From an uncultured Oscillospiraceae bacterium (GTDB lineage: Bacteria; Bacillota; Clostridia; Oscillospirales; Oscillospiraceae): DNA of 32,016 nt. Under the pieces are notes generated by a model that ran no database searches, had not been told where the DNA came from, and saw nothing but the letters and a program-made list of their open reading frames with translations. The DNA is taken from assembly GCA_947168655.1 (NCBI GenBank), contig CAMVMU010000016.1, positions 1-32,016 of the forward strand, given 5' to 3'. The position numbers were made by a program, and so were the translations under genes. Each line of letters starts with the position of its first letter. Position 1 is the first letter of the stretch. Below are positions 1 to 32,016 of the stretch, one piece after another.

Positions 1-257
1 CCGCCAAAGAGGGCAAGAACCTGGTCATGAACCTGGGTTACTCCCATCAGATCATCATGCCTGAGATCGAGGGCATCACCATTGACGTCCCCGCTCCCAA
101 CAAGATCGTGATCTCCGGCTGCGACAAGCAGAAGGTGGGCCAGTTCGCGGCGGAAGTCCGCGAGAAGCGTCCTCCCGAGCCCTACAAGGGCAAGGGCATC
201 AAGTATGTCGATGAAGTCATCCGCCGCAAGGTCGGTAAGACCGGCGCCAAGAAGTAA
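1..257 (+). CDS. rplF: 50S ribosomal protein L6, C-terminal part
   Basis: The reading frame is open from base 3 to the TAA at 255-257, giving the last 84 residues of L6; the start lies before the window. L6 binds 23S rRNA near the sarcin-ricin loop on the large subunit. The C-terminal alpha/beta domain is visible, with the family hallmark [11 protein letters not shown] followed by KY and a basic tail ending in KVGKTGAKK. Full L6 is about 180 residues, so a little over half is missing. The stop codon overlaps the ribosome binding site of rplR, as expected in the spc operon. Identity is clear from both sequence and neighbours. Confidence 0.96.
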
Positions 258-271
258 GGAGGTGTGCCGAT

Positions 272-631
272 ATGATTAAAAGACCCAATACCAACGCGCA
301 GCGTCTGAAGCGCCACAAGAGAGTTCGCTCCAAGGTGTTCGGCACTCCCGAGCGTCCCCGTCTGAACGTGTTCCGCAGCGAGAAGAACATCTACGCCCAG
401 GTCATCGACGATACCGTCGGCAACACCCTGGTCTCCGCCTCCTCTCTGGACAAGGAGATCGAGGGCAACGGCGGCAACAAGACCGCTGCCCGCGCTGTGG
501 GCAAGCTGGTTGCCGAGCGCTGCAAGGCCAAGGGCATCGACAAGGTCGTGTTCGACCGCGGCGGTTACCTGTATCACGGCCGTATCGCTGAGCTGGCTGA
601 AGGCGCCCGCGAGGGCGGCCTGGATTTCTAA
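272..631 (+). CDS. rplR: 50S ribosomal protein L18
   Basis: 119-residue L18, normal length for the family. It binds 5S rRNA and joins it to the large subunit. The basic N-terminus ([18 protein letters not shown]) is followed by the conserved core [20 protein letters not shown] and the C-terminal [28 protein letters not shown] region (given here in part: [12 protein letters not shown] is the diagnostic stretch). The start ATG at 272 follows AAGGAGGTG at 256-264, which overlaps the rplF stop. It sits between rplF and rpsE in the usual spc-operon order, so translation is probably coupled to its neighbours. Confidence 0.97.
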
Positions 632-650
632 GAGAGGAGGAACACTGACA

Positions 651-1151
651 ATGGCAAGATTTGAAAGAGAACCCAGCGAGTATATCGAGAAGGTCGTTGC
701 CACGAACCGCGTGTCCAAGACGGTCAAGGGCGGTCGTGTCATGAAGTTCTCCGCTCTGATGGTCGTCGGCGACGGCAAGGGCAAGGTCGGCTTTGGCCTG
801 GGTAAGGCCGCCGAGGTGCCCGAGGCCATCCGCAAGGGCATCGAGGATGCCAAGAAGAATATGATCAACGTCTCCCTGTCCGGCAGCACCATCCCCCACG
901 AGGTGATCGGTGAGGCAGGCGCAGGCCGCGTGCTGATGAAGCCCGCCGCTCCCGGTACCGGCGTGATCGCCGGCGGTCCGGTGCGTATCATCATGGAGGC
1001 TGCCGGCATCAAGGACATCCGTACCAAGTGCCTGCGCTCCAACACCGCCGTCAACGTGGTGGCCGCTACCTTCGAGGGCCTGAAGGCTCTGCGTACGCCG
1101 GAAGAGGTCGCCCGCACCCGCGGCAAGACCACGGAAGAGATCGTAGGTTAA
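651..1151 (+). CDS. rpsE: 30S ribosomal protein S5
   Basis: 166-residue S5, a small-subunit protein that contacts S4 and S8 and affects decoding accuracy. The N-terminal double-stranded-RNA-binding-like domain has the S5 signature around residues 28-53 ([18 protein letters not shown], then VGFGLGKA), followed by the C-terminal domain with the [11 protein letters not shown] loop. An in-frame open frame reaches back to 510, but that would overlap rplR; GAGAGGAGG at 632-640 fixes the start at 651, and the resulting N-terminus [11 protein letters not shown] is typical. It lies 19 bases after rplR and 12 before rpmD in the spc operon. Confidence 0.97.
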
Positions 1152-1163
1152 GGAGGGGCAACC

Positions 1164-1346
1164 ATGGCTAATCTGAATATCAAGCTCGTCAAGAGCCTCA
1201 ACGGCAGACTGGATAAGCATATTGCCACTGCCCACTCCCTGGGTCTGCGCAAGATCGGCGACACCACGGTGCAGCCCGACAACGACCAGACCCGCGGCAA
1301 GATCGCCAAGATCGGTTACCTGCTGCAGGTGACCGAAGCTGAATAA
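1164..1346 (+). CDS. rpmD: 50S ribosomal protein L30
   Basis: 60-residue L30, the usual bacterial length. It is a small peripheral large-subunit protein. The sequence shows the expected beginning [11 protein letters not shown], the middle [15 protein letters not shown] and the C-terminal [14 protein letters not shown]. The ATG at 1164 follows AAGGAGGGG at 1150-1158, which overlaps the rpsE stop. Order rpsE-rpmD-rplO is canonical. Confidence 0.96.
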
Positions 1347-1360
1347 GGAGGTGCGAGAGA

Positions 1361-1801
1361 ATGGAACTGAATAAACTGTCTCCCGCCGCCGGCTCCACCA
1401 AGGAAGCCTATCGCAAGGGCCGTGGCGCCGGTTCCGGTAACGGCAAGACCGCCGGCCGCGGTCACAAGGGCCAGAAGGCCCGCTCCGGCGGCGGCACCCG
1501 CGTTGGCTTCGAGGGCGGCCAGATGCCTCTGGCCCGCCGTGTCCCCAAGCGCGGTTTCAACAACATTTTTGCAAAGCCCATGGAAATCATCAACCTGAGT
1601 GCCCTCAACCTGTTTGAGGACGGCGAAATTGTCACCGCGGACGCTCTGCTTGCCAAGGGGATCCTCAGCAAGTGTGAGTACGGCTACAAGGTTCTTGGCA
1701 ACGGCAACGTGACCAAGAAGGTGACCGTACAAGCCAATGCTTTTTCCCAGGCTGCCAAGGAAGCGATCGAGGCGGCCGGTGGAAAGGCTGAGGTGATCTG
1801 A
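1361..1801 (+). CDS. rplO: 50S ribosomal protein L15
   Basis: 146-residue L15, a late-assembly large-subunit protein. The long glycine- and arginine-rich N-terminal extension that threads into 23S rRNA is visible at about residues 20-60 ([18 protein letters not shown], then [14 protein letters not shown]), followed by the globular C-terminal domain ending in AAGGKAEVI. The start is preceded by AAGGAGGTGCGA. The TGA stop (1799-1801) is only one base from the secY start codon, so secY is likely translationally coupled. Confidence 0.97.
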
Positions 1802-1802
1802 C

Positions 1803-3089
1803 GTGATTCAAACGATCCGCAGAGCTTGGGGCATCCCCGAGCTGCGCAAAAAGATCATCTTCACAGCGCTGATCCTGCTGATCTTCCGCATCGGCAACGC
1901 CATTCCGGCGCCCTACGTGAACGCCAAGGCCCTGAGCGACACCATTGACGCTATGAGCACCACCGTGCTGGGCCTGTACAACGTCATGTCCGGCGGCGCC
2001 TTCGCCAACGCCACCATCTTCGCCCTGGGCGTGCAGCCCTACATCAACAGCTCCATCATCATCCAGCTGCTGACCATCGCCATCCCGTCTCTGGAGCGTC
2101 TGGCCCGTGACGGCGGCGAGGAGGGCAAGAAGAAGATCCAGTCCATCACCCGCTACGCCACCATCATCATCGCCGTGCTCCAGGGCTGGGGCTACTACGA
2201 GCTGATGAAGCGTTATAACGGCGTGCTGACCACCACCAACTTCTGGGTGTTCCTGGTCATCCTGGTTTCCTTCATCGCGGGCAGCGCCTTCGTGATGTGG
2301 ATGGGTGAGCAGATCACCGAGTTCGGTATCGGCAACGGTATCTCCATGATCCTGTTCGCCGGTATCCTCAGCCGTGTGCCCAGCGTTGTCGGCAGCCTGA
2401 TCACCGGTCTGCGCACCGGCACCGTTAAGTGGTGGATGGCGCTGCTCATCATCGTCGGCGTCCTGGCCCTGATCGTTCTGATCACGTGGGTCAACGGAGC
2501 TGAACGCCGCATCCCGGTCCAGTATGCCAAACGGCAGGTGGGCCGCAAGATGTACGGCGGTCAGAGCTCCAACCTGCCCATGAAGGTGAATATGTCCGGC
2601 GTTCTGCCCATCATCTTCGCCCAGTCCATCGCCATGCTGCCCGCCACTGTTGCCGCCTTCTTCCCGGAGCCGGCCAAGGGCACTTTCGGCTACGGACTGC
2701 TGCAGGCCATCGACTCCAAGTCGGTCATCTACATGATCATCTACTTCCTGATGATCATCGGCTTCAGCTACTTCTACTCCACCATCCAGTTCAACCCCGT
2801 GGAGATCTCCAACAACCTGAAGAAAAACGGCGGCTTTATCCCCGGCTTCCGTCCGGGCAAGCCCACCGCTGACTTCATCCGCAAGGTGTTGAACAAGGTG
2901 ACGCTGTTCGGCGCCATCTACCTGGGTGTGGTGGCCATTCTGCCTCTGATTATCGGCAAGGCCGTGAACGTAGCCAATCTGGCCATCGGCGGCACCTCCG
3001 TCATCATCGTTGTCGGTGTGGCGCTGGAGACCGTCCAGGCCCTGGAATCCCAGATGCTGATGCGTCAGTACAAGGGCTTCCTGGAATAA
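1803..3089 (+). CDS. secY: Protein translocase subunit SecY
   Basis: 428-residue SecY, the channel subunit of the SecYEG translocon in the cytoplasmic membrane; it works with SecA and SecG, both encoded in this window. About ten hydrophobic helices are visible. The plug/TM2 region at about 62-82 (GGAFANATIFALGVQPYI) and the signature GIGNGISMILFAGI are typical, as is the cytosolic loop with ERRIPVQYAKRQVG. The start is GTG at 1803, with GAGGTGAT lying inside the end of rplO and only one base between the genes. Length is normal. Placement after rplO is the standard spc-operon position. Confidence 0.97.
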   Translation: MIQTIRRAWGIPELRKKIIFTALILLIFRIGNAIPAPYVNAKALSDTIDAMSTTVLGLYNVMSGGAFANATIFALGVQPYINSSIIIQLLTIAIPSLERLARDGGEEGKKKIQSITRYATIIIAVLQGWGYYELMKRYNGVLTTTNFWVFLVILVSFIAGSAFVMWMGEQITEFGIGNGISMILFAGILSRVPSVVGSLITGLRTGTVKWWMALLIIVGVLALIVLITWVNGAERRIPVQYAKRQVGRKMYGGQSSNLPMKVNMSGVLPIIFAQSIAMLPATVAAFFPEPAKGTFGYGLLQAIDSKSVIYMIIYFLMIIGFSYFYSTIQFNPVEISNNLKKNGGFIPGFRPGKPTADFIRKVLNKVTLFGAIYLGVVAILPLIIGKAVNVANLAIGGTSVIIVVGVALETVQALESQMLMRQYKGFLE

Positions 3090-3101
3090 GAGGTAAAAAC
3101 C

Positions 3102-3740
3102 ATGAAACTGATCCTTTTGGGCGCTCCTGGCGCCGGTAAAGGCACGCAGGCCGCGATCCTGCAGGAGAAGCTGGGCATTCCCACCATCTCCACGGGCAAC
3201 ATCCTCCGTGCCGCCATCAAAAATGAAACGCCCGTGGGCCTGCAGGCCAAGGCTTTCATGGACGCCGGCCACCTGGTTCCCGATGAGGTGATCATCGGTA
3301 TCATTCGTGAGCGTTTACAAGAGCCCGACTGTGAAAACGGCTACATTCTGGACGGTGTGCCCCGCACACTGGCCCAGGCGGAAGCCCTGGAAGCAGCCGG
3401 AATCAGGTTCGATGCCGTGGTGGCCATCGAGATCCCCGACGAGCGTATCGTCGAGCGGATGGGCGGCCGCCGTGTCTGCGAGGTCTGCGGAGCAAGCTAT
3501 CACATTGTCAGCGTTCCCTCCAAGGTCTATGGCATATGTGATGTCTGCGGCGGCAGGCTGGTGCAGCGCAAGGATGATAAGCCCGAGACGGTCCTGGATC
3601 GTCTGACGGTCTATCATAACGAGACAGAGCCCCTCAAGGGTTTCTACGAGGCCCGTGGGATTCTGAAACCCGTGGAGGATCGCCCCACCGTGGACGAGAC
3701 CTCCCGGGCGATCCTCGCAGCGTTGGGGTGTGAGCAATGA
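3102..3740 (+). CDS. adk: Adenylate kinase, zinc-LID type
   Basis: 212-residue cytosolic adenylate kinase, catalysing ATP + AMP to 2 ADP. The P-loop GAPGAGKGT is at residues 7-15. The long LID carries a zinc site C126-x2-C129-x16-C146-x2-C149, the arrangement known from Gram-positive Adk. Arg residues after the LID (DRLTVYHNETEPL) match the family. Two usually strict motifs differ: the AMP-binding segment reads STGNILR (Asn33 where Asp is usual) and the DGFPRT motif reads DGVPRT at 84-89. The gene overlaps map by four bases (ATGA), so the two are coupled. Identity is secure; whether the two substitutions alter kinetics is unknown. Confidence 0.96.
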   Translation: MKLILLGAPGAGKGTQAAILQEKLGIPTISTGNILRAAIKNETPVGLQAKAFMDAGHLVPDEVIIGIIRERLQEPDCENGYILDGVPRTLAQAEALEAAGIRFDAVVAIEIPDERIVERMGGRRVCEVCGASYHIVSVPSKVYGICDVCGGRLVQRKDDKPETVLDRLTVYHNETEPLKGFYEARGILKPVEDRPTVDETSRAILAALGCEQ

Positions 3741-4498
3741 TTACACTGAAATCCAACCGCGAGATCGATCTGATGCGCCGGGCGGGAAAAATTACCGCGG
3801 CTGCCCGTGCTGTGGCACGGGAAATGGTAAAACCCGGCGTAACAACCCACCAAATTGACAAAGCAGTGTTCGAGTTCATCAAGTCCCAGGGGGCGACGCC
3901 GTCTTTCCTGAACTACAATGGCTATCCGGCCAGCGTATGTGTCAGTGTCAACGACGAGATCATCCACGGCATCCCCGGTAAACGGGTGCTTCAGGAGGGG
4001 GACATTGTCAGCGTAGATGTGGGCGCCTATATCGGCGGCTTCCACGGCGACTGCGCGGGCACCTATCCCTGCGGCAGAGTGTCTGAGGAGGACATGGACC
4101 TGATCCGTGTGACCCAGCAGAGCTTCTTCGAAGGCCTGAAGGTCGCCCGTGAGGGGTATCACATCAAGGATATCTCCCACGCGGTACAGACCTATGTGGA
4201 GTCTCACGGCTACAGCGTGGTCCGGGAGTATGTGGGACACGGCATCGGCAGAATGATGCACGAGCCGCCTGAGGTACCCAACTTCGGCGAGCCTGGTCAC
4301 GGTCCCCGCCTGCTGCGGGGCATGACGATTGCTGTGGAGCCCATGGTGAACGCAGGAACGGCGTCTATCATCCAACTTCGTGATGGCTGGACGGTGAAAA
4401 CCGCCGACGGCAAAAAAGCCGCCCACTATGAGAACACCATCCTCATCACCGACGCTGATCCGGAGATCCTGACGGATCCCGAGGAGTCACTGGTGTAA
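3737..4498 (+). CDS. map: Type I methionine aminopeptidase
   Basis: 253-residue MetAP, which removes the initiator methionine from nascent proteins in the cytosol. All expected residues are present: His77 (EIIHGIP), metal ligands Asp94 (VDVGAY) and Asp105 (HGDCAGT), His168 (VGHGIGR), Glu201 (AVEPMVN) and Glu232 (HYENTI), matching E. coli His79, Asp97, Asp108, His171, Glu204 and Glu235. There is no N-terminal zinc-finger extension, so this is the short form. It overlaps the adk stop by four bases and precedes the KOW gene and infA, a common Firmicutes arrangement. Confidence 0.96.
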   Translation: MITLKSNREIDLMRRAGKITAAARAVAREMVKPGVTTHQIDKAVFEFIKSQGATPSFLNYNGYPASVCVSVNDEIIHGIPGKRVLQEGDIVSVDVGAYIGGFHGDCAGTYPCGRVSEEDMDLIRVTQQSFFEGLKVAREGYHIKDISHAVQTYVESHGYSVVREYVGHGIGRMMHEPPEVPNFGEPGHGPRLLRGMTIAVEPMVNAGTASIIQLRDGWTVKTADGKKAAHYENTILITDADPEILTDPEESLV

Positions 4499-4501
4499 CG
4501 T

Positions 4502-4786
4502 ATGGACATTGCGAAATCACAAATCGTAAAAGCTATCGCTGGCAGGGATGCGGGAAGTTACTTCTTCGTTCTTGCGACGGAGGGTGACTTCCTCCTGCTG
4601 GCCGACGGTAAGAGAAGGCGACTGGAAAACCCCAAGCGCAAGCGCCGCAAGCATGTGGAGCTGGCGGGGGAGAGCGCAAGCTCTGCCGCCGAGAAGATCA
4701 GAAGCGACGAAAAAGTCACAAACAGCGAGCTTCGTAGAGCCATCGCTGCCTGGAGCAGCGACAATCCAGACCAGGAGGGATCGTAA
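4502..4786 (+). CDS. KOW-domain RNA-binding protein (L14e-like)
   Basis: 94-residue basic protein of the small family found between map and infA in many Firmicutes. The N-terminal half (residues about 5-45: [20 protein letters not shown], then the beta-strand-like [15 protein letters not shown]) has the KOW pattern of a valine-rich strand, Gly-Arg-Asp-x-Gly turn and second strand. This is followed by a lysine/arginine cluster RKRRKHVEL and a polar C-terminus. KOW domains bind rRNA, and its position suggests a ribosome-associated role, but that is inference. The start lies three bases after the map stop; the best Shine-Dalgarno (AGGAG near 4482) is rather far upstream, so expression may depend on reinitiation. 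Confidence 0.85.
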
Positions 4787-4787
4787 C

Positions 4788-5133
<346 letters not shown>

Positions 5134-5158
5134 GTAGAAAGTGGAGGTGCTTTGAATT

Positions 5159-5527
5159 ATGGCACGTATTGCCGGTATTGACCTGCCCAAGGATAAGCGA
5201 ATCGAAATCGGTTTGACCTATATCTATGGCATTGGCAGAAAGAGCGCCCAGGACATCCTGGCGCAGACGGGCATCAACCCCGACACCCGCGTAAAGGACC
5301 TGACCGAGGCTGAGGAGAACAAGCTCCGTGAGGCCATTGACCACGGCTACGTGGTGGAAGGCGACCTGCGCCGTCAGGTGGCGCTGGACATCAAGCGCCT
5401 GACCGAGATCGGCTGCTATCGCGGCACCCGTCATCGCCGCGGTCTGCCCGTGCGCGGCCAGCGCAGCAAGACCAACGCCCGTACCCGCAAGGGTCCCAAG
5501 AAGACCATTGCTAACAAGAAGAAGTAA
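5159..5527 (+). CDS. rpsM: 30S ribosomal protein S13
   Basis: 122-residue S13, located in the small-subunit head where it contacts 5S-side bridges and P-site tRNA. The beginning [13 protein letters not shown] and the helix-two-turn-helix segment [14 protein letters not shown] are typical. The conserved [19 protein letters not shown] stretch is at residues 91-109 and the basic tail [12 protein letters not shown] enters the P site. A GTGGAGGTGC ribosome site lies about ten bases before the ATG. It opens the alpha-operon part (rpsM-rpsK-rpsD-rpoA-rplQ), which here follows rpmJ directly without a visible terminator. Confidence 0.97.
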
Positions 5528-5544
5528 GGAGGGGAGAATCAAGT

Positions 5545-5949
5545 ATGGCTACTGCTAAGAACAGCGGCAAGAAGGTCATTCGCCGCCGTCGTGAAAAGAA
5601 AAACGTTGAAAAGGGACAGGTCCATATCCGTTCTTCCTTCAACAACACCATGGTTACCGTTACCGACAGCCAGGGCAACGCTCTGAGCTGGGCCTCCTCC
5701 GGCGGCCTGGGTTTCCGTGGTAGCAAGAAGTCCACCCCCTTTGCTGCACAGAGTGCTGCCGAGACCGCTGCCAAGGCGGCCATGGAGCACGGCCTGAAGA
5801 CCGTCGAGGTCTTCGTGAAGGGCCCCGGCCAGGGTCGTGAGGCTGCCATCCGCGCCCTGCAGGCCGTGGGTCTGGAAGTGACGATGATCAAGGACGTTAC
5901 CCCCATCCCCCACAACGGATGCCGTCCCCCCAAGCGTCGTCGCGTGTAA
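5545..5949 (+). CDS. rpsK: 30S ribosomal protein S11
   Basis: 134-residue S11 of the small-subunit platform, near the Shine-Dalgarno helix. The basic N-terminus ([17 protein letters not shown]) is followed by the conserved [16 protein letters not shown] and [16 protein letters not shown] segments, and the C-terminus [16 protein letters not shown] is diagnostic. The start follows AAGGAGGGGAG. Seventeen bases separate it from rpsM. Confidence 0.97.
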
Positions 5950-5972
5950 GTTGAGAAGGAGGATTTGAGATT

Positions 5973-6575
5973 ATGGCTAAGAATATGCAGCCGATCGCCA
6001 AGCGCTGCAAGGCGCTGGGCATTTCTCCTACCGTCATGGGTTACTCCAAGAAGGAGACCAAGCGCAACCCCGGCGGACAGATGAGAAAGAAGAAGAGCGA
6101 GTATGCTGTTCAGTTGAATGAGAAGCAGAAGGTCAAGTTTGTCTATGGCATTCTGGAGAAGCAGTTCCATATGTACTATGAGAAGGCTTCCCGCATGCCC
6201 GGCAAGACCGGCGAGAACCTGCTGAGCCTGGTTGAGCGCCGTCTGGACAACGTTGTGTACCGTCTGGGCTTCGCCATGACCCGCCGTGAGGCCCGTCAGC
6301 TGGTGAACCACGCTCACTTCACCGTGAACGGCCAGAAGGTGAACATCCCCTCCTATCTGGTTCGTGTGGGCGATGTCATCGAGGTCAAGGAGAGCAGCCG
6401 CTCCTCCGCGGCGTTCAAGCGCCTGACCGCCGAAGACGCGCCTATGGTCACCGTTCCCCAGTGGCTGGAGCGCGACAAGAACGCCCTGAAGGGCACTGTC
6501 GCCAAGCTGCCCGCCCGCGAGGACATCGACATGCCCATCGAGGAGCACCTCATCGTTGAGTTGTACTCCAAGTAA
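5973..6575 (+). CDS. rpsD: 30S ribosomal protein S4
   Basis: 200-residue S4, a primary 16S rRNA-binding and assembly-nucleating protein. The S4 RNA-binding domain lies at about residues 90-150 ([20 protein letters not shown], then [15 protein letters not shown]). The N-terminal region has only Cys12 and no four-cysteine zinc knuckle, so it is the zinc-independent form. GAAGGAGGA precedes the start. In many bacteria S4 represses its own operon by binding the mRNA; here rpsD stays within the alpha operon upstream of rpoA, unlike Bacillus subtilis, where it is a separate gene. Confidence 0.97.
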
Positions 6576-6606
6576 TAGGCCCCTCACAGGCAAACGAATC
6601 AAAGTG

Positions 6607-6627
6607 GGCGCAAGTTTTCCTTGCGCC
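6607..6627 (+). promoter_or_regulatory. Hairpin between rpsD and rpoA
   Basis: A perfect 8-bp stem (GGCGCAAG / CTTGCGCC) with a five-base TTTTC loop sits in the 78-base gap between rpsD and rpoA, the largest gap in the operon. There is no T-run after it, so it is not a standard terminator. It could be a processing site, a partial attenuator or a protein-binding site; the choice is inference. Confidence 0.55.
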
Positions 6628-6653
6628 GGAATGAGAATAAAGGAGGGTACTGC

Positions 6654-7607
6654 ATGATCGAAATTGAGAAGCCCCAGATCGAGTGTATCGAAACACCCGG
6701 CGATGCCTCCTATGGAAAATATGTAATCGAGCCCCTGGAGCGCGGCTACGGTATCACCCTCGGCAACGCGCTGCGCCGCACCATGCTGGCCTCCCTGCCC
6801 GGAACGGCTGCCACCAGCATCAAGATCGCGGGCGTCCAGCATGAGTTCTCCACCATCCCCGGTGTGAAAGAGGATGTGACGGAGATCGTTCTGAACGTCA
6901 AGAGCCTGCTGACCAAGCTGTACTGCGAGGGCACCAAGACGGTCTTTATCGAGGCCGTCGGTCCCTGCGAAGTGACCGCCGCCGACATCAAGAGCGACGG
7001 TGAGGTGGAGGTGCTGAACCCCGAGCTGCACATCGCGACTCTGGACGTGGGCGCCACGCTGAGCATGGAGATCACCCTGAACCACGGACGCGGCTACGTG
7101 TCCGCGGACCAGAACAAGGCCCTGCGGGGCGGCGTGATCGGCGTAATCCCCATCGACTCCCTGTACACACCTGTGAACAAGGTCAACTACACCGTGGAAA
7201 ACACCCGTGTGGGCAACATGACGGACTTCGACAAGCTGACCCTGGAGGTCTGGACGGATTCCACCATCTCCGCCCGTGACGCCGTGTCCCTGGGCGCCAA
7301 GATCCTGTGTGATCACTTTACCCTGTTCACCGATCTGAGCGATACCCTGGGCGACAAGTCCACCGTGGTGGAGAAGCCCACCGATCAGCGCGACAAGGTG
7401 CTGGAGCTGACCATCGAGGAGCTGGACCTGTCCGTTCGCAGCTTCAACTGCCTCAAGCGCGCCAATATCAACACCGTCGAGGACTTGATTTCCAAGACTG
7501 AGGACGAGATGATGAAGGTGCGCAACCTGGGACGCAAGTCTCTGGAGGAAGTCATCAACAAGCTGGCGATGATGGGTCTGTCCCTGGCCAGCGAAGAAAA
7601 CAACTAA
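6654..7607 (+). CDS. rpoA: RNA polymerase alpha subunit
   Basis: 317-residue alpha subunit. The N-terminal dimerisation domain (about 1-232) shows [15 protein letters not shown] at 31-45, the platform that binds beta and beta-prime. A short linker leads to the C-terminal domain (about 247-310), which binds UP-element DNA and activators; Arg262 in SVRSFNCL corresponds to E. coli Arg265. The open frame begins at a TTG at 6621, inside the hairpin, but AAGGAGGG at 6640-6647 points to the ATG at 6654, giving the usual MIEIEKP start. It is flanked on both sides by hairpins. rpoB is about 23 kb further on in this window. Confidence 0.96.
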
Positions 7608-7611
7608 CTGC

Positions 7612-7630
7612 ATTCCGCGATGCGCGGAAT
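7612..7630 (+). promoter_or_regulatory. Hairpin between rpoA and rplQ
   Basis: A perfect 8-bp stem (ATTCCGCG / CGCGGAAT) with a three-base ATG loop begins four bases after the rpoA stop codon and ends well before the AAGGAGG of rplQ. No T-run follows, so it probably does not terminate transcription. With the hairpin before rpoA it brackets the rpoA message; RNA processing or stability control is a reasonable guess. Confidence 0.55.
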
Positions 7631-7653
7631 ATCCTGACAAGGAGGAAACTGAT

Positions 7654-7998
7654 ATGCCCGGAACTCGTAAGCTCGGCAAGACCACCGATCAGCGTATGGC
7701 GATGCTCCGTCAGCAGGTCACCGATTTCCTGGACAACGGCCGGATGGAGACCACCATCACCCGCGCCAAGGAGATCAAGCCCATGGCCGAGAAGATGATT
7801 ACCCTCGGCAAGAAGGGCGACCTGGCCGCTTACCGTCAGGCTCTGGCTTTCATCACCAGAGAGGACGTGGCCAACAAGCTGTTCAAGCAGATCGCGCCGG
7901 AATATGCCGAGCGCAACGGCGGCTACACCCGCATCATTCGCAGCGGCATCCGCCGCGGCGACGCCGCTGAGACCGCCATCATTGAGCTGGTCAAGTAA
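7654..7998 (+). CDS. rplQ: 50S ribosomal protein L17
   Basis: 114-residue L17, close to the short bacterial form, a large-subunit protein near the exit tunnel. The beginning [18 protein letters not shown] and the block [21 protein letters not shown] are diagnostic, and the C-terminus [18 protein letters not shown] is the conserved end. AAGGAGGAAAC precedes the ATG. It is the last gene of the operon and is followed by a strong terminator; the ecfA/ecfT/truA genes that often follow in Firmicutes are absent here. Confidence 0.97.
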
Positions 7999-8014
7999 GC
8001 GGATCTGATCGAAT

Positions 8015-8062
8015 AAAAACACCCTTTTCTATGGAATTGAGCCCATAGAAAAGGGTGTTTTT
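8015..8062 (+). terminator. Terminator of the ribosomal protein operon
   Basis: A perfect 20-bp stem (left arm 8015-8034, right arm 8043-8062) with an eight-base loop. The stem is A-rich on the left and ends in five T on the right, followed by TCGC. It starts 16 bases after the rplQ stop and should stop the whole operon. Confidence 0.93.
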
Positions 8063-8074
8063 CGCTGTGAACGG

Positions 8075-8083
8075 TGGTATAAT
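8075..8083 (+). promoter_or_regulatory. Extended -10 promoter candidate
   Basis: TGGTATAAT is a perfect extended -10 element 12 bases after the operon terminator. No convincing -35 is present at the usual distance. It would give the next gene a leader of roughly 120 bases, which contains a 10-bp palindrome CGAATATTCG (8108-8117) inside a 7-bp inverted repeat AAGTTGC/GCAACTT (8100-8106, 8133-8139). Confidence 0.5.
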
Positions 8084-8143
8084 GAGGTCGGGAAACTACA
8101 AGTTGCGCGAATATTCGGTAAAAAACGCCAAGGCAACTTCAAA

Positions 8144-8173
8144 TTGATGGACAGTTTTGCCAAAATGTAGTAT
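8144..8173 (+). promoter_or_regulatory. Second promoter candidate for the zinc-ribbon gene
   Basis: TTGATG (8144-8149), an 18-base spacer and TAGTAT (8168-8173). Both hexamers match consensus at four of six positions, so this is weaker than the extended -10 further upstream. Confidence 0.3.
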
Positions 8174-8211
8174 CATTTTTGCAGAACAAGGCACGAGAGG
8201 AGTGGGATCGC

Positions 8212-9012
8212 ATGGCTGCCATTCGATGCAAAGCCTGCGGCAGGCTGTATAGCTATAAAAAAGAGGGTTGCTGTCCCAACTGCGGCGCTTATAATCGCCC
8301 GCCCAAACAGGAGCGCGTCAACGCTGACGGAACCGTGCAGCATATGACCGATGCCGCTTATGAGCATCGGCAGCACGCACAGGGCAAGGTGTGTTTTGAG
8401 AAGAAGGAGTGCTTTGAGGACCAAACCCGCCAAAGCAAGCCGCGTATCGAAGTGAAAAGCACCGCTGCGGCCTCCCCGTCCCACAACAAGGGGAGGAAGA
8501 GTCCCGCACAGTCGATCATCGGTGTGATCATTGCCGTCATGATTGCGTCCGGCGTATTCTCCAGTTTTTTTGACAGATTGACCGGTGTAGATGTGGAGCC
8601 GGAGGACTACACCGGACCGGTTTATACGGAGCCCGATGAAAATGAGCCCGTTGAAGTGATCATTGGCGGGGACAACACCGCTGCGATGATGGAAGAAGTT
8701 ACCATGGAGGATGGATCGACCTTTACCGTGTGGGATTGGGAGCGGAACGATGATTCGAAGGAAATGGTCATTTATCTGGACGTGTTGCCTGCTGAGGACA
8801 GCGAGCATTACTTTGATGCGGTCCTGAGGTGCACCTATCCCTCCGGCGAGGAGGAGCTCCTGACGGAAGCATACACGGTACAGGATAGCGATGGCACGAT
8901 GGAATACCATTTTGATATCTCCGAATACAGCGATCTGACGCCAGCATTTTTCGAGGTGCATGAGTGGGAGCATGGAGATGTGATACTCACCCAAACCATC
9001 GATCTGCGATGA
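8212..9012 (+). CDS. Membrane protein with N-terminal zinc ribbon and large outer domain
   Basis: 266-residue protein of no family I can name. Residues 1-30 form a zinc ribbon (C6-x2-C9 and C21-x2-C24, in IRCKACG and GCCPNCGAYNRPPK). A conserved linker to about 75 has two more cysteines (C61, C67). One membrane helix follows at about 101-120 (SIIGVIIAVMIASGVFSSFF), then an acidic domain of about 145 residues with beta-strand character and no cysteine except one, presumably outside the cell. The ATG at 8212 is chosen because AGAGGAG lies at 8196-8202; a TTG at 8179 in the same frame is unlikely. The first 75 residues are closely shared with the next gene, so the two arose by duplication and tail exchange. 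Function unknown. Confidence 0.85.
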   Translation: MAAIRCKACGRLYSYKKEGCCPNCGAYNRPPKQERVNADGTVQHMTDAAYEHRQHAQGKVCFEKKECFEDQTRQSKPRIEVKSTAAASPSHNKGRKSPAQSIIGVIIAVMIASGVFSSFFDRLTGVDVEPEDYTGPVYTEPDENEPVEVIIGGDNTAAMMEEVTMEDGSTFTVWDWERNDDSKEMVIYLDVLPAEDSEHYFDAVLRCTYPSGEEELLTEAYTVQDSDGTMEYHFDISEYSDLTPAFFEVHEWEHGDVILTQTIDLR

Positions 9013-9027
9013 CCGTCTCTCATGGTA

Positions 9028-9057
9028 TTGCCAAACGTGCGGAGCTCGTGCTATACT
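9028..9057 (+). promoter_or_regulatory. Promoter of the second zinc-ribbon gene
   Basis: TTGCCA (9028-9033), an 18-base spacer and TATACT (9052-9057), with TGC just before the -10 giving an extended -10. It lies in the 88-base gap, so the second paralogue can be transcribed on its own. Confidence 0.6.
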
Positions 9058-9100
9058 GAAAAAGGAACCCTGTGGATTAAAAAGAAAGGGGGATGCGGAT

Positions 9101-9607
9101 ATGGCTTCTATCCAGTGCAAAGCCTGCGGAACAGTCTATCATTATAACAAAGAGGGATGCTGTCCCAACTGCGGCGCCTACAACCGCCCGCCCAAGCGGG
9201 AGGACGTTCGTGCTGACGGTACCGTACAGCATATGACGGACGCCGAATACGAGAAGCGGCAGCACGCCCAGGGAAAGGTGTGCTTTGAGGAGAAGGAATG
9301 CCACGAGGAGAAGGTCTGCTATGAGGACCAGGCTCGCCGGGGCAGCCGCGCCGGTTCTGTGCCCAAACAGGCCGAGTCGCCGCTGATTGCCGAAACGCAT
9401 GCACCTAAGCCCACAAACCAGGCGGCGCATTACAAAGCCCTGGCCAAAGGTGCCTCTGCGCGGAAGACGTCAACTTCCGGGGGGCCGCAGAAGAGAAGCT
9501 CGTTGGGGTGCCTGATCACATTTATCATCATCGCCGTATTGATTGCCGCCGTAACAATTGTGTCCGTGAGCGTTTTGTCCACATTGCGGGATTTGTATTA
9601 TAACTGA
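9101..9607 (+). CDS. Small membrane protein with N-terminal zinc ribbon, paralogue of the preceding gene
   Basis: 168 residues. The zinc ribbon (C6-x2-C9, C21-x2-C24) and the following segment to residue 67 are nearly identical to the gene before, including NADGTVQHMTD-like and RQHAQGKVCFE stretches. Here the cysteine-bearing segment is longer, with cysteines every six residues (C61, C67, C73 in KVCFEEKECHEEKVCYED). A low-complexity polar linker (about 80-132) leads to one C-terminal membrane helix (about 135-160) and only an eight-residue tail, so the protein is mostly cytosolic, unlike its neighbour. The ATG follows AAAGGGGGAT. Function unknown; the metal-binding head suggests sensing or protein-protein contact, but that is inference. 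Confidence 0.85.
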   Translation: MASIQCKACGTVYHYNKEGCCPNCGAYNRPPKREDVRADGTVQHMTDAEYEKRQHAQGKVCFEEKECHEEKVCYEDQARRGSRAGSVPKQAESPLIAETHAPKPTNQAAHYKALAKGASARKTSTSGGPQKRSSLGCLITFIIIAVLIAAVTIVSVSVLSTLRDLYYN

Positions 9608-9643
9608 AAAAACCTGCGCTGTCACAGGACAGCGCAGGTTTTT
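9608..9643. terminator. Bidirectional terminator between convergent genes
   Basis: A 16-bp stem AAAAACCTGCGCTGTC / GACAGCGCAGGTTTTT with a four-base loop. A-runs and T-runs on both sides allow it to work in both directions, for the zinc-ribbon gene on the plus strand and secG on the minus strand. Confidence 0.92.
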
Positions 9644-9663
9644 AATCACTTGAGATAAAACAA

Positions 9664-9918
9664 TTACTTCACGCCGGCGGCAGCCATGCAGTTCAGAACA
9701 ACGGTCAGCACGATGAAAGCGGCGCCCACCCACTTGGTGGCTCTGGCCAGCTTGGCATCGATGGACTTGGCCTTGCTGCGGGCCATGTAGGAATCGGCAA
9801 TGCCGCCGATGGCGCCGGACAGACCCTGGCTCTTACCGGATTGGAACAGCACGATGGCCACGAGGGCGAGGCCGACCAGAAGCTGCAGGATAGTGACAAT
9901 GATCATAACAGTGTGCAT
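9664..9918 (-). CDS. secG: Protein translocase subunit SecG
   Basis: 84-residue SecG, an auxiliary subunit of the SecYEG channel that helps SecA-driven export. Two hydrophobic helices are visible, at about 3-25 (TVMIIVTILQLLVGLALVAI) and 60-80 (VGAAFIVLTVVLNCMA), with the conserved loop LFQSGKSQGLSGAIGG between. The open frame extends upstream to 9960, but AAGGAG seven to eight bases before the ATG at 9918 sets the start. It is monocistronic, converging on the zinc-ribbon gene and divergent from lexA. Confidence 0.93.
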   Translation of the reverse strand: MHTVMIIVTILQLLVGLALVAIVLFQSGKSQGLSGAIGGIADSYMARSKAKSIDAKLARATKWVGAAFIVLTVVLNCMAAAGVK

Positions 9919-9977
9919 ATTGGATGCTCCTTCAAACGTATTCCATGCCATAGGGCACATTTCTCAAAGTACGATAT

Positions 9978-10006
9978 ATCTTAGCACGATGCCGGATAAA
10001 ATGCAA
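9978..10006 (-). promoter_or_regulatory. Possible secG promoter
   Basis: On the minus strand TTGCAT, a 17-base spacer and TAAGAT end about 60 bases before the secG start. The match is moderate, but it is the best candidate in the secG-lexA gap. Confidence 0.35.
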
Positions 10007-10072
10007 GAGGAAAAACCGCTTTTCCAACACGATTCTAATAAAAAATAGGGCATGTGTTATAAAAAATATATA

Positions 10073-10084
10073 GAACAAATGTTG
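10073..10084 (+). promoter_or_regulatory. SOS-box-like operator at the lexA promoter
   Basis: GAAC-AAAT-GTTG matches the Gram-positive SOS box GAAC-N4-GTTC at seven of eight fixed positions. It overlaps the first three bases of the -35 hexamer of the lexA promoter, the place expected for autorepression by LexA. Confidence 0.6.
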
Positions 10085-10110
10085 CAAATTGCCAAAAGAT
10101 ATGGTATAAT
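10082..10110 (+). promoter_or_regulatory. lexA promoter
   Basis: TTGCAA (10082-10087), a 17-base spacer and a perfect TATAAT (10105-10110) preceded by TGG, an extended -10. The start codon of lexA is about 42 bases downstream. Confidence 0.8.
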
Positions 10111-10152
10111 GCAACCGTAGAATGATGTGTCCGGGCGGAAAGGAGACGCAGC

Positions 10153-10794
10153 ATGGCAAAGATGACCAAGATGCAGCAGCGCATTTATGACTATATCGCA
10201 CAGACCATTCGAGAGCAGGGTTACCCGCCCTCCGTGCGGGAGATCGGCGAGGCTGTGGGGCTGAAGTCACCCTCCACGGTGCATTTCCACCTGAAGCATA
10301 TGGAGGAGCTGGGCGTCCTGAACAAGGGGGCAGGCAAGGGGCGTGCCATTGCCTTGACGCACCCGGCGGAAAACGTTGCGCCGGTGCGGGAGGTCACCCC
10401 CAGGATCGTGGAGCCGGAGATCCCTGCGGGCAAGGTGCCCGTGGTGGGCAACGTGGCAGCCGGTACGCCGATCCTGGCCCAGGAGTGCATTGAGGATTAC
10501 CTGACCTTTGATACCAACGGGCGGGACGGCGAGTACTTTGCCCTGCGGGTGCGGGGCGAGTCCATGCTCTATGCCGGGATCCTGCCGGACGATCTGGTGG
10601 TGGTTCATCAGCAGCAGGAGGCCCGAAACGGCGAGATCGTGGTGGCCCTCCTGGAGGATGAGGCCACGGTAAAGCGGCTGCAGCGCAAGGGCAATGAGGT
10701 ATGGCTGCTGCCAGAGAATCCGGATTACAAGCCTATTGACGGCAGAAACGCCACCATCCTGGGCAAGGTCACCGCTGTGATCCGCACCTATTAA
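10153..10794 (+). CDS. lexA: LexA repressor, SOS regulator
   Basis: 213-residue LexA, a cytosolic transcriptional repressor that self-cleaves when RecA filaments form. The N-terminal winged helix-turn-helix (about 1-68) has the usual GYPPSVREIGEAVGLKS and STVHFHLKHMEELG. The cleavage site is Ala103-Gly104 in NVAAGTP, and the serine-lysine dyad is Ser137 (GESMLYAGI) and Lys174 (ATVKRL). The linker between about 70 and 95 is a little long. AAAGGAGACG precedes the ATG. The SOS-box-like site in its promoter points to autorepression. No other obvious SOS gene adjoins it. Confidence 0.96.
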   Translation: MAKMTKMQQRIYDYIAQTIREQGYPPSVREIGEAVGLKSPSTVHFHLKHMEELGVLNKGAGKGRAIALTHPAENVAPVREVTPRIVEPEIPAGKVPVVGNVAAGTPILAQECIEDYLTFDTNGRDGEYFALRVRGESMLYAGILPDDLVVVHQQQEARNGEIVVALLEDEATVKRLQRKGNEVWLLPENPDYKPIDGRNATILGKVTAVIRTY

Positions 10795-10806
10795 GGCAGA
10801 AACAAT

Positions 10807-10842
10807 AAGCGCCGAGGGAGTACGATTCCCCTCGGCGCTTTT
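10807..10842. terminator. Terminator between lexA and the lipoprotein gene
   Basis: A 12-bp stem AAGCGCCGAGGG / CCCTCGGCGCTT with a ten-base loop and TTTT on the plus strand. It lies between the convergent lexA and lipoprotein genes; on the minus strand the T-run is interrupted (TTATTGTTT), so it is better for lexA. Confidence 0.85.
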
Positions 10843-10850
10843 CATCTGTT

Positions 10851-12398
10851 TTATGGGTTATCCTCCGCCCACTGGATGGTCCAGTCAGCCAGACCGTAGA
10901 AGGGGTCCGAGGCAGTGGGCGTCTGGAGCCGTACGGCTTTTTGGGGCAGCAGAATGGACACACTCTTGAAGCACACCGGTGCGAAGGGCGCTTCCTGCTG
11001 CAGATGGGCGTACAGCTGCCGCAGAGCGGTTTCCCGTCCTTTGCCGGATGCGGTTGCCGCAGCGTATAAGAGTTCCGGCAGTTCCTCATCGGTGTATCCG
11101 CTGAAATTCAGGGTCCCACCCTCCGCGAGCAGGGCGGAGAGGTCCCAATCGGCCGGGAGCTTGCACTCCCCGTAGTAGAGATCGTAGCCACCCGTGACCA
11201 GGGCCTGCTGAAACTCGACCCATGGAAGGGATTTCACAGTGATTTTCACGTCAAATCGGGAGAGATCCTGGGCGATCTGCTGGGCGGCCTGAACACGGAA
11301 TGGGTTTTCGGCGCTGACGATCATGGTTGCCGGATATTCCTTGCCGCTGTCGTATCCGGCCTCCGCCATGGCGGCGGCGTAATCCTCCGAAGAAAAGGTG
11401 CGCTCCAAGTCCGCCGGATAGAGAGGGCTGGACGGAGAAAGGGGAAGGGTGGCGGCGGTGCCGTGCCCCAACAGACAGGCGTTGACGCATTTTTCCCGGT
11501 CGATGCCCAGGCTGAGGGCGGAACGCAGAGCGGGATCGGAGAACAGGCGGGAGGCGGTGTTGAACCCCACGTATTGCATGATGGGCGTGGAGACGTCGGT
11601 GTAGCTGTTGGCGCCGCTGGCATTGAAAGGCACCGTGCCGGTGAGATCCCAGGAAACCAGTTGGATCTTTCGGGAGAAAAAGGCGTAGGCCATGGCGTCC
11701 ACATCCTTGCAGGGCACCAGGGGGATCCTTTCGATGGGCAGGTCCTGAGCGCGCCAACTGTTCTCATTGACAGCCAGATAAGGCCCTTCGTCTCCCTGCC
11801 GCCACACGTAGCGTCCGGTTCCCACGGGGACCGGGTCGTTCTCCGTCCCGGCTTTGACAATGGGAATGTCCAGACGGGCGATGAAAGCGGCGTTGGGCCG
11901 GGAGAGGGCGATATATACCGCGTTGTCCGCGGCGGTTACAGCTGTCACGTCCGCCAGACGTCCGCCGTAGCGGTCGGACCAGCGGGCCCGCTCCAGCGTG
12001 GCCGCCACGTCAGCGGCCGTCAGGGGTGTGCCATCAGAAAACGTGACGCCGCTGCGCAGCGTGATGCAGTAGACCAGGGATTCGGTGTCATAGGTATAGC
12101 TCCGGGCCAGCACAGGCTGGGGCTCAAATCGTTCGTCCAGTGCGAAAAGTCCATCATAAAGCAGACTGCCGATGGCCTGATGGGGCCCATCGGCACAGGT
12201 GATGGGGTCCATAGTCTCCCCGGCAAAATAGGGCAGGGAGAATTCGTCCAGACCTGCGGAGGTGGGGATGGGATCCACAATGGGGCCGTCGTTTCCGGGC
12301 GGGCTGTCCGGCGTGGCGGGACCGTCGTCCATATCGGAGCAGGCGGTCAGCAGTGCCAGACTGAGAAGCAGCAGAAGCAGAAAAAGCTTTTTCCTCAT
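10851..12398 (-). CDS. Extracellular solute-binding lipoprotein, peptide-binding family 5
   Basis: 515-residue secreted lipoprotein of the DppA/OppA type (SBP family 5). The signal peptide MRKKLFLLLL... ends at the lipobox LLTAC, with Cys20 as the lipidated residue, followed by an acidic, proline-rich spacer. The mature part shows family hallmarks: MDPITCADGPHQAIGSLLYD, LRSGVTFSDGTPLTAADV and the C-terminal YDLYYGECKL region. The ATG at 12398 is preferred over an in-frame GTG at 12407, because the ribosome site GAGGTG overlaps that GTG. It lies ten bases after pgeF and is probably cotranscribed. No permease or ATPase genes are near, so it is an orphan binding protein; substrate unknown, oligopeptide or muropeptide possible. 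Confidence 0.9.
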   Translation of the reverse strand: MRKKLFLLLLLLSLALLTACSDMDDGPATPDSPPGNDGPIVDPIPTSAGLDEFSLPYFAGETMDPITCADGPHQAIGSLLYDGLFALDERFEPQPVLARSYTYDTESLVYCITLRSGVTFSDGTPLTAADVAATLERARWSDRYGGRLADVTAVTAADNAVYIALSRPNAAFIARLDIPIVKAGTENDPVPVGTGRYVWRQGDEGPYLAVNENSWRAQDLPIERIPLVPCKDVDAMAYAFFSRKIQLVSWDLTGTVPFNASGANSYTDVSTPIMQYVGFNTASRLFSDPALRSALSLGIDREKCVNACLLGHGTAATLPLSPSSPLYPADLERTFSSEDYAAAMAEAGYDSGKEYPATMIVSAENPFRVQAAQQIAQDLSRFDVKITVKSLPWVEFQQALVTGGYDLYYGECKLPADWDLSALLAEGGTLNFSGYTDEELPELLYAAATASGKGRETALRQLYAHLQQEAPFAPVCFKSVSILLPQKAVRLQTPTASDPFYGLADWTIQWAEDNP

Positions 12399-12408
12399 AG
12401 GCGGCACC

Positions 12409-13203
12409 TCACAGGCAGATCATGGCGATCTGAGAGCCCCGGGCCTGGCCCATCTTCCGGTGGGACCAATAGAGGTCGGGATGGCAGGCGGTGCAGTGGC
12501 CGCAGATGTCGATGTGCTCCACCCCGGTCCGGCGGAGCCACAGGGCGTTGACGGCTTTCAGATCGATGTGCCACTTGGCACCGTTCCATTTCATGTACGG
12601 CTCTACGTCATTGCCCAGAGCGGCACGAAGGGCCTCCGGCACGTCGCCGTCCGTTTCAAAGCAGCATTGCCCGATGGCGGGGCCGATGGCGGCGCGGAGA
12701 TCGGCGGGATTGGAGCCGAAGGAGGCGGTCATCTGCTCCGCAGTCTTCTTCACGATGCCCAGAGCGGTGCCACGCCATCCGGCGTGGGCGGCGCCGATGG
12801 CACGGCGCACCGGATCGTAGAGAAGGATGATGTTGCAATCGGCGGAAAAAACCACAAGCGGAATCTCCGGGGTATTGCAGATCATGGCGTCCACGCTGGT
12901 GTAATCCCGGTCCCGCCACAACCCCTTGCCGCAGTCGTCGGCGGTCACCAGGCGCACGTTGGCCTCGTGGACCTGCTTGCTCAGCACGCAGCGCATGGGG
13001 TCAGTGCCCAGGGCGGCGCAGAAGCGGCGGTAGTTTTCCCGCACGTTTTCCATGTCGTCGCCACGGCCCACGCCCAGGTTCAAGGTGTCCCAGGGTGCCG
13101 GGCTGACGCCGCCCCGACGGGTGGAAAAACCGTGGCGCACGCCGTCCAATATGTCGCTGGTCAGAAAGACTAACCCGTTTTCATCGTGTGTTTGAAAAGA
13201 CAT
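12409..13203 (-). CDS. pgeF: PgeF/YfiH-type multicopper-fold protein (peptidoglycan editing factor)
   Basis: 264-residue protein of the YfiH/LACC1 family. The metal ligands are His79 (KQVHEANVR), Cys123 (FSADCNIILL) and His140 (GAAHAGWRG), and the family block RAAIGPAIGQCCFE follows. E. coli YfiH removes wrongly incorporated serine from peptidoglycan precursors, and relatives act as purine nucleoside phosphorylases; which applies here cannot be told. The proline usual after ADC is replaced (ADCNI). A perfect AAAAAGGAGG precedes the ATG. Its stop overlaps the ribosome site of the lipoprotein gene downstream, suggesting coexpression. Confidence 0.92.
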   Translation of the reverse strand: MSFQTHDENGLVFLTSDILDGVRHGFSTRRGGVSPAPWDTLNLGVGRGDDMENVRENYRRFCAALGTDPMRCVLSKQVHEANVRLVTADDCGKGLWRDRDYTSVDAMICNTPEIPLVVFSADCNIILLYDPVRRAIGAAHAGWRGTALGIVKKTAEQMTASFGSNPADLRAAIGPAIGQCCFETDGDVPEALRAALGNDVEPYMKWNGAKWHIDLKAVNALWLRRTGVEHIDICGHCTACHPDLYWSHRKMGQARGSQIAMICL

Positions 13204-13264
13204 GGGGGCCTCCTTTTTGAGAGAATCACATGGCGGGGGAGTTCAAGCTGGAAAATACTGCGGA

Positions 13265-13921
13265 TCAGTCAGTGAGCACACATGTGCTTCGTTTCAGCTG
13301 ATTTGCCAGTTTCTCAAAGAACACGATATAGAAATCAAGACGTGATTTCCACATTTCATCAGCAGTTTTTGTTGCAAATGATAGCTTTCTCAGTTCATGC
13401 AGTCTGGAGATCCGTTTTTCGACATACTCCAGTTTATCCGCAAAACTCTTTCCCAGAAAGCAATCATTGCTTAGCGTTTCGTGGATGCGGTATGCATCAA
13501 AACGATCGATATTGTCGGCATCACCCACGGAAAGAGCGAACGGTGTATTCTCTCCTGGGAAATCAGCCTGTTCATCAACGTGAATAGCGATGCCATAGCA
13601 AATATCATGGATGCGATCTTCGGCAATACCCAGTTCCTTCAGAAACGGACGGGCAATTGCGGCTGAGCGTCTTCCGTGTTCCTTCCATCCGCTTTCCCCA
13701 AACTCCTCACAATAGGAAACATCATGCAGAAGGCAGCCGATCACCATCTCGGTCTCGTCAAATCCTTCCTTTACGGCGATCTCGCGTCCAATGTTTGCCA
13801 CACGGTAGATATGCTCTATTCTGTATGCCTTAGCTTCCGGGTGCTCGTTCAGATATTTAGCACCCTCGAATTTCTGCTTCAGAAACTCTTCTGTTTTTGT
13901 GATCCATTCATAATTGAGCAT
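13265..13921 (-). CDS. HD-domain phosphohydrolase
   Basis: 218-residue soluble protein with an HD metal-dependent phosphohydrolase fold. The likely ligands are His37 (YRIEHIYRV), His66-Asp67 (GCLLHDVSY) and Asp134 (SVGDADNIDRFD). HD proteins of this size commonly cleave nucleotides or nucleotide second messengers, but the substrate cannot be read from the sequence. The open frame begins 30 codons earlier inside a palindrome; the ATG at 13921 follows AAGGGGGG and gives a sensible N-terminus (MLNYEWITK). The gene is visibly poorer in GC than pgeF or secA on either side, so it may have been acquired. It lies between a palindrome-rich spacer and pgeF. Confidence 0.87.
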   Translation of the reverse strand: MLNYEWITKTEEFLKQKFEGAKYLNEHPEAKAYRIEHIYRVANIGREIAVKEGFDETEMVIGCLLHDVSYCEEFGESGWKEHGRRSAAIARPFLKELGIAEDRIHDICYGIAIHVDEQADFPGENTPFALSVGDADNIDRFDAYRIHETLSNDCFLGKSFADKLEYVEKRISRLHELRKLSFATKTADEMWKSRLDFYIVFFEKLANQLKRSTCVLTD

Positions 13922-13941
13922 ACTATTCCCCCCTTTATCAA

Positions 13942-13981
13942 AGCCGACCACATGGCGACCTGCGCCGTCATATGGTCGGCT
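13942..13981. repeat. Palindrome upstream of the HD gene
   Basis: Inverted repeat AGCCGACCA (13942-13950) / TGGTCGGCT (13973-13981), with an inner GGCG/CGCC pair around ACCTG. In the minus-strand mRNA this hairpin stands just before the ribosome site of the HD gene. Confidence 0.7.
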
Positions 13982-14000
13982 GGTTTGCTGCTTAAAGGTA

Positions 14001-14046
14001 CGGATTCCCACGTCACCAGTCTGCGGACTGGTTCCTCGGAATGACA
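14001..14046. repeat. REP-like imperfect palindrome
   Basis: The outer part reads GGATTCCCACGTC and CTCGGAATGACA, pairing ATTCC with GGAAT; the inner part is a hairpin CCAGTC-TGCG-GACTGG. It resembles, from memory, short dispersed palindromic repeats with GGATTxCCACG...CTCGxAATGACA ends found between genes in Oscillospiraceae. Only one copy is in this window. Confidence 0.55.
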
Positions 14047-14063
14047 GATAAAGCCTCGCAGAG

Positions 14064-14083
14064 TTCGCGTCCGCAGACGCGAA
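14064..14083. repeat. Perfect hairpin in the secA-HD spacer
   Basis: TTCGCGTC and GACGCGAA form an 8-bp stem around CGCA. It adjoins the REP-like palindrome and the next hairpin. Confidence 0.6.
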
Positions 14084-14096
14084 GACATTTGATCAT

Positions 14097-14127
14097 TTTT
14101 CCCGACGACATGTGCGTCGGGAAAAAT
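14097..14127. repeat. Perfect 12-bp hairpin in the secA-HD spacer
   Basis: TTTTTCCCGACG and CGTCGGGAAAAA pair around a seven-base loop. A- and T-runs at the ends let it act as a terminator in either direction, so it may back up termination of secA on the minus strand. Confidence 0.65.
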
Positions 14128-14168
14128 ACTTCTCGCCGTTTCGAGTGTGCGAACAAAGTGAGTGCGCG

Positions 14169-14218
14169 AAAAACGGAGCAATCCTGCTCACATGAAATGG
14201 CAAGGCCATTTCATGTGA
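14169..14218 (-). terminator. Nested hairpins after secA, probable terminator
   Basis: Two overlapping structures begin two bases after the secA stop. A perfect 14-bp stem (14188-14201 with 14205-14218) has a three-base loop; a smaller GAGCA/TGCTC hairpin shares its edge (14176-14189) and is followed on the minus strand by CG and TTTTT. The two cannot fully form together. The small one has terminator form; the large one may stabilise the 3' end. Confidence 0.5.
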
Positions 14219-14220
14219 AA

Positions 14221-16968
14221 TTAGTTGCTATGGTACTGGGAGCAGGTGCACTTCTTCCACTTCAAACCGGAGCCACAGGGGCAGGGATCGTTGCGGCCAA
14301 TCTTGACCACCTTCTTGGGCTGCTTCTTCACGGTGCCGTCGCCGCCCACGTTCTCGGTGATGCCGGTGGCCACCCGCTGGCGCTTGATCTCCTCATCCTT
14401 GCGCACACGCACGGAGTAGAGGCGGCGCACCGTCTCCTCCTGGATGGCGGAGATCATCTCGTCAAACATCTCCAGAGACTCCTTCTTATAGGCGATGACG
14501 GGGTCGGTCTGGGCGTAGGCGCGCAGGCGGATGCCCTGGCGCAGATCGCTCATGGCGTCGATGTGATCCATCCAGTACTCGTCCACCACCCGCAGCAGCA
14601 CCACGCGCTCCAGCTCGCGCATGATGGGGGAGGTGATCTCCTCCTCCTTCTTCTCATAGTAGTCGGTAGCGGCGGCGGAGAAACGGTCGATGAAATCCTG
14701 GTCGGTCATGACGGCAAGCTGTCCCTCATCCACGCGGACGGTGTACTTGGGGAAATACAGGCCCTCCACGCTGCGAAGCAGCTCCCGGCACTGAGTCATG
14801 TTCAGATGCGATACACCCTGAAACGCGGTCTCCACCTGGTTGGTGATGGCGGTGTGCATCATGTTCATGATGACGTCCTTGACGTCCATGCCGTCCAGCA
14901 CCTGCTTGCGCTGACCGTAGATGATCTCGCGCTGCTTGTTCATCACATCGTCGTACTCCAGCACGGACTTACGGGCCTGGAAGTTCCGGGACTCCACCGT
15001 GGTCTGGGACTGCTCAATGGCACGGGAGAGCATCTTGTTCTCGATGGGGGTGTCCTCGTCGATGTTCAGCCGCTCCATCATGTTGGTGACGCGGTCGCCG
15101 CCGAACAGGCGCATCAGATCGTCCTCCAGGGAGATATAGAAGCGGGTCTCGCCGGGGTCGCCCTGACGGCCGGCACGGCCACGGAGCTGGTTGTCGATGC
15201 GGCGGGAGTCGTGGCGCTCGGTGCCGATGATGAACAGGCCGCCCGCCTGACGGACCTTTTCCGCCTCGCCGGCGATTTCCTTTTTGTGCAGCGCCAGCCG
15301 GTCGGCGAACAGCTTCCGGGCGTCCAGGATCTCCTGGTTGTCGGTCTCGGCGTAGCCGGTGGCTTCGGCGATGATCTCGTCGCTGAGCCCCGCCTTGCGC
15401 AGATCGGCGGTGGCCAGATACTCGGCGTTGCCGCCCAGCATGATATCGGTACCACGGCCGGCCATGTTGGTTGCCACAGTGACGGCGCCCAGCTTGCCGG
15501 CCTGGGCCACGATCTCGGCTTCGCGCTCGTGGTTCTTGGCGTTCAACAGGTTGTGCTTGATGCCGGCGCGGGTCAGCATGTGGCCCAGCAGCTCGTTCTT
15601 CTCAATGGACACGGTACCCACCAGCACCGGCTGGCCCTTGGCGTGGCAGGCCTTGATCTGCTCGATGACGGCCCGGTACTTGCCCTGCTCCGTCTTGTAG
15701 ACGGCGTCCTCGTTGTCGATACGCTTGATAGGGCGGTTGGTGGGGATCTCGATGATGTCCAGCTTGTAGATGGTGGCAAACTCCTCTTCCTCGGTGAGGG
15801 CGGTACCGGTCATACCGGAGAGCTTGCTGTACAGGCGGAAGTAGTTCTGGAAGGTGATGGTGGCCAGGGTTTTGCTCTCGCGCTGGACGGACACGTGCTC
15901 CTTTGCCTCGATGGCCTGGTGCAGGCCCTCAGAGTAGCGGCGGCCGAACATCAGGCGGCCGGTGAACTCGTCGACAATGATGATCTCGCCGTCCTTCACC
16001 ACGTAGTCCACGTCCCGCTTCATGATGCCGTGGGCCTTGATGGCCTGGTTGATGTGGTGGGCAATGGTGGAGTTCTCCGGGTCGGAGAGGTTCTCCAGGT
16101 GGAAGAACTCCTCCGCCTTGGCGATGCCGCGGGCGGTGAGGGTCACGGTGCGGGCCTTCTCATCCACCACGTAGTCCGCGTCCAGATCCACGTCCTCTTC
16201 CACCTTGTCGTCCGTCTCGGCCACCACGTACTTCTTCAGCCGGGCGGCGAACATCTCCGCCATGTCGTAGAGCTGGGTGGACTTGTCGCCCTGACCGGAG
16301 ATGATCAGGGGGGTACGGGCTTCATCGATGAGGATGGAGTCCACCTCGTCCACGATGGCAAAGCTGTGGCCCCGCTGGACCTGCTCGCTGGCGTAGATGG
16401 CCATGTTGTCACGCAGGTAGTCGAAGCCCATCTCGTTGTTGGTGCCGTAGGTGATGTCGGCCTGGTAGGCGTCCTGGCGCTGCTTCTTGTCCATGTCGTG
16501 GATGATCAGGCCAACCTTCAGACCCAGGAAGCGGTGGACCTTGCCCATCCACTCACTGTCGCGCTTGGCCAGATAGTCGTTGACGGTGACGATGTGCACG
16601 CCCTTGCCGGCCAGCGCGTTCAGGTAGGCGGGCAGGGTGGCCACCAGCGTCTTGCCTTCACCGGTCTTCATCTCGGCAATGCGGCCCTGGTGCAGCACCA
16701 CGCCGCCGATGAGCTGTACCCGGTAGGGGCGCAGACCCAGCACGCGGTCCGCCGCCTCGCGCACGGTGGCAAAGGCCTCGGGGAGGATGTCGTCCAGCGT
16801 CTCGCCGGCGGCCAGCCGTGCCTTGAACTGCTCCGTCTTGGCCTGCAGCTCCGCGTTGGAGAGCTTGCGGTAGTCCTCCTCCATGGCCTCGATCTTGTCC
16901 ACGATGGGATAGATCTGCTTCAGCTCACGCTCACTATAGGTGCCGAAGATCTTCGTGAAAAGTCCCAT
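14221..16968 (-). CDS. secA: Protein translocase ATPase SecA
   Basis: 915-residue SecA, the motor that pushes preproteins through SecYEG using ATP. Walker A is at 101-108 (KTGEGKTL), the DEVD box at 207-210, and the second nucleotide domain has [16 protein letters not shown] and [13 protein letters not shown]. The C-terminal zinc tail starts [11 protein letters not shown] but reads C-x-C-x8-C-x-C; the fourth ligand is usually directly next to the third, so here it is displaced by one residue or replaced by a later histidine. The ATG at 16968 follows AAAGGACGG at a slightly long distance. It has its own promoter and is followed by hairpins. Confidence 0.97.
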
Positions 16969-17030
16969 GTATGAAACCGTCCTTTCTGTTGGTAAACGGA
17001 TAATTGCTTTTCGCCTATTTTAACCAATAT

Positions 17031-17059
17031 AGTATAGCACACTTGTCCGCCGGATGCAA
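17031..17059 (-). promoter_or_regulatory. secA promoter
   Basis: On the minus strand TTGCAT, a 17-base spacer and TATACT preceded by TGC (extended -10). The start codon of secA is about 62 bases further on. Confidence 0.7.
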
Positions 17060-17078
17060 AGGAAATATGGCGGCAGGC

Positions 17079-17117
17079 AAAAAGCAGTCCCCAAAAGCCC
17101 GGGCTTTTGGGGACTGC
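17079..17117 (-). terminator. Terminator of the DapF-like gene
   Basis: A 34-base perfect palindrome (17084-17117; half site GCAGTCCCCAAAAGCCC) followed on the minus strand by TTTTT. It stands 12 bases after the stop of the DapF-like gene and upstream of the secA promoter, so secA is transcribed separately. Confidence 0.9.
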
Positions 17118-17129
17118 GGCCATAAAAGC

Positions 17130-17897
17130 TCAAAAAACCAGATCCACGGTCTTGCTCCGGCCCACCTCCGCCGTGGCGGTGACAGTGAGGGCGTCCGAGC
17201 GTGTGACGGCCATGATGCCGCCCGGCTGCCTGAGGGACACGGTCTCGCCCGCCCGGCCCGACAGATACGCACCCACAGCGGCAGCTGCGCCGGCGCAGCT
17301 CTGCCGCCAGGCGGCAGCTCCGAGTGCCTTATCCCAGATCAGCGGGTCAAGGGAGAGGGCATCCTCGTTCCAGAACAGCATCCCGGCAGCGGGAGCGGGC
17401 AGTAAATGGCTCCAGCGGCGCAGCAGCTCCCGCGCTTCGGTGCGGGAAACGGAGCCAACGGGGACGATGACGTGGCTGATGCCGGGGAAACGTACCACCG
17501 GCAGTGCGATCTCACTCCCGGGCAGGGAGATGGTGGTTTCCTCCGGCGCGGGCATGGTGACGGTGACCAGACAGCAGGTGTTCACCGGTGTCACAGCGCA
17601 GGGAAGAGACACAGGTCCGGCGGGGAGAGGGAAGGACCACGTCTCACCCAGTGGTACGCCGTTTTCCAGGGCAAGCCACGCGCAAAGCGCCATGGCGCCG
17701 TTGACGGACAGACCGCCGGCCGCCGTCTCCAGCCGGGGCTCGTCACCGTTCCAGGCGGCAAATACCACCTGCTCGGCATCCTCCACCCGGCGCAGCAGCC
17801 ACCCGGCGGTCTGGGCGCGGAGGCTGCCTTCCACGTCTGTGGTGACCAGAAGGACGATGCTTTTGGCAATTTTTACGGGTACGTATGTCAGCTTCAT
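17130..17897 (-). CDS. DapF-fold (diaminopimelate epimerase-like) protein, possibly inactive
   Basis: 255-residue soluble protein. Its layout recalls the DapF/PhzF/CntK fold, with two related halves. The first motif, GGLSVNGAMALCAWLALENG at 61-80, lies where epimerases have GGEFCGNATR; Val65 takes the place of the catalytic Cys. A middle GISHVIVPV (139-147) recalls the GNPH-type substrate loop. The second motif, QSCAGAAAAVGAYLSGR at 199-215, keeps a Cys where the partner catalytic Cys sits, and RQPGG (223-227) follows, as in this fold. Fold assignment is from memory of motifs and is moderate; a non-racemase role or divergent chemistry is possible. It has its own promoter, back-to-back with that of the beta-CASP gene. 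Confidence 0.75.
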   Translation of the reverse strand: MKLTYVPVKIAKSIVLLVTTDVEGSLRAQTAGWLLRRVEDAEQVVFAAWNGDEPRLETAAGGLSVNGAMALCAWLALENGVPLGETWSFPLPAGPVSLPCAVTPVNTCCLVTVTMPAPEETTISLPGSEIALPVVRFPGISHVIVPVGSVSRTEARELLRRWSHLLPAPAAGMLFWNEDALSLDPLIWDKALGAAAWRQSCAGAAAAVGAYLSGRAGETVSLRQPGGIMAVTRSDALTVTATAEVGRSKTVDLVF

Positions 17898-17929
17898 GGC
17901 ACTCTCTCCCGCTCCTGTCGGTTTTTTTC

Positions 17930-17958
17930 ATTATATCCGACTGTGGGGGAAAAAGCAA
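17930..17958 (-). promoter_or_regulatory. Promoter of the DapF-like gene
   Basis: On the minus strand TTGCTT, a 17-base spacer and a perfect TATAAT. Its -35 lies two bases from the -35 of the plus-strand promoter, so the two probably compete or share regulation. Confidence 0.7.
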
Positions 17959-17960
17959 TG

Positions 17961-17989
17961 TTGCCCGCGGAAGAAAAAGGTGGTATGAT
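17961..17989 (+). promoter_or_regulatory. Promoter of the beta-CASP gene and rlmD
   Basis: TTGCCC, a 17-base spacer and TATGAT preceded by TGG (extended -10). The beta-CASP start codon is about 38 bases downstream with AAGGAG at 18011-18016. Confidence 0.7.
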
Positions 17990-18027
17990 ACAATTAAGAT
18001 GAAAATGGGAAAGGAGTACCCTTTTTT

Positions 18028-19632
18028 ATGAAACTGAAATTTTACGGCGCGGACCAATGTGTTACCGGCAGCTGCCACTGCCTGGAGGTGGGCGGCAAAC
18101 GGATCCTCATCGACTGCGGATTGCAGCAGGGCCGGGACGAGGTGGACAACACCAGCTTCCCCTTCCACGCCGGCAATATCGACTACGTGCTGGTGACCCA
18201 CGCCCATATCGACCACTCCGGCCGCCTGCCGTTGCTGCTCAAGCAGGGGTTTGAGGGGGAGATCATCACCACCCGCGTGACGGCAGAGCTGCTGGATATC
18301 ATGCTGCAGGACAGCGCGCATATCCAGGAGAGCGACGCCGAGTACAAAAACCGCAAGGGTCAGCGCGCCGGTCGTCCGGTGGAGGAGCCCCTCTACACCG
18401 TAGACGACGCCAAGGCCACCATGCAGCTCGTCCGCACCTGCGAGTACGGCCAGGAGATCTCCATATGCTCAGGTGTGACGGCTACGTTCATCGACGCGGG
18501 ACACCTGCTGGGCAGCGCCAGCATCAAGCTGACCCTTACCGAAAACGGTGAAACGCGCACCATCGTGTTCTCCGGCGATATCGGCAACGTGGACCAGCCC
18601 ATCATCCGGGATCCCCAGTTCTTCACCGGCGCGGACTACGTGGTGATGGAGAGCACCTACGGTGACCGTAACCACACGGAGGTATGGAGCTATACCGACC
18701 AGCTGGCCCAGATCATTGACGAGACCCTGGGCCGGGGCGGCAACGTGGTGATCCCCGCCTTTGCCGTGGGCCGCACCCAGGAACTGCTGTACTTTATCCG
18801 GGAGATCAAGGACAAGGGCCTTGTCACCTCCGTGAAGGATTTCCCCGTCTACGTGGACAGTCCCCTGGCCGAGGCAGCTACCCGCATCTTCTGCGGCGAC
18901 CTCCGGGGCTATCTGGACGAGGAGGCCGTGGATCTGGTGCGGGACGGCGAGGCCATGTTCAGCTTCCCCGGCCTGCGCCTGACGGTGACCACCGACGAGT
19001 CCAAGGCGCTGAACACCGACGGTACGCCCAAGGTCATCATCTCCGCCAGCGGCATGTGTGACGCCGGCCGCATCCGCCACCACCTGAAGTACAACCTCTG
19101 GCGCCCGGAGAGCGCCGTGGTGTTCGTGGGCTTCCAGGCTGTGGGCACCCTGGGCCGCCACCTGTTGGACGGTGCCGAGTCCGTCAAGCTCTTCGGCGAG
19201 GACGTGGCCGTGCGGGCCAGAATTGTCAACTTCCCCGGACTCAGCTCCCACGCTGACCGGGATCATCTGCTGGGGTGGATCGGGCAGTTTACCGATCCCA
19301 AACCCCGCCACGTCTTTGTGGTGCACGGGGATCGGGAGGTGGCGCCGGCCTTTGCCAAGACCGTCACCGAGTTGGGCTATATGGCCCACGCGCCCCAGTA
19401 TACGGAGGAATACGACCTCACCACCGATCAGCGCACGGCCATGGGCTATCTCCCCGAGCGGAAGGTCAAGTCCTTCGAGGGCGCGCCCAAGACCTCTTCG
19501 GCCTATCAGCGGCTGGTCCAGATGGGCGAAAGCCTGGCTGCCCTCATCCGCCGCAGCAGCGGACGGGACAACAAGAGTCTGGCGGCCTTTGCCGAGGCCA
19601 TCCGCAAGCTGATCGAGAAGTTCGATTTCTGA
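18028..19632 (+). CDS. Metallo-beta-lactamase / beta-CASP family hydrolase (putative RNase)
   Basis: 534-residue cytosolic protein of the CPSF73-like MBL fold with beta-CASP and RMMBL domains. Zinc ligands are in HAHIDH at 58-63, His158 (DAGHLLGSAS) and Asp183 (SGDIGN). The ESTYGD motif (207-212), the beta-CASP SASGMCDAGRIRHHL and the C-terminal FPGLSSHADRDHLL complete the family pattern. Members are endo- or exoribonucleases; it is distinct from RNase J, which is usually longer and carries other motifs. It ends one base before the rlmD start, so the two are coupled, hinting at a shared role in RNA metabolism. The exact substrate is unknown. Confidence 0.9.
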   Translation: MKLKFYGADQCVTGSCHCLEVGGKRILIDCGLQQGRDEVDNTSFPFHAGNIDYVLVTHAHIDHSGRLPLLLKQGFEGEIITTRVTAELLDIMLQDSAHIQESDAEYKNRKGQRAGRPVEEPLYTVDDAKATMQLVRTCEYGQEISICSGVTATFIDAGHLLGSASIKLTLTENGETRTIVFSGDIGNVDQPIIRDPQFFTGADYVVMESTYGDRNHTEVWSYTDQLAQIIDETLGRGGNVVIPAFAVGRTQELLYFIREIKDKGLVTSVKDFPVYVDSPLAEAATRIFCGDLRGYLDEEAVDLVRDGEAMFSFPGLRLTVTTDESKALNTDGTPKVIISASGMCDAGRIRHHLKYNLWRPESAVVFVGFQAVGTLGRHLLDGAESVKLFGEDVAVRARIVNFPGLSSHADRDHLLGWIGQFTDPKPRHVFVVHGDREVAPAFAKTVTELGYMAHAPQYTEEYDLTTDQRTAMGYLPERKVKSFEGAPKTSSAYQRLVQMGESLAALIRRSSGRDNKSLAAFAEAIRKLIEKFDF

Positions 19633-19633
19633 C

Positions 19634-20974
19634 ATGCTGAAGAAAAACCAGGTATATTCCGCCGTCATCGAGGGTTACTCCTCCGAGGGACTGGGCATCG
19701 CCCGGATCGACGGGCAGGTGGTGTTCGTCCACAACGCCGTCCGTGGCGAGCAGTGCGACGTGCTGATCCTGAAGGTGCTGAAAAACACCGCCTTCGGCAA
19801 GGTCGCTTCCCTCATGGAGCCGTCGCCCCACCGGGTGGAGCCGGACTGCCCCTATTACGCCAGATGCGGCGGCTGCGACTTCCGCCACATGGACTACGAG
19901 GAGGAGTTGTGGGCCAAGCGGCGGCGGGTGCAGGACGCCCTGACGCGGCTGGGCGGCAGCGACGTGACTGTGGAGGAGATTCTCGGCGCGGCAGAGCCGC
20001 TGCGTTACCGCAACAAGAGCCAGTATCCCATCGCCCCGGACGGGGCGGTGGGGTTCTACCGCGCCCGCACCCATCAGGTGACGGATGTGACGCACTGCCT
20101 CATCCAGAAGCCCCAGGCGGACGCGGCGGCGGAGGCGGTGCGGCAGTATATCCGGCGGTTCGGCGTGTCCTGTTACGACGAGGGCACGGGCAGCGGCCTG
20201 CTGCGCCATCTCTACGTGCGCACCAACGCGGCAGGAGAGAGCCTTATCTGCCTGCTGGTGAACGGCGGGAAGCTGCCCCATGAGGCAGAACTGGTTGACA
20301 TAATTCAAAAACACGTGCCCAAAGCCGTGGGCGTGGTGCTGGGCGTCAACACCCGGTTGGGCAACACCATCCTGGGTGAGGAGTACCGCACCCTCTGGGG
20401 GGCGGACACCATTACTGATACCCTGTGCGGCCTGACCTTCCGGCTGTCGGTGCCCTCTTTCTACCAGGTCAACCGGGACCAGGCGGAGCGGCTCTACGAA
20501 AAGGCGGTGGAATTCGCAGGTCTCACCGGGCAGGAAACGGTGCTGGACCTCTACTGCGGCGCTGGGACCATCACCCAGGTGATGGCGCGCCACGCAAAGG
20601 AGGTCATCGGCGCCGAGATCGTGCCGGAGGCCATTGCCGACGCCGAGGAGAACGCCCGCCGCAACGGTATCGATAACGTCCGCTTTTTCTGCGGTGACGC
20701 ATCGGCGGTGGCGGCGGATTTCGCCGAAAAGAATCTGCGGCCCGACGTGATCTGCGTGGACCCGCCCCGGAAGGGTCTGGCCCCCGAGGTGGTGGCGGCG
20801 GCTGCCTCCATGGAGCCGAAGCGCATCGTGTACGTCTCCTGTGACCCCGCCACCCTGGGCCGTGACGTGAAGCGGTTTGCTGAATTTGGCTATTTCGCTC
20901 ACCGTGCTGTTGCGGTGGACCTGTTCCCGAGAACGGCGCATGTGGAATCAGTCGTGTTGATGTCTCGAGCCTGA
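19634..20974 (+). CDS. rlmD: 23S rRNA (uracil-C5)-methyltransferase, RlmD/RumA family
   Basis: 446-residue SAM-dependent methyltransferase that makes 5-methyluridine in 23S rRNA. It has an N-terminal TRAM domain (about 1-60), an iron-sulfur site Cys72, Cys78, Cys81 and Cys155, the SAM motif DLYCGAGTIT (305-314), the catalytic Cys403 in YVSCDPATLGRD and the general base Glu438 in HVESVVLMSRA. Which uridine it modifies cannot be told. One base separates it from the upstream gene, whose end contains the ribosome site region. Its last 12 codons plus 17 bases are duplicated 541 bp downstream, marking this 3' end as an insertion point. The AT-rich island begins right after the stop. Confidence 0.95.
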   Translation: MLKKNQVYSAVIEGYSSEGLGIARIDGQVVFVHNAVRGEQCDVLILKVLKNTAFGKVASLMEPSPHRVEPDCPYYARCGGCDFRHMDYEEELWAKRRRVQDALTRLGGSDVTVEEILGAAEPLRYRNKSQYPIAPDGAVGFYRARTHQVTDVTHCLIQKPQADAAAEAVRQYIRRFGVSCYDEGTGSGLLRHLYVRTNAAGESLICLLVNGGKLPHEAELVDIIQKHVPKAVGVVLGVNTRLGNTILGEEYRTLWGADTITDTLCGLTFRLSVPSFYQVNRDQAERLYEKAVEFAGLTGQETVLDLYCGAGTITQVMARHAKEVIGAEIVPEAIADAEENARRNGIDNVRFFCGDASAVAADFAEKNLRPDVICVDPPRKGLAPEVVAAAASMEPKRIVYVSCDPATLGRDVKRFAEFGYFAHRAVAVDLFPRTAHVESVVLMSRA

Positions 20975-20991
20975 GTTGAGGCTACAGATTA
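20939..20991 (+). repeat. rlmD-end repeat, copy 1 (inside rlmD)
   Basis: 53 bp covering the codons for HVESVVLMSRA, the stop codon and 17 bases after it. It is repeated at 21480-21532 with three mismatches, all at silent third codon positions. It has the look of an attachment site. Confidence 0.85.
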
Positions 20992-21017
20992 AATACCTGA
21001 TGGGAAAGGAAATTGAA

Positions 21018-21395
21018 ATGGATGACTGGAGATTGAGAGGGCAAGAAGAATATCTAAAGGATTTGACATTTTATAAAGTCAGATTTCCGGATTTTTGGAT
21101 AAAGGCATATGCTGAGAAAAATGCGTTTTATCAAATGATTTCAACCGAAGCTCATCGGTTTGTTGAACAGATGCGGCGGGGAGAAGAATATCTGGAAGGC
21201 GAAAAGATTCAGCACTTCTGGCATGAACATTGCGAGTTCTGTTGGGAAAAAGCGACAACGGATAAGGAATGCGTTTTCTACTGCACGAAAGATATGCGCT
21301 ATTGGGTATGCCCAGACTGTTTTATTGATTTTAAAAAATCATTCGGATGGGTAGAAAAAGAATCAACCGAGCTATTTGATGAGCATGAACAATAA
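21018..21395 (+). CDS. Conserved small protein with a C-terminal zinc ribbon
   Basis: 125-residue hypothetical protein. The N-terminal half is helical and charged (MDDWRLRGQEEYLKDLTFYK). The C-terminal half carries a likely zinc ribbon: HEHCEFCWEKA, then FYCTKDMRYW and CPDCF, giving C-x2-C and C-x2-C pairs plus an extra Cys. I recall similar short proteins in other Clostridia without a known role. The frame opens at a TTG at 20976, but AAAGGA at 21005-21010 points to the ATG at 21018. It is AT-rich compared with rlmD and lies between the two copies of the rlmD-end repeat, so it was probably brought in by the inserting element. Confidence 0.8.
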   Translation: MDDWRLRGQEEYLKDLTFYKVRFPDFWIKAYAEKNAFYQMISTEAHRFVEQMRRGEEYLEGEKIQHFWHEHCEFCWEKATTDKECVFYCTKDMRYWVCPDCFIDFKKSFGWVEKESTELFDEHEQ

Positions 21396-21400
21396 TGTGT

Positions 21401-21482
21401 TCAACGGCATATTCCTGACGCCGGGGGTCGTGTGGGCAGCGTAGATAACGGCATTTTTATCCATGCCATTGTCCCAAGGCAC
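21401..21482 (+). repeat. 82-bp module, copy A
   Basis: 82 bp matching 22449-22530 with nine mismatches. Read in the frame of the rlmD tail that follows, it encodes QRHIPDAGGRVGSVDNGIF and on; six of nine differences are silent third-position changes and two are Ile/Val. It is joined in frame to the rlmD-end repeat but has no start codon after the stop at 21393-21395. Confidence 0.85.
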
Positions 21483-21532
21483 GTCGAATCAGTCGTATTG
21501 ATGTCTCGAGCCTGAGTTGAGGCTACAGATTA
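21480..21532 (+). repeat. rlmD-end repeat, copy 2
   Basis: 53 bp that again encodes HVESVVLMSRA and a stop, with silent differences from the genuine rlmD end at three positions. It follows module A directly and sits before the 283-codon gene. It looks like the far attachment site of an insertion, or a tail from a related rlmD allele. Confidence 0.85.
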
Positions 21533-21580
21533 GATGTTGGTAATTTTTGCAATCGATTATTAAGTCGAGGTGAGCAGAGA

Positions 21581-22432
21581 ATGGATGAGGGCCTGAAAAC
21601 ACTATTTGCCCTGTATAAAGGAATGAGCTGGAGTGAAATAAATATTACCGAAGAAGCGTTTTCTGCTGCAAAAAGGCAAGGTTATCTCTTTGATTATCCC
21701 AAATATGAATCTCATTCAGAATCCTTGAATAGAAGACATGATCTTCTTTCGCAGATTGAACCACGGGATATTGCGAACGCTTTTCTTTTCAGTCTGTCGA
21801 CACGTAAACTCGAATACAGATCCGCTCTCGGAAGTTATTATTACTTAATAGCGATTCCCGAGCATGATTTTATGAACAGCCATAATGAAACACTCGCAGC
21901 GGCCGGCGTTCATTGTTATCTTTGCGGGTGGTCTGCGTGGAAAACCATACCGAGCAAGCAATCCATCAAGAGCGGATATAACTTTTATAATTGGCTGCGA
22001 TACAAATACGGCGGCAGTCCTATCGGGAACATGGATATCAATTATGCACTTTTTGATCTGGAACAGTTTTTAATGCTTCCGAAAGTTATGCCTACGGAAG
22101 AAGACAAACAAATCTTTATGGCAATATTATCCTGCGTTGACTGTTTGAGCAGTTCGGATAAAGCAGGCAAGCTCAGAGACACTATTACAAAAGCAAAAAT
22201 ATTGAAGAGCAATAAAGATGAATTATCTGTTCTGTTGGGAGAGTTGGGAATCTGCGGTATTCTTGCAAGCAATGATTTCCCAGCTTATGATACTTACTTT
22301 GCGAATGAATATGAAAGGGATCCGGTAGAATATAAGAATGACTTTGCATATCCCGTCAACAGATGGCATGCGATGGATGGTATCAATACTGAAAAGCTAA
22401 ACACAGTTTTTGGCTTTGCGTTGAAGCCTTAA
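21581..22432 (+). CDS. Hypothetical protein, AT-rich island
   Basis: 283-residue soluble protein I cannot assign. It looks mostly helical, with no signal peptide or membrane helix. A single CxxC (Cys112-Cys115 in GVHCYLCGWSAW) and an aromatic-rich middle (YNFYNWLRYKYGG) stand out; there is no known catalytic motif. CGAGGTGA at 21566-21573 precedes the ATG. Base composition is far more AT-rich than rlmD or the genes after 23540. It is bounded by repeats on both sides, so it behaves like one unit of a modular island. An immunity or defence-associated role would be guesswork. Confidence 0.75.
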   Translation: MDEGLKTLFALYKGMSWSEINITEEAFSAAKRQGYLFDYPKYESHSESLNRRHDLLSQIEPRDIANAFLFSLSTRKLEYRSALGSYYYLIAIPEHDFMNSHNETLAAAGVHCYLCGWSAWKTIPSKQSIKSGYNFYNWLRYKYGGSPIGNMDINYALFDLEQFLMLPKVMPTEEDKQIFMAILSCVDCLSSSDKAGKLRDTITKAKILKSNKDELSVLLGELGICGILASNDFPAYDTYFANEYERDPVEYKNDFAYPVNRWHAMDGINTEKLNTVFGFALKP

Positions 22433-22448
22433 CTTCAGTGACTGCCGA

Positions 22449-22530
22449 TCAACGGCATATTCCTGACGCCGAGGGTCGTGTGGGCAGCGTAGATAATGGC
22501 GTTTTTATTCACGCTGTTGTCCCGAGGCAT
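22449..22530 (+). repeat. 82-bp module, copy B
   Basis: Second copy of the module, about 89% identical to 21401-21482. Here the matching stretch is not followed by the rlmD tail; the frame (22438-22659, 73 codons) continues HAESMDLLCREAEQAERR and ends just inside the next gene. It is the remnant or tail of a coding sequence rather than a convincing gene. Confidence 0.8.
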
Positions 22531-22630
22531 GCGGAGAGCATGGATCTTCTTTGCCGGGAAGCTGAACAGGCAGAAAGACGCATTTTATTGGGCTGTGGAT
22601 CTGAAGGCAGGTTTATGAACAGGACGGAAG

Positions 22631-23491
22631 ATGATCATGAAAGCAATCAATCAGAATGAATTAATGAATCACTTCGGTGAGTTTTATTCTTTTCTCGAAA
22701 AAAATGTTCATAAGTGGCTGCGGACGTTCTTTGCGGATAAAGAAGCGTTTATTGCTTTTTTAGATGATGAGGATATTCGTGTATTGGCCTATCATGATGA
22801 GCAAAACAAGCTGTGCTGCGCAGTCATTCTGAATGAGAACGCAATTGTTACGGCTGTTTTTTCAGACAAAGCGGAAAAGGAAGCGTGTTATTCCACTGTT
22901 TTAGATGATGTTGAAAGCTTGGTGAAGGATCTGCATTATTCGAGCATCTATTATGGCGCCGGCTATGAATCATATGGTGTTTTTTACAATGACAGAGATG
23001 AAAACGCCTTTGGCGATTATCTGAAGCGGCATGGATTCGTCGTTGAATCCGTTTCCTATGATATAAAGCACAAAACATCAGACCTCAAACAGGACAGCGG
23101 ATCGGAGAACGGTTCTGTGTTGAAAACCGGCCGTGAGCTGTTTGAAGACGCCGGGGCACTTGATGATTCTGTTTTGAATTCCATCAGGGAGGGTTTCTGC
23201 AGGTTTCCTTCTGATACATGTTACATTGCTGTCAGAGATGGAAAAAGGGACATCCGGGGATATGCGTTTCTTGACGCATGTTCCTGCGCAATTGATATTT
23301 TGAGCATATATGAAATGGATCCGGCTGCCTGCAGGAAAATAAAAAGGGAATTGCTGTCATCGATTGCCGCTGAACTGAACGCAATGGGTGTTGATTCATT
23401 GATTGAGACGAACGTCGATCAACTGGAGTGTCAGAGACTCACACATCATTTTGAAGTGTGCGGGAGATATGAAACGCTGGCAAAGGGATAA
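22631..23491 (+). CDS. Possible GNAT-like protein, AT-rich island
   Basis: 286-residue soluble protein. Two similar alpha/beta halves can be seen; the second (about 175-285) has strands CYIAVRDGKRDIRGYAFLDA and AIDILSIYEM, then a helix and IETNVDQLECQRLTHHFEVCG, which recalls the C-terminal part of a GNAT acetyltransferase (xNxxxxxxYxxxGF) but without a clear acetyl-CoA loop. The first half ends in YLKRHGFVVESVSYDIKHK, again GNAT-like. Start: ATG at 22631 with AGGA six bases upstream; ATG 22637 is also possible. AT-rich like its two upstream neighbours. Activity unknown; the family guess is weak. Confidence 0.7.
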   Translation: MIMKAINQNELMNHFGEFYSFLEKNVHKWLRTFFADKEAFIAFLDDEDIRVLAYHDEQNKLCCAVILNENAIVTAVFSDKAEKEACYSTVLDDVESLVKDLHYSSIYYGAGYESYGVFYNDRDENAFGDYLKRHGFVVESVSYDIKHKTSDLKQDSGSENGSVLKTGRELFEDAGALDDSVLNSIREGFCRFPSDTCYIAVRDGKRDIRGYAFLDACSCAIDILSIYEMDPAACRKIKRELLSSIAAELNAMGVDSLIETNVDQLECQRLTHHFEVCGRYETLAKG

Positions 23492-23546
23492 TGATTCATC
23501 GGGCATAAGAAACAGCGAAGACGGAATCGTTCAAGGGGAGACAGAA

Positions 23547-24980
23547 GTGAAAGTCATCAGTTTTTATGACAGCGACAATCAGGCCCACTGGCTGGAGGAG
23601 ATCCAGAGAAGCGACTGGCGAGCCGGCGCGTTTCTCCACAACCTCTTGAGCAAAGGCACGTTCTTTGACGCGGTGGGCCAGCACTCAAAGGTGCTGCTGC
23701 TGACGGAAGGCGATGAATTGATCTCCTTCTGCACCTATGCCGAGAAGGACGATATCCAGCCCACGGAACTGACGCCGTGGGTGGGTTTTGTCTATACGTT
23801 TCCCGCCCACCGGGGACACCGCTATGCGGGACTGCTCTTTGACGAGGTCCGGCGCCTGGCCGGAGAGGAGCAGGTGAAAGAGGTCTATCTCTCAACAAAC
23901 CATATCGGATTGTATGAGAAATACGGTTTTACATACAAAACGCAGATGAATGACATGGACGGGGAGCCGTCAAGGGTCTATGTCCGGAAGATCGGGTGTG
24001 AAAGAAAGATTCTGGAAACGAAACGGCTGATCCTCCGGGCGTGGGACGAAGCGGACGCGGAGGAGTGCTATCGATATGCCAAGGATCCCCGGGTGGGTCC
24101 TGCCGCCGGGTGGCCCGTCCACACAAGTGCGGAGAATACGAGGCAGGTGATCCGGGACATTCTTGCCGTGCCGGAGACCTATGCCATCGTGTGGAAGGAA
24201 ACCGGGCTGCCCGTGGGGAGCATCGGCTTGCATTTCCACAGCGATCTGGCGAAAAAGGACGATGAAGCCGAGTTGGGCTACTGGCTGGGCGTCCCCTGGT
24301 GGGGGCGTGGCATCGTGCCGGAGGCGGCGGGAGAGGTGCTCCGCCACGCTTTCGAGGACCTGAATCTTCAGCGGGTCTGGTGCGGGTACTTTGACGGCAA
24401 CGAGAAGTCCAGGCGCGTGCAGGAGAAGCTGGGCTTCCGGTATCAGTGGACCACCGAGGACGTGCCGGTCCCGCAGATGGGCGAGACGCGCCGGGGAATT
24501 GCCAACCTTCTGACCCGGGCGGAATGGCTGGAAGAGAGAGAAACAAAAAAGCAGAAGAACGCCATTGCATACCGAATGATTGAACCCGCAGAGATGGAAA
24601 AGCTGTGGGAGCTGCAGAGAGCTTATAAAGCCGAGATCGGGGAGAACGAGCCGGGCAAAGAGGATTGCGTCAGGCTGGCCGCTGCAATGGACAAGGGACA
24701 GATCCTGTTCTTCGGCGCATGGGACGGGGCGGTGCTGGCAGGCTGCTGCTCCGTTACGGTGGGCTTTTCCACGTTCGACTACGCCCCCGGCGGCGTATTC
24801 GAGGACTTCTATATCCGTCCGGCATACAGGCACAGGGGGATTGCCCCCGCCCTGGTGCGGTTTGCGTACAGCGAAAGCGGCGTCAGTTCCATGACGGTGG
24901 GCTGCGCAGACTGCGACGTGGAGATGTACCGGGCACTGGGCTTCTCTGTCAGACTGGGAAATCTGCTGGCCTTTGAGTGA
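23547..24980 (+). CDS. Fusion of three GNAT acetyltransferase domains
   Basis: 477-residue protein with three consecutive GNAT domains. Domain 1 (about 1-150) has the acetyl-CoA loop PAHRGHRYAGLLF and the ending GLYEKYGF. Domain 2 (about 155-330) is RimJ/RimL-like, beginning ETKRLILRAWDEADAEECYR, with loop VPWWGRGIVPEAA. Domain 3 (about 340-477) has FYIRPAYRHRGIAPALV and ends DVEMYRALGFSVRLGN. All three loops look intact. The start is GTG at 23547 after AAGGGGAG; the open frame reaches back to 23403 over the previous gene. GC content returns to the host level here, so the island ends just upstream. Substrates are unknown. Forty-seven bases separate it from the YitT gene. Confidence 0.88.
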   Translation: MKVISFYDSDNQAHWLEEIQRSDWRAGAFLHNLLSKGTFFDAVGQHSKVLLLTEGDELISFCTYAEKDDIQPTELTPWVGFVYTFPAHRGHRYAGLLFDEVRRLAGEEQVKEVYLSTNHIGLYEKYGFTYKTQMNDMDGEPSRVYVRKIGCERKILETKRLILRAWDEADAEECYRYAKDPRVGPAAGWPVHTSAENTRQVIRDILAVPETYAIVWKETGLPVGSIGLHFHSDLAKKDDEAELGYWLGVPWWGRGIVPEAAGEVLRHAFEDLNLQRVWCGYFDGNEKSRRVQEKLGFRYQWTTEDVPVPQMGETRRGIANLLTRAEWLEERETKKQKNAIAYRMIEPAEMEKLWELQRAYKAEIGENEPGKEDCVRLAAAMDKGQILFFGAWDGAVLAGCCSVTVGFSTFDYAPGGVFEDFYIRPAYRHRGIAPALVRFAYSESGVSSMTVGCADCDVEMYRALGFSVRLGNLLAFE

Positions 24981-25027
24981 CTGGCGGCGGAACAAAAAAG
25001 AAACGAATATGAGTAGGAGAGATCGTC

Positions 25028-25873
25028 ATGCGAAAAATCAGCAAAAAGCTCGGAGAGGTGTTGTCGTATTTCATGATCATCGTGGGTGCGCTCATGGCCA
25101 GCTTCTCCGTGGTGTGCATCCTGCTGCCCAACGACGCCATTGACTACGGAACGGCGGGTATCGCCATCATCCTCAGCAAGGTGACGGGGCTGAACCTGTC
25201 GCTGTGCGTGGCGGTGGTCTTTCTGCCGTTCCTGGTGGCAGGTTTTTTGATTCTGGGCAGAAAGTTTGGCCTCAAGGCCCTGGTGGGGAGTGCTGTCTAC
25301 ACGGTGGGCCTGGAGATTTTTGAAAAGGTCCCCTTTGAGCTGAACACGGAGCATTTTCTGGCGGTGGCCTTCGGCGGCGCCATTCTGGGTGCCGGTCTTG
25401 CGCTGATCCTCCGATACGGCGGCTGCATCGACGGTTCGGAGATCTTTGCCAACATCGTGATCAAGAGGATTTCGGACCGCACCGGCAAGAACTTCAGTAT
25501 GACGGCCATCCTGGTGGCCTTCAACGCCTGCGTGTATCTGGCGGCGTTCATCCTCATCAACCGCAACGCGGCGCTCATGAGCCTGCTGGTGTACGTGGTG
25601 GCCACCACCATCATCAACCGGTTTACCGATCACTTCGAGGCCATCAAGCAGGTGACCATCATCGCCAAGGATCCCGACGGCATCATTAAGGCTCTCAAGT
25701 CAGAGATGAATAAGACCTGCACCATGATGAACTCCTACGGCGCCATCGCCGGGGAGAACAAGACGTTGATTTGTTATGTAAACTACTTTGAACTGCCCAT
25801 GGTGAAGGAGATTATTGCCAAGAACAAGGGCTCGTTCAGCACCGTGTCCACCATTGACGAGATTTTACGGTAA
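25028..25873 (+). CDS. YitT family membrane protein (DUF161/DUF2179)
   Basis: 281-residue integral membrane protein. About five or six helices fill residues 10-205, for example SYFMIIVGALMASFSVV and AILVAFNACVYLAAFILI, with the family motifs DYGTAGIAIILSKVTG and GGCIDGSEIFAN. The C-terminal cytosolic DUF2179 domain (about 205-281) has MMNSYGAIAGENKTLICYV and STVSTIDEIL. YitT proteins are common in Firmicutes, often in several copies; a transport role is presumed but the substrate is not established. AGGAGA at 25015-25020 precedes the ATG. It belongs to a tightly spaced set running from 23547 to 28523. Confidence 0.93.
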   Translation: MRKISKKLGEVLSYFMIIVGALMASFSVVCILLPNDAIDYGTAGIAIILSKVTGLNLSLCVAVVFLPFLVAGFLILGRKFGLKALVGSAVYTVGLEIFEKVPFELNTEHFLAVAFGGAILGAGLALILRYGGCIDGSEIFANIVIKRISDRTGKNFSMTAILVAFNACVYLAAFILINRNAALMSLLVYVVATTIINRFTDHFEAIKQVTIIAKDPDGIIKALKSEMNKTCTMMNSYGAIAGENKTLICYVNYFELPMVKEIIAKNKGSFSTVSTIDEILR

Positions 25874-25885
25874 GGAGAGCTGACA

Positions 25886-26401
25886 GTGAACAGAGATCGG
25901 ATGGCGGACGCCATCGAGACGGAGCGGCTGGTGCTGTTCTCCTATACGCAGGAGAATCTGGCGCTGTTTAACAGTGACCTGGCTGGATTTGAGGAGACGT
26001 ACGGCGTGAAATACCGGGGTGAGGAACTGGACTACCTGCTGACCGGCTTTCTGAAAAAGCTGGAGCGGGAGATCGCCGACGACCCGGACAACTACCTCTT
26101 TTTCACCGAGTTTCTGCTGGTCTGCAAGGAGAACGATACCATCATCGGCTCCATCGACTACAAATATATACCCCGCTGCGGCGTGACGGAGGTGGGTTAC
26201 GGCCTGAACCCCCGCTATGAGGGGCAGGGCTACATGACCGAGGCGCTGACCGCCTTCCTGGACTTCGGGAAAAAGCTGGGGATCCGGACCGTGAGGGCGG
26301 ATACGCGAAAGGACAATGTGAGGTCACAAAACGTGTTGAAACGGTGCGGCTTCCGCTTTTGGAAAGAAGAGGAGAACCTCTGGTGGGAGCGGGAACTGTG
26401 A
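25886..26401 (+). CDS. GNAT acetyltransferase, RimJ/RimL type
   Basis: 171-residue cytosolic N-acetyltransferase. It starts with AIETERLVLFSYTQENLALF, typical of the RimJ/RimL group, has the acetyl-CoA loop LNPRYEGQGYMTEAL at about 108-122, and ends with the family DNVRSQNVLKRCGFRFW. Substrate unknown: ribosomal protein N-termini, small amines and antibiotics are all possible. The GTG at 25886 is six bases from AAGGAGAG, which overlaps the end of the YitT gene; an ATG at 25901 is the alternative. Twelve bases separate it from YitT. Confidence 0.9.
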   Translation: MNRDRMADAIETERLVLFSYTQENLALFNSDLAGFEETYGVKYRGEELDYLLTGFLKKLEREIADDPDNYLFFTEFLLVCKENDTIIGSIDYKYIPRCGVTEVGYGLNPRYEGQGYMTEALTAFLDFGKKLGIRTVRADTRKDNVRSQNVLKRCGFRFWKEEENLWWEREL

Positions 26402-26423
26402 CATTAGGAAAGGAAAAGTGACC

Positions 26424-26735
26424 ATGGACCGAATCAAACGGATCGAGGAAATGGAGCGGTGCCTGGACGTGTCCCGGCAGGCATTGGATGGGTTGGCGGA
26501 GGCCTTTGCCGCCTATGAGGCGGCTCAGAAGGACTACAAGAAGCTCAGCGACTACTACGGCAGCACCCGCTGGATGGAGGACTACGAAGCTGACGAGGCC
26601 GGCAAGCTGCCCCGGGATCTGAAGCGGGGCGTGCTGTCGGAGGACGCGGTGTACGACCTCATCACCGACAACCACGACCTTGCCGTGCGGATGCTGAAGG
26701 TCATCACCAAAGCGCTGGAGAATCAGGCGCTGTAA
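26424..26735 (+). CDS. DUF4298 domain protein
   Basis: 103-residue acidic, helical protein matching the DUF4298 pattern: MDRIKRIEEMERCLDV, the middle LSDYYGSTRWMEDYEADEAG and KLPRDLKRGVLSEDAVYDL. These proteins are small, soluble and of unknown role, and are often encoded beside acetyltransferases. The ATG at 26424 is preferred over the GTG at 26418, because AAAGGA ends nine bases before the ATG but only three before the GTG. It follows the acetyltransferase by 22 bases and precedes the esterase by 33. Confidence 0.88.
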   Translation: MDRIKRIEEMERCLDVSRQALDGLAEAFAAYEAAQKDYKKLSDYYGSTRWMEDYEADEAGKLPRDLKRGVLSEDAVYDLITDNHDLAVRMLKVITKALENQAL

Positions 26736-26768
26736 AGGAACGGACAACAACACCGGGAGGTTTACATA

Positions 26769-28523
26769 ATGATAGGTATCGTTTTGATCGGCATCGTGTT
26801 TCTGACACTGCTGGAATTCAACAAGAACAGCCTGTGGGGCTGGGCGCTGGCGCTCATCGCGCTGGTGGGCTTTTTCTTCCTACGCAAAAACGTGCTGCTG
26901 GACAAGTCCTGGCTGCTGCGGGCAGCGGGCTGGATCGGCCTCATTGCCGTGCTGGCGGCGGTGGTGGTATTCACCCAGGGACCTCAGCTGCGCCGCCCGG
27001 CGGTAGAGGGGAAGAACCCCGCCGTGACGGATATTGTCACCGTGGAGCAGGGGCAGCTCACCGGACTGGTGTCGGCGGACGGAGCGGTGGAGGTTTACGC
27101 CGGTGTGCCCTACGCCAAGCCGCCTGTCGGCGAGCTGCGGTGGCGGGAGCCACAGGATCCCGAGCCCTGGGAGGGCGTGCTGGCGGCGGATCACTTCGCT
27201 CCCATGGGCATGCAGCCGTCCAACGGCGCCATCTACGGCTCACTGGCGGATATCATCGGCTATCACGACTACAAGATCACCACCAAGGACAACTTCCGGG
27301 ATATGATGAGTGAGGACTCCCTGTACCTCAACATCTGGAAGCCGGCGGGGGAGGTGAAGAACGCCCCGGTGCTGGTGTATATCCACGGCGGATCCCTGAT
27401 GACCGGACAACCTTGGTATGCCGATTACAGCGGCATGGGCCTTGCCCGTGACGGCGTCATCGTGGTGAACATGGGCTACCGGCTGGGCGTATTCGGATTC
27501 TACGCCGACCCGGAGCTGGCGGCGGAGTCCTCCAACGGCACCACCGGCAACTATGGCCTGCTGGATCAGATCAAGGCCCTGGAATGGGTGCGCGACAACA
27601 TCGCGGCCTTCGGCGGCAATCCGGACAACGTGACCGTAGCCGGTGAGTCGGCGGGCAGCGCCTGCGTCACCGCGCTCTGCACGTCGCCTTTGGCGAAGGG
27701 CCTGTTCCGCCGCGCCATCGGTGAGAGCAGCACCACCACCGCGCCCCAGCCCGCCCACTCCTACCGCTCGCTGGAGGAGGCGTATGAAGCCGGCAAGGCT
27801 ACAAAGGAGCGGTTCGGCGCAGCGTCCGTGGCGGATCTGCGGGCTGTCCCGGCCGAAAAACTGGTGGCAGCCACAAGCATGAACCACCACATCACCGTGG
27901 ACGGCTATGTGCTCACTGAGTCGCCCTATGAATCCTACCGCAAGGGCATCCACAACGAGGAGGCCATCTTCCACGGCTACAACGCCACGGAGAGCGCTCT
28001 GTTCATCATCTTTGACCACGCCAGCCTGAAGAACTATGAGCAGAAAGTGCGCAGCTTCTTCGGCACTTACGCCGATGAGGTGCTTGCCCTGTATCCCGCG
28101 ACCACCGACGCGGAGGCCAAGGCCAACTGGATCGACATCTACTCCGCCATCTTCTTCAACCATGGACACTACTGCTGGACACGGCAGGCCCTGGCGGGCG
28201 ATATCCCCGTGTACGAGTATTACTTCACCAAGGACAACAAGCGCCTGGGCCCCAACCACGGCGGGGAAGAGGCGTACTTCTACGGCAATATCCCGGCGGA
28301 CTCCCGGCTGTACGACGACAGCGATCGTGCGCTGGGGGAGATCATGCACAGCTACTTCCGGAATTTCATCGCCACAGGCGACCCCAACGGGGACGGGCTG
28401 CCGGCGTGGGAGGCAACCACCGATCCCGGCACCATTTTTGAGCTGGGCCGGCATGTGGGTCAGACGGAGGAGCGGTTCATCAAACTCTATGAGATCCTGG
28501 ACCGGATGCAGGGCTGGGAGTAA
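26769..28523 (+). CDS. Membrane-anchored type-B carboxylesterase
   Basis: 584-residue alpha/beta hydrolase. Residues 1-70 hold two to three membrane helices (IGIVLIGIVFLTLL, WGWALALIALVGFFF, AGWIGLIAVLAAVVVF), so the enzyme is held at the membrane, with the catalytic domain probably outside. The domain shows the type-B pattern: YAGVPYAKPPVGELRW, SEDSLYLNIW (181-190), oxyanion HGG (206-208), nucleophile Ser294 in GESAGS, acid Glu408 (NATESAL) and His497 (PNHGGEEAY). The natural ester is unknown. GGGAGG eight bases before the ATG. It is the last gene of its run, and a strong terminator follows. The multi-helix N-terminus is unusual for this family. Confidence 0.92.
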   Translation: MIGIVLIGIVFLTLLEFNKNSLWGWALALIALVGFFFLRKNVLLDKSWLLRAAGWIGLIAVLAAVVVFTQGPQLRRPAVEGKNPAVTDIVTVEQGQLTGLVSADGAVEVYAGVPYAKPPVGELRWREPQDPEPWEGVLAADHFAPMGMQPSNGAIYGSLADIIGYHDYKITTKDNFRDMMSEDSLYLNIWKPAGEVKNAPVLVYIHGGSLMTGQPWYADYSGMGLARDGVIVVNMGYRLGVFGFYADPELAAESSNGTTGNYGLLDQIKALEWVRDNIAAFGGNPDNVTVAGESAGSACVTALCTSPLAKGLFRRAIGESSTTTAPQPAHSYRSLEEAYEAGKATKERFGAASVADLRAVPAEKLVAATSMNHHITVDGYVLTESPYESYRKGIHNEEAIFHGYNATESALFIIFDHASLKNYEQKVRSFFGTYADEVLALYPATTDAEAKANWIDIYSAIFFNHGHYCWTRQALAGDIPVYEYYFTKDNKRLGPNHGGEEAYFYGNIPADSRLYDDSDRALGEIMHSYFRNFIATGDPNGDGLPAWEATTDPGTIFELGRHVGQTEERFIKLYEILDRMQGWE

Positions 28524-28555
28524 TGGAAATTGTTATTTGAGTTATTTGACAAGAG

Positions 28556-28588
28556 AAAGCTCTCCGGGGACAACCCGGAGAGCTTTTT
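28556..28588 (+). terminator. Terminator after the carboxylesterase
   Basis: A perfect 13-bp stem AAAGCTCTCCGGG / CCCGGAGAGCTTT with a five-base loop, followed by more T. It begins 32 bases after the stop codon. Confidence 0.93.
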
Positions 28589-28664
28589 CCAAGAAATCAA
28601 TTTTTCAGAACAACTTATACAAAAGATGCGGTTTTTGGCACAGGAGATATGGCGCTTTTTGGAC

Positions 28665-28693
28665 TTGACAAGAAATCGCGAAAATGGTAAAGT
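28665..28693 (+). promoter_or_regulatory. Promoter of the O-antigen-ligase-like gene
   Basis: A consensus TTGACA, a 17-base spacer and TAAAGT preceded by TGG. The 340-base gap between the esterase and this gene holds a terminator, this promoter and a leader of about 165 bases with two inverted repeats (28732-28759 and 28783-28833). Confidence 0.85.
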
Positions 28694-28782
28694 GTCGAAA
28701 CTAAATCTTTGTTACAGAAGAACAGAGTGTTTTCATAAAATACTGCAATTTTTTATGAAGGATTTATATACGAGCCGATAAG

Positions 28783-28833
28783 GTGATACATGCAGCCCGA
28801 AGGAAAGACCACAGAGAGAGGCTGATGTATCAC
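28783..28833 (+). promoter_or_regulatory. Long hairpin in the 5' leader
   Basis: GTGATACAT (28783-28791) pairs perfectly with ATGTATCAC (28825-28833). Past one unpaired G, CAGCC pairs with GGCTG, giving about 14 bp in total and a purine-rich loop of about 22 bases. It ends 30 bases before the start codon and 15 before the ribosome site. It does not match a riboswitch I know. Confidence 0.55.
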
Positions 28834-28863
28834 TTCCCTTTTGCGATTAGGAGCGAGTTTTCC

Positions 28864-30345
28864 ATGATTCTACAATTTCATGACGCCTCTCCGCTGGAGA
28901 GAGCCCAGGGCATGTGGCGCTTTTTGCAGCGCCGCGGCTACCGGGCTCTCAGCCTTTTGACAGAGCGCACGGAGGCGTTCTGGCTGGGCCGGAGCTATTT
29001 TCCGCTGTTGCTGGCCATACTGATCCTGGCGCTGGCCCTGGACCGGCAGGTGGCAGGCGCCGCTGTGCTGTTGGCCGCCGCCACCTGGTTTGCTGCACTG
29101 TGCCCGGATTTTCTGGCGACGGTAACCCCGGTCATGATGGCGATCCTGCTGGTCTGCCCGGAGTACAGGCACCTGTCTGTGTTTTTTCCGTGCCTTCCGC
29201 TGCTTTTTTCCCTTTTAATGGCTGTGGCGGTGCATTTTGCCGTCTGGCCGGTGACGCTGCGCCTGGGCAGAAGCGCCCGGGGATTGGCGCTGGTCTCGGC
29301 GGCTACGCTGCTCAGCGGCTGCGGTGCAATGTCAGCCGACGACCGCGGCGCACCGCTGACTCTGTATTATACCGTCAGTCTGGGGCTGGGGATGCTGGTG
29401 CTGTACGCCATCTTCCGCTCGCAGATGTTCCGGCGCCACAGCTACGACGTGCAGGAACGCTTTGCCCGGATCCTGCTGACGGTGGGCCTGGGCATGGGCG
29501 CCGTGGTGGCGTCGATCTGTCTGCGCCACCTGGCGGATTTCGAGGCGCTGAACGGCGCGGTGCCGGAGTTCAAATGCCGCAATTTCTGCGCCACCGTTCT
29601 GCTGACAACAATGCCCTCCGCTTTCTATCTGTCCCGGCGCAGCCGCTGGTATCTGACGGCCGTCGGTGTGATGGCGGCGGCAATGATTTTCAGCGGCAGC
29701 CGCAGCGCCCTGCTGTTCGGCGCGGTGGTGCTGGCGCTGGGCTGCGTCTATCTGGTGCATTTCGGTGTTGTGTCACGCAAGATCATGCTGGCCATGCTGG
29801 CGGTGGGCTGCGGCGTGTTTCTGCTTTTCGGCCTGGATGGGCTGAAATTGCTGTATAACAGCCGCATGGAAAGCGGCCATCTGATCGGCAGCGAGACAAA
29901 CCGCTGGCGTATGCTGGCCCAATCTGTAAAGGACTTTCTGCGCTATCCCGCCTTCGGTATGGGATTGGGCAACACAACCAACCGGACAATCTATGCCGGT
30001 GTGCCGGGCAGCATGTTCTTCTACCACAACATGATTGCCCAGATCATCGGCAGCATGGGACTTCTGGGCGTGGCCGCCTATGCCTGCCTGATCCGGGGGC
30101 GGGTGAATCTCCTCTGGCGGGGAAGACGGGATCCGTTTGTGGCCATGCTGGCCATCAGCTATCTGGGGATGCTGCTGGTTTCCATGACGAACCCCGGCGA
30201 GTTCTGTCCCTTTCCCAACGCGGCCATGATGGTGATGCTCTTTGCCACGGCGGAGGACGCCGTGGGGGATGTGGCGGTGCCGGTTGCCCGGCCTCGCTCC
30301 CGACGAGGCGTCCGGCGGCTGGCGTATATGCTGAATGTCTGGTAA
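28864..30345 (+). CDS. O-antigen ligase/polymerase-like membrane protein
   Basis: 493-residue polytopic protein with roughly ten to twelve hydrophobic helices. It has the Wzy/WaaL-type layout: helices, a soluble segment with NSRMESGHLIGSETNRWRML, and the conserved YPAFGMGLGNTTN, then a His-Asn pair in FFYHNMIAQIIGSMGLLG. Relatives join or polymerise glycans outside the membrane. No glycosyltransferase or flippase genes are near, so the partner glycan is unknown. The open frame begins at 28783, but that GTG is inside the leader hairpin; AGGAG at 28849-28853 supports the ATG at 28864. An alternative ATG at 28825 lies in the same hairpin. It is monocistronic, between its own promoter and a strong terminator. 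Confidence 0.82.
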   Translation: MILQFHDASPLERAQGMWRFLQRRGYRALSLLTERTEAFWLGRSYFPLLLAILILALALDRQVAGAAVLLAAATWFAALCPDFLATVTPVMMAILLVCPEYRHLSVFFPCLPLLFSLLMAVAVHFAVWPVTLRLGRSARGLALVSAATLLSGCGAMSADDRGAPLTLYYTVSLGLGMLVLYAIFRSQMFRRHSYDVQERFARILLTVGLGMGAVVASICLRHLADFEALNGAVPEFKCRNFCATVLLTTMPSAFYLSRRSRWYLTAVGVMAAAMIFSGSRSALLFGAVVLALGCVYLVHFGVVSRKIMLAMLAVGCGVFLLFGLDGLKLLYNSRMESGHLIGSETNRWRMLAQSVKDFLRYPAFGMGLGNTTNRTIYAGVPGSMFFYHNMIAQIIGSMGLLGVAAYACLIRGRVNLLWRGRRDPFVAMLAISYLGMLLVSMTNPGEFCPFPNAAMMVMLFATAEDAVGDVAVPVARPRSRRGVRRLAYMLNVW

Positions 30346-30364
30346 ACCGTCTTAAAAGTGAAGA

Positions 30365-30403
30365 GGAGCTCTGCTGCTCAAGGCAGCAGAGCTCCATTTT
30401 TTT
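30365..30403 (+). terminator. Terminator upstream of the rpoB promoter
   Basis: A perfect 13-bp stem GGAGCTCTGCTGC / GCAGCAGAGCTCC with a five-base loop and seven T. It separates the ligase-like gene from rpoB. Confidence 0.95.
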
Positions 30404-30434
30404 GCTGAATATGCAAAAAAAAAGAAAAACCCCC

Positions 30435-30463
30435 TTGACAAGCCAAGGAGATACTGGTAAAAT
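30435..30463 (+). promoter_or_regulatory. rpoB promoter
   Basis: TTGACA, a 17-base spacer and TAAAAT preceded by TGG. It is near-consensus and extended, suiting a highly expressed gene. The 309-base gap before rpoB holds the terminator, this promoter and a leader of about 185 bases. Confidence 0.88.
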
Positions 30464-30478
30464 GAAGTGCTTATGTTC

Positions 30479-30511
30479 GGATAGTGGACCTATAGTCCCT
30501 TTTAACTATCC
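30479..30511 (+). promoter_or_regulatory. Stem-loop in the rpoB leader
   Basis: GGATAGT (30479-30485) pairs with ACTATCC (30505-30511), enclosing a small GGAC-CTATA-GTCC hairpin (30486-30498). It begins near the expected transcript 5' end. Possible roles are 5' protection or attenuation; nothing here decides. Confidence 0.5.
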
Positions 30512-30654
30512 ATATGATACCACCTTCCCCGGCAAAAAACAAGAGGGAATGCTGCAAAAGTTTCAACAAGGCCGTGCGTGCCATGTTGGACGCAGAGGGA
30601 ACCCCGGCGGTTTTCTGACCGGTAAAAGCGAAAAGAAAGGCGTGAGGATTGAAG

Positions 30655-32016
30655 ATGGCCAAGGACAAGTACTACGGCAAGACACTGCGCAAAAATTTTG
30701 CCCGGCACGAAGAGGTCATGGCGATGCCCAACCTGCTGGAGATCCAGAAGAAATCCTACCAGTGGTTTCTGGAGACCGGTCTCCACGAGGTGTTCCGGGA
30801 CGTGGACGCCATTGCCGATTATGCCGGCAACCTGGAGCTGAGCTTCATTGACTACAGCATGAACGAGGCGCCCAAGTACTCGGTGGAGGAGTGCAAGGCC
30901 CGTGACGCCACGTACGCTGCGCCCATCAAGGTGAACGTGCGGCTGCACAACAAGGAGACCGGCGAGATCAAGGAGCAGGAGATCTTCATGGGCGACTTCC
31001 CCCTGATGACCCAGTCCGGCACCTTCGTCATCAACGGCGCCGAGCGCGTTGTGGTCTCCCAGATCGTCCGCAGCCCCGGCATCTACTATGGCAAGGAGAT
31101 CGACCTGAAGACCGATCTGCCCCTGCTGACCTCTACGGTGATCCCGTATCGCGGCGCATGGCTGGAGTACGAGACCGACACCAGCGAGACGTTCTGGGTC
31201 CGGATCGACAAGAACCGCAAGCTGCCCATCACCTGCCTGATCCGCGCTCTGGGTCTCAAGACCGACGCGGAGATCCTGGAGCGCTTCGGCGACGATCAGC
31301 GCATCCGGACCACTCTGGAGAAGGACACCTGCAAGACCTATGAGGACGCCATGCTGGAGATCTATCGCAAGCTGCGTCCCGGTGAGCCCCCCACGCTGGA
31401 TACCGCCCAGACCCTGCTGCAGAACCTGTTCTTCGACCCCCGCCGCTACGACCTGAGCATCGTGGGCCGCTACAAGTTCAACAAGAAGCTGACCCTGTGG
31501 CAGCGCTGCCGCAACCAGAAACTGGCCGCCCCCGTGGCCCATCCCGCCACCGGCGAGGTTCTTTTCGACGAGGGCCACGTGCTCACCGGCGAGGAGTGCC
31601 GCGAGCTGGATGAGATCGGCGTCAGCGAGATCACGGTGCGGCTGGAGAGCGGTGCCACGGTGAAGATTTTCACCAACCGCATGTGCAACATGCGCCGCTA
31701 CGTGGACTTCGACCCCGTCAAGGAGTGCGGCATCAAGGAGCGCGTCCGCTACGACGTGCTGCAGGAGCTGCTGAGCCAGTACGAGGGCGAGGAGCTCATC
31801 GAGCAGTGCAAGCTCCACGCCGACGACCTAGTGCCCAAGCACATCATCGTTGACGATATCCTGGCATCCATCAACTACATGAACTCCCTGGCCCACAACC
31901 TGGCCACCAAGGACGACATCGACCATCTGGGCAACCGCCGGCTGCGCTGCGTGGGCGAGCTGCTGCAAAATCAGTTCCGCATCGGCTTCAGCCGCATGGA
32001 GCGTGTGATCCGCGAG
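30655..32016 (+). CDS. rpoB: RNA polymerase beta subunit, N-terminal part
   Basis: The first 454 codons of rpoB; the frame is open to the window's end, and the full protein should be about 1,200 residues. Beta forms half of the polymerase active-site cleft. The opening [19 protein letters not shown] leads into the protrusion, with FMGDFPLMT (111-119) and [15 protein letters not shown] (122-136), then the lobe. The visible part ends in [16 protein letters not shown], just before the region of rifampicin-binding residues. AGGA six bases before the ATG at 30655 fixes the start. Its neighbour upstream is a glycan-ligase-like gene, not rplL. Confidence 0.96.

Follow-up and report, generated by a model that had tools for sequence, protein, structure and literature searches.

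A probable array of mobile single-gene cassettes at the end of rlmD in an uncultured Oscillospiraceae bacterium

Why should the end of a housekeeping gene occur twice within a few hundred base pairs? In the DNA analysed here (the window: all 32,016 nucleotides of positions 1 to 32,016 of contig CAMVMU010000016.1, assembly GCA_947168655.1, an uncultured Oscillospiraceae bacterium; contig C16 of an assembly that is 76% complete), the final codons of rlmD, its stop codon and 17 further bases are found again 541 bp downstream. The repeat reported in a preliminary description of this DNA is confirmed: the copies at 20938-20994 and 21479-21535, spaced by exactly 541, are 93% identical over 57 nt, and the window contains two matches to a 47-nt core with two IUPAC positions, against none in 100 dinucleotide shuffles. 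The three mismatches within 53 bp (CAT/CAC, GTG/GTC, GTG/GTA) are indeed silent in the rlmD frame; two of them lie to the left of a GA dinucleotide, where the rlmD half faces an element half, and one lies in the sequence that we call the leader. The preliminary description had taken the copies for a probable pair of attachment sites around a relic or an element moved in trans, the second looking like the end of another rlmD allele. A second repeat pair that it had missed (21401-21452 and 22449-22500, 96%) leads to a different reading, since it makes the second rlmD-like end the right edge of a longer element followed by a leader, and the window therefore holds three junctions, with GA at 20945, 21486 and 22534, and no mere pair. 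What had appeared to be a single relic is better described as the opening unit in a tandem row of single-gene cassettes that have a conserved element dedicated to them, and the supposed second allele as a cassette leader joined to such an element. With moderate confidence, we interpret the region from 20945 to a limit between 23491 and 24015 as a hypervariable array in which single-gene cassettes, inserted site-specifically, follow the anchoring 3' end of rlmD and are presumably moved by serine recombinases.

The layout of this region is rlmD, gene 1 with its element, gene 2 with its element, and gene 3, which probably belongs to a cassette 3 (Table 1). The three stretches that carry these genes are AT-rich, with GC contents of 0.39, 0.40 and 0.43 against 0.65 for rlmD, and their genes share the direction of rlmD. 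The gene between the two rlmD ends had been described as an AT-rich zinc-ribbon gene; it is AT-rich, but the zinc-ribbon label found no support in the family searches, its protein having no Pfam match at E<=1, nor any NCBIfam or PADLOC match. A CxxC...CxxC pattern is seen in this protein by eye only, and relatives of the gene occur in 4 of 98 other genomes. As had been noted, no recombinase gene lies between the copies. The resemblance of leader 3 to a leader of the G365 array (alignment score 60; maximum in 200 shuffles 36) makes gene 3 probably a third cassette, the closing element of which has probably been lost or escapes recognition. At the right edge, a triple-GNAT open reading frame (23403-24980) aligns with the DNA of the relative G011 only from 24015, and the first of its GNAT domains may have been added there.

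Table 1. Features of the rlmD-anchored array, in window coordinates.
Feature	Position	Strand	Remarks
rlmD, 23S rRNA uracil methyltransferase, array anchor	19634..20974	+	Pfam PF05958 and TRAM
Junction 1 core CATGTG|GA (His-Val-Glu codons)	20939..20946	+	
Cassette 1, 541 bp: leader, one gene, element	20945..21485	+	
Cassette 1 gene	20976..21395	+	TTG start, 139 aa; ATG start at 21018, 125 aa
Element 1, conserved repeat, ends TTGTCCCAAGGCACGTC	21397..21485	+	model R1, aligned copies
Leader 2 (second 'rlmD end')	21486..21535	+	potential ESVVLMSRA + stop in rlmD frame, then CTACAGATTA-like bases
Cassette 2, 1048 bp	21486..22533	+	
Cassette 2 gene, 283 aa	21581..22432	+	PfkB match weak, E 0.23, below cut-off
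Element 2	22446..22533	+	repeat comparison, aligned copies, model search
Leader 3	22534..22627	+	about two thirds identity over 92 bp with leader in G365 array
Gene of probable cassette 3, 286 aa	22631..23491	+	no Pfam match at E<=1; closing element not recognised
Right limit of array, somewhere inside	23492..24015	.	81% DNA identity to G011 resumes at 24015

The junctions follow one scheme: an element end (YCCRARGCAYGTN) or an rlmD-anchor end (CAYGTN), next GA, and after it any of several leaders. GA is present in 46 of 49 aligned elements, in one of these 46 out of register (3 further elements could not be aligned), and in 26 of 29 aligned anchors or sites, where the alignment pattern itself contains GA and favours it. 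Within rlmD the junction corresponds to CAY GTN GAR, that is, to the residues HVE, and leaders continue the reading frame with ESVVLMSRA in the window, ETVVLMTRMTPENMMDGGSV in L125, ECVTLITHK in L110 and ETVALITRAGL in L118. Because the RlmD tails of relatives diverge right after HVE and leaders continue the frame, we read the rlmD bases from the GA at 20945 onwards, encoding the last nine residues (ESVVLMSRA) and the stop codon, as cassette-derived. The RlmD tails are extremely variable at this point (loci L038-L117 and the loci named by genome): many carry a long extension, LDMDELDLTxAESKATYxEI..., which appears to be element-encoded, and others end in SRQ or IRQ, followed by AATTG-rich hairpin repeats. 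The junction comparison bears out the earlier proposal that the 3' end of rlmD is a junction of attachment type, and the use of rumA/rlmD ends by integrative elements, which that proposal had cited, has a published counterpart in the serine-integrase ICEs in rumA described in PMC4701971.

Searching the DNA of 99 genomes, among them that of the window, yielded more copies of the element, some near rlmD and others in clusters with 1-2 kb between them. An alignment of nineteen copies spans 124 columns with a mean column identity of 74%; the right end is conserved as TATTCACGCTRTTGTCCCRAGGCAYGT, and the upstream part falls into at least two types. Run against 300 genomes of the family, a sequence-only model of 118 positions (R1) matches 25 at E<=1e-3; in 18 of these the match reaches E<=1e-10, the other 7 have weaker matches only, and some single weak matches look like chance (e.g., G172:C5, before an obg-like gene). 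At E<=1e-10 the element is found in 16 of 394 genomes of the order, spread over six families. Of 299 genomes sampled from the phylum, that of the window has a match and 0 of the 298 others do; the three samples have genomes in common, and weak matches are lost under the stricter filters applied. A full element was seen at 3 of 80 rlmD loci (L052, L105, L111). A weaker copy with a degenerate junction is present elsewhere in the window's own genome (G000:C39:7469-7565, locus L200, E 3e-13). A third type of element, ending ACCTGCKGCTCCRARRCATGTN, was seen in L204 (oriented 10137), L257 (oriented 9127) and L273 (oriented 6854), so that the family is wider than model R1 finds.

Several other readings of the element were considered. 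Carriage by phages or plasmids was dismissed, the element (141 bases, distant mode, E<=1e-5) having no match in 72,556 plasmid and 50,697 phage records, and three exact patterns were likewise absent from viral contigs. At E<=1, Rfam gave no match within 20800-22700. Read in frame as QRHIPDAEGRVGSVDNGIFIHAIVPRHVE, the element looked as if it might encode a peptide; this was rejected, as there is no codon periodicity (variation by codon position 0.094/0.104/0.110, from 17 of 44 copies), and several other copies contain stops. Finally, homogenisation of elements within genomes is not supported: mean identity is 0.667 within genomes (36 pairs) against 0.639 between them (1092 pairs), and 170 of 2000 permutations reached the within-genome value.

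To describe the organisation of the arrays, 43 loci were oriented by their elements and their anchors were added; the data are assemblies, one per species and many of them MAGs. The anchor upstream of the first element is rlmD in 21 loci and a serine-recombinase gene in 2, and none is seen in 20, many of which lie at contig ends. Counted among the 21 is L119 (G078), though at about 1690 on its minus strand the cassette follows a four-helix-bundle-like gene and not rlmD; this gene is a possible secondary insertion site with a shortened core. Thirty-seven segments, 2 of them from the window, are closed by an element; their median length is 971 bp and their median GC 0.43, some being merged or weakly bounded (L120_511, L119_9342, L205_7235, L216_5275). 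L105 is the same record as L269, and L052 the same as the G011 contig, and each was counted once among the segments. The longest open reading frame runs in the rlmD direction in 36 of the 37. Family scans covered 36 proteins, namely 35 cassette genes and the third gene of the window, with L120:7203-8345 left out: among the 25 Pfam families listed of 52, GNAT models match 5 proteins, methyltransferase models 4 and 2'-5' RNA ligase 2, with single members such as a HAD hydrolase, a chloramphenicol-phosphotransferase-like protein and DUFs. This comparison demonstrates the element family, the position of the junction and the tandem organisation.

Do these units move? A GNAT cassette behind rlmD in L110 (RGIG5705) and behind a serine-recombinase gene in L124 (G002) is identical at 617 of 635 positions (97%); the match begins at TCGAG, which is the core, and the L110 copy is cut by the contig end. 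The same cassette occurs in G063 (88% over 911 bp) and G153 (95% over 258 bp, to the contig end), and among the 394 genomes of the order its DNA was found in two, G063 at 92% and G263 at 67%. Other cassettes are shared by G283 and G248 (96% over about the whole 673 bp, junction to junction), by G003 and G078, which belong to different families (96% over 1031 bp), and by G003 and G002 (98.9% over 531 bp from a junction). G011 and G365, again of different families, share a gene alone (91.5% over 791 bp), with different leaders and element types. Among the loci whose gene neighbourhoods were compared, only G011 retains most of the genes flanking the array: its rlmD is 89% identical and its downstream genes are kept (at the identity given in Table 1, from a DNA comparison of the window, G011, L230 and L231), and at the syntenic rlmD site it carries three other cassettes. 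An empty site, with one copy of the repeat followed directly by the triple-GNAT gene, had been anticipated and was not found in the window's gene neighbourhood. The earlier reading would have fallen had every relative kept both copies and the gene between them with no differently filled site; the site in G011 is filled differently. The alignments place one cassette at different anchors and in different families, and show a syntenic site that is filled differently. That the array consists of mobile cassettes appears highly likely to us from these comparisons. A very improbable explanation for such sharing is homologous recombination between conserved repeats that serve another function (RNA, coding or regulatory) and shuffle genes in passing: the elements are about 75-95% alike and long enough for exchange within arrays, but at rlmD and recombinase-gene anchors just a few shared bases precede the boundary, the RlmD of L110 is only about 50% identical to that of the window (about 80% in L124, G002), there is no Rfam match in 20800-22700, and the element has no codon periodicity.

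The units might also be the remains of successive rumA-type serine ICEs or IMEs that accreted and decayed, with no dedicated cassette system. Such ICEs are already known, with att sites in rumA and at the 3' end of the integrase gene and with exchanged C-termini (PMC4701971); rlmD tails are a hot spot for many different elements, and L105 and L205 combine an ICE-like tail with cassettes. We nevertheless regard this origin as unlikely, since single genes are closed by one conserved element across six families, entire cassettes are found again in other genomes with 96-97% identity, and closed cassettes contain neither recombinase genes, as searched with the 47 queries of the recombinase survey, nor conjugation genes, as far as the queries used and the 25 of 52 Pfam families listed extend.

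Which enzymes, then, would move the cassettes? Serine recombinases lie directly at the arrays of L124 and L212; both are CcrB-like, 38% identical to each other, and that of L124 reaches 194.6 bits against CcrB, where the cut-off is 900. Another lies about 4 kb beyond the junction in L201. Among 18 loci with CcrB-like recombinase genes that were read, 12 have a gene ending at a GA-centred, mostly HVE-like core; 2 others run into rlmD antisense, and the last 4 are extended, cut or misread. Directly after the recombinase gene of G002 and of G204 comes a cassette with its element; in G002 the simplest reading is that a recombinase-bearing element was inserted between rlmD and an existing array, exactly at a cassette boundary. 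Recombinases of the same family end antisense to rlmD in L230 (G345) and L231 (G166), and the rlmD site may be used in both orientations. Recombinase genes of G298 and G186, which belong to one genus, have the tail AARLIR after the core in common, perhaps a displaced RlmD tail. One serine-recombinase family recurs in G078, G365 and G204 (44-65%), away from the arrays, a weak result from a comparison of the readable subset of serine-recombinase rows from 10 array genomes (29 of 30 read, at least one in a wrong frame).

In the proposed mechanism, a cassette comprises a leader that restores the last RlmD codons and the stop, one gene in the rlmD direction, and a conserved element of about 90-170 bp. 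Exchange would take place at or beside the GA dinucleotide, the first two bases of the HVE Glu codon, so that insertion would swap the RlmD tail and leave the gene unbroken, and the cassette genes would probably be read from the rlmD transcript. Element and leader would act as two half-sites, and large serine recombinases of the rumA/rlmD type, carried on passing ICE- or IME-like elements, would excise and insert cassettes in trans. We infer such mobilisation because recombinase genes of this type end at the same core; a recombinase gene is absent beside most arrays. For serine recombinases as the movers, we put the chances at even or slightly better. Several observations count against the model. 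The recombinase family (17 genomes) and the element (25 genomes) co-occur in 2 of 300 genomes, where about 1.4 are expected by chance, and no member of the recombinase family reaches E<=1e-80 in the genome of the window. The presumed half-sites differ outside the core, recombinase-gene ends being unlike the element there. The gene-only sharing between G011 and G365 is unexplained by plain excision and insertion, other recombinase genes lie near some arrays, and in 20 of the 43 loci no anchor is seen, often because the contig ends.

The main rival to serine recombinases accepts the array as real and has it moved by a tyrosine recombinase, with an inverted repeat in the element as core site (AGCGTAGATA, about 10 variable bases, TATTCACGCT). 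The repeat is predicted in the alignment (9 pairs), few stretches of the element vary as much as its spacer, and single-gene cassettes are typical of tyrosine-recombinase integrons. Genes for tyrosine recombinases are found close to the elements of L122, where they stand past the last one, and of L271; L275 and L276 also have them close to elements or sites. We consider this rival improbable all the same, since the boundaries of shared cassettes fall at the GA core, about 30 bp past the inverted repeat, the repeat pairs show no compensatory change in 19 sequences, and the 47 queries revealed no one tyrosine recombinase at the arrays.

The arrays resemble integrons, well known for stockpiling single genes, and the CALIN: they are tandem, the genes mostly stand alone in their units and point one way (36 of 37 closed segments), a recombination-type element follows each, and the cargo consists of acetyltransferases, methyltransferases and families without a known role (25 of 52 Pfam families listed). 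Like CALIN, which are attC clusters without an integrase, most rlmD-type arrays have no adjoining recombinase gene. They differ from integrons in that their elements are similar in sequence across families and their anchor is the end of a housekeeping gene. In addition, the integron integrase model TIGR02249 found nothing over its cut-off in 29 array genomes or in 14 control genomes, a search without a positive control (weaker tyrosine-recombinase matches lie below the cut-off in all 29), and a simple pattern for the R''/R' boxes of attC (RYYYAAC ... GTTRRRY) matched none of 48 elements on either strand. Integrons are very rare in the Firmicutes, for which PMC9024848 gives one complete integron and a few CALIN.

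The arrays share with rumA-type serine ICEs (Streptococcus; CTn5 in C. difficile) the target at the rumA/rlmD 3' end, the exchange of C-terminal codons and an attachment site inside the 3' end of the integrase gene (PMC4701971). Those ICEs, however, are large and conjugative and bring their own integrase, whereas the units here are one-gene tandem units of about 1 kb with a dedicated element; the window cassettes hold no serine integrase or conjugation genes of their own. SCCmec and the Enterococcus cassette chromosome (ECC) likewise use the 3' end of a gene for an rRNA methyltransferase, where CcrAB serine recombinases insert them, and multiple attR are reported for 16 of 32 ECC (PMC6222049); their target is rlmH and not rlmD, and ECC are 21-78 kb long, with ccr genes and without single-gene arrays. 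The window cassettes contain neither ccr nor any other recombinase gene. The locus is an integron-like cassette array without the integron hallmarks tested and without a recombinase of its own, and it also lacks the hallmarks of SCC and rumA elements. A literature search did not find such arrays described. Somewhat short of an even chance, and hence only tentatively, we suggest a 'serine integron' in Oscillospirales-type Clostridia, in which rumA-type large serine recombinases would shuffle single-gene cassettes into a site that restores the codons at the end of rlmD, or of the recombinase gene itself, and which would have evolved apart from IntI/attC.

If this is true, gut Clostridia would possess a second, unrelated cassette system, and such arrays could arise from other recombination sites. 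How genes become cassettes would be open to experiment, starting from the one gene found with differing leaders and elements in G011 and G365. A route by which accessory genes travel in the gut would be exposed, and part of the striking variability of the RlmD C-terminus would be explained.
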